From Blastococcus sp. HT6-4 (lineage in GTDB: Bacteria > Actinomycetota > Actinomycetes > Mycobacteriales > Geodermatophilaceae), in NCBI RefSeq assembly GCF_039679125.1, contig NZ_CP155551.1:806001-870000 (forward strand): 64,000 nt of DNA, given 5' to 3'. Shown piece after piece: positions 1 through 64,000 of this stretch. The position numbers and the translations under genes were made by a program. How positions within the stretch are numbered: the stretch's first letter is position 1; each line of letters starts with the position of its first letter. Under the pieces are notes generated by a model. That model ran no database searches and had not been told where the DNA came from. It was given only the letters and a program-made list of their open reading frames with translations.

Positions 1-2
1 AC

Positions 3-527
3 GTGGCGAACGTCCAGGTCCGCGACCCGGAGAAGGTCGTGTGGCTGTCCCAGACCACGCTGTCGGTCGACGAGACCCTCGCGACGGTCGACCAGCTGAA
101 GAACCGCTTCCCCGGGCTGCAGTCGCCGCCGAGCGACGACATCTGCTACGCCACCCAGAACCGCCAGCAGGCCGTCAAGAAGATGGCGGGGGAGTGCGAC
201 CTCGTGCTGGTGGTCGGATCCACGAACTCGTCGAACTCGGTGCGCCTGGTCGAGGTGGCGCTCGAGGCGGGCGCCCGGGCGAGCCACCTGGTCGACTACG
301 CGGCGGAGATCGATCCGGCCTGGCTGGAGGGCGTCGCCACGGTCGGGGTGACCAGCGGTGCCTCGGTCCCCGAGATCCTCGTCAGCGAGGTGCTGGACTT
401 CCTGGCCGAGCGCGGTTATCCGGACGTCGAGACGGTGAAGGCCGCCGAGGAGCGCCTGGTGTTCGCGCTCCCGCACGAGCTGCGCAGGGCCGAGAAGGCC
501 GCGCAGGCCCCCGGCGCGGCCGACTGA
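3..527 (+). CDS. ispH: 4-hydroxy-3-methylbut-2-enyl diphosphate reductase, C-terminal part (5' truncated by window edge)
   Basis: This is the C-terminal half of IspH/LytB, the [4Fe-4S] enzyme that makes IPP and DMAPP in the last step of the non-mevalonate (MEP) isoprenoid pathway. Visible family motifs are QTTLSVDET near residue 17, [13 protein letters not shown] with the third cluster-binding cysteine near residue 48, the SSNS substrate-binding loop near residue 76, and the TSGASVPE segment near residue 117. The full protein is normally about 310-330 residues, so the true start and the first two cluster cysteines lie upstream of the window. The GTG at position 3 is only the first in-frame start-like codon. 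A strong hairpin follows the stop. Confidence 0.95.
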
Positions 528-542
528 CCGCCCCCCGCCCGG

Positions 543-586
543 ACGACGGAGCCCCGGACCGCATCAGCGGTCCGGGGCTCCGTCGT
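543..586. terminator. bidirectional terminator hairpin between ispH and the DUF6542 gene
   Basis: A perfect 20-bp inverted repeat (543-562 and 567-586) encloses a 4-nt loop (ATCA). It lies between the convergent ispH stop (527) and the stop of the minus-strand DUF6542 gene (610), so it can serve both. There is no T-tract, as is usual in GC-rich actinobacteria. Confidence 0.85.
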
Positions 587-609
587 CGGTGGGGCGGGTG
601 CCCGGGCGG

Positions 610-1254
610 TCAGCGGCGGGTGGCCAGCCGGACCAGCGCCAGCACCACAGCGGCGACGGTGGCCGCGGCCATGGTCGGGAAGCCGCGGACCAGCAGCGTG
701 GCCATGGTGGCCAGGTTGAACGGCGCGGACGGCGCCAGGGCGACGTTCACCGCGGCGACCGCGAGGAACACCAGCGGCGGGGAGACGATGACCGTGAGGA
801 GGTCCCGGCGACGGACGAGCAGGGCCGCGGCCGAGGTGCTGGCGGTCAGGACGACGAGGGTGATCAGGCCCAGGCCCGTGCCGACGAAGGAGTCGATCGC
901 GCCGCCGGCCAGCGTCAGCAGGAAGATGCCGAGCACGGCGACGACTCCGCGCAGCTTGCTGTCGCGCGCCGCAGGGGGCGCGGCGGTCCGGCCACGCGTG
1001 CCGGCCGCGGCAGGGCGCGCGCCCGACGGCCGGTCCGGTCGCCGGGGACCGCCGGGACGGGGCTCGTCGAGCCGGTCGTAGGCGGGGTCGCGCTCGGCCA
1101 CCCGCAGGCGGTCGCCGGCGCGTCCGGGCACCGGGGGACGCGACGCACGGGCCGGCCGGGCGCCACCCGCCGAGGGGTGCGGGGTGCGCACGGCGGAGGG
1201 CCGTTCGGGGCGCGCTCCGCTCTGCCATGCGCCCGCTGCGCTCGCCGAGGCCAT
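610..1254 (-). CDS. DUF6542 domain membrane protein
   Basis: Predicted inner-membrane protein of unknown function. A low-complexity Pro/Arg/Ala-rich cytoplasmic N-terminal stretch of about 105 residues is followed by a four-helix hydrophobic C-terminal domain resembling the DUF6542 family found near ispH/ychF in actinobacteria. I place the start at the ATG at 1254 because a GGAGGGG ribosome-binding site sits just upstream. The frame stays open to a GTG at 1401, but no Shine-Dalgarno precedes it. The gene is convergent with ispH and shares its terminator hairpin. Family assignment is from recall of the domain pattern; function is unknown. Confidence 0.7.
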   Translation of the reverse strand: MASASAAGAWQSGARPERPSAVRTPHPSAGGARPARASRPPVPGRAGDRLRVAERDPAYDRLDEPRPGGPRRPDRPSGARPAAAGTRGRTAAPPAARDSKLRGVVAVLGIFLLTLAGGAIDSFVGTGLGLITLVVLTASTSAAALLVRRRDLLTVIVSPPLVFLAVAAVNVALAPSAPFNLATMATLLVRGFPTMAAATVAAVVLALVRLATRR

Positions 1255-1448
1255 GGCGCCCCTCCGTCCCGTTGCCTGGGCGGCCCGACTGGCCGTCCTG
1301 CGTGCCACGGTAGCGAGCGGAGCTGGGAGTACGCGGGACGTCGGTGCCGCGTCGTCGGCTTCCTGTGGTGGCTCCGCGACGTGGGGTGATGCCTGTGACA
1401 CGCGGTGCGCACGGGTCGGCGCCGGACGGTGGCCGGCTCCGCGTCAGG

Positions 1449-2537
1449 TCATCCCGACGTGCCGTCGCGGTCGGGTTCGGCGACGGCGTCCAGCCGCCCG
1501 GACGCCGGCGGTTCGGCCGGCCGCAGCGTGCGCACGGTGGCCTCCACCGGAGCCGGCTCGGGCACCGGTGACTCGGCGACGCCCAGGTCGTCGAAGCGCC
1601 GGGCGGCGGCCAGGACCGACCGCTCGTAGGAGCCGACGGTCTCGTTGTACCGGCTGAGCGTGGTCGACAGCGCGGAGCCGAGGCGGGTCAGGTGACCCGA
1701 CAGCGTGCTCAGCCGTGCGTGCAGGCGCCGGCCCACCTCGAGCACCTGGTCGGCGTCCCGGGCCAGGCGCTCCTGCCGCCAGGAGTAGGCGACCGTGCGC
1801 AGCAGCGCGAGCAGCGTGCTCGGTGTCGCCAGGACCACGTCGCGGGCGAAGCCGTACTCGAGCAGGCCCGGCTCGGCCTCCAGCGCGGTGGTGAGGAATC
1901 CGTCGGAGGGCACGAACAGCACGGTGAACGGCGCGGCGGGCCGGAAGGCGGTCGGGTACCGACGGGCGGCCAGCGCATCGATGTGGGCGCGCAGCTGCCG
2001 GGCGTGGATCGTGATCCGGTCGGCCCGCACGGCCCGGTCCTCGGCCTGGACGGCCTCGATGTACCCGGTGAACGGCACCTTGGCGTCGACGACCACCTGC
2101 CGGCCGTCGGCCAGGGTGACCACCAGGTCGGGGCGGACGCCGGCGCCCTCGTCGTTGGTGCCGGCGGGCTGCTCGACGAAGTCGCAGTGCTCGAGCAGGC
2201 CGGCCACCTCCACCACCCGCCGCAGCTGCACCTCGCCCCAGCGCCCGCGCACGTGCGGGGTGCGCAGGGCCGTGACCAGGGCCGCGGTCTCGTGCTTGAG
2301 CTGCGCGGAGGCCTGGCCGACGGTGCCCATCTGCTCCCGCAGCTCCCCGTGCGCGGTGGCACGGGCCCGCTCCATGCCGGCCAGCAGCCGGTGCAGGTGG
2401 TCCAGCGACTCGTGCACCGGTTCCAGGCCGGCGTCCTCGGGACGGCGGCGCGCGAGCAGCGTGACCACGCCGAGGGTGACGGCCGCGCCGAGCAGCGTGC
2501 CGACGAGGAGCCCGAGGAGCAGGGAAGCGGCATCCAT
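1449..2537 (-). CDS. rmuC: DNA recombination protein RmuC
   Basis: RmuC family, 362 residues, thought to limit recombination between inverted repeats through a PD-(D/E)XK nuclease-like fold. An N-terminal membrane anchor (about residues 5-29) is followed by a coiled-coil region. The conserved core contains RGRWGEVQLRRVVE near residue 97, the RPDLVVTLADGR and VVDAKVPF segments (nuclease-like acidic and DAK residues), and LFVPSDGFL. The Pro-rich C-terminal tail is variable. The start is the second of two nearby in-frame ATGs. The nearest upstream feature on this strand is the ogt gene, separated by a long inverted repeat. Confidence 0.93.
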   Translation of the reverse strand: MDAASLLLGLLVGTLLGAAVTLGVVTLLARRRPEDAGLEPVHESLDHLHRLLAGMERARATAHGELREQMGTVGQASAQLKHETAALVTALRTPHVRGRWGEVQLRRVVEVAGLLEHCDFVEQPAGTNDEGAGVRPDLVVTLADGRQVVVDAKVPFTGYIEAVQAEDRAVRADRITIHARQLRAHIDALAARRYPTAFRPAAPFTVLFVPSDGFLTTALEAEPGLLEYGFARDVVLATPSTLLALLRTVAYSWRQERLARDADQVLEVGRRLHARLSTLSGHLTRLGSALSTTLSRYNETVGSYERSVLAAARRFDDLGVAESPVPEPAPVEATVRTLRPAEPPASGRLDAVAEPDRDGTSG

Positions 2538-2592
2538 GGCGGGGACCTTGCCGCACGGGTCCGACAGTTCCGGTCAGCCCCGCGGGTCGGGG

Positions 2593-2652
2593 GGCATAGG
2601 AGGCTATGCATACGGATCGAGGCCGCGAACCGTATGCATAGCCTCCTATGCC
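2593..2652. repeat. 23-bp perfect inverted repeat (palindromic hairpin element) downstream of ogt
   Basis: Two perfect 23-nt arms, 2593-2615 and 2630-2652, face each other across a 14-nt spacer. Each arm holds the internally palindromic core TATGCATA. The arms are clearly more AT-rich than the surrounding DNA. The repeat lies between the ogt stop (2661) and the rmuC start (2537). It may work as the ogt transcription terminator, but its length, perfection and base composition also fit a dispersed palindromic (REP/MITE-like) element or a regulator binding site for rmuC. Confidence 0.85.
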
Positions 2653-2660
2653 TGGGGTGG

Positions 2661-3191
2661 TCAGGCGGGGACGGTCGCGTGCGCCGCCTCGTGGTCGAGC
2701 AGCCAGCGCTTCACCGGTGTGCCCCAGCGGAAGCCGCCCAGGCCGCCGTCGGAGCCCAGCACCCGGTGGCAGGGCACGAAGAGCGCCGCGGCGTTGCGGG
2801 CGCAGGCGTTGGCCGCGGCCCGGACCGCGGCGGGGCGGCCGCAGCGCGCGGCGAAGGCGGCGTAGCTGTCCGGCCGCCCGGCGGGGACGGTCCGCAGCAC
2901 CTCCCACGCCTCCTGGAGGAAGGGGCCCGAGCGCTGGAGGACGGCGACGTCGTCGATGGCGGTGACCTCCCCGGCGACGTAGGCGTCGACGGCGTCGAGG
3001 GCCGGCAGCCGGCCGGCCGGCTCGGAGGTGACCGGCCGCAGGGCCGGGTGCATGACGGCGAGCAGTTCGGCGACGTCGGCGGTCCAGCCACCGGCGAGCA
3101 CGAGCTCCCCACCGTCGTCGTCGGCCGTGACGACCACGGTGAACGGGCCGGGCGGGGTCGCGAGGGTGGCGTGGCGGGCGGGACCGGTCAT
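2661..3191 (-). CDS. ogt: methylated-DNA--[protein]-cysteine S-methyltransferase
   Basis: Suicidal DNA repair protein that moves the alkyl group from O6-alkylguanine onto its own cysteine. The protein has 176 residues. The active-site PCHRV motif carries the acceptor Cys141, the helix-turn-helix region around residues 109-135 includes the Arg-finger-like segment AARCGRPAAVRAAANA, and GGFRWGTPVKRWLL forms the C-terminal cap. The ATG at 3191 overlaps the TGA of the upstream ada/alkA gene by one base (TGATG), so the two are almost certainly translationally coupled in an adaptive-response operon. Confidence 0.93.
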   Translation of the reverse strand: MTGPARHATLATPPGPFTVVVTADDDGGELVLAGGWTADVAELLAVMHPALRPVTSEPAGRLPALDAVDAYVAGEVTAIDDVAVLQRSGPFLQEAWEVLRTVPAGRPDSYAAFAARCGRPAAVRAAANACARNAAALFVPCHRVLGSDGGLGGFRWGTPVKRWLLDHEAAHATVPA

Positions 3192-4693
3192 CAGGCGCTC
3201 CTCGGGAGGGCGGGCGTGGTGGGGCGGGTGAAGAGGGCGGGGACGGCGAGCGCCCAGAGGTGGAGGACGGCGTAGGAGCTCCACGGCCGCCAGCGGGCGG
3301 CGGCGTCGGTGTCGCTGCTGCCGAGGGCGGCGAGCGACCTCCGGAGGGCGAGGTCGCCGGGGAGCCACACGTCGGGGTCGGCCAGGCCGCGCAGCCCGAT
3401 GAGCGCCGCCGTCCAGGGGCCGATCCCGGGGACGGCGAGCAGCGCGCGCTCGGCCTCGCTCCGCTCCGCGCCGGGCCCGAGGGTGATGGCGCCGTCGGCG
3501 AGGGCGGTGGCCAGTGCGGAGACGGTGCGGCGGCGTGCACCGGTCAGGCCGACGGTGCCGAGGTCCGCGCCCGCGAGCGCCGCCGGCCGCGGGAAGGCGT
3601 GGGTGAGGGTGCCGACCGGCTCGGCCAGGGGAGTGCCGGCCGCCGCGACCAGGCGCGCGGTCAGGGTGCGCGCCCCGGCGACCGACACCTGCTGGCCCAG
3701 CACGGCACGGACGGCGAGCTCGTCGGCGTCGGGGGAGGCGGGCACCCGCCGCCCCGGGGCCGCGGCGACGAGCGGGGCGAGCGCCGGGTCGGCGGCCAGG
3801 ACGTCGTCGACGGCGGCGGGGTCGGCGTCGAGGTCGAGCATCCGGCGGCAGCGGCTGACCGCGGCGCCGAGGTCGCGCAGCTCGGTGAGCCGCAGCCGGG
3901 CGCTGACCGCTGCCCCGCCGCCGGGGGCGGGGGAGAGCCGGACCACCGCGGGGCCGTGGGGCAGGTCGAGGACCCGGGAGAACGTCGTCCCGTCCCACTC
4001 CTCCAGCCCGGGGACGGCGTGCGCGCCCAGGAAGAGCAGCACCTCGTCGGCCGCGTACGGGGCGCGGGCGGCCAGCCGGAGCGTCAGCCAGCCGGGCGGC
4101 CCGCCGTGCGCGCCCCGCCGGCCCCGGCGCAGCTCCCCGGGGGTCGCGGCGAACACCTCGCGCACGGTGTCGTTGAACTGGCGGATGCTCGCGAAGCCCG
4201 CGGCGAAGGCGACGTCGGCCATCGGCAGCTCGGTGGTCTCGACCAGCACCCGTGCGGTCTGGGCGCGCTGCGCCCGGGCCAGGGCGAGGGGGCCGACGCC
4301 CAGCTCGCCGACGACGAGCCGGTGCAGCTGGCGTTCGGAGTAGCCGAGCCGGGCGGCGAGGCCCGGGACACCGGAGCGCTCCACCTCGCCGTCGGCGATC
4401 AGCCGCATGGCCCGGGCGACGACGTCGGCGCGGACGTCCCACTCCGGTGATCCGGGCGCGGCGTCCGGCCGGCAGCGGCGGCAGGCGCGGAAGCCCGCGC
4501 CCTGGGCGGCGGCCGCGGTGGAGAAGAAGGAGACGTTGCGGGCCAGCGGGGTGCGCGCGGGGCACGACGGCCGGCAGTAGATGCCGGTCGTGCGCACCGC
4601 GGTGAAGAACCAGCCGTCGAACCGGGCGTCCCGTCCGGCCACCGCGCGGTAGCAGCGCTCGTGGTCCAGGGGCTCGCTCACGACACCGAGCAT
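3191..4693 (-). CDS. bifunctional Ada-type transcriptional regulator / AlkA 3-methyladenine DNA glycosylase
   Basis: A 500-residue fusion. Residues 1-80 are the Ada N-terminal zinc/methyl-acceptor domain with cysteines 40, 44, 71 and 74 in the Ada spacing. An AraC-type helix-turn-helix pair follows (about 90-190). The C-terminal half is AlkA: the N-terminal beta domain, then the helix-hairpin-helix VPGIGPWTAALI and the downstream PGDLALRRSL, which carries the catalytic-type Asp. It probably senses methylphosphotriesters, induces its own operon and excises alkylated bases. It runs directly into ogt. The start is uncertain; GTG codons at residues 4-5 are alternatives. Confidence 0.92.
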   Translation of the reverse strand: MLGVVSEPLDHERCYRAVAGRDARFDGWFFTAVRTTGIYCRPSCPARTPLARNVSFFSTAAAAQGAGFRACRRCRPDAAPGSPEWDVRADVVARAMRLIADGEVERSGVPGLAARLGYSERQLHRLVVGELGVGPLALARAQRAQTARVLVETTELPMADVAFAAGFASIRQFNDTVREVFAATPGELRRGRRGAHGGPPGWLTLRLAARAPYAADEVLLFLGAHAVPGLEEWDGTTFSRVLDLPHGPAVVRLSPAPGGGAAVSARLRLTELRDLGAAVSRCRRMLDLDADPAAVDDVLAADPALAPLVAAAPGRRVPASPDADELAVRAVLGQQVSVAGARTLTARLVAAAGTPLAEPVGTLTHAFPRPAALAGADLGTVGLTGARRRTVSALATALADGAITLGPGAERSEAERALLAVPGIGPWTAALIGLRGLADPDVWLPGDLALRRSLAALGSSDTDAAARWRPWSSYAVLHLWALAVPALFTRPTTPALPRSA

Positions 4694-4791
4694 GCCAGTG
4701 CGCGAGGACGGTCTCTGACGGTTTTCGGACGCCGCCGTGAAGCGGGTCGTGTGCAGGCCGGTCCGCCGTTCTTCGCCGCGCCTGGCGTGGT

Positions 4792-4915
4792 GACGAGGTG
4801 GCCCGGGTCATCGACGACCGCGCCGACTGGGACGATGTCGCGAGCTGGTCACCCAATGGCTACTGCATCCTGTGCGCCGCGTGCGTCGCGCGGGCCCCTG
4901 GACGACGCCGGCGGG
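4792..4915 (+). pseudogene. possible decayed fragment of an MmcQ/YjbR-like gene
   Basis: The 327-nt gap between the ada start and the HNH gene holds no intact gene. One frame reads RVIDDRADWDDV. Shifting frame by one base continues as RELVT, and shifting again gives GYCIL then RRVRRA. Together these resemble the DxxDWxEVxELVxxSYxxxAPKR pattern at the C terminus of MmcQ/YjbR DNA-binding-fold proteins, broken by at least two indels. No start codon or ribosome-binding site is evident. The identification rests on a short remembered motif and is weak; the rest of the gap shows nothing. Confidence 0.25.
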
Positions 4916-5020
4916 AGCTGACCGGCGGCTCGGCTACCGACGTGCGCACTTTGGGTGTTGGTCGGCTCTGACCTGCGGTTTCGGGTTGTCGATGCAAGCT
5001 GAGCCCGGTAGTCTTCGTAC

Positions 5021-6277
5021 ATGTGTTCGACGGCTGCGGGTGATGCGCTGGACCGGTTGACGGCCGCGCTGGACGACCTGGCGGCCGAGGACCTGGCCGG
5101 CCGGTTCGGCCCGCAGCTGCTCGACCGGCTGCGGCCGCTGCTGGTGGCGAGCAACCGGCTGGCCGCGGAGGTCACCCGCACGGTGCGGGAGTGCGAGGTC
5201 ACCTCCGCCGCCGAGCACGACGGGCAGAAGGCGATGGCCTCCTGGCTGCGCGGGCACGCCCGGCTGTCCCCGGCGGCGGCCTCGCGGGTGGTGCGCTCCG
5301 GGCGGGCGCTGGCGCAGCTGCCGGCGGTGCGGGCCGCGTTCGCCGCGGGTGCGGTGACCGCCGAGCAGGTCGCGGTGATCGCCCCGGTCGCCGCACCGGG
5401 GAACGCGGCCGCCGCCCAGGCGCAGGACGTGGAGCTGGCCGGGGTCGACGCGACGCTGGCAGCGGTCGCCGCGGCCCGCCCGCTGGACGAACTGCGCCAG
5501 GTCGTGGACCACTACCTGGCCCGGCTCGACCCCGACGGGCCCGAACCCGACCCGACCGAGGGCCGGTCACTGGTGTTCGTCACCCACGCAGATGGCAGCG
5601 TCGGATTCCGCGGCGAGCTCGACGCCGTCGGCGGGGAGAAGTTCCAGGCCGCGGTCGAATCCATCGTGCAGGCATCCCGCCCCGCCGGGGACACGCGCAC
5701 CCGCGCCCAGCAGTCCGCCGACGCCCTGGTCCAGCTGTGCGACAACCAGCTCGCCTCGGGCGCCCTGCCGGTTCTGCGCACCCACAAGCCGCACGTCATC
5801 GTCCGGATCGACCTCACCGACCTGGTCGACCCCGCCACCGGACCGGGCGCGGCCACCACCGGGTTCGGGGCCACCATCTCCGCCGCCCGCGCCCGCTGGC
5901 TGGCCTGCGACGGCAACGTCTCCCGCATCGTCATCGGCCCCGACGGCGAGCTCCTGGACCTGGGCCGCCGGCACCGGGTGGTCCCGCCGCCGCTGCGCCG
6001 CGCGGTGGAGTACCGCGACCGGGGATGCGTGTTCGCCGGCTGCGACGCCCCCGCCTCCTGGTGCGACGTCCACCACCTCGTGCACTGGGCCGACGGCGGA
6101 GAAACCTCGCTGGAGAACTCCGCGCTGCTGTGCGAACGCCACCACACCAAGGTCCACCACGGCTTCCGCGTCGAACGAGATACCAGCGGCCGATGGCACA
6201 CCTACCGGCCCGACGGAACCGAGATCCTGATTTTCCCCCGCAGCACCGCAGAACCCGAACGCTCGCGGACGGGTTGA
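5021..6277 (+). CDS. DUF222 and HNH endonuclease domain protein
   Basis: 418-residue protein with an alpha-helical DUF222 domain (about residues 10-320) followed by a C-terminal HNH nuclease motif: CVFAGCDAP, CDVHHLVHWADGG, and the second zinc-binding half LLCERHHTKVHH (about residues 335-385). The family (13E12 repeat family of mycobacteria) occurs in many copies in actinobacterial genomes and may be mobile or selfish; its biological role is not settled. The ATG at 5021 is the only sensible start. The stop lies 4 bp from the stop of the convergent truncated EAL gene. Confidence 0.92.
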   Translation: MCSTAAGDALDRLTAALDDLAAEDLAGRFGPQLLDRLRPLLVASNRLAAEVTRTVRECEVTSAAEHDGQKAMASWLRGHARLSPAAASRVVRSGRALAQLPAVRAAFAAGAVTAEQVAVIAPVAAPGNAAAAQAQDVELAGVDATLAAVAAARPLDELRQVVDHYLARLDPDGPEPDPTEGRSLVFVTHADGSVGFRGELDAVGGEKFQAAVESIVQASRPAGDTRTRAQQSADALVQLCDNQLASGALPVLRTHKPHVIVRIDLTDLVDPATGPGAATTGFGATISAARARWLACDGNVSRIVIGPDGELLDLGRRHRVVPPPLRRAVEYRDRGCVFAGCDAPASWCDVHHLVHWADGGETSLENSALLCERHHTKVHHGFRVERDTSGRWHTYRPDGTEILIFPRSTAEPERSRTG

Positions 6278-6281
6278 GCGA

Positions 6282-7277
6282 TCACGCCCGGTCGAGTGCC
6301 GCCTGCCCGCGCACGGATCGCGGCCGCAGGAGATTGCCCGCGGGCATCAGCTCGTCGTCGGCTGCCCGGAGCGGTTCGGGCACGGCGGCCAGGGCGTCGT
6401 AGTCGTCGACCGGGTCGTGCTCGGAGAGCTCGAGCAGGACGCGGTCGAGGGGCAGCTCGGCGAGGAGCGCGGTGCATCCGGGCGTCAGCAGGGTGCCGGG
6501 GGAGACGTTCATCGCGACGTAGCCGTCGACGGCCGTCAGGTGGTCCGCGGCGCGGCGCAGGGCGAGCAGCTCCAGCTCGTCGCCGAGGCCCACGCTGTGC
6601 GCCTCGGCGAAGACGACGTCCGGGGTCTGCTCCCACTCGGCGGGGAAGCGGCTGAGCGCCTCCGAGCCGACGCGGGCGCCGGTGGCAAGGTCGACGATGG
6701 GCTGCAGGGCGACGACGGGGCCGCCGTCGGCCATGAGGGGGATGAGCCGCTGCTCGATACCGGTGCGGCGGTCGTCCTCCTTGACCTGCGGCTCGATGAT
6801 CACCGAGGCGGCCGACGCGAGGACGTCCATCAGGGCCTTGTCCCGCTCGGTGAGGTCCTTGTCCGAGGTGAGGCCCGCGGCGCAGAAGGTGCCGTACAGG
6901 GTGCCGTCGGACAGGGTGACCGGCACCGACACGTAGCTGCGGATCCGCGGCATCCGCGCGGCCGGCAGCTTCATGGCCTCGGGGAAATCCTTGAGGTTCG
7001 GGATGACCGCGGGCAGTTTCTTGTCCAGGACCGCCTGGCACAGCGTCGTCGACTGCACCTGCGTGGCGCCCTCCTGGAACAGGAAGGGCACCGACGACTC
7101 GACCACCTCGAGGTGCTGGGTGGTGCCGTCGAGCCGGGAGAGGAACGCCACGGAGAGGTGCAGCGACTTCTTCGCCGTCCGCAGCAGGTCGGCGATCTGC
7201 TGCTCGGCGTCGGTGCGGTTCTTGCCCACTCCGTTCCCGTCGGCCGGTGCCGGGGGGAACTGGAGCCGGCGCCTCAT
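6282..7277 (-). CDS. GAF domain protein with truncated, degenerate EAL domain
   Basis: 331 residues. The N-terminal half (about 25-165) is a GAF sensor domain (LHLSVAFLSRLDG, IRSYVSVPVTLSDGTLYGTFC). It is followed by the first half of an EAL phosphodiesterase domain: ALQPIVDLATG, then SEALSRF in place of the canonical (Y/F)EAL-R, and AMNVSPGTLL. The sequence leaves the family after LLELSEHDPVDDYDAL and stops. The second catalytic half (the usual DD-x-G-x-G and later K/E residues) is absent, so phosphodiesterase activity is unlikely. The lost part would have lain where the HNH gene now ends. It could persist as a light/redox/ligand sensor or be a decaying gene. Confidence 0.8.
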   Translation of the reverse strand: MRRRLQFPPAPADGNGVGKNRTDAEQQIADLLRTAKKSLHLSVAFLSRLDGTTQHLEVVESSVPFLFQEGATQVQSTTLCQAVLDKKLPAVIPNLKDFPEAMKLPAARMPRIRSYVSVPVTLSDGTLYGTFCAAGLTSDKDLTERDKALMDVLASAASVIIEPQVKEDDRRTGIEQRLIPLMADGGPVVALQPIVDLATGARVGSEALSRFPAEWEQTPDVVFAEAHSVGLGDELELLALRRAADHLTAVDGYVAMNVSPGTLLTPGCTALLAELPLDRVLLELSEHDPVDDYDALAAVPEPLRAADDELMPAGNLLRPRSVRGQAALDRA

Positions 7278-7290
7278 CCGCTCGGGGGGC

Positions 7291-7650
7291 TCAGACCACC
7301 CGGCGGTCGGCGGTCAGCTCGCTCGGCGTGTCGCCGGTGTTGACCGTCGCGCTCGGCTCGACCAGGAGCACCTGGGCGCCGTCCGGTGAGTACGGCTGGT
7401 GCGGCGTGCCCTTCGGGACGACGTACAGCTGACCGGGGCCGAGGGTCACGTCGCCGTCGTCCATCCGGATGGTGAGCGAACCGGCGAGGACGACGAACAC
7501 CTCGTCGGTCTCCGGGTGGCTGTGCCGGGTGAACTCCCCCCGGGTGTGGACCACGCGGACGTCGTAGTCGTTGAGGACAGCGACGGTTCGGGGTGACCAC
7601 GGCTGGTCGATGGTGGCGAGGACGGCGGCGAGGTCGACGGCTGCGGGCAT
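7291..7650 (-). CDS. cupin domain protein
   Basis: 119-residue single-domain cupin. Motif 1 is visible as TRHSHPETDEVFVVLAG (metal-binding His, His, Glu) and motif 2 as LGPGQLYVVPKGTPHQPY (final His). Such small cupins are metal-binding enzymes or sugar/small-molecule binding proteins; the substrate cannot be told. The ATG at 7650 is chosen because the frame upstream reads into the ychF gene on the other strand. It is divergent from ychF with only 55 bp between start codons, so the two promoters must overlap. It lies 13 bp from the truncated EAL gene on the same strand. Confidence 0.85.
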   Translation of the reverse strand: MPAAVDLAAVLATIDQPWSPRTVAVLNDYDVRVVHTRGEFTRHSHPETDEVFVVLAGSLTIRMDDGDVTLGPGQLYVVPKGTPHQPYSPDGAQVLLVEPSATVNTGDTPSELTADRRVV

Positions 7651-7705
7651 GGGGGCATCGTCGGGCGTCCGGGTGCCGCGCGCCAGGGCCGTACCCTGAG
7701 TTCCC

Positions 7706-8779
7706 GTGAGCCTCACCATCGGGATCGTCGGCCTGCCCAACGTCGGCAAGTCGACCCTCTTCAACGCCCTGACCAAGAACGACGTGCTGGCGGCGAACTA
7801 CCCGTTCGCGACGATCGAGCCGAACGTCGGCGTGGTGGGCGTTCCCGACGAGCGGCTCGCGAAGCTCGCCGAGATCTTCGGCAGCCAGAAGATCATCCCG
7901 GCGACGGTGTCGTTCGTGGACATCGCCGGCATCGTCCGCGGCGCCAGCGAGGGGCAGGGCCTGGGCAACAAGTTCCTGGCCAACATCCGCGAGAGCGATG
8001 CGATCTGCCAGGTGATCCGGGTCTTCACCGACCCCGACGTCGTCCACGTCGACGGCAAGGTCAGCCCGGCCGACGACATCGAGACGATCAACACCGAGCT
8101 CCTCCTGGCCGACCTGCAGACGCTGGAGAAGGCGATCCCGCGGCTGGAGAAGGAGATGCGCAAGGACAAGGAGCGCGCGGCGCTGCACGCGGCCGCCGTC
8201 GAGGCCCAGAAGGTGCTGAACGAGGGCACGACCCTCTTCGCCGCCGGCCTCGACCCCGCGCCGCTGCGCGAGCTCGGGCTCATGACGACCAAGCCGTTCC
8301 TCTACGTCTTCAACGTCGACGCCGACGAGCTGGCCAACACCGAGATGCTCGACGAGCTGCGGGCGCTGGTGGCCCCCGCGGAGGCGATCTTCCTCGACGC
8401 GCAGACCGAGTCCGAGCTGATCGAGCTGCCGGCCGACGAGGCCGCCGAGCTGCTCGAGTCGATCGGTCAGAGCGAGCCGGGTCTCGACCAGCTGGCGAAG
8501 GTCGGCTTCCGCACCCTCGGGCTGCAGACCTACCTGACCGCCGGCCCCAAGGAGTCGCGCGCCTGGACCATCCCGGTCGGCGCCACCGCCCCGCAGGCCG
8601 CCGGCGTCATCCACACCGACTTCCAGCGCGGCTTCATCAAGGCCGAGATCGTCTCCTTCGACCAGTTGGTCGAGGCCGGCTCCATGGCCGAGGCCAAGTC
8701 CAAGGGCTGGGTGCGCATGGAGGGCAAGGAGTACGTCATGGCCGACGGCGACGTCGTGGAGTTCCGCTTCAACGTCTGA
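7706..8779 (+). CDS. ychF: redox-regulated ATPase YchF (Obg-family)
   Basis: 357 residues, full length. YchF is a universally conserved P-loop NTPase that binds ribosomes and prefers ATP. G1 is GLPNVGKSTLFN (residues 9-20), the switch I region has NYPFATIEPNVG, G3 is VDIAGIVRGAS, and NVDADEL takes the place of the NKxD specificity motif, which explains ATP preference. A coiled-coil insertion lies near residues 130-175. The C terminus is a TGS domain ending WVRMEGKEYVMADGDVVEFRFNV. The start codon is GTG. Divergent cupin upstream. Confidence 0.97.
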   Translation: MSLTIGIVGLPNVGKSTLFNALTKNDVLAANYPFATIEPNVGVVGVPDERLAKLAEIFGSQKIIPATVSFVDIAGIVRGASEGQGLGNKFLANIRESDAICQVIRVFTDPDVVHVDGKVSPADDIETINTELLLADLQTLEKAIPRLEKEMRKDKERAALHAAAVEAQKVLNEGTTLFAAGLDPAPLRELGLMTTKPFLYVFNVDADELANTEMLDELRALVAPAEAIFLDAQTESELIELPADEAAELLESIGQSEPGLDQLAKVGFRTLGLQTYLTAGPKESRAWTIPVGATAPQAAGVIHTDFQRGFIKAEIVSFDQLVEAGSMAEAKSKGWVRMEGKEYVMADGDVVEFRFNV

Positions 8780-8934
8780 GCAGCCGCCGGGGCGGCGGGC
8801 CCGGGATGTTCGCTCCCGGTCGGGTGGAACAGGTCACTACAGGAGCTGGTTTCTGATGCCGATGTGTCCGACAGTCTGGACGTCCGGTGCTCACGCCGGG
8901 GTGGACAGCTGGAACCCATGACCGAGGAGACCTG

Positions 8935-9132
8935 ATGGACTACCTGCGACAGCTGCAGGCGGAGCGGCCGCTGATCTTCGGGCTCCTGCTCCTGGTGGGT
9001 TTCATCGTCGCCTTCCAGCTCGCGATCTTCGTGATCCAGCTGATCGTTGGACCCTTCGGGCTCCCGGGCTGGGTGCCCCTCGTGATCCTGGTGGGCGGCC
9101 TCGTCCTCATCGCCCGCCGGCAGCAGCGGTAG
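8935..9132 (+). CDS. small membrane protein, 65 residues
   Basis: Hypothetical protein with a charged N-terminal dozen residues, then two hydrophobic helices (about 14-38 and 43-59) and a positively charged C terminus (RRQQR), suggesting an N-in/C-in hairpin. The ATG at 8935 is preceded by GAGGAGACC as ribosome-binding site. That site lies inside a 5-codon open frame (starting at 8919) whose TGA overlaps this ATG, so translational coupling to a mini-leader is possible. No recognisable family. Confidence 0.6.
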   Translation: MDYLRQLQAERPLIFGLLLLVGFIVAFQLAIFVIQLIVGPFGLPGWVPLVILVGGLVLIARRQQR

Positions 9133-9138
9133 CAGGGG

Positions 9139-9163
9139 CCCGGACCGCTCGTCTCGGGTCCGG
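9139..9163. terminator. short terminator-like hairpin
   Basis: CCGGACC (9140-9146) pairs with GGTCCGG (9157-9163) in the 48-bp gap between the convergent small membrane protein gene and the flavoprotein gene. Moderate strength, no T-run. Confidence 0.45.
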
Positions 9164-9180
9164 AACGCCCGCCCGGCGGG

Positions 9181-10365
9181 TCAGACCCTCCCGCGGAGGA
9201 TGCGGTGCCAGTAGACCTGCGGGAGCCCGTAGCGGTCGAAGAGCCACGCCCAGCGGTGGGGCTTGAACGGGTTCACGAAGGGCACCGACGGGCTCGCGGC
9301 ACCGTCGCGGTCGACCTCGTTGAGCATCAGCTTCCGGCGGCTCACGGTGATCGGCATGACGGTGTAGCCGTCGTAGTGCCGCATCGGCTTCCCCTTCGCG
9401 GCGGCCGACATGTTCTTGCTCAGCACCGACACCTGCTTCCGCAGCCCCCCACCCGAGGGGCGGGTGGCGAGGTCGGCGGCGTCACCGATCGCCCAGATCG
9501 ACTCGTGCCGGCGAGAGCGCAGCGTCTGCGGATCGACGTCCACCAGGCCGGGGGAGGCGTCGACGGCCAGGCCGGCGTCGGCGATCCAGACCGGTGCCCG
9601 GTAGTGCGGGACGGCGTGGGCGAAGACGACGTCCTCGAGCACGCGGCGACCGGTGCGTGACGTGACCTCGAGGGCGTGGACGTCCCAGTCCACCCGCTCG
9701 ATCCGCGCCTCGCGCAGCACCTCGACGCCGTAGTCGTCGAACGCCTCCTCCAGGACGCGGTCGGCCTCCGGGAGGCTCGTCGCGGTCCCCGCCGGCAGCA
9801 CCAGGCGGACGTCGAGGTCCGGCAGGACGCCGCTGCGCCGCCAGTGGTCGCACGCCATGAGCAGCGGCTTGAGCGCGGTCGGGGCGCACGACGCCGGCTC
9901 CGGCGGCACGGTGAAGACGACGGACCCCTCGCGCAGCGAGGACAGCCGCGGCCACACCTGCGGCGTGCTGCCCGGCACGTAGGTGGAGGCCGCCCACCCG
10001 TCGGCGTACGCCTGCAGCAGCCCCGGCGTCGCCTCCCAGTCCTCCACGAGACCGGGGCAGAGGACGAGGGTGGCGCAGTGCAGCGTCCGGCCGCCGCGGG
10101 TGCGCACGGTCATGGCGGCCGGGTCGACGGCCTCGACGGCGTCCCGGACCCAGGTGCACCCGTCGGGGACGACGTCGGCCATCGGGCGCTCCAGGTCGGC
10201 CATCGTCGCCTCCCCGGCACCGACGTAGTTGAGCAGCGGTTTGTACCGGTGCACCGGCTGGGGAGCCACGACGGCGACGTCCCGGACGCCGTCGCGCAGC
10301 AGTCGAGCCGCCAGGGAGATGCCGGCGTTGCCGCCCCCGACGATCAGCACCTCGTGACGTTCCAT
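9181..10365 (-). CDS. FAD-dependent oxidoreductase of the sulfide:quinone reductase type
   Basis: 394 residues, two-dinucleotide-binding-fold flavoprotein. The FAD-binding motif VLIVGGGNAGISLAARL is at residues 6-22, the second FAD motif SIWAIGDAADLATRPSGGG near residue 305, and a conserved C-terminal NPFKPHRWAWLFDRYGLP tail. The redox cysteine context CAPTALKPLLMACDHW (near residue 165) is like the mitochondrial-type SQOR. It is the last gene of the CMD-SigJ operon, 32 bp below the sigma factor. Likely role: quinone-linked oxidation of sulfide or another reductant under sigma-factor control; the substrate is inferred. Confidence 0.8.
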   Translation of the reverse strand: MERHEVLIVGGGNAGISLAARLLRDGVRDVAVVAPQPVHRYKPLLNYVGAGEATMADLERPMADVVPDGCTWVRDAVEAVDPAAMTVRTRGGRTLHCATLVLCPGLVEDWEATPGLLQAYADGWAASTYVPGSTPQVWPRLSSLREGSVVFTVPPEPASCAPTALKPLLMACDHWRRSGVLPDLDVRLVLPAGTATSLPEADRVLEEAFDDYGVEVLREARIERVDWDVHALEVTSRTGRRVLEDVVFAHAVPHYRAPVWIADAGLAVDASPGLVDVDPQTLRSRRHESIWAIGDAADLATRPSGGGLRKQVSVLSKNMSAAAKGKPMRHYDGYTVMPITVSRRKLMLNEVDRDGAASPSVPFVNPFKPHRWAWLFDRYGLPQVYWHRILRGRV

Positions 10366-10397
10366 GTCCGCTCCCCACTGAAGGCCGCGGACCTCCG

Positions 10398-11267
10398 TCA
10401 CCGCCGCAGCTCGGCCACCGTGTCGAGCCTGCCCAGTTTCTGCGGGTTCCGAACGGCGTAGAGGCGGCTGATCCGGCCGTCCTCGACGAGGAACGTGATC
10501 GCCGTGTCGGACTGGCCGCCCGGATCGATGCGCGCACCGACCGCGCCGTTGACCAGCGGCGTGACGACGTGGACGCCGGGCGCGAGCTCGGCGAAGTGGG
10601 CGAGGGCGTTGGCCACGCGCTCCCGGCCGGCGAAGGGGCGGCGGGCGGCGGGTGCGAGCCCGCCGCCGTCGGCGACCACCACGACATCCGGAGCCAGCAC
10701 GTCCAGCAGCCCCTGCACGTCGCCGGCGGTGACCGCGGCGAGGAACCGGTCCACGACCCGCTGCTGCTCCGAGCGGCTCACCGTCGTCCGCGGGCGCCGC
10801 GCGGCCACGTGCTCGCGTGCCCGGTGCGCGATCTGCCGGACCGCGGCGGTCGACCTGCCCACTGCCTCGGCGATCTCGTCGTACGGCACGTCGAACACCT
10901 CGTGCAGCACGAGGACGGCGCGCTCGGTCGGACCCAGGGTCTCCAGCACGGTCAGCATCGCGATCGAGACGCTCTCCGCCAGCTCGACGTCGTCGGCGAC
11001 GTCCGGACCGGTCAGCAGCGGCTCGGGCAGCCACTCGCCGACGTAGTCCTCGCGGCGGCGGGACACGGTGCGCAGCCGGTTGAGCGCCTGGCGGGTGACG
11101 GTCCGGACGAGGTAGGCCCGCGGCGCACGCACGGTCGCCCGGTCGACCTCCGCCCACCGCAGCCAGGTCTCCTGCACCACGTCGTCGGCGTCGGCGGCCG
11201 AGCCGAGCAGCTCGTAGGCGACGGTGAACAGCAGGCTGCGGTGGGCCAGGAAGGGGTCGTCGGTCAT
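10398..11267 (-). CDS. sigJ: ECF RNA polymerase sigma factor, SigJ/ECF41 family
   Basis: 289 residues. Sigma region 2 (about 8-75, LLGSAADADDVVQETWLRWAEV) and region 4 (about 108-160, DVPYDEIAEAVGRSTAAVRQIAHRAREH) are followed by a 120-residue SnoaL-like/NTF2 C-terminal domain, the hallmark of ECF41 sigma factors, in which that domain both activates and inhibits. There is no anti-sigma gene. The ATG overlaps the TGA of the upstream CxxC decarboxylase-like gene (ATGA). Coupling of ECF41 to a carboxymuconolactone-decarboxylase-like gene is an established arrangement, and the operon promoter matches the ECF41 consensus, so the gene is probably autoregulated. Confidence 0.92.
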   Translation of the reverse strand: MTDDPFLAHRSLLFTVAYELLGSAADADDVVQETWLRWAEVDRATVRAPRAYLVRTVTRQALNRLRTVSRRREDYVGEWLPEPLLTGPDVADDVELAESVSIAMLTVLETLGPTERAVLVLHEVFDVPYDEIAEAVGRSTAAVRQIAHRAREHVAARRPRTTVSRSEQQRVVDRFLAAVTAGDVQGLLDVLAPDVVVVADGGGLAPAARRPFAGRERVANALAHFAELAPGVHVVTPLVNGAVGARIDPGGQSDTAITFLVEDGRISRLYAVRNPQKLGRLDTVAELRR

Positions 11268-11857
11268 GCCCGGGCGACGCCGTCCGTCGACCGGAGCGCC
11301 AGCGGCGGCAGACCGCAGGACGCCGCGAACTCCTGCGACCGGATGCCGAGCGCGATGTTGGTCCGGGCGGTCAGGTTCATCGCGCCGACCCTGGCGGTCA
11401 GCTCCAGCAGCGCGGGCGCCCCGAGCTCGTCGAGCAGGGCGGCCGACATCTCGTCGGTCACGGTCAGCGGAGTCCGGCACATCCCCTCGGCGTACTCCAT
11501 GACCCTCCGCTCCAGCGGGGTGAAGACGGTGGACTCCCGCCACCGCGGCACCTCACGCGCCTTGGCCTCGTCCAGCCCGCGGTGGTGAGTCATGAAGTAG
11601 TGGAAGTCGAGGCAGAAGCTGCACCCGACGGCGGCGGCCGCCGCCATGGTCGCGAACGACGCCAGGTTCCGATCGAGCCGGTTCCACGAGTCGGCCCTGC
11701 GACCGAACCTGATCATGTCCTTCAGCAGGGCCGGGTAGTGCCACATCACCCCGACGGCATCCGGCACCTGCCCCAGCATCCTGCGGCTCATCGTCTTGAT
11801 CAGGCCCCCATGGATGCCGGTGATCTCGGCCGGGTGTACCCGTGTGCTGCTCGCCAT
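11264..11857 (-). CDS. carboxymuconolactone decarboxylase (AhpD-like) family protein
   Basis: 197-residue all-helical AhpD/CMD fold. The redox-type motif GCSFCLDFHYF (Cys79-x2-Cys82, His86) marks an AhpD-like disulfide reductase or peroxidase rather than a true decarboxylase. The ATG at 11857 is preceded by GGAGGAG. Starting further upstream would overlap the ECF41 promoter. First gene of the operon with sigJ (4-nt overlap) and the SQR-like flavoprotein. Likely an oxidative or reactive-species defence protein whose state may feed back on the sigma factor; the actual substrate is unknown. Confidence 0.88.
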   Translation of the reverse strand: MASSTRVHPAEITGIHGGLIKTMSRRMLGQVPDAVGVMWHYPALLKDMIRFGRRADSWNRLDRNLASFATMAAAAAVGCSFCLDFHYFMTHHRGLDEAKAREVPRWRESTVFTPLERRVMEYAEGMCRTPLTVTDEMSAALLDELGAPALLELTARVGAMNLTARTNIALGIRSQEFAASCGLPPLALRSTDGVARA

Positions 11858-11892
11858 GTCTCCTCCACGTCGTGTCGTGCTGTCGACATGGA

Positions 11893-11919
11893 GACACCGG
11901 CCGGGCCGCCGGTGTGACA
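11893..11919 (-). promoter_or_regulatory. candidate ECF41 (SigJ) promoter of the CMD-sigJ-SQR operon
   Basis: On the minus strand TGTCACA (11919-11913) is followed after exactly 16 nt by TGTC (11896-11893). The published ECF41 consensus is TGTCACA-N16-CGTC, so the -35 is perfect and the -10 has three of four bases. The operon's first start codon is 36 nt downstream. Confidence 0.75.
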
Positions 11920-12004
11920 TCGGCGCGGGCGGGCGGCCGGTCCCCGGCCGGCGTGGTCACCGACCGGGGGCCCGGCCGCCGTCAGACGTGTCCGCGCCCC
12001 GAGG

Positions 12005-12232
12005 TCACCGGGGCAGCCGCTTGGCGAGCAGTTGCTTGCCCAGTTCCCCGCCCTTGCGGCTCTCGGCCTGCGCCCGGCGGAAGAAGTCGGCGAGTTCCTG
12101 GTCGCCGTCCCGTTCCGCGTCCTGGATGTAGGTCTCCATCCGCAGCGCATTGCTGAGCGAGGCCTCGGTGAACCAGATGAGGTTGTAGTCCTTGTCCTTG
12201 GTGCCGGTGACGTCGCCGGTCTCGGTGGTCAT
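12005..12232 (-). CDS. small acidic/helical protein, 75 residues
   Basis: Hypothetical soluble protein with a hydrophilic N terminus and a long amphipathic helix (NALRMETYIQDAERDGDQELADFFRRAQAESRKGGELGKQLL). The latter resembles the helical-bundle segment of small stress-related proteins common beside actinobacterial chromosomes' stress genes, but I cannot name a family. The ATG at 12232 has an AGGAGAG ribosome-binding site 6 nt upstream. Longer in-frame starts exist but have low-complexity, shadow-like sequence. Confidence 0.65.
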   Translation of the reverse strand: MTTETGDVTGTKDKDYNLIWFTEASLSNALRMETYIQDAERDGDQELADFFRRAQAESRKGGELGKQLLAKRLPR

Positions 12233-12603
12233 GATCTCTCCTGTTCGCGAGGTTGTGCGGTGTCGGTCGGCGCCGTGGCTGAGCGCCCTTCTCGGTGACC
12301 CCGCGCCGGGCACGTCGGGGCGGTCCACCGGCGCGCGGACCGTGGCGACGGTGGTCGAGGTCGGCATGCCGACGTCCCCCTCGGTGCCGCACGCCGGGCC
12401 GGATACCGGAGACCGGGTTCGAGTCGTCCGTACGTCTCGCTTCCGGCGGCCCTCGTGGAACCCGGCGTGACGTGGCCGGTGGCCGGGCGGGATCGTCGCC
12501 CGCCTGTCACCCAAGGTTCTCCGCCGAGGCGATGACGTCAAGGCCGCGGCGGAGATCCATGGACGGCACCTGCTCGGCGACGTCCGGTCGATGGCTCGGC
12601 CGG
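12233..12603. other. 371-nt region without a supportable gene
   Basis: Both strands give only Arg/Pro-rich frames typical of noncoding reading of GC-rich DNA. It must hold the promoter of the 75-residue gene, but no convincing -35/-10 pair was found. Confidence 0.5.
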
Positions 12604-13125
12604 TCAGGTCGTGATCAGGCTGCGCATGCTCGCGGTGAGGCTCAGCGCCAGCCGGCGCGTCACGCGCAGGCCCTGGTCGGCGAGCGCGTAGGTCGTCTCG
12701 ATGACCTCTTCCGGGCGGACCAGCGCGGCCGGGACCAGGCTGCGCACGATGGTCACGACGCCCTCCACGACCCCGGTGACGGCGTCCTCGCTGCTGTCCG
12801 CCGCCGCGGCGAGCTGCCGGCGGGCCTGCTCCTGCTCCTGGGCGCGCAGCTCCACGAGCAGGTCACGGCGGACGGCGAGGACCAGCTGTCGGGCGCGCTC
12901 GTCCTCGGAGCCGTCGTCGTCGCGCGCGGCCTGCAGCACCTGGGTGGCGAGCATCTCGCGCGCCCGGTCCTCGGCCTCCTCACGGGTGCGGGCCAGCTCC
13001 TCCAGCTCGGCGGTGGCGGAACCGGCCGGCTGCGCGTCGGTGGCGGGCGCGTCGTCGCCGTTCCGCTTGCGGGCCTTCGGCGTGGTGGTGGGCTCGGTCG
13101 GCGAGGTGGGTGACGGCGTGGTCAT
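12604..13125 (-). CDS. hypothetical coiled-coil protein, 173 residues
   Basis: Unrecognised protein. The first 35 residues are Thr/Pro-rich and disordered. A long charged helix (about 38-108, rich in Glu, Arg, Gln and Ala) probably forms a coiled coil, followed by a more hydrophobic amphipathic C-terminal helix pair (VVTIVRSLVPAALV and LADQGLRVTRRLALSLT). The layout recalls phasin-like or membrane-surface-associated helical proteins, but no motif fixes this. The ATG at 13125 has a GGAGGAAG ribosome-binding site. Confidence 0.65.
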   Translation of the reverse strand: MTTPSPTSPTEPTTTPKARKRNGDDAPATDAQPAGSATAELEELARTREEAEDRAREMLATQVLQAARDDDGSEDERARQLVLAVRRDLLVELRAQEQEQARRQLAAAADSSEDAVTGVVEGVVTIVRSLVPAALVRPEEVIETTYALADQGLRVTRRLALSLTASMRSLITT

Positions 13126-13260
13126 GGCTTCCTCCAGGGGCGGTCCGGTTCGGGCATCCCGAGGCTCCGCGCGCCAGGTGACCCGCGGGAGAGCTGCGGG
13201 CGCACGGCAGGCGAGCGGCCCACCAACAATCGGGTCGCTCGCCGGGCGCCGATCCGCGGC

Positions 13261-13497
13261 TCAGCCGGCGATGCGGGCGCACTCCTCGCACCGCGCGGCG
13301 TCCCGGTTCGTCGGCCAGTCCTGGGCCGCGGCCGCCCGCACCAGCTGCCCGCACAGCGACGCCTCGAGCCCGTCGACGACCGGCTTGGCGACGGCGTGCG
13401 CGACATCGCGCGCGTGGCCCGCTCCATGGTCCTCGGGCCGGATGTCGCGTCCGATCCAGCCGACCCGGATGCCGATCACGAAGGGGCTCGCCGTCAT
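13261..13497 (-). CDS. small hypothetical protein with C-terminal CxxC
   Basis: 78 residues. N-terminal beta-like segment FVIGIRVGWIGRDIRP, then a helix with His/Asp residues (EDHGAGHARDVAHAVAKPVVDGLEASLCGQLV) and a terminal CEECARI motif that could bind zinc or a metal together with the upstream cysteine. No clear ribosome-binding site precedes the ATG. Codon usage is plausible, but the short length leaves doubt. Confidence 0.45.
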   Translation of the reverse strand: MTASPFVIGIRVGWIGRDIRPEDHGAGHARDVAHAVAKPVVDGLEASLCGQLVRAAAAQDWPTNRDAARCEECARIAG

Positions 13498-13605
13498 GCC
13501 GACAGACTGGGCACCGCAGGTGTCGGTCGGGTGGCCGCCGACGGAACATCTGGTACTGCGCGTCTCCGCGGCCCAGGCGCCCCACGGGGCGGGGGGCGGG
13601 AGCCG

Positions 13606-14144
13606 TCAGCCGTTCCCGGCCGGCCGGTAGACCAGGTGCAGCACGCCCGTGGGCAGGGCGTCGGAGGAGACCAGCTCCAGCGGGGTGCGGCCCAGCTCGT
13701 CGGTCCAGCGGCGCTCGCCGGGGACCACGATCGGGTCGACCAGCAGCACCAGCTCGTCGAGCAGCCCCGCCCCCAGCAGCGAGCGCACCGTCGTCAGGCT
13801 GCCGGACATGCCGATCGTGCCCGGGGTGCGCTCCTTCAGCGAACGCACGTCGTCCAGGCTGCGCAGCACCGTGGTGCCGGACCAGTCCGAGCTCTCCAGC
13901 GTGGACGACAGCACGTACTTCGGAATCGGGTTGATGAAGCCGGCGAACTCGTCGGTGTCGTTGCCGGGCCAGTACTGCGACCACTGGTCGTGAGCACCCG
14001 GCCCATCAGGTAGGTCTCGCACCGCTCGGTGTGCCGGTCGACGGCCTTGCCCATGGCGTCGTCGAAGTAGGGGAAGTGCCACTGATCGGGGCGCTCGGCG
14101 GAACCGTCGAGGGTGGTGAACAGGTTGGCGGCGATCTGTCCCAC
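13606..14144 (-). pseudogene. RibD/dihydrofolate-reductase-like protein, frameshifted
   Basis: The gene begins with a GTG at 14144 (GGAGGAG site upstream) as GQIAANLFTTLDG and reads to YLMGRVLT. The family sequence then continues in another frame as DQWSQYWPGNDTDEFAGFIN and runs to the stop at 13606 with GTIGMSGSLTTVRSLL and the LLVDPIVVPG strand. Restoring one base near 13989-13992 (between the codons for Thr and Asp-Gln-Trp) rejoins the two halves into a normal protein of about 180 residues. So this is a one-base deletion: a recent pseudogene, or a sequencing error. Confidence 0.8.
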
Positions 14145-14293
14145 GGGGACTCCTCCGGTGTCGGGTGGACGTCGCGGGGTAGACCGCCGGCCGGCGGAGA
14201 AGTCATCGCACCGTCCCACTCGCCCCCGGCGCGCACTCGGGGCAGGGTGGTGCGGGGCGCCCGAGGGCCGGCCGCCCGTTCGAGGAGGTCTCC

Positions 14294-14746
14294 GTGCCAC
14301 GCCCCCCGCTGCCCCCCTTCACGCCCGAGACCGCCCGGCAGAAGGTGCAGGCGGCCGAGGACGCGTGGAACACCCGCGACCCGCACCGCGTGGCACAGGC
14401 CTACACCGAGGACACCGTCTGGCGGAACCGGGAGGAGTTCCTCCGGGGCCGCGACGAGGTGGTCGCCTTCCTGACCCGCAAGTGGGCGCGCGAACTCGAC
14501 TACGCGCTGCGCAAGGAGCTGTGGGCGTTCACCGACGACCGGATCGCCGTCCGGTTCCAGTACGAGTGGCAGGACGCCGACGGCCGGACCTGGCGCTCCT
14601 ACGGCAACGAGCAGTGGGAGTTCACGGCCGAGGGCCTCATGCGCCGGCGGGAGGCCAGCATCAACGACGTGCCCATCGCGCCCGAGGAGCGCTGGATCCT
14701 CGGCCCGCGCGAGGACGGCGACACGACGCCGCTCCCGCTGCGGTGA
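14294..14746 (+). CDS. DUF1348 / NTF2-like (SnoaL-fold) protein
   Basis: 150 residues with the cone-shaped NTF2-like fold: [24 protein letters not shown] at the N terminus, the [22 protein letters not shown] block, and [23 protein letters not shown]. This is the pattern of the DUF1348 family. Function unknown; such proteins bind small hydrophobic ligands or act as isomerases or hydratases. GTG start with GGAGG 7 nt upstream. Divergent from the frameshifted RibD-like gene. Confidence 0.85.
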
Positions 14747-14823
14747 CCCTGACCGCGGAAACCAGGGATCGGTCAGGGGTTCACCGGATGGAGGACGGCG
14801 GGCCGGCCCGGCAGGGTCGTGGC

Positions 14824-15165
14824 ATGACGAACTCGGTTCCCCTCCCTCCCCCCTCCGACCACGCGACCGGCGGGCCGCAGGTGCCGCCGGCCCGCCCGCA
14901 GCTGCGCCGCAGCAGCAGCGACCGCATGGCCGGCGGGGTCTGCGGCGGCCTGGCCGACTACAGCGGCATCGACCCGGTGCTGTGGCGGGTCGGCTTCGTC
15001 GCCCTCACCTTCGCCGGCGGCGCCGGCATCCTGGTCTACCTGCTGCTGTGGGTGCTCATGCCGGCCGGCCCCGCCCGGCCGGACGAGACGCCCAGCCCGG
15101 TCGAGCGGCTCGCTCAGCGGCTGCACGAAACGCTCAGCGGAGCCCGTGCGACGCCGCGGCAGTGA
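14824..15165 (+). CDS. PspC domain membrane protein
   Basis: 113 residues. A Pro-rich N terminus is followed by the PspC domain: LRRSSSDRMAGGVCGGLADYSGIDPVLWRVGFV, then a membrane helix (VALTFAGGAGILVYLLLWVLMPAG). In enterobacteria PspC is the inner-membrane sensor of the phage-shock response. In actinobacteria isolated PspC-domain proteins are common, often linked to envelope stress or two-component systems. No pspA partner is in this window. The ATG at 14824 gives the most compact protein. Confidence 0.85.
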   Translation: MTNSVPLPPPSDHATGGPQVPPARPQLRRSSSDRMAGGVCGGLADYSGIDPVLWRVGFVALTFAGGAGILVYLLLWVLMPAGPARPDETPSPVERLAQRLHETLSGARATPRQ

Positions 15166-15297
15166 GCCGGTCGGCGCCCGGCCGAGCAGCCTGGCCGCTC
15201 ACCCCGGTGCCGACACGGTGGATGGCACGGTTCCGTGTCCCGGGCGCGTCCGACAGGATGGGCGTCCTGCACCCCCGACCTGCAACGGAGAGCCCAC

Positions 15298-15918
15298 GTG
15301 ACCGTCCCTTCCGGGTACCAGCCGCCGGCCCCGATGGTGGTGCCCACGTTCTTCATCCGGCAGCGGGTCACCTTCATGGTCAACCGGTACGAGATCCGTG
15401 CGGCCAACCCCGACGGCAGCGAGGGGCAGCTGCTGGCCATGGCCGAGCAGAAGCGCATGAAGCTCCGCGAGGAGGTCGTGTTCTTCGCCGACGAGTCCAG
15501 GAGCCGGGCGGTGTTCTCCTTCAAGGCCCGCCAGCGCCTGGACGTCGGTGCCGAGCACGACGTGTTCGACGAGTACGGGCAGCCGCTCGGCTACTTCCGG
15601 AAGGCCTTCGGCGCCAGCATGCTCCGCTCGACCTGGCACCTCTCGGCGCCCGGCATCGAGGCCGTCGGCCAGGAGCGCAACCAGTTCATCGCCGTGCTGC
15701 GCCGGGTGTGGAACTTCATCCCGTTCCTCAACAACATCCCGGTGCCGTTCCTCTTCCACTTCGACTTCCTCGACACCCGCACCGGGGCGCCGGTGATGAG
15801 CAGCGAGAAGCGCATCGCGCTCCGCGACCAGTACACGGTCACGGTTCCCGACCCGCGTCTCGACTTCCGGGTGGCGGCGGCGATGGCGGTGGCCCTGGAC
15901 GCGCTGCAGAGCCGCTGA
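15298..15918 (+). CDS. LURP-one-related / scramblase-fold protein
   Basis: 206 residues. The beta-rich fold shows repeating strand pairs: VVPTFFIRQRVTFMVNRYEI, LLAMAEQKRMKLREEVVFFAD, VFSFKARQRLDVGAEHDVFDEYGQPLGYFRKAFGASMLRSTWHL. This arrangement matches LURP-one/Tubby-C-like and phospholipid-scramblase-fold proteins found in bacteria. Cytosolic, no signal peptide. GTG start at 15298 behind GGAG; Met13 is an alternative. Function unknown. Confidence 0.7.
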   Translation: MTVPSGYQPPAPMVVPTFFIRQRVTFMVNRYEIRAANPDGSEGQLLAMAEQKRMKLREEVVFFADESRSRAVFSFKARQRLDVGAEHDVFDEYGQPLGYFRKAFGASMLRSTWHLSAPGIEAVGQERNQFIAVLRRVWNFIPFLNNIPVPFLFHFDFLDTRTGAPVMSSEKRIALRDQYTVTVPDPRLDFRVAAAMAVALDALQSR

Positions 15919-15993
15919 CCGCCTGCGTCCGGGAAGCCGGAGCGGGCCGCGGGCGTTGCGCCGGGCAACCGACGCGAAAGGCCCGCACCGCAC

Positions 15994-16983
15994 ATGAGCA
16001 TCACCCTGTCCGTCCTCGACCTGGCCCCCATCCCGCGCGGGGAGACCGCGGCCGGTGCCATCGCCGCCAGCGTCGCCCTCGCCCAGCGCGCGGAGGCGCA
16101 CGGCTACGAGCGGGTCTGGTACGCCGAGCACCACAACATGCCCTCGATCGCGTCCTCGGCGACCAGCGTGCTGATCTCGCACGTCGGCGCGCAGACCGAC
16201 AGCATCCGGCTGGGGGCGGGCGGGGTCATGCTGCCCAACCACTCGCCGCTCACCATCGCCGAGCAGTTCGGCACCCTCGAGGCGATGTACCCCGGCCGGA
16301 TCGACCTCGGCCTCGGCCGCGCCCCCGGCAGCGACCAGAACACCATGTACGCGCTGCGCCGTGACCCGCGCTCGGCCGACACGTTCCCGCAGGACGTCCT
16401 CGAGCTGCAGGCCTACCTGGCCGGGGAGACCCGCGTGCCCGGCGTCGACGCGATCCCCGGCAAGGGCTCCCGCGTCCCGCTCTACATCCTCGGCTCCTCG
16501 ATGTTCGGTGCGACGCTCGCCGCCGCGCTGGGGCTGCCGTACGCCTTCGCCTCGCACTTCGCCCCGGCCATGCTCGAGTCCGCCGTCGCCGCCTACCGAC
16601 GCGAGTTCAAGCCCTCGGAGCAGCTCGCGGAGCCCTACGTGATCGCCGGCGTGAACGTCGTCGCCGCCGACAGCACGGCGGCCGCCCAGGAGCAGCTGCA
16701 GGCGGTGCGGCGCAACCTCGCCATCGGCCTGTTCGGCCGCGGCCGGGCGCTCACCGACGAGCAGGCCGACCAGCTGCTCGCGCAGGGCGCCGGGCAGCAC
16801 GTCGACACGATGCTCACCCACACCGCCCTCGGCACGCCGGCCGAGGTGCGCGAGCACCTCGAGGGCTTCGCGACGCTGGCGGACGCCGACGAGCTGATCG
16901 TCGCGCACCAGTCGGCGTCACTGGAGGGGCGGCTGCGGTCGGTGGAGCTGGTCGCCGAGGCCATGGCATCGGTCACGGCGTGA
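15994..16983 (+). CDS. LLM-class flavin-dependent oxidoreductase
   Basis: 329-residue luciferase-like monooxygenase of the MsnO8/YhbW subgroup. Characteristic segments are [15 protein letters not shown] at the N terminus, [44 protein letters not shown] and [14 protein letters not shown]. It uses reduced FMN supplied by a separate reductase; the substrate cannot be predicted. It stands alone between the LURP-like and DUF1028 genes on the same strand. Confidence 0.92.
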
Positions 16984-17029
16984 CCGGCAGGTGTTTGGCC
17001 ACCGGGGCGGCAACGGGTAGGCGGGCGGC

Positions 17030-17935
17030 GTGACGTACTCGATCGTGGCCCGTGACCCCGAGACCGGGGAGATGGGTGTCGCCACCCAGTCCCAGGCATT
17101 CGCCGTGGGCAACAGCGTGCCGTTCGCCCTGCCCGGGCACGGCGTGATCGCCACGCAGTCGATGGCCGAGCCGATGTACGGCGCGGTCGGGCTGGACCTG
17201 CTGCGGGGCGGGTTCACCGCCCAGGAGGTGCTGACCGCGCTCAGCAGCGTCGACCCCCAGCCCGAGCGCCGGCAGGTCGCCGTCCTCGGGCTCGCCGGCG
17301 ACTTCGCCGTGTACACCGGCACCAGCTGCGTCGACGCCGCCGGTCACCTCATCGGTGACAACTGCGTCGCGCTGGCCAACATGGCCAGCTCCCCGGCGGT
17401 GTGGGAGGCGATGGTGGAGCGGTTCGATGGCTCCGCCGGCCCGCTGGCGCAGCGCCTGCTCAGCTCGCTGATGGCGGCGGAGGAGGCCGGGGGCGACTTC
17501 AGGGGGCGCCGGTCGGCCGCGATCATGGTCGTCCGCGCCACCACGACCGGCCGGCCCTGGCACGACATGGTGGTCGACCTGCGGGTCGACGACTCCCCGG
17601 ACCCGCTGGGCGCCCTGGCGGAGCTCACCGTGACCCGCGCCCGGTACCAGGACGTCGTCCGCTACTTCCAGCAGGCCATCGACGGCGACCCGGTCACCGC
17701 CGACCGGGAGCTGGAGCTGCTGCGGCCCATGGACCCGGTCACCGAGCCCGACCAGCTGATGTGGCGGGCCGTCGTCGCCGCGCTGGCCGGGCGGGAGAAC
17801 GCCGCCCGGGAGATGCTCGTCGAGCTCGCCGCCTCGGCGCCGCAGTTCCTCGAGGCCGCCAGTCGCTTCGGCAAGGCCGGGCTCATGCCGGCCGACGTGA
17901 TCGAGCGGATCATCCCCCCGGTGCCCGCCAGCTGA
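17030..17935 (+). CDS. DUF1028 family protein (Ntn-hydrolase-like)
   Basis: 301 residues. The DUF1028 domain occupies about residues 1-215, with TYSIVARDPETGEMGVATQS at the N terminus, GHGVIATQSMAEP, and the later NMASSPAVWEAM and GRRSAAIMVV segments. The family has an N-terminal-nucleophile-hydrolase-like fold and is often called a putative secreted or periplasmic hydrolase, although here no signal peptide is seen. The last 80 residues form a helical extension. GTG start at 17030. The gene ends before a very strong hairpin shared with the sdh operon. Confidence 0.88.
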   Translation: MTYSIVARDPETGEMGVATQSQAFAVGNSVPFALPGHGVIATQSMAEPMYGAVGLDLLRGGFTAQEVLTALSSVDPQPERRQVAVLGLAGDFAVYTGTSCVDAAGHLIGDNCVALANMASSPAVWEAMVERFDGSAGPLAQRLLSSLMAAEEAGGDFRGRRSAAIMVVRATTTGRPWHDMVVDLRVDDSPDPLGALAELTVTRARYQDVVRYFQQAIDGDPVTADRELELLRPMDPVTEPDQLMWRAVVAALAGRENAAREMLVELAASAPQFLEAASRFGKAGLMPADVIERIIPPVPAS

Positions 17936-18016
17936 CCCTCGCGGCAGCCGTCCCGGACCAGCGCACGGGGTCGTCGGCCGGTCGCCGTCCGGAGGGCCAG
18001 CGCGAGGGTGCCCTCC

Positions 18017-18063
18017 GCGCACGAAAGCCCCCCTCCGGCGGCCGGAGGGGGGCTTTCGTGCGC
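18017..18063. terminator. bidirectional terminator, 22-bp stem
   Basis: Perfect 22-nt arms 18017-18038 and 18042-18063 with a 3-nt loop sit between the convergent DUF1028 gene and sdhB. Each arm carries a GAAAG/CTTTC block at its outer half, giving a short T-rich tail in both directions. Confidence 0.9.
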
Positions 18064-18091
18064 GACCGCACCGCGTCGGGTGCGGCCCGGG

Positions 18092-18847
18092 TCAGCTCTT
18101 CGGCCGGGCACCGGCGCGCAGGGCGCCGAGCAGGTCGTGGTTGAGCCGGGAGATGGTCTCCATCGAGATGCCCTTGGGGCAGGCGGCCGAGCACTCGCCG
18201 ATGTTGGTGCAGCCACCGAAGCCCTCGCGGTCCTGCTGGGCCACCATGTTGACCACCCGGTCGTTGCGCTCGGGCTGCCCCTGCGGGAGCAGACCGAGGT
18301 GGGTGACCTTCGCGGCGGTGAACAGCATCGAGGAGGCGTTCGGGCAGGCCGCCACGCAGGCGCCGCAGCCGATGCAGGTCGCGGCGTCGAACGCGGCATC
18401 CGAGTCGGCCTTCGGCACCGGGGTCGCGTGGGCCTCGGGAGCGGTCCCGGTGGGGACGCTGATGTAGCCGCCCGCCTGGATGATCCGGTCGAACGCGCGC
18501 CTGTCGACGGCGAGGTCCTTGATCACCGGGAACGCACTGGCCCGCCACGGCTCGATGTCGATCGTGTCGCCGTCGGCGAACGAGCGCATGTGCAGCTGGC
18601 AGGTGGTCGTCTGCTGCGGGCCGTGCGCCTGGCCGTTGATCATGACGCCGCACATGCCGCAGATGCCCTCGCGGCAGTCGTGGTCGAAGGCGACCGGGTC
18701 GTCACCCTGCATGATCAGCTGCTCGTTGAGCACGTCGAGCATCTCGAGGAACGACATGTCGGGGGAGATGTCGGTGATCTTGTAGGTCACCATCTTGCCC
18801 TTGACCGTCGGCCCCTGCTGGCGCCAGATGCGCAGGGTCAGGTTCAT
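18092..18847 (-). CDS. sdhB: succinate dehydrogenase / fumarate reductase iron-sulfur subunit
   Basis: 251 residues from the ATG at 18847. The plant-type [2Fe-2S] ligands are in [10 protein letters not shown], the [4Fe-4S]/[3Fe-4S] ligands in [12 protein letters not shown] and [15 protein letters not shown]. It carries electrons from the flavoprotein subunit to quinone. The chosen start has a GGAG site 12 nt upstream and begins [10 protein letters not shown] like its family. An alternative GTG at 18916 overlaps the sdhA stop codon (GTGA) and would add 23 residues. Last gene of the sdhCAB operon. Confidence 0.95.
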
Positions 18848-18912
18848 CCCGCGCTTCTCCGCCCCGGGGTTCCCGACGCTGGAGCGCATGGGGGCGTCGT
18901 GCCGTGTGGCTG

Positions 18913-20859
<1,947 letters not shown>

Positions 20860-20870
20860 GCGGGCGCTCC

Positions 20871-21569
20871 TTAGTCGATGAGCCCGAAGAGGACGGAGAA
20901 CGGCACCAGCAGGAAGCCGAGGGTGAGGAGGGTCGCGAACACGAGGGCGAACAGGCTGACCGTCTTCTCACGGCGCCTGTTGCTCTGGCCCAGGGTCTGC
21001 GTGGCGCTCCAGATCCCGTGCCGCAGGTGCATGCCGAGCAGGATCACCGAGATGGCGTAGAAGGCGGTGACGAAGGGGTTCTGGAAGCTGGCGACGAGGC
21101 GGTCGTAGGGCGTGCTCTCGAAGCCCTCGGGGTTCACCGCGCCGAGGGTCAGGTCGAGGACGTGGTAGATGATGAAGGCGAGGACGATCACGCCGCCCCA
21201 GCGCATGGTGCGCGAGGCGTAGCTCTGGGCCACCGCCTTCTTCGTCACGTATCCGCTCGGGCGGGCCCGCTTGGCCTGGCGCCACAGCGAGACGGCCGCC
21301 CAGATGTGGGCGACGACCGCGACCAGCAGCACGATCCGGATGGCCCACAGCGTGGTCGCGCCGGGCAGCGCCGGGTTGCCGACCGTGCGGATCCAGCCGG
21401 AGTAGGAGTTGAAGGCGTCCCGCCCGACGAACGCCTTCAGGTTCCCGATCACGTGCGCGATCAGATACAGCACCAGGATGATGCCGCTGACCGCCATCAC
21501 GGCCTTCTTGAAGACTGAGTTGGTCTTCGCAACCTTCGGGGCTCTACGCTGCCCGTGCGTAACCGTCAC
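20871..21569 (-). CDS. sdhC: succinate dehydrogenase cytochrome b subunit, b558 family
   Basis: 232 residues with five membrane helices. Histidines are placed in helices 1-4 ([35 protein letters not shown]), as expected for a di-heme b558 anchor that needs no SdhD. I choose a GTG at 21569 ([12 protein letters not shown]) because the sequence before it, although open to an ATG at 21635, crosses the likely promoter and looks non-family. First gene of sdhCAB. Confidence 0.9.
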
Positions 21570-21586
21570 CACAAGTCCCCACGCTA

Positions 21587-21615
21587 GGACTACAGCGGCG
21601 TTGCCACCAAGCCAA
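21587..21615 (-). promoter_or_regulatory. candidate promoter of sdhCAB
   Basis: Minus-strand TTGGCT (21615-21610) and TAGTCC (21592-21587) are separated by 17 nt and lie 18 nt above the sdhC GTG. The -10 is a poor match to TANNNT, so this is tentative. Confidence 0.35.
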
Positions 21616-21721
21616 CACGGGGTGACACGGCTCATGTAAGGGGACCCTCACCGCGTGCGGGACGGGATCGCCAGGGCATCGGCGCACGTCGGCGCGGGAA
21701 CCGTGGTCGGAAGGCCTCCCG

Positions 21722-22348
21722 ATGGGGGATCGTGTGTGGGTGCCCACCCCTACCCGTGGATTCCTCGGCCGGCGCCGTGATCGCGATCCCCGGCTCCCGC
21801 CCGGTCAGTACGACGTCGGCGCGGACTGGCCGGTGCTGACCGCCGAGGCCGCCCCGCGCATCACCCCCGAGACCTGGAGCATCACCGTCGACGGCCGGGT
21901 GGAGTCGCCGACCACCTGGAGCTGGGCGGAGGCCCACCGGCTGCCACCGTCGGAGTACCGCGGCGACATCCACTGCGTCACCACCTGGTCGAAGTTCGAC
22001 ACGCACTTCGCCGGGGTCTCCGTCGACACCCTGCTCGCGGCCGCCCGGCCCACCGCCGAGGCCGGCTTCGTCATGGCGACGTCGAAGACCGGCTACACCA
22101 CCAACCTCCCGCTCGCCGACGTCACCGGTGGCAAGGCCTGGATCGTCTGGGAGTTCGACGGCAGGCCCCTGCCGGTCGAGCACGGCGGCCCGGTGCGCCT
22201 GCTCGTCCCGCACCTGTACTTCTGGAAGAGCGCGAAGTGGATCACCAGGCTCACGCTGCTGGCCCGTGACCAGCCGGGGTTCTGGGAGCAGAACGGCTAC
22301 CACGACCGCGGCGACCCGTGGCGGCAGCAGCGGTACCAGGGTGACTGA
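21722..22348 (+). CDS. sulfite oxidase-like molybdopterin oxidoreductase (soluble YedY/MsrP-like)
   Basis: 208-residue molybdopterin-binding domain of the sulfite oxidase superfamily. The molybdenum-ligating cysteine lies in DIHCVTTWSKFD (near residue 83). Other family segments are WSITVDGRVESPTTWSWAE, GYTTNLPLADV and GGPVRLLVPHLYFWKSAKWI. There is no Tat signal, so it is cytoplasmic, unlike E. coli MsrP. The downstream flavin reductase overlaps it by 8 nt, suggesting a soluble two-component reductase, perhaps for methionine sulfoxide, N-oxides or other oxidised substrates (inference). Confidence 0.9.
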   Translation: MGDRVWVPTPTRGFLGRRRDRDPRLPPGQYDVGADWPVLTAEAAPRITPETWSITVDGRVESPTTWSWAEAHRLPPSEYRGDIHCVTTWSKFDTHFAGVSVDTLLAAARPTAEAGFVMATSKTGYTTNLPLADVTGGKAWIVWEFDGRPLPVEHGGPVRLLVPHLYFWKSAKWITRLTLLARDQPGFWEQNGYHDRGDPWRQQRYQGD

Positions 22349-23075
22349 GCCGGAGTCCGTCGTCCTGGGCGCGGGCGTCGCGGGTGCACCCAGCGGGGGC
22401 TGGCGGACGGCGACCGTGGCGGGGGTGCGCCGGCCCGTTCCCCGGTCGGTCCAGCTCCGGCTCGACGTCGCCGACCGGGTCGACCACCTGCCCGGGCAGC
22501 ACTACGTCGTCCGGCTGACCGCGCCGGACGGATACACCGCGCAGCGCTCGTACTCGGTGGCCTCCGCGCCCGGCGACCCGCTGGTCGAGTTGTTCGTCGA
22601 GCGGCTGCCCGACGGGGAGGTGTCGACCCACCTGGCCGACGTCGTCGAGCCCGGCGACGTGCTCGAGGTGCGCGGCCCGATCGGCGGGTGGTTCGTCTGG
22701 GACGGGGTCAGCCCGGCGCTGCTGGTCGCCGGAGGCAGCGGCGTCGTCCCGTTCGTGTCGATGCTGCGCACGGCCCGGGCGCTCGGCCGCACCGACCTGC
22801 TGCGGATCGCCGTCTCGGTCCGGACGCTCGAGGAGCTGCCGTACGCCGGCGAGCTGGTCGACGCCGGCGCCCTCGTCGTCACCACCCGCGAGTCCCGCGG
22901 CATCCGCCCCGCCGGCCGGCTGGCGGCCGAGGACCTCGTCCCGCTGTGGGAGCCCGGGCAGACCGCCTTCGTCTGCGGATCGGCGTCCTTCGCCGACGCG
23001 GCCGGCCGGCTGCTGCTCGGGCTCGGGGTGGCGCCGCGCGACATCCGGATCGAGCAGTTCGGCCCGACCGGCTGA
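22341..23075 (+). CDS. FAD-dependent ferredoxin-NADP-type reductase, partner of the molybdoenzyme
   Basis: 244 residues. FAD-binding RxYS motif in AQRSYSVASAPGD, the LFVERLPDGEVSTHL segment, and an NAD(P)-binding GGSGVVPFVSMLR. The C-terminal FVCGSASFADAAGRLLLGLG is the usual ferredoxin-reductase end. No [2Fe-2S] domain is attached. It starts with a GTG at 22341 inside the 3' end of the molybdopterin gene (8-nt overlap), so it is almost certainly the electron donor to that enzyme. Confidence 0.9.
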   Translation: MTEPESVVLGAGVAGAPSGGWRTATVAGVRRPVPRSVQLRLDVADRVDHLPGQHYVVRLTAPDGYTAQRSYSVASAPGDPLVELFVERLPDGEVSTHLADVVEPGDVLEVRGPIGGWFVWDGVSPALLVAGGSGVVPFVSMLRTARALGRTDLLRIAVSVRTLEELPYAGELVDAGALVVTTRESRGIRPAGRLAAEDLVPLWEPGQTAFVCGSASFADAAGRLLLGLGVAPRDIRIEQFGPTG

Positions 23076-23116
23076 GGAACCGCCAGGGAACCGCTCACCG
23101 GCACCGCGCACCGGGG

Positions 23117-23722
23117 TCAGATCCAGCCGTGCCGGCGGGCCTCGGCCACCGCGGCGTGCCGGTTGGGGGCGCCGAGCTTCGCCGCCGCGGCGGAGAGGTG
23201 GTTGCGGACCGTGCCGGGGGAGAGGTGCGCCCGGGCGGCGATCTCCTCCACCGGCGCACCGCCGGCGGCCAGCTCGAGGATGTCGGCCTCCCGCGGGGTG
23301 AGCGGGCTGTCCCCGGCGCTGATCGCCTCGGCAGCCAACTCGGGGTCGACGTAGCGGCCACCGCCGTGCACCGTCCGGACGACGCTGGTCAGCACCGTGG
23401 AGTTCACGGTCTTGGGCAGGAAGCCGCGGACGCCCGCCGCGAGGGCCCGCTTGAGGTGGCCGGGGCGGCCGTGCCCGGTCACGATGACCAGCCCGCAGCC
23501 GGGGACGACGCCGGCGAGCTCGGCGGCCAGCGAGATGCCGTCGCGGTCGGGCAGCTGCAGGTCGAGGACGGCGACGTCGGGCGTGTGCGCCCGGGCCATG
23601 GCCAGCGCCTCCCCGGCCGAGGCCGCCTCGGCGACGACCTGCAGGTCCTCCTCGAGCGCGAGCAGCGCGGCCAGCGCCGAGCGGATCAGGTTCTCGTCGT
23701 CGGCGAGCAGCACGCGGATCAT
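23117..23722 (-). CDS. LuxR/NarL-family response regulator
   Basis: 201 residues. Receiver domain with DDEN acidic pocket, phospho-acceptor Asp in VAVLDLQLPD (near residue 54) and Lys in LPKTVN. The LuxR-type helix-turn-helix (LTPREADILELAAGGAPVEEIAARAHLSPGTVRNHL) fills residues 139-175. The ATG overlaps the kinase stop (ATGA). Together with the adjacent kinase and ABC exporter it resembles systems that sense envelope or peptide stress and induce the transporter. Confidence 0.94.
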   Translation of the reverse strand: MIRVLLADDENLIRSALAALLALEEDLQVVAEAASAGEALAMARAHTPDVAVLDLQLPDRDGISLAAELAGVVPGCGLVIVTGHGRPGHLKRALAAGVRGFLPKTVNSTVLTSVVRTVHGGGRYVDPELAAEAISAGDSPLTPREADILELAAGGAPVEEIAARAHLSPGTVRNHLSAAAAKLGAPNRHAAVAEARRHGWI

Positions 23723-24936
23723 GCGGCGGCCCGCGGCAGCGTCGCGTCCAGCAGGAATCGGCCGCGCTCGGCCCGGGCGCGCAGCCGCCCGCCGAGGCCG
23801 GCCAGCCGCTCGGCCAGCCCGGTGAGGCCGGTGCCCCAGCCGGGGTCCGCCTCGCCGGCGCCGTCGTTGACCACGGAGAGCCGCACCTCCTCGGGCGTGA
23901 CCGACAGGCTGATCGCGCACTCCGCGGCGTGGCTGTGCCGCAGCACGTTGGTCACCGCCTCCCGGACGACCCAGCCGAGCGCGGTGTGCACCTGCACGGG
24001 CAGCGCGGCGCCGGCGTCCTCACCGACGACGGTGCAGGCCACCCCCGCTGCCCGCAGGACCGACCGGGCGCCCGCCAGCTCGCCGGCGAGGTCCGCCGAC
24101 CGGTAGCCGCGCACGACCTCCCGCACCTCGCGCAGCGACCCCTCGGCGATGCGCGCGATGTCGGCGAGCTCCTCGGCCGCCCCGGGCTGGTCGCGGCGCA
24201 CCAGCTCACCGGCCAGCTGGCTCTTCACCGCGATCGTCGACAGGTCCCGTCCCATGACGTCGTGGAGATCCCGGGCGAACCGCAGCCGCTCCTCGGCGAC
24301 CGCCAGCTGCAGCTGCGCCTCGCGGCTGCGGGCCATCTCCCGGACCACGTCGAGCACCCAGACCGAGAACCGGAAGGCGAGCACCACGGAGAGCACCGCG
24401 ACCGTGAGGACGGCTCCCTGCGCGACCGCCCCCGGGAGCGGCGTCCCGCCGAGGTGGCCGGCGAGGCCGCTGAGCAGCCCGATGCCGGCCACGTGCGGCA
24501 GGAGCTGCCGGGTGGTCCAGACCGTCGAGCAGGCGGTCAGGACCATGCCGAGCGGCAGCGCCACCGACCACGGCACGGCAGGGGTGGCGTCGCCGCTGCC
24601 GAACGCCCAGACGCCCGCCGCCGCCATCACCCCGGCGGCGGCGAAGGCGCCCAGCACGGGACGGGACGGCAGCAGCTCGTCCCGGCGGTGCGCGGCCAGG
24701 CCGCGCCGGGTCAGCACCACTCCGCCGACCGCGGTCCCGACGGCGCCGGCGAAGAACAGGCCGACGGCGAGGTCCGGGACCGGGTGGGCGGCGGATCCCA
24801 GGACGGCGACGGCGAACAGCGGGATCGCGCCGAGGAACGAGTAGAACGACCAGCGGGTGTAGAGCTCGATGCGCTCGGGGTCGGAACGGCCGCCCCACCA
24901 GCGCGTCACGGTCGGCACGGTGCCATGCTGCCGCAC
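23719..24936 (-). CDS. membrane sensor histidine kinase (HisKA_3 type)
   Basis: 405 residues with about six N-terminal membrane helices (residues 26-195). The dimerisation/phospho-acceptor site is RFARDLHDVMGRDLSTIAVK (His near 235), followed by a HATPase domain with WVVREAVTNVLRHSHA and a degenerate G1 VVNDGAGEAD. It has no extracytoplasmic sensor loop of size, so it likely senses within the membrane or through the adjacent ABC transporter. It lies 19 bp below the permease gene and is cotranscribed with the response regulator. Confidence 0.92.
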   Translation of the reverse strand: MRQHGTVPTVTRWWGGRSDPERIELYTRWSFYSFLGAIPLFAVAVLGSAAHPVPDLAVGLFFAGAVGTAVGGVVLTRRGLAAHRRDELLPSRPVLGAFAAAGVMAAAGVWAFGSGDATPAVPWSVALPLGMVLTACSTVWTTRQLLPHVAGIGLLSGLAGHLGGTPLPGAVAQGAVLTVAVLSVVLAFRFSVWVLDVVREMARSREAQLQLAVAEERLRFARDLHDVMGRDLSTIAVKSQLAGELVRRDQPGAAEELADIARIAEGSLREVREVVRGYRSADLAGELAGARSVLRAAGVACTVVGEDAGAALPVQVHTALGWVVREAVTNVLRHSHAAECAISLSVTPEEVRLSVVNDGAGEADPGWGTGLTGLAERLAGLGGRLRARAERGRFLLDATLPRAAA

Positions 24937-24955
24937 GGCCGGCCGGCGGCCGCGC

Positions 24956-25795
24956 TCACCGCCGCGGCGCCCAGCGGAACCAGCGCCGGGCGAGCAGACC
25001 GCCGGCGACCAGCCAGCCGGCGAGCACCGCCAGCGGGAGCAGGGCGCCGGTCCACGCGCCGGCGAGGTCGACCGCCTCGCCGGTCCAGGTGCGGCCCGCC
25101 AGGCCCAGCTGGGTCAGCTCGACGACCGGCGTGAGCGGCAGGAACCGGGCCACCGTGGCGAGCGGGTCGGGCAGCGCGGTCAGCGGGAAGAACAGGCCGC
25201 AGAGCGAGGCGGAGACGACCAGCAGCGGCAGGGCGGTGATCTGCGCGCTCTCGGACGTGCGGGTGAACGCGGTGCTGGCGGCCGCGAGCAGCAGCATGAG
25301 CGCGGCACCGCCGATCAGGCCCACGAGCGGCAGGACGACGTCCACCGGCGCCGTCCACTCCCCGAGGACGGCGATGCCGACCCCGACGAGGGCCACCTGG
25401 CCGGCCGTGACCAGGAGCGTCGGCGTGGCGATCCCGAGGACCACCTCGGCGCCGGTCAGCTCCCCCGTGCGCATCCGCTGCAGGACGAGCTCCTCCCGGC
25501 GGGCGACGAACGTCGTCAGCAGGTTGTAGTACGTCAGGAAGATCAACATGATCCCGACGGCGCTGACCAGCAGCCGGGGGCCGACGGGCACCGCCCCGTC
25601 CCCGGGTCCGAGCATCGGGACGGCGGCGACCAGCAGCAGCGGCAGCAGCACCGAGTTCACCACCGCGGTGCGGTTGCGCAGGAACAGCCGGGTCTCCGCG
25701 CCGGCGAGCGCCAGGGTGCGCCGGGCGCGTCCGGGCCCGGCGGGGGACGTCGTGGCCGGGGCGGCGGTCGGGGCAGTGGTCGTGGCGCCGGGCAT
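24956..25795 (-). CDS. ABC-2 type transporter permease
   Basis: 279 residues, six predicted membrane helices after a Thr/Ala-rich cytoplasmic N terminus. The LFLRNRTAVVNSVLLPLLL entry helix and RREELVLQRMRTGELTGAEVVLG cytoplasmic loop are typical of ABC2 exporter permeases. The ATG overlaps the ATPase stop by one base (TGATG). With the ATPase it forms a probable drug/peptide or lipid exporter controlled by the kinase pair downstream. Confidence 0.9.
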   Translation of the reverse strand: MPGATTTAPTAAPATTSPAGPGRARRTLALAGAETRLFLRNRTAVVNSVLLPLLLVAAVPMLGPGDGAVPVGPRLLVSAVGIMLIFLTYYNLLTTFVARREELVLQRMRTGELTGAEVVLGIATPTLLVTAGQVALVGVGIAVLGEWTAPVDVVLPLVGLIGGAALMLLLAAASTAFTRTSESAQITALPLLVVSASLCGLFFPLTALPDPLATVARFLPLTPVVELTQLGLAGRTWTGEAVDLAGAWTGALLPLAVLAGWLVAGGLLARRWFRWAPRR

Positions 25796-26781
25796 CAGGC
25801 ACTCCTGTTCTCGGGGGCGGTGCGGTCGGGGGCGGGGGACACGCCGTCGGCGACGGCCAGGAAGGCCTGTTCGAGGGAGGCCGATCGCGCCTGGAGGCCG
25901 GTCAGGGCGACGTCCTCGGCGGCGGCCCAGGACAGCAGCGCGGTCAGCGCCGGCTGCAGGTCCCAGGTGTGCAGTTCGACGCGGGGGGACGGCGCGACCG
26001 CCCGCACCCCGGGCAGCGGCGGCAGCGGGGGAGCCGTCGGCGCGAGGACGAACCGGATCGTGGCCGGCTGGGTCGCGGCGATCTCGGCCGGGGAACCCTC
26101 GAGCTCGATCCGGCCGGCGCGGAGGATGGCGATCCGGTCGGCGAGCTCCTCGGCCTCCTCGAGGTGGTGGGTGGTGAGGACGACGGCCGTCCCGCCCCGA
26201 ACCATCTCCTGCACGAGCGACCACACCGTCCGCCGGCTCTCCGGGTCCAGACCGGTGGTGGGCTCGTCCAGCACGAGGACCCGCGGCCGGCCGAGGAGCG
26301 CGAGCGCCAGATCGAGGCGGCGCCGCTCCCCGCCGGAGAGGCTGCGCACCCGGACGTCGGTCCGGCCGGCCATGTCGACCTGCGCCAGCGCCTCGCCGAC
26401 CGGCCGGGGGCTGGTCAGCGTCCGGGCCCAGGTCGTCACCGTCTCGCCGACGGTGAGGTCGCCGGGCAGGCCGCTGGTCTGCAGCAGCACCCCGAGGTGC
26501 GGGCGGACGGCGGCGCGCTCCCGGTAGGGGTCCACGCCGAGGAGCCGCACGGTTCCGCCGTCGGGGCGGGCGAGCCCCTCGAGGACCTCCAGGGCGGAGG
26601 TCTTGCCCGCGCCGTTGACGCCGAGCAGCGCGAAGACCTCACCCGGCCGCACCTCGAAGGAGATCCCGCGGACGGCCTCGAAGTCGCCGTAGCGGCGGCG
26701 CAGGTCGACGACCTCCACCGCGGGTGCGTCCCGCCGCGCAGGGCCGGGTCGTGGGTGCGGGGCGCGGTCGACGGTCGTCAC
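25795..26781 (-). CDS. ABC transporter ATP-binding protein (exporter, DrrA/CcmA type)
   Basis: 328 residues. Walker A GVNGAGKTSAL, Q-loop LLQTSGL, signature LSGGERRRLDLALAL, Walker B VLVLDEPTTGLDPES and switch His in TTHHLEEAEEL are all intact. The C-terminal 90 residues form the DrrA-like extension. The GTG at 26781 has GAGGAGG upstream; the longer open frame back to 26907 is unlikely. First gene of the ATPase-permease-kinase-regulator operon. Confidence 0.94.
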   Translation of the reverse strand: MTTVDRAPHPRPGPARRDAPAVEVVDLRRRYGDFEAVRGISFEVRPGEVFALLGVNGAGKTSALEVLEGLARPDGGTVRLLGVDPYRERAAVRPHLGVLLQTSGLPGDLTVGETVTTWARTLTSPRPVGEALAQVDMAGRTDVRVRSLSGGERRRLDLALALLGRPRVLVLDEPTTGLDPESRRTVWSLVQEMVRGGTAVVLTTHHLEEAEELADRIAILRAGRIELEGSPAEIAATQPATIRFVLAPTAPPLPPLPGVRAVAPSPRVELHTWDLQPALTALLSWAAAEDVALTGLQARSASLEQAFLAVADGVSPAPDRTAPENRSA

Positions 26782-27000
26782 GCGGTACCTCCTCGGTGCG
26801 TCCCGCCGGCCGGGTCGGTCCAGTGCTCCGGGGCGCACCTCCGACGCTGCCGCCCCGGCGCCACCGGCACAGGTGCCGTGTCTCACGACCTCCCGCGCCG
26901 TCCGCACGACCGACCCATGACACGTGTCACGGGTCCGCCGAACACCGCGGAGCCGGCTGCACCGGCTGGGCCGTGGCCGTCACCCGGGGATGTGCAGGGT

Positions 27001-27531
27001 TCAGCCGAGGACGCGGCGCGCCTCGGCGAGCACCGCGGGGCTGAGCACCGGCGACCACCGCTCCGCCAGGTGCCGGAAGTAGCCGCCGTGGCGCTCGACG
27101 AAGCCGGGGGCGTGCGCGGCGACGTCCAGCTCGTTGACCAGGCTCAGGTCGGCGAAGTCGCGGAGCTCGTCGCCGTCCAGCCGCTCGGCCTGCCCGGTGC
27201 GCCGGTCGTGCACCAGACCGGTCGACGCCAGGTCGGCCCAGGTGCGGTCCCGGCCGCAGCGGCCGTACCGGTGCACCAGCGTCTCGGCCGGCGCGCCGAT
27301 GATCCCGGCCAGCAGCGGCCGCTCGTCGTCGGCCAGCAACCGGACGGCGAGACCGTCGGTGCCGTACACGGCGTGCGCCCGGCCGGCGAGCTGCACCTCG
27401 GTCGCGGCGCCCAGCCGGGCCAGCAGACGCTGCACCCGCTCGAGGTGCGCGTACAGCGTCCCGCCGGGGTGCTCGATCTCCGCCGCGCCGCGGGCCCGCA
27501 GCAGCGCGGACAGGCGGTCGCTGACGTCCAC
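27001..27531 (-). CDS. DUF6817 (HD-like) domain protein
   Basis: 176 residues from the GTG at 27531. Conserved block HPGGTLYAHLERVQRLLARLGA followed by LAGRAHAVYGTDG and a C-terminal FADLSLVNELD. The His/Asp distribution recalls a degenerate HD hydrolase fold; the domain is known in actinobacteria and fungi as DUF6817. Function unknown. Other GTG starts upstream are possible. Divergent from the FNT channel gene. Confidence 0.7.
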   Translation of the reverse strand: MDVSDRLSALLRARGAAEIEHPGGTLYAHLERVQRLLARLGAATEVQLAGRAHAVYGTDGLAVRLLADDERPLLAGIIGAPAETLVHRYGRCGRDRTWADLASTGLVHDRRTGQAERLDGDELRDFADLSLVNELDVAAHAPGFVERHGGYFRHLAERWSPVLSPAVLAEARRVLG

Positions 27532-27680
27532 GGCCGGGACCGTACCCACCGCGGCGTCCGCCCGGGCGATGACCGACGCCACTGGGGTGTGCGGTGTGCC
27601 ACCGGCGGGCGCGGGTAGGCCGATCGCCGGACGCACCGCCGTGCCCAGGCATCCGGCGTCCCGCCATCCGAGGAGGAGAC

Positions 27681-28514
27681 GTGGACGAGCAGGACCGGAA
27701 ACGAGCCGAGCTGGGCGTGACCGACGCGCCCGCCGAGGACGAGATCGCCGAGGCGTTCGACAAGATCGTCAGCGAGGGGGCCCAGCGCCTGCACCGCCGG
27801 TGGCGCGAGGTCCTGGCCACCGGCCTGGCCGGCGGACTGGAGATCGCCGTCGGCGTGCTGGCCCTGCTGGCGGTCCTGGAGGCCACGGGCAGCGAGCTGC
27901 TCGCCGGCCTGGCCTTCAGCATCGGCTTCATCGCCCTGATGCTGGGGCGCAGCGAGCTGTTCACCGAGGGCTTCCTGGTCCCGGTCACCGCCGTCTTCGC
28001 CGCCCGCGCCAGCACCGCGCAGCTGGCGAAGCTGTGGGGCGGGACGCTGGTCGCCAACCTGGTCGGCGGCTGGCTGGTCATGTGGGTGGTCGTGCAGGGG
28101 TTCCCCGACCTGGCCGACGTCGCCGTCGAGTCCGCGACGCGCTTCGTCGAGGCGCCGCTGGACCTGCAGTCGGTCTGCCTCGCCTTCCTCGCCGGCAGCG
28201 TGATCACGCTGATGACCCGGATGCAGCACGGCGCGCACTCGGAGACCGGCAAGATCGTCGCCTCGGTCATCGGCGGCTTCCTCCTGGCCGGCCTGATCCT
28301 CTTCCACTCGATCCTCGACTCGCTGCTGATCTTCGGTGCGCTGCACGCCGGCGCCCCGTTCGGCTACGTCGACTGGCTGGCCTGGTTCTGGTACACCGTG
28401 CTGCTGAACATGGCCGGGGGGCTGCTCGTGGTCACCATGATCCGGTTGGTCCGCAGCAAGGAGCTGGTCGAGCGCGAGCGCGCGGCGGTCGCGGCGGGCC
28501 GGCAGGGCCCGTAG
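27681..28514 (+). CDS. formate/nitrite transporter (FNT) family channel
   Basis: 277 residues. A charged N terminus of about 45 residues (DEIAEAFDKIVSEGAQRLHRRW) is followed by six membrane helices with FNT signatures: GLEIAVGVLALLAV, GRSELFTEGFLVPV (half-helix region), and the FHSILDSLLIFGALHAG segment containing the central histidine. FNT channels move formate, nitrite, hydrosulfide or lactate. The YfdC-like N-terminal extension does not tell the substrate. GTG start with AGGAGGAGA upstream. Confidence 0.9.
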   Translation: MDEQDRKRAELGVTDAPAEDEIAEAFDKIVSEGAQRLHRRWREVLATGLAGGLEIAVGVLALLAVLEATGSELLAGLAFSIGFIALMLGRSELFTEGFLVPVTAVFAARASTAQLAKLWGGTLVANLVGGWLVMWVVVQGFPDLADVAVESATRFVEAPLDLQSVCLAFLAGSVITLMTRMQHGAHSETGKIVASVIGGFLLAGLILFHSILDSLLIFGALHAGAPFGYVDWLAWFWYTVLLNMAGGLLVVTMIRLVRSKELVERERAAVAAGRQGP

Positions 28515-28519
28515 GGCTG

Positions 28520-29065
28520 CTACCCCCGGGCCGCGCGGCGGATCGCCGCGACGTACCGGGCGGTCGCCAGCCGCTGCAGCACCAGGGCCAGCGGGCCGGC
28601 CAGCCGGGCGCCGGGTGAGGCCAGGCGGAAGAAGACCCGGATCTCGTAGACCACGTCGCCGTCGGGGGTCAGCCGCACGACGAACCGCTCCTCACCGCTC
28701 TCCGGGTGCCCGGGCAGCGTGCCGTAGGCGAAACCGCGCTCGTCGCCGTCGGTGCGGGCCCACACCACCCGGCAGGGGATGTCGTAGCCCAGCCGCGGCA
28801 GCCCCGCGGTGAGGACGACGACGGTGCCCACCTCGCCGGCCGGGCCGCCGGCCCGCACCCGCAGGCCGGCACCGCGCTGGGCCCGCCAGTCGAGCACCGC
28901 GGCCGCAGCGCGCTCGAACGCCGCCGGCCCGGAGCCGACGACGGCGCGGCGCTCGGCGTGCCGGTAGCCGGTCGGCAGGACGGCGTCCCCCGTGCCGCCC
29001 ACCTCGGGATAGGTCAACGGTGCCCGCACGAGGTCCGCGGGGCCGGTCCGGCGCAGGAGGGCCAC
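28520..29065 (-). CDS. DUF1990 family protein
   Basis: 181 residues. APLTYPEVGGTGDAVLPTGYRHAERRAVVGSG is the family N terminus, then LDWRAQRGAGLRV, and the C-terminal DVVYEIRVFFRLASPGARLAGPLALVLQRLATARYV. The family is SRPBCC-like and of unknown function. GTG start at 29065. The IS110 element ends only 29 bp upstream of this start, so the native promoter has been separated from the gene; transcription from within or beyond the element may now drive it. Tail-to-tail with the FNT gene (5 bp between stops). Confidence 0.88.
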   Translation of the reverse strand: MALLRRTGPADLVRAPLTYPEVGGTGDAVLPTGYRHAERRAVVGSGPAAFERAAAAVLDWRAQRGAGLRVRAGGPAGEVGTVVVLTAGLPRLGYDIPCRVVWARTDGDERGFAYGTLPGHPESGEERFVVRLTPDGDVVYEIRVFFRLASPGARLAGPLALVLQRLATARYVAAIRRAARG

Positions 29066-29106
29066 GGGTGCAGTGTGCGCCGCCGCCGGGATGCTCCTAT
29101 GGATCG

Positions 29107-30195
29107 TCAAGCCGCCGGAGCGAGGTCGTTGGTTGGGTGAGCGGGGCGTAGGACGTAGTAGAGCTCGCGGGCGATCATGCGCTTGAGGCAGCGGATGATG
29201 TCCTTCTTCGACAGGCCTTCGGTGGTGCGGCGTTCGACGTAGGCGCGGGTGCGTGGGTCCCAGCGCATCCGGCAGAGCACGATGCGGTAGAGGGCGGCGT
29301 TGGCCTGTCGGTCTCCGCCGCGGTTGAGCCGGTGGCGGTGGGTCTTGCCCGAGGAGGCCGGGATCGGGGCAACGCCGCAGAGCATGGCGAAGGCCGGCTC
29401 GGAGTGCAGCCGGTCGGCGTTCTGTCCGACGGTGACGAGCAGCTGGCTGGCGACGTCGGCGCCCACGCCGGTGCAGTCGAGCAGGTCGGGGTTGATCTGG
29501 GCAACCAGCGGGCCGATGAGGTCGTCGAGCTCGTTGATCTCCTCGCTGAGGAGCTGGTGGCGGCGGGCCAATGAACGCAGCGCGCGCTTGACGGCCTGCT
29601 CCGGCTCGCCGATGCGGTTGAGATCGGGGCGCAGCCCGGCGCAGGTGCCGATCAGCGTGACGCCCTTGAGGCCGCGCAGCTGGGCGCGCAGCGGCTCGGG
29701 AGCGGTGACGATCAGCGACTTGATCCGCCGCTGGCAGTCCGCCCGCTGGTCGATCGCGCTGCGACGGGCCACCCGCAGGTTGCGCAGCGCCTCCACCTGC
29801 CCGCTGCGGTCCTTCGGGGTGCCGGTGCGGGTGCGGGCCAGCGCGGTGCGGGCGGCGGCCTCGGCGTCGAGCGGATCGGACTTGCCGGCGAACCGGCGGG
29901 TCTTGCGGTCGGGCCGGTCGACCTCGACCATCGCCACGCCCTCGACGGCCAGGTGCCGGGCCAGCCCGGCGCCGTAGACGCCGGTCCCCTCTACGCCGAC
30001 GACCAGCAGCACCCCGAACCCGCGCAGCCAGGCCAGCAGTTGCCGGTAGCCGGCCGCGGTAGCCGGGAACTGCCGGTGGCCCAGCAGCCGCCCGGCGCCG
30101 TCCACGGCGGCAGCGGTGTGGGTGTCGGAATGGGTGTCCACGCCACCGGCCACCTGGACCTGGCCCGGGACGATCTCTGGTGCGATGGTGGTCAT
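29107..30195 (-). CDS. IS110-family RNA-guided recombinase (transposase)
   Basis: 362 residues. N-terminal DEDD/RuvC-like domain with the first Asp in GGVDTHSDTH, Glu in VGVEGTGVYG and the paired Asp in GKSDPLDAEAAAR. A coiled-coil linker follows, then the Tnp_20 domain with LLDCTGVGADVASQLL and the catalytic-serine region PIPASSGKTHRHRLNRGGDRQANAAL. All key residues are present, so it looks active. The ATG at 30195 (TTIAPEIV) is preferred over an upstream start. The stop codon lies 6 bp from the right-end donor sequence and forms part of a TTGACG box. Confidence 0.95.
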   Translation of the reverse strand: MTTIAPEIVPGQVQVAGGVDTHSDTHTAAAVDGAGRLLGHRQFPATAAGYRQLLAWLRGFGVLLVVGVEGTGVYGAGLARHLAVEGVAMVEVDRPDRKTRRFAGKSDPLDAEAAARTALARTRTGTPKDRSGQVEALRNLRVARRSAIDQRADCQRRIKSLIVTAPEPLRAQLRGLKGVTLIGTCAGLRPDLNRIGEPEQAVKRALRSLARRHQLLSEEINELDDLIGPLVAQINPDLLDCTGVGADVASQLLVTVGQNADRLHSEPAFAMLCGVAPIPASSGKTHRHRLNRGGDRQANAALYRIVLCRMRWDPRTRAYVERRTTEGLSKKDIIRCLKRMIARELYYVLRPAHPTNDLAPAA

Positions 30196-30249
30196 CGCCG
30201 TCCTTCTCGCTCGCAACCGACAGGGCGGCACGCACCGCCGGGCGAACGG

Positions 30250-30410
30250 ACAAGACAGTGATGGGTGCCTGCTGGCACAGGCTCCTATGAAGTCACACCG
30301 CCACGACCGGTGAGTGCAGGCAGCCCCGCAGCGGACCGAACCGACAGATCCCGTTGAAGACCCGAAGTCAGTCAGCCGAAGGGTCAGGAACGACCGCTGC
30401 GGGGCAGCGC
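30250..30410 (-). ncRNA. candidate bridge RNA of the IS110 element, all four guides readable
   Basis: Minus-strand RNA encoded between the left end and the transposase. 5' stem-loop: CGCTG/CAGCG (30395-30409). Target-binding loop: left target guide TCGGCTGAC (30379-30371) is identical to the host flank at 30432-30424; right target guide CGGGAT (30353-30348) complements the other flank (29087-29092). A 12-bp stem, 30323-30334 with 30394-30405, can close this loop. Donor-binding loop: left donor guide CATAGGAGC (30289-30281) is identical to the element's right end (29101-29093); then a GTGCC-AGCA-GGCAC hairpin (30278-30265); then right donor guide TCACTG (30261-30256), complementary to core plus left end (30419-30424). 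Exact 5' and 3' ends are estimates. Confidence 0.85.
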
Positions 30411-30424
30411 CTACATCCTCACTG

Positions 30425-32050
30425 TCAGCCGACGCTCGACGCCGCCAGCCGCCGTTGCAGCTCCGCCACGCAGCCGGGCAGGTCCGCCGCCGCCGGCAGC
30501 GGGCGGGCCAGCCAGAATCCCTGGGCGTCGTCGCAGCCCAGCCGGGCCAGGTCGTCCCAGGTGGCGCGGGTCTCCACGCCCTCGGCGACGACGCGCAGGC
30601 CGAGGCTGTGCGCCAGGTCGATGGTCGAGCGCACGATCGTCCGGTCGCTGGCGTCGAGCTCCATCGTCTGGACGAAGGAGCGGTCGACCTTGAGCGTGCC
30701 CACCGGCAACCGGGTGAGGTAGGCCAGCGAGGCCTGCCCGGTGCCGTAGTCGTCGACGGACAGCTCGACCCCCAGCTCCCGCAGCCGGTGCAGCACCTGC
30801 AGGGCGCGCGCCGGGTCCTTCATCGCCGCGCTCTCGGTGATCTCCAGTTCCAGGCACGATGCCGGGACGCCGTGCTCGCGCAGCGACTCGGCGACGCGGT
30901 CGGCGAGGCCGATGTCGAGCAGGCTGCGGGCGGAGAGGTTGACCGCCACGGTGAGGGGGAGGCCGTCGGCGCGCCAGCGCCGGCAGTCGGCCAGCGCCTG
31001 CCCCAGCACCGCTTCGGTCAACGGCCGCACCAGGCCGGTCTGCTCGGCCAGCGGGATGAACTCCGACGGCGGCACCAGCCCCCGCTCCGGGTGCTGCCAG
31101 CGGACCAGCGCCTCCACGCCCCGCACGCGGCCGTCGGCGAGCGCCACCCGGGGCTGGTAGTGCACGACCAGCTCGCCCTCGCGGATGGCGCGGCGCAGGT
31201 CCCCGAACATGCTCAGCTGCCCGGGGGCGTCGGCGTCGAGGGAGGGCCGGTACACGGCGGTCCCGAGATGGTCGGCCTTCGCGGCGTACATGGCCACGTC
31301 CGCGTGCCGCAGCAGGTCGGCGGCGCTGCCCCCGTGGACGGCGATCCCGCAGCTGCCGTCGACCTCGAGCGTCAGCCCGTCCACCGGGAAGGGGCGCCGG
31401 ATCGCCTCGAGCGCACGCTCGGCCACCTGCACGGCCTCACCCGCCCCGCAGCCCCGGAGCAGCACCACGAACTCGTCGCCGCCCAGCCGGGCCAGCACGG
31501 TCTCCTCCCGCAGCTGCGCGGCCAGCCGGTCGGCCACCGACCGGAGGAGCGCGTCGCCGACGTGGTGCCCGAGGGCGTCGTTGACCTCCTTGAACCGGTC
31601 GAGGTCCATGAGCAGCACCGCGACCGCCGGGCCGCCCGCGAGGGAGTCGGCGACGGCGGCCTCGAGGTCGTCGGCGAGCGCGGCGCGGTTGAGCAGGCCG
31701 GTGAGCGGGTCGTGCCGCCCCCGGTGGCGCAGCTCGTCCTCGATCTGGCGACGGGAGGCGACCTCCGCCTTCAGCTCGTCGGACCGGCGCTTGCCGAAGA
31801 CCATCATCAGCAGGTGGGAGAAGGCCAGGACCAGCACGACGTCGTCCGCCGGCCCGCTGAGCAGCTGCGGCCAGTCCCACGCCACGCCGGCCACGGCGAA
31901 GGCCACGGTGAGGAGCAGGACCACGGCCGCCTCGCGCAGGACGCGGGTCCTGAGCGTGGCGATGCCGTCGACCCCCTGGGTCCGCACCACGTCCACCCCC
32001 TCTGCCGTCGTTCGTCCCGATCGACCACCCGGGGTGCGGGCTTGAGACAT
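30425..32050 (-). CDS. membrane-anchored diguanylate cyclase/phosphodiesterase (GGDEF-EAL)
   Basis: 541 residues. Two N-terminal membrane helices (about 37-75), a short linker, a GGDEF domain with intact LARLGGDEFVVLL, and an EAL domain with intact VEALVRWQHP, NLSARSL, ELEITESA, VDDYGTGQASL and KVDRSF and EGVE. Both c-di-GMP synthesis and hydrolysis motifs are complete. There is no separate sensor domain. The ATG at 32050 is used; a GTG a few codons on is an alternative. The IS110 element starts directly after the stop, and the stop codon is part of its target site. Confidence 0.93.
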   Translation of the reverse strand: MSQARTPGGRSGRTTAEGVDVVRTQGVDGIATLRTRVLREAAVVLLLTVAFAVAGVAWDWPQLLSGPADDVVLVLAFSHLLMMVFGKRRSDELKAEVASRRQIEDELRHRGRHDPLTGLLNRAALADDLEAAVADSLAGGPAVAVLLMDLDRFKEVNDALGHHVGDALLRSVADRLAAQLREETVLARLGGDEFVVLLRGCGAGEAVQVAERALEAIRRPFPVDGLTLEVDGSCGIAVHGGSAADLLRHADVAMYAAKADHLGTAVYRPSLDADAPGQLSMFGDLRRAIREGELVVHYQPRVALADGRVRGVEALVRWQHPERGLVPPSEFIPLAEQTGLVRPLTEAVLGQALADCRRWRADGLPLTVAVNLSARSLLDIGLADRVAESLREHGVPASCLELEITESAAMKDPARALQVLHRLRELGVELSVDDYGTGQASLAYLTRLPVGTLKVDRSFVQTMELDASDRTIVRSTIDLAHSLGLRVVAEGVETRATWDDLARLGCDDAQGFWLARPLPAAADLPGCVAELQRRLAASSVG

Positions 32051-32140
32051 CCGGGACGCCGGTCCCCCCGTCGGGTGTCGCCCGTCGGTGGGGGACGACG
32101 GAGGCCGGGCGCCCGGGGCCCGGCTAGGGTCGGGCGCACT

Positions 32141-32998
32141 GTGCTGCCCGCCGTCACCGCCACCCGCTACGTCACCCCGCTGCGCGAGGGTGGCTCCCTG
32201 CCTGGGCTGATGGAGGCCGACGACCTCGGCACATACGTGGTGAAGTGGCGTGCGGCCGGCCAGGGCGTGAAGGTCCTCGTCGCCGAGGTCGTCTGCGGGG
32301 AGCTGGCCCGCGCGCTCGGGCTGCCGGTGCCGGCGCTGGTGACCGTCGACGTCGCGCCGGAGCTCGCGGTGGGCGAGCCCGACCACGAGGTCCAGGAACT
32401 GCTGCAGCGCTCCGCCGGGCGCAACCTGGGTCTGGACTACCTGCCGGGTGCGCTGGACTTCGAGGCCGGCGCCGACGGGGTCGATCCCGAGCTGGCCGGG
32501 CGGGTGCTGTGGTTCGACGCCCTCACCGGCAACGTCGACCGCTCCTGGCGCAACCCGAACATGCTCTTCTGGCACGGCCGGTTGCAGCTGATCGACCACG
32601 GCGCCGCGCTCACGTTCCACCACCACTGGCCGGGCGCCGAGGCCGCCGTGACCCGGCCCTACGACGCGTCGGCGCACGCGCTGCTCGAGTGCGCGCCCGA
32701 CGTGCCGGCCGCCGACGCCGCGCTGGCGTCCCGGGTCACCCGTCCCGTGCTCGAGGGGGTGCTCGCCCAGGTGCCCGACGAGTGGCTGGAGGGCGAGGGG
32801 GCCGACGACCGTCCGCACGCCGTGCGCAACCGCTACGTGGGCCAGCTGCTGGCCCGGCTGGCGGCCCGTGACGCCTGGCTGCCCGGGCTGGTCTCGGCGG
32901 CGGCCGCCGGGGGCGCGGGCCGGCGCCGGACGCGCGTCGGGCAGAACCGGCCGGGGTGGCTGGGGCCGCCACCGCCGGAAGGGATGAGCCAGCGATGA
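32141..32998 (+). CDS. HipA-like kinase family protein
   Basis: 285 residues. GLMEADDLGTYVVKWRAAGQGVKVLVAEVVCGELARALGLPVPALV resembles the HipA-like kinase N-lobe (Lys in VVKW). FDALTGNVDRSWRNPNMLFW and LQLIDHGAALTFHH carry the catalytic-type Asp/Asn and metal-binding Asp. It lacks the HipA N1 domain, and there is no hipB antitoxin. It is coupled to a DUF3037 gene by an ATGA overlap, a pairing seen widely in bacteria. Probably a small protein or small-molecule kinase of unknown target. GTG start at 32141. Confidence 0.85.
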   Translation: MLPAVTATRYVTPLREGGSLPGLMEADDLGTYVVKWRAAGQGVKVLVAEVVCGELARALGLPVPALVTVDVAPELAVGEPDHEVQELLQRSAGRNLGLDYLPGALDFEAGADGVDPELAGRVLWFDALTGNVDRSWRNPNMLFWHGRLQLIDHGAALTFHHHWPGAEAAVTRPYDASAHALLECAPDVPAADAALASRVTRPVLEGVLAQVPDEWLEGEGADDRPHAVRNRYVGQLLARLAARDAWLPGLVSAAAAGGAGRRRTRVGQNRPGWLGPPPPEGMSQR

Positions 32999-33396
32999 GT
33001 GTCGGGACGAGGGACACCTTCGAGTACGCAGTCCTGCGGGTGGTGCCGCGCGTGGAGCGGGGTGAGTCGCTCAACGCAGGCGTGCTGGTCTACTGCCGGC
33101 AGCGCGACTACCTCGGCTCCCGGCTGCACCTCGACGTCGACCGGCTGCGGGCCCTGGACCCGACGGCCGATGCGGCGGCGATCGGCCGGGCGCTGCAGGC
33201 GGCCGCCGACGTCTGCGCGGCCGATCCGGGCGCCGGCGCCGCGGGGCGGGAGGCGCTCGGTTCCCGGTTCCGCTGGCTCACCGCGCCGCGCAGCACCGTC
33301 GTCCAGCCGGGGCCGGTGCACACCGGACTGACCGCCGACCCCGACGCCGAGGCCGACCGGCTGCTGGCCCTGCTGGTCCTCCCCGTCCGGCCGTAG
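32995..33396 (+). CDS. DUF3037 family protein
   Basis: 133 residues, family pattern TFEYAVLRVVPRVERGESLNAGVLVYCRQRDYLGSRLHLD and FRWLTAPRSTVVQPGPVHTGL. DUF3037 proteins are nearly always next to a HipA-like kinase, as here (ATGA overlap), and may be its partner or substrate. No catalytic residues are recognisable. The gene is followed by the phoX regulatory region. Confidence 0.9.
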   Translation: MSVGTRDTFEYAVLRVVPRVERGESLNAGVLVYCRQRDYLGSRLHLDVDRLRALDPTADAAAIGRALQAAADVCAADPGAGAAGREALGSRFRWLTAPRSTVVQPGPVHTGLTADPDAEADRLLALLVLPVRP

Positions 33397-33426
33397 GCCG
33401 CGTCCGCCGACGACCGGTGATCAGAG

Positions 33427-33448
33427 GGTCACCGGTCATTCACCGTGC
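33427..33448 (+). promoter_or_regulatory. PHO-box-like direct repeat upstream of phoX
   Basis: Two adjacent 11-nt units, GGTCACCGGTC (33427-33437) and ATTCACCGTGC (33438-33448), share TCACCG at the same register. The actinobacterial PhoP operator is built of 11-nt direct repeats of the form GTTCACC. The repeat lies 71 nt before the phoX start. Confidence 0.65.
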
Positions 33449-33474
33449 GGCCACGCCCGCGTGGCGGTGGACCG

Positions 33475-33510
33475 CTTGGGTCGCGAGAGCCCACCTCCTC
33501 GCGACCCAAG
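33475..33510 (+). promoter_or_regulatory. 13-bp leader hairpin abutting the phoX ribosome-binding site
   Basis: Perfect arms 33475-33487 and 33498-33510 with a 10-nt loop. The 3' arm touches the GAGGGA Shine-Dalgarno (33510-33515) of phoX, so folding could hinder translation; it could equally be a late terminator of the DUF3037 transcript or an operator. Confidence 0.65.
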
Positions 33511-33519
33511 AGGGATCAG

Positions 33520-35760
33520 ATGACCGAGCTCCAGGAGCCGCGCCCCCGTGCGCTGCTGCCGTTCCTCAACACGCTGCGGCACGGCAGCCGCAGCCACACC
33601 ACCTGCTTCTACAAGTGCGGCAACGCCTGCGACTCCGCGATCCCCAACCAGACCGACAACCCCACCTTCGCCGACGTCGTCGAGTCGGCGTTCAGCCGCC
33701 GCAGCATGCTCAAGGCGGCCGGCGCGAGCGCGCTGCTCGTCGTGGCCGGGCCGGTGGCGTCTGCGGCCGCGGCCGCGGGTGACCGGGGACGCGGCGGCGG
33801 ACGGGGCGGCAAGGGCGGGCACGGCGGCGGCCTCACCTTCCAGCCGGTGGAGCAGAACCTCCTCGACGAGCTGGTCACCGCCGCGGGCTACCGGTACTCC
33901 GTGGTCATGCGCTGGGGTGACCCCGTCGAGCCCGGTGCGCCCGAGTTCGCCATCGACCGGCAGACGCCCGAGGCCCAGGCGAAGCAGTTCGGCTACAACT
34001 GCGACTACATCGGCCTGCTGCCGCTGGACGACCGCGACCGGGAAGCCCTGCTGGTGGTGAACCACGAGTACACCAACGAGCAGCTGATGTTCTCCGGCGT
34101 CGCCGGCGAGTCCGCACCGACGACGGCCGAGCAGAAGCGGATCGCGATGATGGCCCACGGCATCTCGGTGGTCGAGGTGCGGCGGCACGGCAACACCGGT
34201 GAGTGGCGCCCGGTGCGCAACGGACGTCGCAACCGCCGGATCACCGCGCAGACGCCGATGGAGCTCACCGGCCCCGCCGCCGGCTCGACCTACCTGCGCA
34301 CCAGCGCCGACCCGCGCGGGCGCACCGCCCTCGGCACGCTGAACAACTGCGCCGGCGGCATGACGCCGTGGGGCACCACGCTCCACGGGGAGGAGAACTT
34401 CAACCAGTACTTCGGGACGACCGTGCCCATCACCGAGAACCCGAAGGAGCCGCGCCTGGCCCGGTACGGGATCTCCACGAAGTCGCCGGCCGGCCGACGC
34501 TGGGACGAGGTGGACCCCCGCTTCGACCTGGCCCGGGAGCCCAACGAGGTCAACCGGTTCGGCTGGGTCGTCGAGGTGGACCCCTACGACCCGACGTCCA
34601 CCCCGAAGAAGCGCACCGCGCTGGGCCGGTTCAAGCACGAGGGCGCCGACGTCCGCATCGCGGAGGACGGCCGCGTCGTGGCCTACTCCGGCGACGACGA
34701 GCGGTTCGACTACATCTACAAGTTCGTTTCGCGGAAGAAGTACCGGCCCGGGAAGGACCGCGGCGCACGGGCGCACAACCTGACCCTGCTCGACGAGGGC
34801 GACCTCTACGTCGCCCGCTTCGTCGGCGACTCGCCCGCCGCGGAGATCGACGGCAGCGGCGCCCTCCCGGCCGACGGCGAGTTCGACGGCTGGGGCCAGT
34901 GGATCCCGCTGGTGGAGGACGGCCGCTCGATGGTGCCCGGGAAGGACGTCGCCTGGGTGCTGACCTTCACCCGGCTGGCCGCCGACCGCCTCGGCAAGCA
35001 GCTCGACCGCGCCGGCGACTTCCCCGACCCGGCCGCGCCCGTCGTCGTCGACCCCGCGAAGGTGCCGACCAAGATGGACCGCCCGGAGGACATCCAGGTC
35101 AACCCGGTCGACGGCCGCGTCTACGCCGCGCTCACCAACAACTCCCGTCGGACCGGCGTCGACGAGGCCAACCCGATCAGCCGGTCCTTCGCGTTCGACG
35201 CCGACAGCGGCACCTACACCGAGCGCGCCGGCAACCGCAACGGCCACGTCATCGAGTGGCAGGAGACGCGCGGAGCCGCCGGCGACCGGTTCGAGTGGCG
35301 GATCTTCATCGTGGCCGGCGACCCGAAGGACCCGGGCACGTACTTCGCCGGGTACGACAAGTCCCGGGTCAGCGCCATGTCCTGCCCGGACAACCTCGAG
35401 TTCGACCCGGCGGGCAACCTGTGGATCTCCACCGACGGCAACGTGCTGTCGCGGGTGAACCAGGCAGAGGGCACCCTCGGCGGCACCAACGACGGGCTGT
35501 TCGCCGTGCCCACGGCGGGCCCCGAGCGCGGGCACCTGAAGGCGTTCCTCACCGTGCCGCTGGGCGCGGAGTGCAGCGGACCGCTCATCACGCGGGACGC
35601 GTCGTCGGTGTTCGTCGCGGTGCAGCACCCGGGCGAGACGACGGGGGCGACGGTGGACAACCCGTCGAGCACCTGGCCCGACCGCCGTCGCGACAAGCCG
35701 TTCCCGCGGCCCAGCGTCGCGGTCGTCTACCGCACGGACGGCGGCCGCGTCGGCAGCTGA
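33520..35760 (+). CDS. phoX: PhoX family alkaline phosphatase (DUF839), Tat-exported
   Basis: 746 residues. Tat signal SRRSMLKAAGASALLVVAG ends in an Ala-rich cleavage region near residue 87, after an unusually long N-terminal stretch; a His/Gly-rich linker follows. The mature part shows PhoX segments: GYNCDYIGLLPL, LLVVNHEYTNEQLMF, NNCAGGMTPWGTTLHGEENFNQYF, GRVVAYSGDDERFDYIYKFVS, RPEDIQVNPVDGRVYAALTNN and CPDNLEFDPAGNLWISTDGN. PhoX is a Ca/Fe phosphatase that releases phosphate from organic esters outside the cell. The upstream PHO-box repeat suggests PhoP control under phosphate limitation. Confidence 0.94.
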   Translation: MTELQEPRPRALLPFLNTLRHGSRSHTTCFYKCGNACDSAIPNQTDNPTFADVVESAFSRRSMLKAAGASALLVVAGPVASAAAAAGDRGRGGGRGGKGGHGGGLTFQPVEQNLLDELVTAAGYRYSVVMRWGDPVEPGAPEFAIDRQTPEAQAKQFGYNCDYIGLLPLDDRDREALLVVNHEYTNEQLMFSGVAGESAPTTAEQKRIAMMAHGISVVEVRRHGNTGEWRPVRNGRRNRRITAQTPMELTGPAAGSTYLRTSADPRGRTALGTLNNCAGGMTPWGTTLHGEENFNQYFGTTVPITENPKEPRLARYGISTKSPAGRRWDEVDPRFDLAREPNEVNRFGWVVEVDPYDPTSTPKKRTALGRFKHEGADVRIAEDGRVVAYSGDDERFDYIYKFVSRKKYRPGKDRGARAHNLTLLDEGDLYVARFVGDSPAAEIDGSGALPADGEFDGWGQWIPLVEDGRSMVPGKDVAWVLTFTRLAADRLGKQLDRAGDFPDPAAPVVVDPAKVPTKMDRPEDIQVNPVDGRVYAALTNNSRRTGVDEANPISRSFAFDADSGTYTERAGNRNGHVIEWQETRGAAGDRFEWRIFIVAGDPKDPGTYFAGYDKSRVSAMSCPDNLEFDPAGNLWISTDGNVLSRVNQAEGTLGGTNDGLFAVPTAGPERGHLKAFLTVPLGAECSGPLITRDASSVFVAVQHPGETTGATVDNPSSTWPDRRRDKPFPRPSVAVVYRTDGGRVGS

Positions 35761-35778
35761 CGAGGGGCCTCCCGCGTC

Positions 35779-35828
35779 CATGGCGCGGTGACCGGCGGAT
35801 CGGCGCGATCCGCCGTCACCGCGCCATG
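35779..35828. terminator. bidirectional terminator between phoX and the dehydratase gene
   Basis: Arms 35779-35802 and 35806-35828 pair over 23 bp with one bulged C and a 3-nt loop, located between convergent stops at 35760 and 35842. Confidence 0.85.
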
Positions 35829-35841
35829 ATCCCTTCCAGGA

Positions 35842-36135
35842 TCACCCGGGGAGCAGCGCGTCGATCCGGCGGGCGAGGTCGAGGTCGAGGCCGCTCACGC
35901 CGCCGGCGGAGTGGCTGACCAGCGTGAGGTGCAGGGTGCGCCAGCGCAGGTCGACGTCGGGGTGGTGGTCCATCGCCTCCGCGACGAAGCCGATCCGCAC
36001 GATCGCGGCGACGGCGTCGCCGAAGGAGGGCAGCTCGACGGTGCGGCGGATGCCCTCGCCGTCGCCGGACCACAGCGGCAGGCCGTGCAGCGCGGCGGCG
36101 AGTTCGTCAGGGGAGAGGCGGGGTGGGCGCGGCAC
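35842..36135 (-). CDS. 4a-hydroxytetrahydrobiopterin dehydratase (pterin-4a-carbinolamine dehydratase)
   Basis: 97 residues, normal length. The family active-site pattern is present as MDHHPDVDLRWRTLHLTLVSHSAGGVS, with paired His and the later Ser/His. The enzyme recycles pterin cofactors after aromatic amino acid hydroxylation, but related proteins occur without hydroxylases and may take part in molybdopterin or other metabolism. It ends the block that begins with the sulfur genes but is separated from cysH by 24 bp and may be cotranscribed. Confidence 0.92.
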   Translation of the reverse strand: MPRPPRLSPDELAAALHGLPLWSGDGEGIRRTVELPSFGDAVAAIVRIGFVAEAMDHHPDVDLRWRTLHLTLVSHSAGGVSGLDLDLARRIDALLPG

Positions 36136-36159
36136 CGGCCCATCCTGCCTCCGTCCGGC

Positions 36160-36870
36160 TCAGGTGTGCAGGCCGCACTCGGTCTTGCCCGAGCCGGCCC
36201 AGCGGCCGGCGCGCGCGTCCTCGCCCGGGGCCACCGGCCGGGTGCAGGGCGCGCAGCCGATCGAGCCGTAGCCGAGCTCGAACAGCGGGTTCACCGGCAC
36301 CTGGTGCTCGGCGATGTAGCCGTCGACGTCGTCCTGGGTCCAGGCGGCGATCGGGTTGACCTTCACCATGCCGCGCTTGACGTCCCAGTCGACGAGCTTC
36401 GTGCCCGTGCGGGTCGGTGACTCGTCCCGGCGCACGCCCGAGCCCCAGGCCAGGTAGCCGGCGAGCGTCTCGGCCAGCGGCTGCACCTTGCGCAGCGAGC
36501 AGCAGAGGTCGGGGTCGCGCTCGTGCAGCCTCGGCCCGTGGGCCAGATCCTGCTCGGCGACCGTCTGCGGCGGCGTCACGTTGACCAGCGTCACCGGCAG
36601 CACCCCGGTGATCCAGTCGCGCGTGCCGATCGTCTCGGCGAAGTGGTAGCCGGTGTCCAGGAAGATGACGTGCACACCGGGGATCGCGCGGCCGGCCAGG
36701 TGCGCCAGCAGCCCGTCGGCCATCGAAGAGGTGACGGCGAACCGGTCGCCGAAGTTCTCGCCGGCCCACCGCAGCACGGCGAGGGCCTGCTCGACCGGGT
36801 CGGCGATGCCCTCGAAGTGGGCGTCGGCGTCGGCGGCGAGCTCGGGCGTCGGCGAGATCGCAGTGGTCAT
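36160..36870 (-). CDS. cysH: phosphoadenylyl/adenylyl-sulfate reductase
   Basis: 236 residues. PP-loop region FAVTSSMADGLLAHL, IFLDTGYHFAETIGTRDW, and the catalytic ECGLHT at the extreme C terminus. The extra cysteine pairs (DLCCSLRK and IGCAPCTRPV) coordinate a [4Fe-4S] cluster, so the substrate is most likely APS rather than PAPS, as in other actinobacteria. It reduces APS to sulfite. The ATG overlaps the TGA of the zinc-ribbon gene upstream (ATGA). Confidence 0.94.
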   Translation of the reverse strand: MTTAISPTPELAADADAHFEGIADPVEQALAVLRWAGENFGDRFAVTSSMADGLLAHLAGRAIPGVHVIFLDTGYHFAETIGTRDWITGVLPVTLVNVTPPQTVAEQDLAHGPRLHERDPDLCCSLRKVQPLAETLAGYLAWGSGVRRDESPTRTGTKLVDWDVKRGMVKVNPIAAWTQDDVDGYIAEHQVPVNPLFELGYGSIGCAPCTRPVAPGEDARAGRWAGSGKTECGLHT

Positions 36871-37037
36871 TCCTGCACCCCCGTGGCGAGAAGTCGGACG
36901 GTGAACGCACGCAGGCAGGCGCCGCAACGCCAGCCGTCGGCCGACTCCCCGTAGGGGGTCAGCTCCTCGTCCCCGCAGTACGGGCAGTGGAACACCGGAA
37001 GCTGCCGGGTCCTTCCCCCCGTCGGCTCCTCGCTCAC
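36867..37037 (-). CDS. 56-residue zinc-ribbon protein between sir and cysH
   Basis: A short gene overlooked by length filters. It begins with GTG at 37037, 10 bp after the sulfite reductase stop, and its TGA overlaps the cysH ATG. Two CxxC knuckles, FHCPYCGDEEL and WRCGACLRAFTV, make a classical rubredoxin/zinc-ribbon-like fold. The same small gene sits between sir and cysH in many actinobacteria. Possible roles are metal or electron carrier to the reductases, or an assembly factor; neither is proven. Confidence 0.85.
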   Translation of the reverse strand: MSEEPTGGRTRQLPVFHCPYCGDEELTPYGESADGWRCGACLRAFTVRLLATGVQE

Positions 37038-37047
37038 CGGGGCACCG

Positions 37048-38721
37048 TCACAGGAGCCAGTCCTCCTCGGCGCGGGCGACGTAGTGGGCGAAGGACTCGC
37101 CCGGCGTCCGGCGGTCGAGGAAGCCGCGCAGCACGCGCTCGCAGTAGTCGGCGGTCTCGGCCTTGGTCACCTTGTGGCCGCGGAACTTGCGGCCGAAGGT
37201 GGCCTCGACCCCGAGGTGCCCGCCCAGGTGCACCTGGAAGCCCTCGACCATCTCACCGCTGTCGTCGCGCACCATCGAGCCCTTGAACCCGATGTCGGCG
37301 GTCTGGAACCGGGCGCAGCTGTTCGGGCAGCCGTTGACGTTGATGCCGATCGGGACGTCGAAGTCGGGCAGCCGCCGCTCCAGCTCGGCGTAGAGCTCCT
37401 GGGCGTGCTGCTTGGTCTCCACGATCGCCAGCTTGCAGAACTCCAGGCCGGTGCAGGCCATCGTGCCGCGGCGGAACGCGCTGGGGCGCACCTGCAGGTC
37501 GTGCTCGGCCAGCGCCTCGACCAGCGGCTCGACGTTCTCGTCGGGCACGTCGAGGATGACCAGCTTCTGCTGCGTCGTCGTCCGGATGCGGCCCTGCCCG
37601 TACTCGTCGGCCAGGTCGGCGATCGTGGTGAGCAGCGAGCCGCTGATCCGGCCGGTGCGCAGCGCGAAGCCGACGGCGTTCCGGCCGTCCTTCTGCCTGC
37701 TGACGCCGACGTGGTCGCGCTGGTCGTGCTTGGCCGGGGCGGGGGCGGGGCCGTCGGGCAGCGCCTCCTTCAGGTACTCGTCCTGGAGCACCTGGCGGAA
37801 CTTCTCCGGGCCCCAGTCGGCGATCAGGAACTTGATCCGGGCGCGGTTGCGCTGCCGGCGGTAGCCGTAGTCGCGGAAGACGGCGGTGCAGGCGGCCCAG
37901 ACGTCGGTGACCTGGTCGGGCCGGACGAACACGCCGATCCGCTGGGCGAACATGGGGTTGGTGGAGAGGCCGCCGCCGACCCACAGGTCGTAACCGGCCT
38001 CGCCGGCCTCGTTCACGACACCGACGAAGGAGACGTCGTCGATCTCCGGCTCGGTGCAGTGGTCGACGCAGCCCGACATCGACGTCTTCCACTTGCGGGG
38101 CAGGTTGCTGAACTCGGGGCTGCCCACGTACTTCGCGACGGTCTCGGCGATGACATCGGTGGCGTCGAGCACCTCGTCCTCGAGGATGCCGGCCAGCGGG
38201 CAGCCGAGCATCACCCGGGGCACGTCGCCGCAGGCCTCCATCGTGCTCAGCCCGACCGACTCCAGCCGCCGCCAGATCTCGGGGACGTCCTCGATGCGGA
38301 TCCAGTGGTACTGCACGTTCTGCCGGTCGGTGACGTCGGCGACGTCGCGGCCGAACTCGGTGCTGATCCCGCCGATGACCCGCAGGGCGTCGCTGGTCAG
38401 CTGCCCGCCGTCGATGCGGGCCCGCATCATGAAGTAGGAGTCCTCGAGCTCCTCCGGCTCCAGCACGGCGGTCTTGCCGCCGGGGATGCCCTGGGCGCGC
38501 TGGGTGTAGAGGCCCATCCAGCGCATGCGGCCGCGGAGGTCACCGGGGTCGATCCCCTCGAAGCCGGTCTTCGAGTAGATGTCGAGGATCCGCTGACGCA
38601 CCTCGAGGCCGTCGGAGTCCTTCTTCATCCGCTCGTTGGGGTTGAGCGGTTCGCGGTAGCCCAGCGCCCACTGACCTTGACCGCGCTGCGGCCGGTTGCT
38701 GGTGCGGGTGGGGGTGCTCAC
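37048..38721 (-). CDS. sir: assimilatory nitrite/sulfite reductase (siroheme, ferredoxin-dependent)
   Basis: 557 residues, two-fold repeated sulfite/nitrite reductase. Siroheme-[4Fe-4S] ligands lie in ACTGLEFCKLAIVETK and NGCPNSCARFQTADIGF near residues 430-480. The N-terminal half repeats the fold (PRVMLGCPLAG, SGCVDHCTEP). Context with cysC and cysH points to sulfite reduction to sulfide. GTG start at 38721 behind AGGAAG. A leader peptide gene and hairpins lie just upstream, so expression is likely attenuated by cysteine supply. Confidence 0.95.
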   Translation of the reverse strand: MSTPTRTSNRPQRGQGQWALGYREPLNPNERMKKDSDGLEVRQRILDIYSKTGFEGIDPGDLRGRMRWMGLYTQRAQGIPGGKTAVLEPEELEDSYFMMRARIDGGQLTSDALRVIGGISTEFGRDVADVTDRQNVQYHWIRIEDVPEIWRRLESVGLSTMEACGDVPRVMLGCPLAGILEDEVLDATDVIAETVAKYVGSPEFSNLPRKWKTSMSGCVDHCTEPEIDDVSFVGVVNEAGEAGYDLWVGGGLSTNPMFAQRIGVFVRPDQVTDVWAACTAVFRDYGYRRQRNRARIKFLIADWGPEKFRQVLQDEYLKEALPDGPAPAPAKHDQRDHVGVSRQKDGRNAVGFALRTGRISGSLLTTIADLADEYGQGRIRTTTQQKLVILDVPDENVEPLVEALAEHDLQVRPSAFRRGTMACTGLEFCKLAIVETKQHAQELYAELERRLPDFDVPIGINVNGCPNSCARFQTADIGFKGSMVRDDSGEMVEGFQVHLGGHLGVEATFGRKFRGHKVTKAETADYCERVLRGFLDRRTPGESFAHYVARAEEDWLL

Positions 38722-38752
38722 GTGGCGTACTTCTTCCTGCGCTCGCCGCCCG

Positions 38753-38813
38753 CCCGGCAGCGGGCCGGGGGAGTCGGGGCGCTGCTGGATCGGGACGCAG
38801 CCGGGGAGCTGCG
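38753..38813 (-). promoter_or_regulatory. candidate attenuator hairpins between the leader peptide and sir
   Basis: Minus-strand hairpin 1: CGCAGC (38813-38808) with GCTGCG (38801-38796). Hairpin 2: CCCGGC (38769-38764), loop 5 nt, GCCGGG (38758-38753). Together they sit between the leader stop and the sir Shine-Dalgarno, where alternative folding dependent on leader translation could gate sir. Confidence 0.5.
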
Positions 38814-38827
38814 CGGGTGGTCCTGGG

Positions 38828-38914
38828 TCAGCGCGCGGCGCGACAGGCGGCGCTGGAGACCAGTGCCAGATCGATGTGCAGACGCGCGACGAGGAGCGCG
38901 CCGCGATCGGTCAT
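38828..38914 (-). CDS. 28-residue sulfur-operon leader peptide
   Basis: ATG at 38914, TGA at 38828-38830. The peptide contains RLHIDLALVSSAACRAAR: the LHIDL block followed about eight residues later by a single Cys near the end. This is the signature of the actinobacterial 'putative leader peptide' group that precedes sulfate-assimilation genes. It lies 47 bp below cysC and 106 bp above sir. Ribosome stalling at the Cys codon when cysteinyl-tRNA is scarce would be the expected mechanism (inference). Confidence 0.8.
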   Translation of the reverse strand: MTDRGALLVARLHIDLALVSSAACRAAR

Positions 38915-38960
38915 GCCCTGATGGTGCCACAGCGCGCCCGGGTGCGACGGGTGTGGCGGG

Positions 38961-39497
38961 TCACCCGCGGTCGATCTCCGCTCGGATGAGGGATACGGAC
39001 TCGGCCAGCGGCGTCACCGAGGTGTCGATGACCAGCTCGGCGCGGGTGGGTGGCTCGTACGGGTCGCTGACGCCGGTGAAGACGGGGATCTCCCCGGCGC
39101 GCGCCTTGGCGTAGAGGCCCTTGACGTCGCGGCCCTCGCAGACCTCGAGCGGGGTGGAGAGGTGCACGAGCACGAACCGGCCGTGCGCCTCGACCAGCTT
39201 CCGGGCCTCCTCGCGGGCGGCCTCGTACGGGGCGATGGCGGCCACGACGGCGGTACCGCCGTGCTTGACCACCTCGCCGGCGACCCAGCCGATCCGCCGG
39301 ATGTTGAGGTCGCGGTCCTCCTTGGAGAAGGACAGCTCGCTGGACAGGTGCGTGCGGACGACGTCGCCGTCGAGGACGGTGACCGGCCGGCCGTCGGCCT
39401 CGAGACCGGCCACCAGGGCGTCGGTGATCGTGGACTTCCCGGCCCCGGACAGGCCGGTGAGGAAGACGGTGACGCCGGGTCGCTGCGCAGCGGTCAT
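38961..39497 (-). CDS. cysC: adenylyl-sulfate kinase
   Basis: 178 residues, full length. P-loop GLSGAGKSTI (residues 15-24), LDGDVVRTHLSSELSFSKEDRDLNIRRIGWV and the FVLVHLSTPLEVCEGRDVKGLYAKARAGEI lid region are all conserved. It makes PAPS from APS. Next to an APS-type cysH its product may serve sulfotransfer rather than reduction. No cysN/cysD is in the window. Between the Rrf2 regulator (51 bp above) and the leader peptide. Confidence 0.95.
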   Translation of the reverse strand: MTAAQRPGVTVFLTGLSGAGKSTITDALVAGLEADGRPVTVLDGDVVRTHLSSELSFSKEDRDLNIRRIGWVAGEVVKHGGTAVVAAIAPYEAAREEARKLVEAHGRFVLVHLSTPLEVCEGRDVKGLYAKARAGEIPVFTGVSDPYEPPTRAELVIDTSVTPLAESVSLIRAEIDRG

Positions 39498-39548
39498 GGA
39501 CGCCAGTGTCGCCGGACGGGCGGTCGCGGATGGAAGGCGGGGTCCGCC

Positions 39549-40022
39549 TCAGTCCTCGGGCGGCGCGCTGAACGACCGCCAGGCGTTGTCGATGGCGACC
39601 AGCTCGGCGGCGTGCGGGGGCAGCTGCCCGGCGACGACGTCGGCGACGGTGACGCCCTCGAGCACCCGCCGGTAGGCCTCGCGGGCGGCCACCCACACGC
39701 TGGCCAGCTCGGTGGCCGCCCCGGGGTAGCTGACGTCCTCCGGGCGCTGGCCGTGCACCTCGGCGAGGAACCCCTGCTCCACCCGCATGACGCGGGCGAT
39801 GGAGATCTCCGACGCCGGGAGCGCCAGCCGGTAGCCGCCCTCCCGCCCTCGCTGGCTGGTGACCAGCCGGGCGTGCTGGAGATCGGCGAGGATCGCCTGG
39901 AGGAAGCGGTTGGGGATGTCCTGGGCCGCCGCGATGCGGTCGCAGGTCAGCGCGTCGGGCGCGGCCGCGGCGAGCTCGAGGACGGCTCGGACGGCGTAGT
40001 CGACCCGGGCGTTGATGCGCAC
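39549..40022 (-). CDS. Rrf2-family transcriptional regulator (CymR-like)
   Basis: 157 residues. N-terminal winged helix (RINARVDYAVRAVLELAAAAPDALTCDRIAAAQDIPNRFLQAIL) with RGREGGYRLALPASEISIARVM typical of Rrf2. The three-Cys Fe-S cluster of IscR/NsrR is missing (only one Cys, in the recognition region), so it more likely belongs to the CymR type that senses cysteine synthase/O-acetylserine. It stands first in the sulfur gene cluster and may repress it. Divergent Nudix gene 35 bp away. Confidence 0.88.
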   Translation of the reverse strand: MRINARVDYAVRAVLELAAAAPDALTCDRIAAAQDIPNRFLQAILADLQHARLVTSQRGREGGYRLALPASEISIARVMRVEQGFLAEVHGQRPEDVSYPGAATELASVWVAAREAYRRVLEGVTVADVVAGQLPPHAAELVAIDNAWRSFSAPPED

Positions 40023-40057
40023 GCAGCCATAGTGCCGCCATCTGCGAGAGTGCCCGG

Positions 40058-40813
40058 GTGTTCCGGCTGCGTTTCACCACGTTGGTGGAGGCGCCGCTGA
40101 CCGTGGCGTTCGACGTCGCCCGCGCCCTGGGCCGGCCCTGGCCCGTGCCGCTGGACGAGGTCCTGTCCGTGCGGCCGGAGCGCGACGTCTACTCCGCACG
40201 GGTCGGCCGCGGACGGATCACCCACCGCCGGCAGTTCTCGGCCACCGGCGCCGGCACCCTGGTCGACGAGCAGGTCGACTGGGAGACCGGGCTGCCGGGC
40301 GTCGTGCGCGGAATCGTCGACCGGGCGGTGCTGCGCCGGCGGGTCGAGCGCGCGATGCGGTCGCACCTGGACGGCTACGCCGCCGCGGCGGCCGCCCTGG
40401 CGCGGGACGTGGTGCAGGTCGTCGGCGCCGCCATCGTCGACGGCGACCGGGTGCTGGTGGCCCAGCGGTCCGGCGGCCGGTACGACGGCTCCTGGGAGTT
40501 CCCGGGCGGGAAGGTCGAACCGGGGGAGCCGGAGCTCGCCGCGCTGGTGCGCGAGTGCGCCGAGGAGCTCGGGATCGCCGTCGCGCCGGAGGCGTTCCTG
40601 GGGGAGGTCGTCCTCGACGGCGTCGTCGCCGGAGGTGCTCCCGGCGCCTCGACGATGCGGGTCTGGTGGGCGCGGATCGGCTCCGGGTGGCCGGTCGCCC
40701 ACGAGCACGCGGAGCTGCGGTGGGTCGGGGCCGACGAGCTGGACGCGCTGGACTGGATCGCCGCCGATCGTCCCCTTCTCCCCGCCGTCCGCGCCCGTCT
40801 CGGCCGTCGCTGA
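40058..40813 (+). CDS. SRPBCC-like domain fused to Nudix (MutT-type) hydrolase
   Basis: 251 residues. Residues 1-115 look like a polyketide-cyclase/SRPBCC fold (RFTTLVEAPLTVAFDVARAL, RRQFSATGAGTLVDEQVDWE, AMRSHLDGYAAAAAALAR). Residues 118-250 are a MutT-like Nudix domain with a perfect Nudix box GGKVEPGEPELAALVRECAE followed by ELGI. MutT-like enzymes cleanse oxidised nucleotides. The fusion is in one frame without internal start signal. GTG start. The N-terminal ligand-binding fold is unusual for a Nudix enzyme. Confidence 0.88.
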   Translation: MFRLRFTTLVEAPLTVAFDVARALGRPWPVPLDEVLSVRPERDVYSARVGRGRITHRRQFSATGAGTLVDEQVDWETGLPGVVRGIVDRAVLRRRVERAMRSHLDGYAAAAAALARDVVQVVGAAIVDGDRVLVAQRSGGRYDGSWEFPGGKVEPGEPELAALVRECAEELGIAVAPEAFLGEVVLDGVVAGGAPGASTMRVWWARIGSGWPVAHEHAELRWVGADELDALDWIAADRPLLPAVRARLGRR

Positions 40814-40985
40814 GGGCCGGGCGTCGGCACCTGTGACGGTGCGACGCGCGTTCGGCCGGCCGGCCGGAAGGCCTCCGGCGGCTCGGCGACCCCGACGGAA
40901 AGCAGCCCGCCCGTCGGCCTGCCGGACGTGGAAGTTACGGTCACCGGACGGATCGTGAGCCCAGGTCACAACTCGATGACGTCCG

Positions 40986-41015
40986 TGGACACCCCTTCGA
41001 GAGCGCGCCTAGGGT
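40986..41015 (+). promoter_or_regulatory. candidate vegetative promoter of the oligopeptide transporter operon
   Basis: TGGACA (40986-40991) and TAGGGT (41010-41015) with an 18-nt spacer, close to the TTGACA/TAGGAT actinobacterial consensus. Transcripts would carry about 130 nt of leader before the lipoprotein gene. The rest of the 341-nt gap (40814-41154) shows no gene. Confidence 0.55.
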
Positions 41016-41154
41016 CCACCCGTCGCAGTCCGTGGCGGCACTCCCGCCCGGCAGCGTCCGGCTCGTGACCAAGCAGTCGCCCACCCGCCGCGCACGGCCC
41101 GTGGGCGGACCTGTCCGTTCCCCCCGCCAGCGCGGGTCGAGGGAGGCATTGCAC

Positions 41155-42810
41155 GTGAAGTTGACCAAGCGCAGAGGCGCGATCGTCTCGGCCGGCATCA
41201 CCGCCGCACTGGTCCTGACCGCCTGTGGCGGCGACGACAACGGTGGCGGCGAGGGCGGCACCGCCGCCGAGGGCGGCAGCTACACGCTCGCCCTCTACAG
41301 CGACCCGGAGAACCCGCTCGTCCCGGGCAACACGAGCGAGTCCGAGGGCGCTCAGGTCCTCGAGGCGCTGTGGACCGGCCTGGTCCAGTACGCCGCCGAC
41401 GGTGCCGTCGAGTACACCGGTGTCGCGGAGTCGATCGAGTCCGAGGACAACCAGACGTGGACGATCACCCTCAACGAGGGCTGGACCTTCCACGACGGCA
41501 CGCCGGTCACCGCGCAGTCCTTCGTCGACGCGTGGAACTACACCGCCTACAGCCCCAACGCCCAGGGCGGCTCGTACTTCTTCTCGCACGTCGAGGGTTA
41601 CGCCGACCTCCAGGCCGAGACCGACGACGCCGGGAACATCGTGGCCGAGCCCGTCGCCGACGAGCTGAGCGGTCTCGAGGTCATCGACGACCTCACCTTC
41701 GAGGTGACCCTCGACGCCCCGTTCGCGCAGTACCCGGTGACCCTCGGCTACAACGCCTTCCACCCGCTGCCGGAGTCCTTCTTCGAGGACCCGGAGGCGG
41801 CCGGCAAGCTGCCGATCGGCAACGGCCCGTTCAAGGCCGACGGCGAGTTCGTGCCCGGCCAGGGCTTCACCGTCTCCAAGTACGAGGACTACGCCGGCGA
41901 GAACGAGGCGCAGGTCGACACCGTGGAGTTCGTCGTCTACGGCGACATCGACACCGCCTACCTCGACGTCCAGGGCGGGAACCTGGACATCTCCCCCGAC
42001 GTGCCGCCGGACGCCATCGGGACGGCTCCGGACGAGTTCGGTGACGCCTACCTGGAGGCGCCGTCGTCGGGCTTCACCTACCTGGGCTACCCCACCTACG
42101 ACGAGCGCTTCTCCGACCCCCGGGTGCGGCAGGCGCTGTCGATGGGCATCGACCGCGGGCCCATCACCGAGGCGATCTTCCAGGGCACCCGTGAGCCGGC
42201 GGACGCGTTCGTCGCGCCGGTGGTCGACGGGTACCGCGAGGGCGCCTGCGAGTACTGCGAGCTGGACGTGGACCGCGCCAACGAACTGCTCGACGAGGCC
42301 GGTTTCGACCGGAGCCAGCCGATCGAGCTGTGGTTCAACTCGGGCGCCGGTCACGACGCCTGGGTCCAGGCCGCCGGTAACCAGCTCCGCGAGAACCTGG
42401 GGATCGACTACGTCCTCCGGGGCGACCTCGACTTCCCGCAGTACCTGCCGCTGCTGGACTCGCAGGGGGTCACCGGACCGTTCCGCCTCGGCTGGGCGAT
42501 GGACTACCCGAGCCCGCAGAACTACCTGGAGCCGCTCTACTCGAGCGCGGCGCTGCCGCCGGCGGGATCGAACTACACCTTCTACACGAACCCGGAGTTC
42601 GACGAGCTCATCGCGCAGGGCAACCAGGCGGCGAGCAACGAGGAGGCCATCGAGTTCTACAACCAGGCCGAGGACATCCTCCTCGAGGACATGCCGATCA
42701 TCCCGATGTTCTTCGACGTGGAGCAGGCCGTGCACTCGGAGGACGTCTCGAACGTGGTGATCGACGTCTTCGGGCACATCCGCACCGCTGAGGTCACCGT
42801 CACCGGCTGA
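41155..42810 (+). CDS. oppA: peptide ABC transporter substrate-binding lipoprotein
   Basis: 551 residues, SBP_bac_5 family. A lipoprotein signal peptide ends in LVLTACGG (lipidated Cys near residue 23), then a Gly/Glu/Asp-rich linker. Family blocks: PENPLVPGNTSESEGAQVLEALWTGLV, WTFHDGTPVTAQSFVDAWNY, LPIGNGPFKADGEF and PRVRQALSMGIDRGPI. Very acidic mature domain. GTG at 41155 with GGGAGG upstream. First gene of a five-gene oppABCDF operon; it binds extracellular peptides and delivers them to the permeases. Confidence 0.95.
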   Translation: MKLTKRRGAIVSAGITAALVLTACGGDDNGGGEGGTAAEGGSYTLALYSDPENPLVPGNTSESEGAQVLEALWTGLVQYAADGAVEYTGVAESIESEDNQTWTITLNEGWTFHDGTPVTAQSFVDAWNYTAYSPNAQGGSYFFSHVEGYADLQAETDDAGNIVAEPVADELSGLEVIDDLTFEVTLDAPFAQYPVTLGYNAFHPLPESFFEDPEAAGKLPIGNGPFKADGEFVPGQGFTVSKYEDYAGENEAQVDTVEFVVYGDIDTAYLDVQGGNLDISPDVPPDAIGTAPDEFGDAYLEAPSSGFTYLGYPTYDERFSDPRVRQALSMGIDRGPITEAIFQGTREPADAFVAPVVDGYREGACEYCELDVDRANELLDEAGFDRSQPIELWFNSGAGHDAWVQAAGNQLRENLGIDYVLRGDLDFPQYLPLLDSQGVTGPFRLGWAMDYPSPQNYLEPLYSSAALPPAGSNYTFYTNPEFDELIAQGNQAASNEEAIEFYNQAEDILLEDMPIIPMFFDVEQAVHSEDVSNVVIDVFGHIRTAEVTVTG

Positions 42811-42833
42811 CGGCTCCTCCCCGCACCACCCGT

Positions 42834-42880
42834 CGCCGTCGGGGGGTGCTGTCCCTCGGGACAGCCACCCCCCGACGGCG
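42834..42880 (+). terminator. intercistronic hairpin between oppA and oppB
   Basis: Arms 42834-42855 and 42858-42880 pair over 22 bp with one bulge and a tight 2-nt centre. Hairpins after the binding-protein gene usually stabilise or partly terminate the message so that oppA is made in excess over the membrane subunits. Confidence 0.8.
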
Positions 42881-42955
42881 CCCCACGTGCGGGGCCTTCG
42901 ACAGCAATGACCCGCGTCGCCGGACGAGAGCCCGCGCACGACTCCGAGGGGAACC

Positions 42956-43879
42956 ATGGGCCGCTACATCGCGCGCCGCCTCTTGCTCACCATCCCCGTC
43001 ATGCTGGGGGCCTCCTTCCTGATCTTCGCGATGGTGTACGCCCTGCCCGGCGACCCCATCCGCGCCCTGGGCGGGGACCGGCCGCTCGCGCCCGCGGTCG
43101 TGGCGCAGCTGCGTGAGGACTTCAACCTCAACGACCCGTTCCTCGTCCAGTACGTCAAGTACCTCGGGGACCTGGTCCAGGGCGACTTCGGCACCGACTT
43201 CCGCGGCCGGGACGTCCTCGAGACGATCACGCAGCGGCTGCCGGTGACCGCGAGGCTCGCGCTGGTCGCGGTGCTCTTCGAGATCGTCATCGGCATCGTG
43301 GCCGGCGTCCTGGCCGGCATCCGCCGGAACAGCTTCCTGGACAACGTGGTGCTGGTGTCCACGACGATCGTCGTGTCGGTGCCGATCCTGGTCCTGGCCT
43401 TCGTCGCCCAGTACACGCTCGGCCTGAGGCTGAACCTCTTCCCCATCGCGGGGATCCGGGAGGGCTGGTACAGCTACCTGCTCCCCGGGCTCGTGCTCGC
43501 CGCCGGCTCGGTCGCCTACGTGGCCCGCCTGACCCGGACGAGCATGGCCGAGAACCTGCGGGCCGACTACGTGCGCACCGCCCGGGCCAAGGGGCTCCCC
43601 ACACGGGACGTCATCGTCCGCCACACCCTGCGGAACAGCCTGATCCCCGTCGTCACGTTCATCGGCGCCGACATCGGCACCCTGATGGGCGGCGCGATCG
43701 TGACCGAGACCGTGTTCAACATCCCGGGTATCGGTCGCACCGTCTTCGACTCCATCCAGGCCCAGGAGGGCGCGGTGGTCGTCGGCATCGTGACCCTCCT
43801 GGTCTTCTTCTTCATCTTCTTCAACCTGGTCGTCGACGTGCTCTACGCCGTCCTCGACCCGAGGATCCGCTATGAGTGA
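42956..43879 (+). CDS. oppB: peptide ABC transporter permease, OppB/DppB type
   Basis: 307 residues with six membrane helices. Starts MGRYIARRLLLTIPVMLGASFLIF, as is standard for DppB. The EAA-type cytoplasmic loop DYVRTARAKGLPTRDVIVRHTLRNSLIP and the following IGTLMGGAIVTETVFNIPGIG segment are intact. The TGA overlaps the next ATG by 8 nt. ATG start 76 nt after the oppA-oppB hairpin. Confidence 0.95.
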   Translation: MGRYIARRLLLTIPVMLGASFLIFAMVYALPGDPIRALGGDRPLAPAVVAQLREDFNLNDPFLVQYVKYLGDLVQGDFGTDFRGRDVLETITQRLPVTARLALVAVLFEIVIGIVAGVLAGIRRNSFLDNVVLVSTTIVVSVPILVLAFVAQYTLGLRLNLFPIAGIREGWYSYLLPGLVLAAGSVAYVARLTRTSMAENLRADYVRTARAKGLPTRDVIVRHTLRNSLIPVVTFIGADIGTLMGGAIVTETVFNIPGIGRTVFDSIQAQEGAVVVGIVTLLVFFFIFFNLVVDVLYAVLDPRIRYE

Positions 43880-44840
43880 GCCGAAGCAGACGACCCTGGG
43901 CCACGCCGAGGTCGGCGCCGGCGGCGTGACCGGGGCGACCGACGAGCCGGAGGACGTCGCCGGCTCCCAGAACAGCCTGTGGAGCGACGCCTGGCGTCAG
44001 CTCAGGCGGAACGTCCTCTTCTGGATCGGCGCCGCGCTGGGCCTGCTGTTCATCGCCATGGCGCTGTTCCCGTCGGTCCTGGCCCGCGGCGTCGACCCGC
44101 GGTCGTGCAACCTGGCCAACTCCAGTGCGGCCCCGTCGGCGGAGCACTGGTTCGGCTTCGACCAGCAGGGCTGCGACTACCTGTCCAACGTCGTCCACGG
44201 TGCCCGCAACTCGCTGATCATCGGCGTGCTGGCCGTGCTGTTCATCCTGGTGCTGGGCGTGGTCGTGGGCGCGATCGCCGGCTTCTACGGTGGATTGACC
44301 GACAGCATCCTGTCGCGGGTGGCCGACATCTTCTACGCGTTGCCGCTGATCCTCGGCGCGCTGGTGCTGCTCCGGGTGGGGCCGTCCACCGACCTCCCGG
44401 TGATCAGCGACCGCGGTGCCGGGGCGGTCGCCATCGCGCTGGCCGCGTTCGGCTGGATGACGGCCATGCGGCTGGTGCGCTCGCAGGTGATCGCGGTGAG
44501 GAGCTCCGACTACGTCGCGGCCGCCCGCGCCATGGGCGCCTCGGACATCCGGATCCTCCTGCGGCACATCCTGCCCAACGCCGTCGCCCCCGTGCTGGTC
44601 TACGCCACCATCACCGTCGGCATCCTCATCGCCGCCGAGGCGACGCTGACCTTCCTCGGCGTCGGGCTCCAGCGGCCGGCGATCTCCTGGGGGCTGCAGA
44701 TCAACGACGGGCAGAACCTGCTGCGCACCGCGCCGCACATCGTCCTGTTCCCGAGCGCCGTCCTCACCATGACCGTGATGGCGTTCATCCTCATGGGCGA
44801 CGCCCTGCGCGACGCCCTCGACCCGAAGCAGCGTTCATGA
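43872..44840 (+). CDS. oppC: peptide ABC transporter permease, OppC/DppC type
   Basis: 322 residues. A long hydrophilic N terminus (about 45 residues), then six helices. The EAA loop is DYVAAARAMGASDIRILLRHILPNAVAPV. Between helices 1 and 2 lies an extracytoplasmic segment with two Cys residues (PRSCNLANSS, DQQGCDYLSN) that may form a disulfide. ATG overlaps oppB by 8 nt and its TGA overlaps the oppD ATG (ATGA). Confidence 0.95.
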   Translation: MSEPKQTTLGHAEVGAGGVTGATDEPEDVAGSQNSLWSDAWRQLRRNVLFWIGAALGLLFIAMALFPSVLARGVDPRSCNLANSSAAPSAEHWFGFDQQGCDYLSNVVHGARNSLIIGVLAVLFILVLGVVVGAIAGFYGGLTDSILSRVADIFYALPLILGALVLLRVGPSTDLPVISDRGAGAVAIALAAFGWMTAMRLVRSQVIAVRSSDYVAAARAMGASDIRILLRHILPNAVAPVLVYATITVGILIAAEATLTFLGVGLQRPAISWGLQINDGQNLLRTAPHIVLFPSAVLTMTVMAFILMGDALRDALDPKQRS

Positions 44841-45889
44841 GCACCGCGTCCACGTCCCTCCCGTCCCGTCCCGCCAGATCCGGGGCCGGCCCCCTGCTGG
44901 AGGTCGACGACCTGCGCGTCGAGTTCCGGACCGACTCCGGCGTCGTCAACGCCGTCAACGGGGTCAGCTACACCGTCTCCGAGGGGGAGACGGTCGCGAT
45001 CCTCGGGGAGTCGGGATCGGGCAAGTCGGTGTCCGCCCAGGCGATCATGGGGATCCTGGACACTCCGCCGGCCGAGATCACCGGCGGGCAGATCCTCTTC
45101 GAGGGCCGGGACCTGCTGACGCAGCCGCCGGAGGAGCAGCGCAAGGTCCGGGGCCCGGGGATCTCGATGATCTTCCAGGACGCGCTCTCGGCGCTGAACC
45201 CCGTGTACAGCGTCGGGTTCCAGATCGGCGAGATGTTCCGCGTCCACCGGGGGCTGTCGCGCAAGGACGCGAAAAAGCGCGCCGCCGAGCTGATGGACCG
45301 GGTGCGCATCCCGGCCGCGGCCCAGCGGGTGAACGACTACCCGCACCAGTTCTCCGGCGGCATGCGGCAGCGCGTCATGATCGCCATGGCGATCGCGCTC
45401 GACCCGCGGATCCTGATCGCCGACGAGCCGACGACGGCGCTCGACGTGACGGTCCAGGCGCAGGTCATGGACCTGCTCAAGGAGCTGCAGCGCGACACCG
45501 GCATGGGCCTGATCCTGATCACCCACGACCTCGGGGTGGTCAACGAGGTCGCCGACAACGTGGCGGTCATGTACGCCGGGCGCATCGTGGAGCGGGGCAC
45601 GGTCGACGACGTGTTCGGCAACCCGGCGCACCCCTACACCGACGGGCTGATGAGCTCGATCCCGCAGCTGGAGGCCAAGGGCGGCCGGCTGCAGCCGATC
45701 GGTGGCCAGCCGCCGAACCTGGCGTCCATCCCCACGGGATGCCCGTTCCACCCACGGTGCCCGAAGCGCCGGCTGGGTGCCGACGCACTGCCCGGCCGTG
45801 ACTGCGCCGCCGACGTCCCGCCGCTGCGGCTGGTCGTCCCGGGGCGCGAGGCGGCCTGCCACTACAGCGAGGAGGTGCTCGATGTCTGA
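44837..45889 (+). CDS. oppD: peptide ABC transporter ATP-binding protein, OppD/DppD type
   Basis: 350 residues. Walker [12 protein letters not shown], signature [15 protein letters not shown], Walker [15 protein letters not shown], and H-loop ITHDLGVV. The C terminus has the oligopeptide-transporter extension with [10 protein letters not shown] and later cysteines ([17 protein letters not shown]) that ligate an Fe-S cluster in this family. It pairs with OppF to energise uptake. The oppF ATG lies 8 nt inside its 3' end. Confidence 0.95.
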
Positions 45890-46922
45890 CGACGGCTCCA
45901 GGAGCATCGCAGCGAGCGCCAGCGAGCCGCTGCTCGAGGTGAAGGACCTCAAGAAGCACTTCCCGCTCACCCAGGGGATCGTCCTCAAACGCACCGTCGG
46001 CCACGTCCGCGCGGTCGACGGCGTCAACCTGACGCTGGGCCGCGGTGAGACCGTCGGCCTGGTCGGGGAGTCCGGCTGCGGGAAGTCGACGGTCAGCAAG
46101 CTGATCGTCGCCCTGGAGAAGCCCACCAGCGGGCAGATCCTCTACAAGGGCGACGACATCACGACGATGAACCGGCGTGCGCTCAAGCAGTACCGCCGGG
46201 AGGTCCAGATCATCTTCCAGGACCCGTACGCCTCGCTGAACCCGCGGATGACCGTCGGCGACATCGTCGCCGAGGGCTGGTCGGTGCACGCCGACATCGC
46301 GCCACGCAAGGGCCGGCTGCAGCGCACGCAGGAGCTCATGGAGCGGGTCGGCCTGAACCCCGACTTCGTCAACCGGTACCCGCACCAGTTCTCCGGTGGG
46401 CAGCGGCAGCGCATCGGCATCGCGCGGGCCCTGGCGCTCCAGCCGGAGGTCATCGTCTGCGACGAGCCGGTCAGCGCCCTCGACGTCTCGGTGCAGGCCC
46501 AGGTCGTCAACCTGCTCGAGGACCTGCAGGACGACTTCGGGCTCTCGTACCTGTTCATCGCCCACGACCTGTCGGTCGTCCGCCACATCTCCGACCGGGT
46601 CGCCGTCATGTACCTGGGCAGCATCGTGGAGGAGGGGACCGACGACGAGGTCTACGGGTCGGCGGCGCACCCCTACACGCAGGCGCTGCTCTCGTCGGTG
46701 CCGGTGCACCAGCCGCACCTGCGGGGGCAGAAGGACCGGATCATGCTCGAGGGCGACGTCCCGAGCCCGGCCGATCCGCCGTCGGGCTGCCGCTTCCGCA
46801 CCCGCTGCTGGAAGGCCCAGGACATCTGCGCCACCGAGCCGCCGGCGCTGGTCGACCGGGGGCAGGGGCACCCGTCCGCCTGCCACTTCGCCGAGGCCCG
46901 CCAGGTCATGCCCACGGAGTGA
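45882..46922 (+). CDS. oppF: peptide ABC transporter ATP-binding protein, OppF/DppF type
   Basis: 346 residues. Walker [13 protein letters not shown]-loop [19 protein letters not shown], signature [15 protein letters not shown], Walker [15 protein letters not shown] and H-loop IAHDLSVV are intact. Note Cys rather than Ala before the DEP. C-terminal Cys-rich extension ([28 protein letters not shown]) as in OppD. Last gene of the operon, followed by a terminator hairpin. Confidence 0.95.
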
Positions 46923-46982
46923 TCCGTCGCCCTCCGGGCGGCACCGCGGCCAGGTGCCGCCCCGGCCGCCGCTGAGCCGCCG

Positions 46983-47028
46983 CGTCGCGTCCGTCGGGAG
47001 CCCTCCGGGGCCCGCGACGGACGCGACG
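46983..47028 (+). terminator. terminator of the opp operon
   Basis: 14-bp perfect arms 46983-46996 and 47015-47028 with an 18-nt, partly self-complementary loop, between the oppF stop and the mshB start. Confidence 0.75.
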
Positions 47029-47044
47029 GGGAGAATGCCGCCCC

Positions 47045-47938
47045 GTGACTCCCTCCCGCCGTCTGCTCCTCGTCCACGCGCATCCGGACGACGAGACGAT
47101 CACCACCGGGGCCACGATGGCGCGCTACGCAGCCGAGGGCGTCGGCGTCACCCTGCTCACCTGCACGCTGGGCGAGGAGGGCGAGATCCTGGTGCCCGAG
47201 CTCGCTCAGCTGGCCGCCGACCAGGCCGACCAGCTGGGCGGTTACCGGATCGCCGAGCTGCGCAGCGCCATGGCGGCGCTCGGCGTCGGTGACGTCCGCT
47301 TCCTCGGCGGCGCGGGCTGCTACCGCGACTCCGGCATGATCGGCACGGCCGCCAACGAGCACCCGCGCGCCTTCTGGAACGCCGACCTGGACGAGGCGGT
47401 GGCACACGCGGTCGCCGTCGTCCGGGAGGTCCGGCCCCAGGTGGTCGTCACCTACGACCCCGACGGCGGCTACGGCCACCCCGACCACATCCAGGCGCAC
47501 CGCGTCGCGATGCGGGCGGTGACGGCCGCGGCCGACGGCGGGTACCGGCCCGACCTGGGCCCGGCGTGGGAGGTGGCGAAGGTCTACTGGCCCTGCGTGC
47601 CGCGGTCGGTGCTCCGGGAGGGCGCCGAGGCGCTGGCCGCCGCGGGGGACCGGGTGCCCTTCGAGCAGCCCGAGGGGCTGGAGGACGCCCCGTTCGCGGT
47701 GCCCGACGACCAGGTGACGACGGCGGTCGACGCCTCGGCCTTCACCGGTCACAAGTCGGCGGCCATGCGGGCGCACGCCACCCAGATCACGGTCGACGGT
47801 CCGTTCTTCGCGCTGTCGAACGACCTCGGCCAGCAGATCCTGGGCACCGAGCACTTCCGGCTGGTCCGAGGCGGGCGAGGTGCCGGGGCGGACGCCCACG
47901 ACAGGGAGGACGACCTGTTCGCCGGGCTGCCCGGATGA
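47045..47938 (+). CDS. mshB: N-acetyl-1-D-myo-inositol-2-amino-2-deoxy-alpha-D-glucopyranoside deacetylase (mycothiol biosynthesis)
   Basis: 297 residues. Zinc motif HAHPDDET near residue 11, second zinc ligand in [10 protein letters not shown], and [29 protein letters not shown] typical of MshB rather than Mca. It deacetylates GlcNAc-Ins, the third intermediate of mycothiol, the actinobacterial glutathione replacement. GTG start only 16 nt below the opp terminator. The TGA overlaps the DUF6113 ATG. Confidence 0.94.
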
Positions 47939-48363
47939 GCCGCCGTCGCCCGCCCGCGGTCGCCTGGGGGGTCCTCGCCGTCGTGGTCGCGGCCTGGCTG
48001 GCGCTGGTGGAGGTGTTCTGGCTGCCGCTGCGCGTCGGCGGGGTGCTCGTGCCGGTGTCGGTCGCCGCAGCGGTGATCGGCAACCCGCTGCTGGTGTTCG
48101 CCGCGCTGCGGGTGTCGGGTTCCCGGGTGGTCGCCGCGCTCCCGGCGGTCACGTGGCTGGTCGTCGTCGTCGCCGCCATGATGCGCCGCCCGGAAGGGGA
48201 CGTGCTGATCGTCTCCGGAGGGAGCCTCGGCACCGTAGGGCTCGTGTTCGTGATGCTCGGCGTCCTGGCCGCCGCGCTCGCCGTGGGTCAGGTGCTGGGC
48301 ACCCCGCGCCGGGAGGTCAGACGCCCGGCGCCCACCGGTAGTGGTACCGGTGGTGCTCGGTGA
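47935..48363 (+). CDS. DUF6113 family membrane protein
   Basis: 142 residues with four predicted membrane helices (about 10-30, 37-57, 68-85 and 100-122) and a basic C terminus. Small membrane proteins of this family follow mshB in many actinobacteria; function unknown. Coupled to mshB by an ATGA overlap. Its last 47 nt overlap the 3' end of the convergent GNAT gene. Confidence 0.8.
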
Positions 48364-49078
48364 ACCCCAGCGAGCCGTAGAGGGCCAGTGCGGGGTGGTT
48401 CGACGCGGTGACCTGCAGCATGCAGGACTGCCCGCCCCGGCTCCGTCCCTCGGCGGCCAGTGCCGCCATCACGGCGCGGGCCACGCCGCGCCGTCGGTAG
48501 CGGTCGTCCACGGTGACCGCGCTGATCACCAGCCAGTCGTCGGCCAGCGCGCCACGGGCGACCGCGGCCAGGGGCGCGGGCGGCGCGTCGAGCCGTACGG
48601 AGGCGAAGAGCAGATCCTCGGCGTTGCACAGGACCGCTGCGGCAGCTGCCGGTAGCGGCGCGCCGCGGTGGCGGTAGCCGGCCAGCCAGGCGGCGTCGGG
48701 TGAGCTGGAGATGGCGACGTCGACAGCGGGGGCGGGCCACGGGCCGGCCGGGCCGGTCAGCACGAGGACGTCCTCGTCCCGGCTCCAGCCCGCTGCGGCG
48801 AAGGCGTCGTCGACGGCGGCGTGCCCGGGCTCAGGCACGGCCGCGCACGGCCGCAGCCCGCGGTCGCGGTACCAGCCGGCCACCGCGGTGATGGCCTCCG
48901 CCGGATCGCCGGGTGCGTTCCCGACGACCAGCGCCGAGTTGGCCCGGCCGGTGAACCCGCTACCCGCGCGCAGCAGCCAGTCGCCGTACGGCTCCTCCTC
49001 GAGCCCGCGCCAGGTCCGGGCGGCGAGCCGCTCGAGTTCGTCGACGGCGACGGGCGGGGTGGTGGAGCGTGCGGGCAC
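48317..49078 (-). CDS. GNAT-family N-acetyltransferase
   Basis: 253 residues. The C-terminal half is a GNAT domain with the acetyl-CoA pyrophosphate loop in RYRRRGVARAVMAAL and the conserved [25 protein letters not shown] end. The N-terminal half (LERLAARTWRGLEEEPYGDWLLRAGSGFTGRANSAL) is the associated domain seen in tandem GNAT proteins next to mshB/fdxA loci. Substrate unknown; proximity to mshB is only suggestive of mycothiol. GTG start at 49078. Confidence 0.88.
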   Translation of the reverse strand: MPARSTTPPVAVDELERLAARTWRGLEEEPYGDWLLRAGSGFTGRANSALVVGNAPGDPAEAITAVAGWYRDRGLRPCAAVPEPGHAAVDDAFAAAGWSRDEDVLVLTGPAGPWPAPAVDVAISSSPDAAWLAGYRHRGAPLPAAAAAVLCNAEDLLFASVRLDAPPAPLAAVARGALADDWLVISAVTVDDRYRRRGVARAVMAALAAEGRSRGGQSCMLQVTASNHPALALYGSLGFTEHHRYHYRWAPGV

Positions 49079-49125
49079 GTCGCCGATCCTGCCGCCCGGC
49101 GCGGCGGCAGCCGGTGGCGGGGCGG

Positions 49126-51972
49126 TCAGTGGGTGGGGCGCACGGCCGCGGGCAGCGGGCGGGTCTCCAGCCAGTCGAGCACGCGGCCGGCCGGCATGGG
49201 GCGGGAGATGTGGTACCCCTGCGCGATGTCGCAGCCCCACTCGCGCAGCGCCGCGAGTGACGCGGCGTCCTCCACGCCCTCGACGACCATGCTCATGCCC
49301 AGGTCCCGGCTCAGCTGCAGGGTGCTGCGCACGATCGCGGCCGCGCGGGCATCGGTGGTGAGGTTCGTGACGAAGCTGCGGTCGAGTTTCAGCTCGTCGA
49401 CCGGCAGCGCGCGCAGGTAGGACAGCGAGGAGTAGCCGGTCCCGTAGTCGTCGACCGACAGGCGCACGCCCAGCCGGCGCAGCCCGCTCATCACCTGCTG
49501 GCTGCGGGCGGCGTCGGCCATGAGGACGTCCTCGGTGATCTCGAGGATCAGCGCCTCGGCCGGCACGGAGAACGAGTCCAGCAGCATGGCCACCTGCTCG
49601 GGCAGGGCCACGTCCTGCAGGTTCGACACCGACAGGTTCACCGCGACCGACAGGTCGTGCCCGTGCGCGCGCCACGACCGCAGGTCGCGCAACGAGCGCT
49701 CGAGCACCCGCAGGGCCAGCCGGCGCATGAGCCCGGCCTGCTCGGCGAGCGGCAGGAAGACGTTGGGGTAGAGCAGCCCTCGGTCGGGATGGTTCCAGCG
49801 CACCAGCGCCTCGAGGCCCACGACGGCGCCCGTCCGCAGGTCCACCTTGGGCTGGTAGTGGTTGTCCAGCTGCTCGCCGTCCAGGGCCGACCGCAGCTGC
49901 TCGAGGGTCTCCAGCCGGTCCCGCGTCGCCGGGGTGCCGTCGGGCGCCCACACCTCGTAGCCGTGCCGGCCGCGCTTGGCCGCGTACATGGCGGTGTCGG
50001 CGCGGGCGAGCAGCAGGGAGCGGTCGCGGCCGTGGTCGGGGCACAGCGCGATGCCGACGCTGGCGTCGACGTGCAGCGGCATCCCGTCGAGGACGAACGC
50101 GTCACGGAGCGCGGCGCCGAGGCCGTCGGCGACCTCGCGGGCGCGGTCGGCGTCGGCGTCGGGCAGGAGGACGGCGAACTCGTCACCGCCCATGCGGGCG
50201 AGCAGGTCACCGGGTCCCAGGGCGCGCTGCAGCCGTGGGCCCACCAGGCACAGCAGGTCGTCGCCGACGCTGTGGCCGAAGCTGTCGTTGATCTCCTTGA
50301 ACCGGTCGAGGTCGATCATCAGCAGGGCGCTGCGCCCGTGCGCGTCGCCGTACACGGTCGCCTCCACCTGCTCGATGAACCGGCGGCGGTTGGCCAGCCC
50401 GGTCAGCGGGTCGTGGTGGGCCTCGGTGGCCAGCTGGGCCAGCCGCCGCTGCTCGGCCGCGCGCAGCTCCGCGTTCTCCACGACCAGCGCGCCCTCCAGG
50501 GTCACCTGGCGGACGGCGTCGCGGACCGCCGCCGTCCACGTCCGGCGCGCGCCGACCGATCCGGTGACGACGAGGCCGAGCAGACGGTCGCCCGACATGA
50601 GCGGGACGCTGATGTACGAGCTGACCTCGAGCGCCTGGACCAGACGAGGGTCGATCAGGTCTCCTGCGGCGGCGTCCTCGACGAAGACCGCCGTCTTCTG
50701 CTCGGCGGTCACCCGCCAGAGCGGGACGTCGGAGGCGGGACGGCCGATCAGCTGCGTCTGCACCACCCTCTTGTGCGAGTCCGGCCAGTCGACGTGCCTG
50801 ACCTCCCCGATCCTGCCCGCGCCGTCGACCAGGTAGGCGGCGCTGCGGTCGGTGCCCGCGAGGCGCTGCACCGCGCGGGCCACCACCTCCGCGGCCTCGG
50901 CGGCCCCGGTCACGCCGGAGCCGTCGACCAGCAGCTGCCGGACGACCCGTGCGGTGGCCAGCGACGCGGCGCGGGCCTGGCTGGTGCGGGCCTGCTCGAT
51001 CACCCCGCCCAGGTGCGCGCCGGCGGCGGCGGCCAGCCGGCGGACGTCCTCGGAGAACGGGCGCACCTCGGTGCTGTCGAGGGTGAGGACACCGGCCAGC
51101 TCGGGGCTGCGCCCCAGTGGGACGGCGAGCGCCGAGGCGATCCGGAAGGAATCCACCCACCAGCCCGACACCAGTTCGGAGTCGCGGTCGGCGGTCGTCG
51201 GCCGGCCGGTGCGCAGGACGGTCTCGGCCAGCGGGAGGCCGACCGGCGCGGTGCGGAACTGCTCCCAGGTGGCCATGTCGCGACGACCGTCGGCGTAGGC
51301 GGCCATCCGGGGGACGAGCCGGCCGTCCTCGACCAGGAAGATGCAGGCGCGCTCCACCTCGCCGAGCTCGGCGAGCTGGCGGCAGGCCGAGCCGAGCAGG
51401 TGGTCCATCGACTGCGACTGCCCGGCGGACTCGATCAGGCCCAGCAGGACGGCCGCCTGGTCGAGACGGCGCTGCTGCGACCGGCGGGTCCAGGCCTCGG
51501 CCAGGGCCGCGGCCAGCTTGGGGGTCACCTGGCGCAACAGGTGCGGAGCGGCGGCTGCCGCGGGCTCGACGGTCAGCACGCCGACGACCTCGTCGCCGAG
51601 GATCAGCGGCTCGCCGTGCGCGGACCGGATGCCGACCTCGGCCAACCGGCGGTCGGCGGCGCGCCGCCCGTCGGCGCGGGCGACGACCGGCGTGCGGCCG
51701 GTGACGACCGCGGAGAGGAACGGTGAGTCGGCGAGGAGCGCCGGCGTGCGCAGCGCGGGATGGCGGGGGAGCGGCTCACCGGTGGCGCAGGAGGCCTGCC
51801 GGAAGGGCACCACGAGCTCGGTCGTCGCCTCGTGCACCCAGACCGCGACGCGGGTGGCCCCGGACGACGCCCGCAGCCGGTCGAGGAGGTGGACGAGCGC
51901 GGCCTGGGCGTCGTAGGGCGACGCCGGCGACGGACGCCGCGGCGTGGCCTCGTGGTGCGACGTCTGGGACAC
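49126..51972 (-). CDS. multi-GAF diguanylate cyclase/phosphodiesterase
   Basis: 948 residues from the GTG at 51972. Three GAF-like sensor domains (about 20-170, 175-330 and 345-500) precede a GGDEF domain (DPLTGLANRRRF, LARMGGDEFAVLLP) and an EAL domain (LEALVRWNHP, NLSVSNLQ, LEITEDVL, VDDYGTGYSSL, KLDRSF, EGVED). Both c-di-GMP motifs are intact. Soluble, with no membrane helices, so it reads a cytoplasmic ligand or redox/light cue. Same strand as the GNAT gene 47 bp downstream. Confidence 0.93.
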   Translation of the reverse strand: MSQTSHHEATPRRPSPASPYDAQAALVHLLDRLRASSGATRVAVWVHEATTELVVPFRQASCATGEPLPRHPALRTPALLADSPFLSAVVTGRTPVVARADGRRAADRRLAEVGIRSAHGEPLILGDEVVGVLTVEPAAAAAPHLLRQVTPKLAAALAEAWTRRSQQRRLDQAAVLLGLIESAGQSQSMDHLLGSACRQLAELGEVERACIFLVEDGRLVPRMAAYADGRRDMATWEQFRTAPVGLPLAETVLRTGRPTTADRDSELVSGWWVDSFRIASALAVPLGRSPELAGVLTLDSTEVRPFSEDVRRLAAAAGAHLGGVIEQARTSQARAASLATARVVRQLLVDGSGVTGAAEAAEVVARAVQRLAGTDRSAAYLVDGAGRIGEVRHVDWPDSHKRVVQTQLIGRPASDVPLWRVTAEQKTAVFVEDAAAGDLIDPRLVQALEVSSYISVPLMSGDRLLGLVVTGSVGARRTWTAAVRDAVRQVTLEGALVVENAELRAAEQRRLAQLATEAHHDPLTGLANRRRFIEQVEATVYGDAHGRSALLMIDLDRFKEINDSFGHSVGDDLLCLVGPRLQRALGPGDLLARMGGDEFAVLLPDADADRAREVADGLGAALRDAFVLDGMPLHVDASVGIALCPDHGRDRSLLLARADTAMYAAKRGRHGYEVWAPDGTPATRDRLETLEQLRSALDGEQLDNHYQPKVDLRTGAVVGLEALVRWNHPDRGLLYPNVFLPLAEQAGLMRRLALRVLERSLRDLRSWRAHGHDLSVAVNLSVSNLQDVALPEQVAMLLDSFSVPAEALILEITEDVLMADAARSQQVMSGLRRLGVRLSVDDYGTGYSSLSYLRALPVDELKLDRSFVTNLTTDARAAAIVRSTLQLSRDLGMSMVVEGVEDAASLAALREWGCDIAQGYHISRPMPAGRVLDWLETRPLPAAVRPTH

Positions 51973-52192
51973 GTCGTCAAGATCGGCGTCCCCACCACCG
52001 GCTTGAGCGTGGCATGCCGGCTCACCCCGATGGAGGGAGAGGACCGTCACACCGGCGCGCCCACCCCTCCCGTCAGGGGGATCCACCGGGTGGCCCGTCG
52101 AACGGCGCAGCGCCTCGGAGGTGATACTAGGTACGCATCTGGCACTCGGCCCCGGCCGAGGTGCTGCCCGAACGTCCCCGGGAGGGAACCCC

Positions 52193-52519
52193 GTGACCTA
52201 CGTCATCACCCAGGCCTGCGTCGACGTTCTCGACAAGGCGTGCATCGACGAGTGTCCGGTGGACTGCATCTACGAGGGCGACCGGATGCTCTACATCCAC
52301 CCCGACGAGTGCGTGGACTGCGGCGCCTGCGAGCCGGTCTGCCCGGTGGAGGCCATCTACTACGAGGACGACGTCCCCGACAAGTGGAAGGACTTCTACA
52401 ACGCCAACGTGGAGTTCTTCTCCGACCTGGGCAGCCCCGGTGGCGCCGCGAAGACCGGCAAGATCGGCAAGGACCACCCGCTGGTGGCCGCGCTGCCGCC
52501 GCAGGGCGAAGACTCCTGA
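52193..52519 (+). CDS. fdxA: ferredoxin, 7Fe type
   Basis: 108 residues. Cysteine spacing CVDVLDKACIDECPVDC (for a [3Fe-4S] site) and CVDCGACEPVCPVEA (for [4Fe-4S]) is that of actinobacterial FdxA/FdxC. Electron carrier for reductases such as the siroheme enzyme or P450s. GTG start with GGGAGG upstream. Five bases separate it from dapC, the usual actinobacterial arrangement. Confidence 0.95.
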   Translation: MTYVITQACVDVLDKACIDECPVDCIYEGDRMLYIHPDECVDCGACEPVCPVEAIYYEDDVPDKWKDFYNANVEFFSDLGSPGGAAKTGKIGKDHPLVAALPPQGEDS

Positions 52520-52524
52520 CGGCT

Positions 52525-53637
52525 GTGCCCGCAGGGTCCTCCCGGGCCCTGCCGGACTTTCCGTGGGACTCCCTCGCCGGGGCGCGGGCGCGCGCCGCCC
52601 AGCACCCCGGCGGGGTGGTCGACCTGTCGATCGGCACCCCGGTCGACGGCACCCCGGCCGTGCTGCGCGACGCGCTCGCCGAGGCAGCGGACGCGCCGGG
52701 GTACCCGACGGCGCTGGGCACGGCCGCGCTGCGCACGGCGGCCGCGGGCTGGCTGGCCCGTCGGCTGGGCGTCCACGTCGCGGACCCGGCGGGTCCCGAG
52801 CCGTCGGTCGTCCCGACGGTCGGCTCCAAGGAGCTCGTCGCCCTGCTGCCGACGCTGCTCGGTCTGCAGGGCAGCGCGAGCACCGTGCTGGTGCCGGAGA
52901 TCGCCTACCCGACCTACGAGGTCGGCGCCGTGCTGGCCGGCCTGGCGGTGCGCCGGTCGGACGAGCCGCCGGCCGACGCGGCCGGGATATCGCTGGTCTG
53001 GCTCAACTCCCCGGGGAACCCGCACGGCCGGGTGCTCTCCGACGACCAGCTGCGCGCCTGGGTCGCGTGGGGCCGCGCCCACGGGGTCCCGGTCGTGGCC
53101 GACGAGTGCTACATCACCCTGGGCTGGGACGTGGCGCCCCGGTCGATCCTGCATCCCGCTGTGGCGGGGGACGACCACACCGGGCTGCTCGCCGTGCACT
53201 CGCTGTCCAAGCAGTCGACCGCGGCCGGCTACCGGGGCGGGTTGCTCTCCGGTGACCCGGCGCTGGTCCGCCGGGTCTGGGAGGTCCGCCGGCACCTGGG
53301 CCTGCTCGTGCCCGGCCCCGTCCAGGCCGCGATGGCCGCCGCGCTGGACGACGACGCGCACGTCGACGCCCAGCGCGAGCGGTACCGGGCGCGCCGGGAG
53401 CGCCTGGCCGCCGCCGTCCGCGGGGCCGGGCTGCGGATCGACCACTCCGAGGCCGGGCTCTACCTGTGGGCGACCCGCGACGAGGACTGCTGGCTCACCA
53501 TCGACCGGCTGGCCGAGCGGGGCGTCGTCGCCGCGCCCGGCAGCTTCTACGGCCCGGCGGGGGCCCGCCACGTCCGGCTGGCGCTGACCGCCACCGACGA
53601 GCGGATCGACGCGGCGGTGGAGCGCCTCACCGCCTGA
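52525..53637 (+). CDS. dapC: succinyldiaminopimelate transaminase
   Basis: 370 residues, fold-type I aminotransferase. PLP lysine lies in HSLSKQSTAAGYRGG, the pyridoxal-contacting region in WLNSPGNPHGRVL and DECYITLGW. N-terminal LPDFPWDSLAGARARAAQHPGG is specific to actinobacterial DapC. It makes N-succinyl-LL-diaminopimelate in the succinylase branch of lysine/peptidoglycan synthesis, fitting dapD and dapE at the other end of this window. GTG start. Confidence 0.94.
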   Translation: MPAGSSRALPDFPWDSLAGARARAAQHPGGVVDLSIGTPVDGTPAVLRDALAEAADAPGYPTALGTAALRTAAAGWLARRLGVHVADPAGPEPSVVPTVGSKELVALLPTLLGLQGSASTVLVPEIAYPTYEVGAVLAGLAVRRSDEPPADAAGISLVWLNSPGNPHGRVLSDDQLRAWVAWGRAHGVPVVADECYITLGWDVAPRSILHPAVAGDDHTGLLAVHSLSKQSTAAGYRGGLLSGDPALVRRVWEVRRHLGLLVPGPVQAAMAAALDDDAHVDAQRERYRARRERLAAAVRGAGLRIDHSEAGLYLWATRDEDCWLTIDRLAERGVVAAPGSFYGPAGARHVRLALTATDERIDAAVERLTA

Positions 53638-53662
53638 CGTCGGTGTCCCGTCCGGTGGCCCG

Positions 53663-53684
53663 ACCGGCGCGGGCCGGCGCCGGT
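53663..53684 (+). terminator. terminator after dapC
   Basis: ACCGGCGC (53663-53670) pairs with GCGCCGGT (53677-53684), followed after 13 nt by a short T run (GTTT) in otherwise GC-rich DNA. Confidence 0.6.
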
Positions 53685-53806
53685 GCTCGGGCCGGCGTTT
53701 AGGCATTTGAACGGCTACCCCCTGGTCAGAGGCGTGTGCGTAGGTGAATCTCGTGGTGAGCGACCCGTTCGGGTCCACCCCCTCCACACCCGAGGATCAC
53801 CCCGCC

Positions 53807-56161
53807 ATGCCTGCTGCACGTCCTTCGTCCGACGCCTCTTTCGCCGCGTTCCGCCGGACGCCTCGCCGGATGGCCGCGGTGCTGGCCGCGTCGGCCGTCA
53901 TCGGTGGTCTCGGCTTCACCGGCACCGCGTCCGCGGCTCCGGCCGGCACCGGCGGGATCTGCAACGGTGTCGTCAACCAGCTCGCCCACCGCGGCGCCGT
54001 GCAGGAAAATCTGCTGCGGGCGGCGGCGAAGAAGAACGCCGACCAGATCGCCAAGCTGCAGGCCGAGCGCACCGCGCTGCAGGCGCGGGCGACCACCCTG
54101 ACCGCCGAGCTCGCCGCCGCGGACAAGGCGCTGGCCGACCTGCTCGCTCAGGAGCAGGAGCTCGACGCCGACCTCACCAGCACCGCCACCGAGCTGGCGG
54201 AGCTCACCCGGCAGCAGGCCGCCGCCGCGGCCGCGGTCACCGGCGCCGAGAGCGAGATCGCTCGGCTGACCTCCGAGGCGAGCGCGCTGCAGGACGAGCT
54301 GACCCCGCTGCAGCAGCAGCTCGCCGCCGCTCAGGACGCTGTCGCCGACCTGGAGACTCTGGCCGGGGCGACGGAGAGCGACCGAGCCGCCAAGCAGGCC
54401 GAGATCGACGAGGCCACCAAGCAGCTGGCCGCCCTGCGGCTGGCCGCCGAGCAGGCGGCCGCCGCTGTCACCGCGCAGGACCAGCTGATCGCCGGCGCCG
54501 AGGGCCGGCTGGCGCAGGCCACGACGGACCGGACGAACGCGGCGGCTGCGGTCACTGCGGCAACGCAGGCGGTCACCGACGCGGAGGAAGAGCTGCAGCG
54601 GCTCGTCGACAGCGGCAACGCCGCGCAGGCCGACCTGGACGCGCAGAACGCCGAGATCGCGGCCGCCAAGACCACGCTCGCCGGCCTGGTCGAGGACGAG
54701 AAGAAGGCTGTCGCGGCGCTCGCCGCGCTGCAGGCGGAGATCGCGGACGCGCAGAGTGCGCTGGACGAGGCGAAGACGGCCGCATCCACGGCCGCCGCCG
54801 CCTTCGCCGCCAAGGAGGCCGAGATCACGAAGGCCCAGGGCGAGCTGCCGCTTCTCCAGGCGGATGCGAAGAAGGCCGCCGACGCGGTCGCCGCCAACAC
54901 CGCCGCGACCGCCGAAGCAGCCACGCTGGTGACCTCGCTGGAGAAGCAGGTCGCCGACAAGAGCACGGCGATCACGGCCAAGCAGGCGGAGCTGAAGAAG
55001 GCCCAGGACGAACTGGCCGTCCTCCAGGCAAGGAAGACGACGCTCGAGACCGAGATCGCCGACCTCACCCTGCGGATCAACGCCATCAAGGGCGACGGCA
55101 AGGAGAAGAAGGCGCTCCAGGACCAGAGGGCCGCCAAGGAAGCCGAGCTGGCCACGGTGAACACCCAGATCGCCGACAAGAACACCCTGATCTCCGGGCT
55201 GCAGGGCGACCTCGCCGCGCTCAGGACCCAGGTCGACGCGCTGAACGTCCAGTTGACGGCGGCGAAACTGGAGAGCAGCCGGCTGCAGCAGCAGGCCGCG
55301 CCCCTCCAGGCGGCGCTGACCGCCGCCAACGACGCGGTGGCCACCAAGCAGACGCAGCTCACCGCCCTGCGGGGCCAGCTCCCCGCGCTGGAGAGCGCCA
55401 TCGAGGCGGCCGACCAGGCGGTCGCTGAGAAGCAGGCCACGCTCGACGAACTGCAGGCGAAGGCTCCCGGCGCCCAGCAGGCGGAGGCCGCCGCGCAGGC
55501 CGCCGTCCTGGAGCAGGAGCAGGTCGTCGCCGACCTCGAAGCCGCGCTGCCCGGCCTCACCGATGACCTGACAGCCGCGAACAAGGCGATCGCCGACCAG
55601 CGCATCGTGCTGACGGACCGGCTGTACGAGCTGGGGAGGGCCGAGATCGCGCTCACTGCCGCCACCGCCGCGGTCGACGCGGCGACGTCCGCCCTCTCGT
55701 CGGAGCGGACGAAACTGCTCGGGCTGCAGAAGGCGCTCGACGACGCCACCGCTGCTGCAGTTGGTGCGCAGGCCGAGGTCACCCGGTTGGGCACGGAGAT
55801 GGACGGGCTGGTCGCCACGCTGACCGGCCTGAACACCCAGATCGCCGCGAAGGAGGCCGAGATCCTGTCCCTGCAGGGGCGGGTCGCCCCGTTGCTGGCC
55901 GAGCTCAACAAGGTCGACGAGGCCGTCACCGCCGCCGAGGCCCAGCTGAGGACCCTCCAGGGGCAGCTGACGACGCTCGACGGTCAGGTCACCGCGGCGA
56001 CGAAGAAGCTGCGCGAGCTGGAGGCGCAGAAGAAGCAGACAAAGGAGGCCATCGCCGCGCAGCGCACGACGGTGAACGCCCTGCAGGACCAGTTGGGCGC
56101 CGTGCAGAACCAGATCAAGGCGATCGACGACACCATCGCCCTCGGAGGCTGCGCCGCCTGA
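53807..56161 (+). CDS. long secreted coiled-coil protein, function unknown
   Basis: 784 residues from the ATG at 53807. A twin-arginine-like but probably Sec signal (RRMAAVLAASAVIGGLGFTG, cleavage after TASA) ends near residue 45. The rest, from about residue 65 to 775, is an almost unbroken heptad array rich in Ala, Leu, Gln, Glu and Lys, with one clear break near residues 420-430 (NAIKGDGKEKK). No Trp is seen and aromatic residues are very few. The only cysteines in the mature chain are near its two ends (GGICNG, LGGCAA). A GTG at 53744 is a possible earlier start. It could be a surface fibre, spacer or peptidoglycan-associated protein; no catalytic domain is present. Confidence 0.8.
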   Translation: MPAARPSSDASFAAFRRTPRRMAAVLAASAVIGGLGFTGTASAAPAGTGGICNGVVNQLAHRGAVQENLLRAAAKKNADQIAKLQAERTALQARATTLTAELAAADKALADLLAQEQELDADLTSTATELAELTRQQAAAAAAVTGAESEIARLTSEASALQDELTPLQQQLAAAQDAVADLETLAGATESDRAAKQAEIDEATKQLAALRLAAEQAAAAVTAQDQLIAGAEGRLAQATTDRTNAAAAVTAATQAVTDAEEELQRLVDSGNAAQADLDAQNAEIAAAKTTLAGLVEDEKKAVAALAALQAEIADAQSALDEAKTAASTAAAAFAAKEAEITKAQGELPLLQADAKKAADAVAANTAATAEAATLVTSLEKQVADKSTAITAKQAELKKAQDELAVLQARKTTLETEIADLTLRINAIKGDGKEKKALQDQRAAKEAELATVNTQIADKNTLISGLQGDLAALRTQVDALNVQLTAAKLESSRLQQQAAPLQAALTAANDAVATKQTQLTALRGQLPALESAIEAADQAVAEKQATLDELQAKAPGAQQAEAAAQAAVLEQEQVVADLEAALPGLTDDLTAANKAIADQRIVLTDRLYELGRAEIALTAATAAVDAATSALSSERTKLLGLQKALDDATAAAVGAQAEVTRLGTEMDGLVATLTGLNTQIAAKEAEILSLQGRVAPLLAELNKVDEAVTAAEAQLRTLQGQLTTLDGQVTAATKKLRELEAQKKQTKEAIAAQRTTVNALQDQLGAVQNQIKAIDDTIALGGCAA

Positions 56162-56187
56162 CCGGGCGGCGCAGCCCGACGTGCACA

Positions 56188-56222
56188 GGAGGGGCCCCGG
56201 CTCGACGAGCCGGGGCCCCTCC
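56188..56222 (+). terminator. terminator after the coiled-coil gene
   Basis: 17-nt arms 56188-56204 and 56206-56222 around a single centre base; very stable GC hairpin 27 nt after the stop. Confidence 0.85.
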
Positions 56223-56252
56223 GCCGTCGATCGACCGGAGGAGGTGAACGCG

Positions 56253-56531
56253 GTGCACGAGGCGGCGCCCCAAGTTCCTCGGGCTTCCTGCCCCGCATGG
56301 TGCGTGGCCTCGCACGGCCTCCTGACCGGGGAGGAGGACTGGGTGCACTCGGGTGAGCCGCTGCCGCTCGCCGACGGCGTGCAGGCGCTGCCCTGCCTGT
56401 CGGTCAACCCGGGCACGGGTGCGGTCGACGGGCCCTACGTCGTCATCGGTTGGGACCAGTACACCCCGGAGCAGGCGGAGGCGCTGGGGGCGGCGCTCAT
56501 CGCGATGGCGCGTCGCGCTCGTCGTCCCTGA
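56253..56531 (+). CDS. DUF6907 domain protein
   Basis: 92 residues. CPAWCVASHG, HSGEPLPLA and the C-terminal YTPEQAEALGAALIAMARRA match the small DUF6907 family common in actinobacteria, often with a likely metal-binding CxxxC-H pattern. Function unknown. GTG at 56253 with GGAGGAGG 8 nt upstream. Its last 35 nt overlap the convergent response-regulator gene. Confidence 0.8.
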   Translation: MHEAAPQVPRASCPAWCVASHGLLTGEEDWVHSGEPLPLADGVQALPCLSVNPGTGAVDGPYVVIGWDQYTPEQAEALGAALIAMARRARRP

Positions 56532-57165
56532 GCAGCGCGAAAGCGCTCTCCCGGTCCTTCACCCGCAGCTTGCGCAGCACCGCCGAGACGTGCACCCGCA
56601 CGGTGGTGGGGGACAGGAACAGCTCCCGCGCCACGTCCTCGGTGGTCCCGCCCCGGCTGAGCGCCTCCATCACCTCGCGCTCGCGGGGGCTGAGCTTGTC
56701 CGTGGCCGCTGACCGGCGCCTCAGCCGGGGCAAGGTGGGCTCGCGGAACTCGGCGATCACCTTCGCGGCCAGCCAGCGGGGCAGCGCCGCCTCGCCGGCG
56801 AGCACGCCACGCAGGGTGGGGCCCAGCCGGTCGGGGTCCATGCCCTTGAGCAGGTAGCCAGAGGCGCCGGCCCGCAGCGCGGCGAACAGGTCCTCGTCGT
56901 CCCGGGAGGCGGTGAGCATGACGACCGCGGTGTCCGGCAGCGCACGGGTGATCTCGCCCGCCGCCGCCACCCCACCACCGGGCATGTGGACGTCGAGCAG
57001 GCACACCTGCGGGCGTGAGGCCCGGGCGGCCGCCACCGCCGCCCACGCGTCGGGGGCCTCGCCCACCACCTCACAGCTGTCGGCCTCCAGCGCCTCACGG
57101 ACCATGCTGCGCACCGGCGCGTGGTCGTCGGCGATCACGACCCGGAGCGTGTCCGTCACGGCCAC
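56497..57165 (-). CDS. LuxR/NarL-family response regulator
   Basis: 222 residues. Receiver domain with VVIADDHAPV, phospho-Asp in CLLDVHMPGGG (near residue 58) and LLKGM Lys. LuxR helix-turn-helix LSPREREVMEALSRGGTTEDVARELFLSPTTVRVHVSAVLRKL at about 158-200. GTG at 57165 overlaps the kinase 3' end by 10 nt. Targets unknown; its adjacent DUF6907 and the long coiled-coil gene are candidates by position only. Confidence 0.92.
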   Translation of the reverse strand: MAVTDTLRVVIADDHAPVRSMVREALEADSCEVVGEAPDAWAAVAAARASRPQVCLLDVHMPGGGVAAAGEITRALPDTAVVMLTASRDDEDLFAALRAGASGYLLKGMDPDRLGPTLRGVLAGEAALPRWLAAKVIAEFREPTLPRLRRRSAATDKLSPREREVMEALSRGGTTEDVARELFLSPTTVRVHVSAVLRKLRVKDRESAFALLRDDERDAPSR

Positions 57166-58568
57166 ACCACCTCCACCGTCGTCCCCTTCCCGAGGGCCGA
57201 CTCGATCGAGAACCGGGCGCCGGCCGCCGCGGCGCGCTCTCGCATGCTGGTCAACCCGAAGCCGCCCGGGCGGGTGGTCGCCGGATCGAAGCCGCGTCCG
57301 TCGTCGACCACGGTGAGGCGTAGCGGCTCGGCAGTCAGCACCACCCGCACCGTGCCGGCGTCCCCGTGTCGTGCGGCGTTGCGCACGGCTTCGGCGGCGA
57401 TGCGCAACAGCGCCTCCCCGCGGGCCGGGGAGGTCTCCGCGGCGGGGGAGACGTCGGTGGCGGCGGCAACCTCGTACCGCTCCGCCGTCTCCTCCACGAC
57501 CTGTCGCAGTACCTGGGGGAAGGGCTCGTCGAGAGGCTGGGCGAGGGCCGCGATCGCCCGGCGCGCCTCGTCGATGGCGCGGTCGGCGGCTCCTCCGATT
57601 CGCTCGACGGTCACCGTCTCGCTGGGCCGACGGGCCAGCTGCCGAGCCTGGCCGCGGATGTAGGTGAGCTCCTGCGTCAACCCGTCGTGCAGGTCACGCG
57701 CCAGGCGCCGGCGATCCTCGGCCACCGCAGCCTCGGCCTGGACCTGCCAGAAGGACTGGATCTCGCGGACCGCGCCGGTCAGCATCAGGAGGTAGGCGCC
57801 GAGCCGGAGCAGGTCGCCGCTGTAGACGTACTCGGTGTACAGCGAAGGGAAGAGGAAGTAGTGCAGGCGGGCGAAGGCGCCCAGCACGAAACCGGCCGCG
57901 AGCCAGCTGATCAGCTCGTCGGCGCCGGACCGCGACTGCCGTACCAACCTGATCGCGGCCCAGCCGTACGCCAACGCGCCCACCGCCTGGACGGCGAGGA
58001 CCGCCGGGTGCGGGATCAACCGGGGAAGTGACGGATCCGCAGGCGAGCCGGAGGGGTCGATCGTCGGAGGCAGGTCTGCCGCCCAGACCGCCCCGACGCT
58101 CGCCACCACCACGAGCACGGCGACGAACGACAGCGTCATCCAGCCCGCGCCCCCGCGGCCGAGCCGCAGTCTGCGGGGAACGAGGACGGCGAGTGCGAGC
58201 AGCCCGGTGCCCAGCAGGCGGGTGCCCAGAGCGGCCCACTGGCTGGGGTCGTGCCCGTCGCCGGAGACGGCCGCGGGCAGCGCGGTCAGCACCAGGTTGG
58301 CGACGGCCAGGGCGCAGAGCGCCAGCACGAGGAGGAGTTCCCGCACCTGGCGGCTCCGGCGGAAGCGGCCGTACAGGAGGAAGCCGACGATCAGCGCCAC
58401 GATGGCGTTGACCGTCTCGAGCATGATCTGCAGCGTCGGCGCACGGTAGGCGAACTGCAGGGATGAGACGCTGACCACCGCGATGGTGAGCACGCCGCCC
58501 AGGAGGGCGGTCCCGCCGGCCAGGACGGCGGAACCACGCGGCCCTGCCCGACCCACCGTGGTCGTCAC
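57156..58568 (-). CDS. membrane sensor histidine kinase (NarX/DegS-type)
   Basis: About 470 residues. Roughly eight hydrophobic helices (residues 13-270) form a large membrane sensor. HisKA_3 site RRRLARDLHDGLTQELTYIRGQ, HATPase with IAAEAVRNAARHGDA and VVDDGRGFDP, ending GFGLTSMRERAAAAGARF. Intact and paired with the response regulator below. The GTG at 58568 is taken as start; an ATG at 58595 and one at 58697 are alternatives without good ribosome-binding sites. Confidence 0.88.
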   Translation of the reverse strand: MTTTVGRAGPRGSAVLAGGTALLGGVLTIAVVSVSSLQFAYRAPTLQIMLETVNAIVALIVGFLLYGRFRRSRQVRELLLVLALCALAVANLVLTALPAAVSGDGHDPSQWAALGTRLLGTGLLALAVLVPRRLRLGRGGAGWMTLSFVAVLVVVASVGAVWAADLPPTIDPSGSPADPSLPRLIPHPAVLAVQAVGALAYGWAAIRLVRQSRSGADELISWLAAGFVLGAFARLHYFLFPSLYTEYVYSGDLLRLGAYLLMLTGAVREIQSFWQVQAEAAVAEDRRRLARDLHDGLTQELTYIRGQARQLARRPSETVTVERIGGAADRAIDEARRAIAALAQPLDEPFPQVLRQVVEETAERYEVAAATDVSPAAETSPARGEALLRIAAEAVRNAARHGDAGTVRVVLTAEPLRLTVVDDGRGFDPATTRPGGFGLTSMRERAAAAGARFSIESALGKGTTVEVVWP

Positions 58569-58740
58569 GTCCGCAGCGTATCGAGTGCAGCGCATGATGC
58601 GACGAATCCGGGCGTTGTTGCCCCGACGGGGGGAGCCGGGGGTCGACGGGAACGGTGGACAGCGGCCCCGGCAACCGCCAACGGCGTGGCCGACCATCCG
58701 GTCAGCCGGTGCCGGCCGGCCGCGAGCGGTGTGCGGCCGG

Positions 58741-59008
58741 GTGTGCGTGGCGGCCGGGGTGGGGGAGCTGACCGGTGAGCGGCGGCCGGCGGTGCTGTCC
58801 GCGGCGCCGGTCTACCTCGTGGGCGTCTGCGGCGTGACCGTGGCCGCCAACGTGCCGCTCAGGACGGGCTGGCCCGGTTGCGGCCGGGTCCCCGGAGGCG
58901 GCGGACCGCTGGCCCGGCTGGGTGCGCCGGTGGACCGGCTGGAACATCGTCCGCGCGCCGTCCGGGGCGGTCGCCGCCGCGCTGCTCACCGCGCAGCCGT
59001 ACGGCTGA
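58741..59008 (+). pseudogene. decayed DUF1772 (anthrone oxygenase-like) gene fragment
   Basis: One frame reads PVYLVGVCGVTVAANVPL (codons from 58807). After a frameshift between about 58862 and 58890 the sequence continues as PEAADRWPGWVRRWTGWNIV and on to a TGA at 59006. Joined, these match the C-terminal half of DUF1772 membrane proteins (YLVGVFGVT-x-NVPLN ... WT-x-WNHVR). The N-terminal helices are missing, and the usual hydrophobic last helix is altered. No start or ribosome-binding site is seen. This fills the otherwise empty 450-nt gap. Confidence 0.55.
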
Positions 59009-59021
59009 GCGCCGACGGGTG

Positions 59022-59534
59022 TCAGGCGGGCTCGCGGTACCGGATGACGGTCCCCGCGCCGACGCGGCGGGCGGCGGTGAGGCTGAGCGTGGCGCGGCGG
59101 AAGACCTCGCCGGCGGACAGCGCGGGGTCGACCGGGGCGATGCCGGCCGCGGCCCACAGCCCCGGGATGCCCTGGTCCGCCACCGCGACGACGAGGCGGG
59201 AGGCCGCGGCGTGGGCGGCCGACGGCGGACCGGCGAGCACGATGCCGAACTCGGCCGGGCCCGAGAACGCCAGCCAGTCGTCGCCGCGCACCGACCGGGC
59301 CAGCAGCGTCGTCACCTGGGCGAGCGTGCTCTGCGGGGCGGGCCAGCCGTCGTCGCGGCGCAGCAGCCCGAGCGCGATCAGGCTGGCGGGACGCTCGGCC
59401 GCTTCAGGCAGCTGGGCGGCGAGCTGGCCGAGCAGGGCCTCGCGGGACGGCAGCAGCGCCGTCACGTCGGCGACCGCGGGACCGGCGGCCGCGGCGGGGG
59501 CCGGGAGTGGGGGGTTCTGGGACGCGATCGTCAT
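59022..59534 (-). CDS. degenerate GGDEF domain protein
   Basis: 170 residues. ALLPSREALLGQLAAQL, SLIALGLLRRDDG, VTTLLARSVRGDDWLAFSGPAEFGIVLAG and the C-terminal GIAPVDPALSAGEVFRRATLSLTAARRVGAGTVIRY follow the GGDEF fold. The active-site loop reads SGPAEF instead of GG(D/E)EF, and the metal-binding Asp after the first strand is replaced, so it cannot be a cyclase. It may bind GTP or c-di-GMP or act as an inert partner. ATG at 59534. Confidence 0.75.
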   Translation of the reverse strand: MTIASQNPPLPAPAAAAGPAVADVTALLPSREALLGQLAAQLPEAAERPASLIALGLLRRDDGWPAPQSTLAQVTTLLARSVRGDDWLAFSGPAEFGIVLAGPPSAAHAAASRLVVAVADQGIPGLWAAAGIAPVDPALSAGEVFRRATLSLTAARRVGAGTVIRYREPA

Positions 59535-59800
59535 GGCGAAGATGTCGGTGCCGGAGCTGCCTTCGTTGAGCCCCGCGGTGGGCAGGTCCCCCGGCAGAGG
59601 GAACGGGACCGTCCGGAACGGTGGCCCGGCGCAGCGGGAGTGGGGGCGCCCCGGCCGGGCTGCCAGGAAGGCTGGGGTCGTCCGGTGCTGCAGACGCGGG
59701 CGATCCAGGGGTCCAGGCTGGCCTGGGTGCGGTCCCTGGCGCCGAGCCCGGGCGCGCGCTGATGACCGAGCGCCTCGGAGGCCGTGGAGCCTTGCTCCCG

Positions 59801-60040
59801 CTAGGAGCTCGTCGATTCGTCTGGCGAGCCCATCCCGGGGCCCCGTTCGGTGCTGCCGTAGCGGCAGATGAAGTGCACGCGAACGAGGAGTCCTACGCCC
59901 GTGACAGCCACGAAGGAGACGAGGCCCCAGATCCAGTTCACCGCGAGCCAACCGAGGGGACCGAGGCCGAGGCCGATCAGTAGTTGCTTGAGCAGGTACG
60001 GCAGGAACGGGCCGGCGTACTTCGCCCGCATCGCGGGCAT
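59801..60040 (-). CDS. small two-helix membrane protein, 79 residues
   Basis: Hypothetical. A basic N terminus (MPAMRAKYAGPF), two membrane helices (about 20-36 and 37-56), and a hydrophilic tail ending in Ser/Glu-rich residues. GAGGGAAG ribosome-binding site upstream of the ATG at 60040. No family recognised. Confidence 0.5.
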   Translation of the reverse strand: MPAMRAKYAGPFLPYLLKQLLIGLGLGPLGWLAVNWIWGLVSFVAVTGVGLLVRVHFICRYGSTERGPGMGSPDESTSS

Positions 60041-60335
60041 GCCGCTTCCCTCTGCTGTTCAGCAGCACGCTCGTAGCGGCGACGCCATGTCGGATCGCTT
60101 GCCATGCCTCACCTCCGCTCCCGGTTGACTGATCTTGGTCGAGCCCGCGACGGAACGCCACGCGGCACCGGCCGGCCCGGTTCGCAGGTCCCGTCGGCAT
60201 CCCGCCATGCGGGCACCCTGGCGCCCTGGCGGGGTTCCGGATCTCGGGGGTGCCGTCCTCGTCCAGCTCGCCGGAGGGACGCAGCCGACGTCGTTCGAGC
60301 CGACCGAGCAGCTGGCCGCGCGCTCGCTGCCGAAC
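60041..60335. other. 295-nt gap without supportable gene
   Basis: Reading frames here are Arg/Pro-rich and lack start signals. It probably holds the promoter of the small membrane protein gene. Nothing else is seen. The 266-nt stretch 59535-59800 is likewise empty. Confidence 0.45.
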
Positions 60336-61049
60336 TCAGGAGCAGGTGAGGCCGTCGCCCGCCAACGCCGTCGTCAGCTGCTGGGCCATGCCCTCCCACT
60401 GCTGGTACAGCTCCGGATAGGCCGAGCGCTGCACGGCCTGGGCCATCTCGGTGAGCCGGCCGGCCTCCCAGCCGGGGACGGTCACCAGGCCGTCGTAGAA
60501 CTTGCCGGCGGCGTAGACCGGATCCCGCACCTGCTCCGGCGTTCCCCACCCCTGCGAGGGGCGCTGCTGGAACAGGCCGAGGGAGTCGCGGTCGCCGTAG
60601 TCGAGGTTGCGCAGCCGGGATTCCTGCTGCGCCGTGGCCAGTGCGATGACGACGGCGCGCTCGGGGAGCCCGCGCTCACGGCCGACCCGGGCGATCGTGG
60701 CCGCGTTCGCCGCCTGCTCGGCGGTCACCGTGACCGACCCGTCGGGCACGGTGCAGGTCCCGGTCGCGGGGGGTTCCCAGTGGCGCTCGGCGCCCCAGCC
60801 TGCACCGGCGAAGAGGGCCGCGGTCACCAGCAGCGCCGGCCACCACCGCAGCAACCCGGTGGCGCCACCGGCGCCGCGGGACCGCGTGGCCGCCAGGCGG
60901 CGGGCCGGGCGGCGACGGTGGGGTTGACGCCCGGCGCTCCGGCGCGCGGCGCCGCTCCCCGTGGTGCGGCGGGCGCCGGCCGGCCGTGCGCGGGTGGTGC
61001 TGCGCGCCCGGGCTGCGGCGGCGCGCGTCGCGGTGCGGGGGCTGGCCAT
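60336..61049 (-). CDS. lytic-transglycosylase-like secreted/membrane-anchored protein
   Basis: 237 residues. A very Arg/Ala/Thr-rich cytoplasmic N terminus (1-65), one membrane helix (LRWWPALLVTAALFAGAGWG), then a lysozyme-like domain: RGLPERAVVIALATAQQESRLRNLDYGDRDSLGLFQQRPSQGWGTPEQV, where the Glu in QQES is in the catalytic position. Proteins of this kind occur in many actinobacteria and are sometimes misannotated as metal transporters. Probably peptidoglycan-acting or a structural relative. ATG at 61049. Confidence 0.75.
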   Translation of the reverse strand: MASPRTATRAAAARARSTTRARPAGARRTTGSGAARRSAGRQPHRRRPARRLAATRSRGAGGATGLLRWWPALLVTAALFAGAGWGAERHWEPPATGTCTVPDGSVTVTAEQAANAATIARVGRERGLPERAVVIALATAQQESRLRNLDYGDRDSLGLFQQRPSQGWGTPEQVRDPVYAAGKFYDGLVTVPGWEAGRLTEMAQAVQRSAYPELYQQWEGMAQQLTTALAGDGLTCS

Positions 61050-61167
61050 CGTCACCGACTGTAGGTGCCGTTCCTGACAGTTCGCCGGACCTCGGGGCGA
61101 GCCCGCGCGCGGGGCTGTTCCCGCCCGGCTCGCGCCGATAGCGTGTGCCCGCCGTCGAGGAGGAGCC

Positions 61168-62277
61168 ATGGTCGACGTCCTGCTGCCCGGGATCACCGCC
61201 ACGCGGGTGACCACCCCGCGACTGACCCAGAACGTCGTGCACCCGGCCGCTCTCGAGCCGGCGCGGCTCGGCGATGCGGACGGCGAGGTCGTGCTCTTCG
61301 TGCACGGCAACGTCAGCTCCGCGCTCTTCTGGCAGGAACCGCTGCTGGCCCTGGCCCAGGAGACGCGTGTGCGGCCGGTCGCGGTCGACCTGCGCGGCTA
61401 CGGCGACACCGACCCGCTGCCCGTGGACGCGCGCCGGGGCGTGCGCGACTGGGCCGACGACGTCGCGGCGCTGGTGGAGACCCTCGGCGTCGACCGGGTG
61501 CACCTGGTCGGCTGGAGCATGGGCGCGGGCGTCGTGCTGCAGTACCTGCTCGACGCGCCCGCGCGGGTCGCTTCGGTGGCGTTGGTGGCCCCGGTCTCGC
61601 CGTACGGCTTCGGCGGCACGGCCGGGCCGGAGGGACGACGCCTCGCCGAGGACGGCGCGGGCTCCGGTGGCGGAGCGGCCAACCCCGAGTTCGTCGCCGC
61701 GCTCGCCGCCGGCGACACGGGCGCCGGCAGCCCGACCAGCCCGCGGTCGATCCTGCGGGCGTTCTACGTGGCGCCGGGGTCGCTGCCGCTGGATCCCTCG
61801 ATGGAGGACGTCTTCGTCGCCTCGATGCTGTCCACCCGCACCGGCGACGACCACTACCCGGGCGACTCGGCGCCCAGCCCGACGTGGCCGGGACTGGCGC
61901 CGGGGGAGCGTGGCGTGCTGAACACGATGGCGCCGACGGTCATGGACGTGTCGGGGATCGCGGAGCTCGCCGACAAGCCGCCGGTGCTGTGGATCCGCGG
62001 GGACGCCGACGCGATCGTCTCGGACACCTCGGTGTTCGACCTCGCCTACCTCGGGCAGCTGGGTGCGGTGCCGGGCTGGCCGGGAGAAGCGGTCTGCCCG
62101 CCGCAGCCGATGGTGACCCAGACCCGGGCCGTGCTGGAGCGGTACGCCGCGGCCGGGGGCACCTACCGGGAGGTCGTCCTGCCGGGGGTCGGGCACTCCC
62201 CGCACGTGGAGCGGCCGCAGGAGTTCGTGGTGGCCCTGCTGGAGCACCTCGACGTCCCCGCGGAGAGCCCGGCCTGA
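61168..62277 (+). CDS. alpha/beta hydrolase
   Basis: 369 residues. Oxyanion motif FVHGNVSSALFW, nucleophile elbow VGWSMGAGV (Ser near 117), VDLRGYGDTD strand, late Asp in LWIRGDADAIVSD, and the catalytic His in LPGVGHSPHVERPQEF. There is a long cap insertion (about 140-245), giving room for a larger substrate. Substrate unknown. ATG at 61168 with GAGGAG upstream. Convergent with dapD. Confidence 0.92.
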   Translation: MVDVLLPGITATRVTTPRLTQNVVHPAALEPARLGDADGEVVLFVHGNVSSALFWQEPLLALAQETRVRPVAVDLRGYGDTDPLPVDARRGVRDWADDVAALVETLGVDRVHLVGWSMGAGVVLQYLLDAPARVASVALVAPVSPYGFGGTAGPEGRRLAEDGAGSGGGAANPEFVAALAAGDTGAGSPTSPRSILRAFYVAPGSLPLDPSMEDVFVASMLSTRTGDDHYPGDSAPSPTWPGLAPGERGVLNTMAPTVMDVSGIAELADKPPVLWIRGDADAIVSDTSVFDLAYLGQLGAVPGWPGEAVCPPQPMVTQTRAVLERYAAAGGTYREVVLPGVGHSPHVERPQEFVVALLEHLDVPAESPA

Positions 62278-62280
62278 CCA

Positions 62281-62304
62281 GGGCAGGACCCGCGGGCCCT
62301 GCCC
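62281..62304. terminator. bidirectional terminator between the hydrolase gene and dapD
   Basis: GGGCAGG (62281-62287) pairs with CCTGCCC (62298-62304) and extends inward with one mismatch, lying exactly between the convergent stops. Confidence 0.75.
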
Positions 62305-63294
62305 CTAGTTGGCGTGGAGCTCGGCGTTCAGCGCACCCCAGTCGCCGTTCCGCGGCAGCGCCTCGAGCGCGCCGGTGACGCTGTTGCGCCGGAACAGCAG
62401 GCCGTTGCGGCCGGACAGCTCCTTGGCCTTCGTCACCGAGCCGTCGGGCAGCGTCACCCGCGAGCCGGCGGTCACGTAGCAGCCGGCCTCGACGACGCAG
62501 CCGTCACCCAGCGAGATGCCGATGCCCGCGTTGGCGCCCAGCAGGCACCCGCTGCCGATGGAGATCACCTGGGTGCCGCCACCGGAGAGCGTGCCCATGA
62601 TCGAGGCGCCGCCGCCCACGTCGCTGTCGGCGCCCACGATCACGCCGGCGCTGATCCTCCCCTCGACCATCGAGGGGCCGAGGGTGCCGGCGTTGAAGTT
62701 GACGAAGCCCTCGTGCATGACGGTCGTGCCCTCGGCCAGGTGCGCTCCGAGCCGCACCCGGTCGGCGTCGGCGATCCGGACGCCCGAGGGGATGACGTAG
62801 TCGACCATCCGCGGGAACTTGTCGACGCTGAACACGGTCACGTGCCCGACGGCCGCACGCAGGCGGTGCGCGTTGAAGGTCGCCGCCTCCACCGGGCCGG
62901 CGCTGGTCCACGCGACGTTGGTGAGCAGGCCGAAGACGCCCGTCATGTTCGCCTGGTGCGGCCGGATCAGCCGGGACGAGAGCAGGTGCAGACGCAGCCA
63001 GACGTCGTGGGTGTCCACCGGCGGCGCGCTCAGGTCGGCGATCACCGTGTGCACGGGGACGACCTCGACGCCGCGCGACTCGTCGCTGCGCACCAGGCCG
63101 CCGTAGTCGGGGCCCAGCTCGCCCGACAGCTCCAGCGCACCGAGCCGCGTCGTCCCCGTGACGGCACCGGCGCGCGCGCCGAGCCGGGGCTCGGGGTACC
63201 AGGTGTCGAGCACCGTCCCGGAGCGGGTGACGGTCGCCAGACCGGCGGCGGAGGCGGAGACGGGCACGGCGGGGGCGGCGTCGGTCACGGCCAC
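62305..63294 (-). CDS. dapD: 2,3,4,5-tetrahydropyridine-2,6-dicarboxylate N-succinyltransferase
   Basis: 329 residues, actinobacterial-type DapD. The C-terminal left-handed beta-helix contains [55 protein letters not shown] and [28 protein letters not shown] hexapeptide repeats. It uses succinyl-CoA in the lysine/meso-diaminopimelate pathway. GTG start at 63294 (a second GTG two codons on is possible). Divergent from dapE with 67 bp between. Confidence 0.95.
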
Positions 63295-63361
63295 GACGCT
63301 ACCGAGCCGCTCCCAGCGCCGGGGCGGCCGGTGGGGACGGCGCCCCCTAGGCTCGGCAGGC

Positions 63362-64000
63362 GTGAGTGCCCTGCCGCAGCTCGATCTCTCCGCCGACGTC
63401 CTCGCGCTGACCCGCGCCCTGGTCGACGCACCCTCGGTGTCGGGCGGCGAGGGACCTCTGGCCGACGCCGTGGAGGCCGGCCTGCGGGCGCTCGGCGGGC
63501 TGGAGGTGGAGCGGGTCGGCGACGCCGTGCTCGCCCGCACCAACCTCGGCCGGCCCACCCGCGTGGTGCTCGCCGGCCACCTGGACACCGTGCCGATCGC
63601 CGACAACGTGCCCAGCCGCGTGGACGAGGCCACCGGCCGGCTCTACGGCTGCGGCACCTCGGACATGAAGGCCGGCGACGCGGTGATGCTGCGGCTGGCC
63701 GCCACCTTCGGCGTCCCGGGTGCGGAGCCCGCGCACGACCTCACGTTCGTCTTCTACGACAACGAGGAGGTCGAGGCGGTGAAGAACGGCCTCGGCCGGG
63801 TGGCCCGCGAACGGCGCGGCTGGCTGTACGGCGACCTGGCGATCCTGCTCGAGCCGACCGACGGCGAGATCGAGGCCGGCTGCCAGGGCACGCTGCGCGC
63901 GGTGCTCGCGACGACGGGCCGGCGCGCGCACAGCGCCCGCAGCTGGCTCGGGGAGAACGCCATCCACGGGCTGGCCGGCGCGCTGGCCGCGCTCGCCGAC
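63362..64000 (+). CDS. dapE: succinyl-diaminopimelate desuccinylase, N-terminal part (runs off window)
   Basis: 213 residues seen of about 350-380. M20 metallopeptidase family: [15 protein letters not shown] (zinc His and catalytic Asp), [14 protein letters not shown] (bridging Asp), [15 protein letters not shown] (Glu catalytic base and ligand), [20 protein letters not shown], and the start of the dimerisation domain ([18 protein letters not shown]). It releases succinate to give LL-diaminopimelate. GTG start. With dapD and the distant dapC it completes much of the succinylase branch. Confidence 0.94.

Follow-up and report, generated by a model that had tools for sequence, protein, structure and literature searches.

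An IS110-group insertion sequence of Blastococcus with a predicted bridge RNA and insertion sites at stop codons

The window analysed here, a stretch of 64,000 nucleotides from Blastococcus sp. HT6-4, carries at positions 29093-30424 on the minus strand an insertion sequence of the IS110 group, 1,332 bp in length if the C at both ends is counted. Its recombinase gene (29107-30195, minus strand) codes for 362 aa with DEDD_Tnp_IS110 and Transposase_20 domains, both exceeding their Pfam cut-offs (PF01548, 82.7 bits; PF02371, 64.3 bits), and this combination of a DEDD RuvC domain with a C-terminal Transposase_20 domain places the protein in the IS110 family. ISCro4 and IS621 were the only solved structures in the PDB found to be related to it. 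The catalytic E (VEGTG), two Ds (KSDPLDA) and the S of ASSG align with these two proteins, the register of the serine presuming a two-residue tag in the PDB chain; the first catalytic D (VDTH) is present in the recombinase sequence, but outside this alignment. Noncoding sequence amounts to 229 nt before the ATG and 14 nt after the stop codon, as in the IS110 group rather than in IS1111.

Four copies of the element, identical over 1,332 bp, are present in the Blastococcus genome. Their common insertion site is (T/C)CGGCTGA-C-ATCC, with C at both junctions and with the left and right flanks CTCGGCTGA / ATCCGACC (copy 1), GCCGGCTGA / ATCCCCCG (copy 2), GTCGGCTGA / ATCCTCCC (copy 3) and GTCGGCTGA / ATCCCGGC (copy 4). 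The target of the window element reads TCGGCTGACATCCCG. Its left part, TCGGCTGA, lies at 30425-30432 (minus strand) and includes, at 30427-30425, the TGA stop codon of an upstream GGDEF-EAL gene, whilst its right part, ATCCCG, lies at 29087-29092 (minus strand) next to the core C of the right junction, 29093. The right end of the element, which is the left donor, is CATAGGAGC (29093-29101, minus strand) and is conserved in relatives. The sequence-only reading had named copies at dissimilar sites as evidence against it; the other copies occupy sites resembling TCGGCTGA-CA-TCC. Uninterrupted alleles from sister species end at the very base claimed for the left boundary: leuS terminates there with ...FVLG-TGA (L123, L125, L128 and L130), and the GGDEF-EAL gene has its TGA end at the same place (L139-L144). 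The left boundary is backed by these alleles, the right flanks of which have diverged. By pattern search, no intact CGGCTGACATCC was left in the own genome, where the four free GCTGACATCC sites are a poor fit to the left guide, with 2 or 3 mismatches over the 8 left-target bases as judged by eye; sister genomes contain nine intact CGGCTGACATCC 12-mers.

The leader upstream of the recombinase gene contains four short segments, all on the minus strand, that match the target or the donor. The left target guide TCGGCTGAC (30371-30379) equals 30432-30424, the right target guide CGGGAT (30348-30353) complements ATCCCG at 29092-29087, the left donor guide CATAGGAGC (30281-30289) equals the right end of the element at 29101-29093, and the right donor guide TCACTG (30256-30261) complements CAGTGA of the left end at 30424-30419. 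All four had been proposed in the sequence-only reading and proved exact at these coordinates, and their order, left target, right target, left donor and right donor guide (LTG, RTG, LDG, RDG), matches target and donor as had been stated. In the remaining three copies the right flank reads ATCCGA, ATCCCC or ATCCTC and matches the right guide no further than ATCC or ATCCC, the agreement past ATCC being weak in some of the own copies. A search with Rfam covariance models, suggested earlier as a check, returned no match at E up to 1, the predicted bridge RNA being without a matching Rfam family.

Chance similarities in a GC-rich leader might be thought to account for the four matches. In first-order Markov leaders with the composition of the real one, segments 1-4 arose with probabilities of 0.0022, 0.038, 0.00008 and 0.096, respectively, so that the right-hand guides, with six bases each, have a chance of 4-10% apiece. 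Nevertheless, none of 40,000 such leaders contained all four segments in order, and the covariation of guides and flanks across 30 elements, to which none of 100,000 shuffles came up, refutes an explanation that we consider practically untenable.

The set of related elements covered the genus and its family, further actinobacteria and two MAGs of Trueperaceae, and the left flank was compared in 30 elements represented by 52 copies. The left target guide agreed with its own flank in 6.77 of 8 bases on average, against 4.89 (SD 0.17; maximum 5.75) after permutation of guides among elements, with 0 of 100,000 permutations reaching the observed value; at the five most variable positions there were 3.99 matches to the own guide against 2.35 permuted. 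The right target guide, compared in 18 elements, gave 5.03 of 6 matches against 3.95 permuted (0 of 100,000 as high), and all these guide statistics are somewhat overstated, as elements are partly dependent, guides are shared and segments were partly sliced by hand, although the size of the effect is large. Among individual cases, the element of genome G005 has a leader 90% identical to ours with the guide TCAGGTGAC, to which the flank TCAGGTGA corresponds exactly in 5 of 6 copies, and that of G008 has the guide TCAGGAGAC with the flank TCAGGAGA in 3 of 3 copies. Guide CTGTCTTAC faces flank CTGTCTTA in Microbispora, and CCGCATAAC faces CCGCATAA in Streptomyces cadmiisoli. On the right side, the guide and flank pairs include GCCGAT/ATCGG (G040), GGCGAT/ATCGCC (L019) and CCAGAT/ATCTGG (L244). 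The earlier expectation for related copies was thereby borne out, target guides following the flanks and donor guides following the ends in 30 related elements. It should be added that in one subgroup (G041, G081 and G092; L184-L189) left guides match the flanks in only 4-6 of 8 bases, perhaps owing to looser targeting or to older insertions; the right target guide region of this subgroup is constant, GGCTGAGAT.

The same comparison bears on another possible explanation, namely that the site is a fixed stretch of DNA recognised by the recombinase protein and that the leader matches are mere copies of this site, serving for instance in regulation or as a decoy. This is very improbable, since flank and guide change together in short segments within a compensated structure, and since leader bases neighbouring the guides stay constant while the guides change. 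Furthermore, bridge RNA function has been shown for IS621 (PMC11208160) and seekRNA function for ISEc21 (PMC11187229).

The leader folds better than its shuffles by 3.6 SD (z -3.6). The 12-bp stem pairing 30405-30394 with 30334-30323, described previously, is perfect; its 5' arm (30394-30405, minus strand; helix 3), which shows compensatory changes, and its 3' arm (30323-30334, minus strand) are those of the target loop. The hairpin GTGCC-AGCA-GGCAC of the donor loop (30265-30278, minus strand; helix 7) sits between segments 3 and 4, likewise as described. Within the consensus structure of 18 leaders, 96.8% of pairs were standard, and 10 pairs, with 38 such cells, were changed on both sides, against 6.0 and 15.5 in shuffles (0 of 500 as high). 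Pairing fell to about a third when partners were slid by one base, a control that leans toward the structure, which had itself been obtained from this alignment. Of all helices, the one enclosing the target guides varied most and also had the strongest support, with compensatory changes in 5 of 6 scored pairs. Such a stem closed the target loop in 17 of 18 single folds, and the donor loop was closed in 13 of 18. A secondary structure with two loops is conserved among these leaders. As stems turn over, the consensus energy from RNAalifold was modest for the full leader, and single folds and pair counts served as complements to it; in the RNAalifold consensus for the whole leader the left end is also paired with the right donor guide, and within the RNA such a pairing would be in competition with donor binding.

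The donor guides CATAGGAGC and TCACTG are nearly constant among relatives. Where they do vary, L239 has CATAAGAGC in the right end and in the left donor guide alike, and L020 and L242, which begin with CTGTGAGG, carry CACAG in place of CACTG, the right donor guide becoming TCACAG or CCACAG where the left end is CTGTG (L242, L020). Altered left ends were also seen in the relatives L082 (G009) and L164 (G103), namely GAGTGAGG and ACGTGAGG; in L082 the similarity of the leader ends after about 124 nt, short of the donor loop.

A dinucleotide CA, up to which the matches run at both ends, had been taken for the core. CA is indeed present at both junctions here, but the core shared in the clade is C alone, at 30424 (minus strand) in the left junction, with the A at 30423 belonging to the left end of the element. 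Junctions are C-A on the left and C-T on the right in L240 and L243, C-A and C-G in L025, and C-T and C-A in L020; in these four the base after the C agrees on the left with the right donor guide and on the right with the right target guide. As the base after C is set independently on the two sides, C is left as the shared core, and relatives with a C-T or C-G right junction rule out the dinucleotide. The arrangement of IS621, with a core dinucleotide in all four pairings, was not found, as the right target guide ends before the core C. In L025, the copy of an actinomycete MAG, an additional A separates the left target from the core (L025: 2640-2660); on its right side, G instead of A follows the core and is matched by the guide CGGGAC, which pairs with the flank GTCCC. 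Just 3' of the right donor guide lies TC (30254-30255, minus strand), invariant as UC in the 18 aligned leaders. In IS621, handshake bases pair after strand exchange (PMC11208158), and by analogy the UC may be such bases and would then form pairs with GA in the stop codon of the target.

The left target ends, in all four own copies, with the in-frame TGA stop of a long open frame that has a third-position GC of 0.95-0.98, a point that the sequence-only reading had missed. The genes upstream, named by reading their sequences, are those for leucyl-tRNA synthetase (leuS), a membrane transporter, a histidine-phosphatase-like protein and the GGDEF-EAL protein. Coding stops were scored strictly, a frame having to show 100 or more open codons and a third-position GC that was highest and no lower than 0.8; elements with guides ending in a stop triplet, own copies included, had 24 of 40 copies at such stops. 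CTGAC sites in the window were at coding stops in 24 of 141 cases (17%), the free near-sites of the own genome in 0 of 4, the free exact CGGCTGACATCC sites of sister genomes in 4 of 9, and the G005 and G008 copies in 0 of 9. Occupied and free sites taken together did not differ significantly (Fisher p 0.065), which would be expected if the guide itself aimed at gene ends, and from these counts the aim at gene ends is written in the guide.

Survivorship could also explain the stop position, insertion being less specific and copies enduring only where they lie behind stops; this would bear on how the target is understood and not on the bridge RNA itself. The free sites of sister species lend it some weight, the motif being rich in gene ends without any insertion, yet we hold it to be rather unlikely. 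Most related elements have the stop triplet in the guide itself, the G005 and G008 elements with their other guides are at coding stops in none of 9 copies, and every 12-base match in the own genome is occupied, which gives little indication that hits have been selected. Returning to the aim written in the guide, we lean slightly towards an actinobacterial IS110 lineage in which guides spell a stop codon and its context (for example GGCTGA-C-ATCC, CGCCTGA-C and CGCATAA-C) as an RNA-programmed safe-site strategy, the core being a single base and the target base after it being left to the right guide. No description of stop-codon targeting by IS110 elements was found in the open-access literature.

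The G005 and G008 elements are about 86-90% identical to the window element and sit in palindromic repeats of the form AGGACCC...GATCAGG(T/A)GA...CCTGATC...GGGTCCT, which, judged from guides and flanks, would represent a natural change of target. A pattern search for uninterrupted copies of this repeat (GATCAGGNGACATCC) gave no match, and one shorter relative of it is present in G008. As seen from the flanks of L055-L066 (G005) and L067-L072 (G008) and from L198, dispersed REP-like palindromes of Blastococcus host these elements.

Guide matches, copies, uninterrupted alleles, covariation of guides and sites, conserved fold and stop position argue, in our view very strongly, for an IS110-group element with a bridge RNA that pairs with target and donor, landing behind stop codons. 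Expression, RNP assembly and strand exchange would follow the course established for IS621. A bridge RNA of ~170-185 nt, with one loop for the target and one for the donor, would arise by transcription of the 5' noncoding leader, the circular form being the most likely template. By means of this RNA, two dimers of the recombinase (RuvC/DEDD plus serine) would pair the target with the circular donor, the bottom strands being read by the left guides and the top strands by the right guides around the shared C. Strand exchange at this C would lead to insertion in one orientation with no further duplication. As the target guide spells a gene end (C-TGA-C), the element would land directly behind the stop, leave the upstream protein intact and do little harm.

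IS900, also of the IS110 family, reportedly inserts adjoining start codons and ribosome-binding sites, whereas the window element uses the other gene boundary. In Mycobacterium avium subsp. paratuberculosis, IS900 rarely interrupts coding sequences (PMC8141618). The IS110-family elements ISPa11, ISPpu9 and ISPpu10 make strict use of a harmless repeated site, REP sequences (PMC1525189); the relatives in G005 and G008 resemble them in their use of palindromic repeats, whereas the window element uses gene ends.

The window element is an IS110 bridge-RNA element and thus of a known kind, 85.7% of IS110-group elements having already been predicted to carry bridge RNAs (PMC11208160); the one-base core and the stop-codon aim are the added results. 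It shares with IS621 the RNA in the leader, the LTG-RTG-LDG-RDG order, two internal loops and the strand logic of the guides, as well as the DEDD and serine recombinase, the donor-loop hairpin and, just 3' of the right donor guide, possible handshake bases (PMC11208158). IS621, in contrast, aims at REP sequences and not at a stop codon, and each of its four guide pairings takes in the core, a CT dinucleotide (PMC11208160), whereas the window element shares only C and its right target guide begins after it. The seekRNA element ISEc21 (PMC11187229) is similar in having its leader upstream of tnp, insertion without target duplication, a transposase in the size class of 345-385 aa and natural redirection in a relative (ISMch6). 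Unlike the window element, it aims inside IS3-family transposase genes, and its account, as far as consulted, describes only target-matching RNA, whereas the donor guides are resolved here too.

Raw sequence accordingly suffices to decode the guides of a bridge RNA, and comparison alone to check them; ~30 naturally reprogrammed pairs of guide and site are supplied with a donor loop that is nearly constant. The one-base core is relevant to target design for bridge recombinases. If true, the stop-codon aim suggests how a genome-mobile element limits damage to its host, and it would offer natural guides for insertion directly behind genes. Finally, TTGAC in the right end (29106-29110) and GGATG in the left end (30414-30418), both on the minus strand and both conserved, would be separated by ~17-18 nt in the circle and could form a promoter at the junction, with a weak -10 match.
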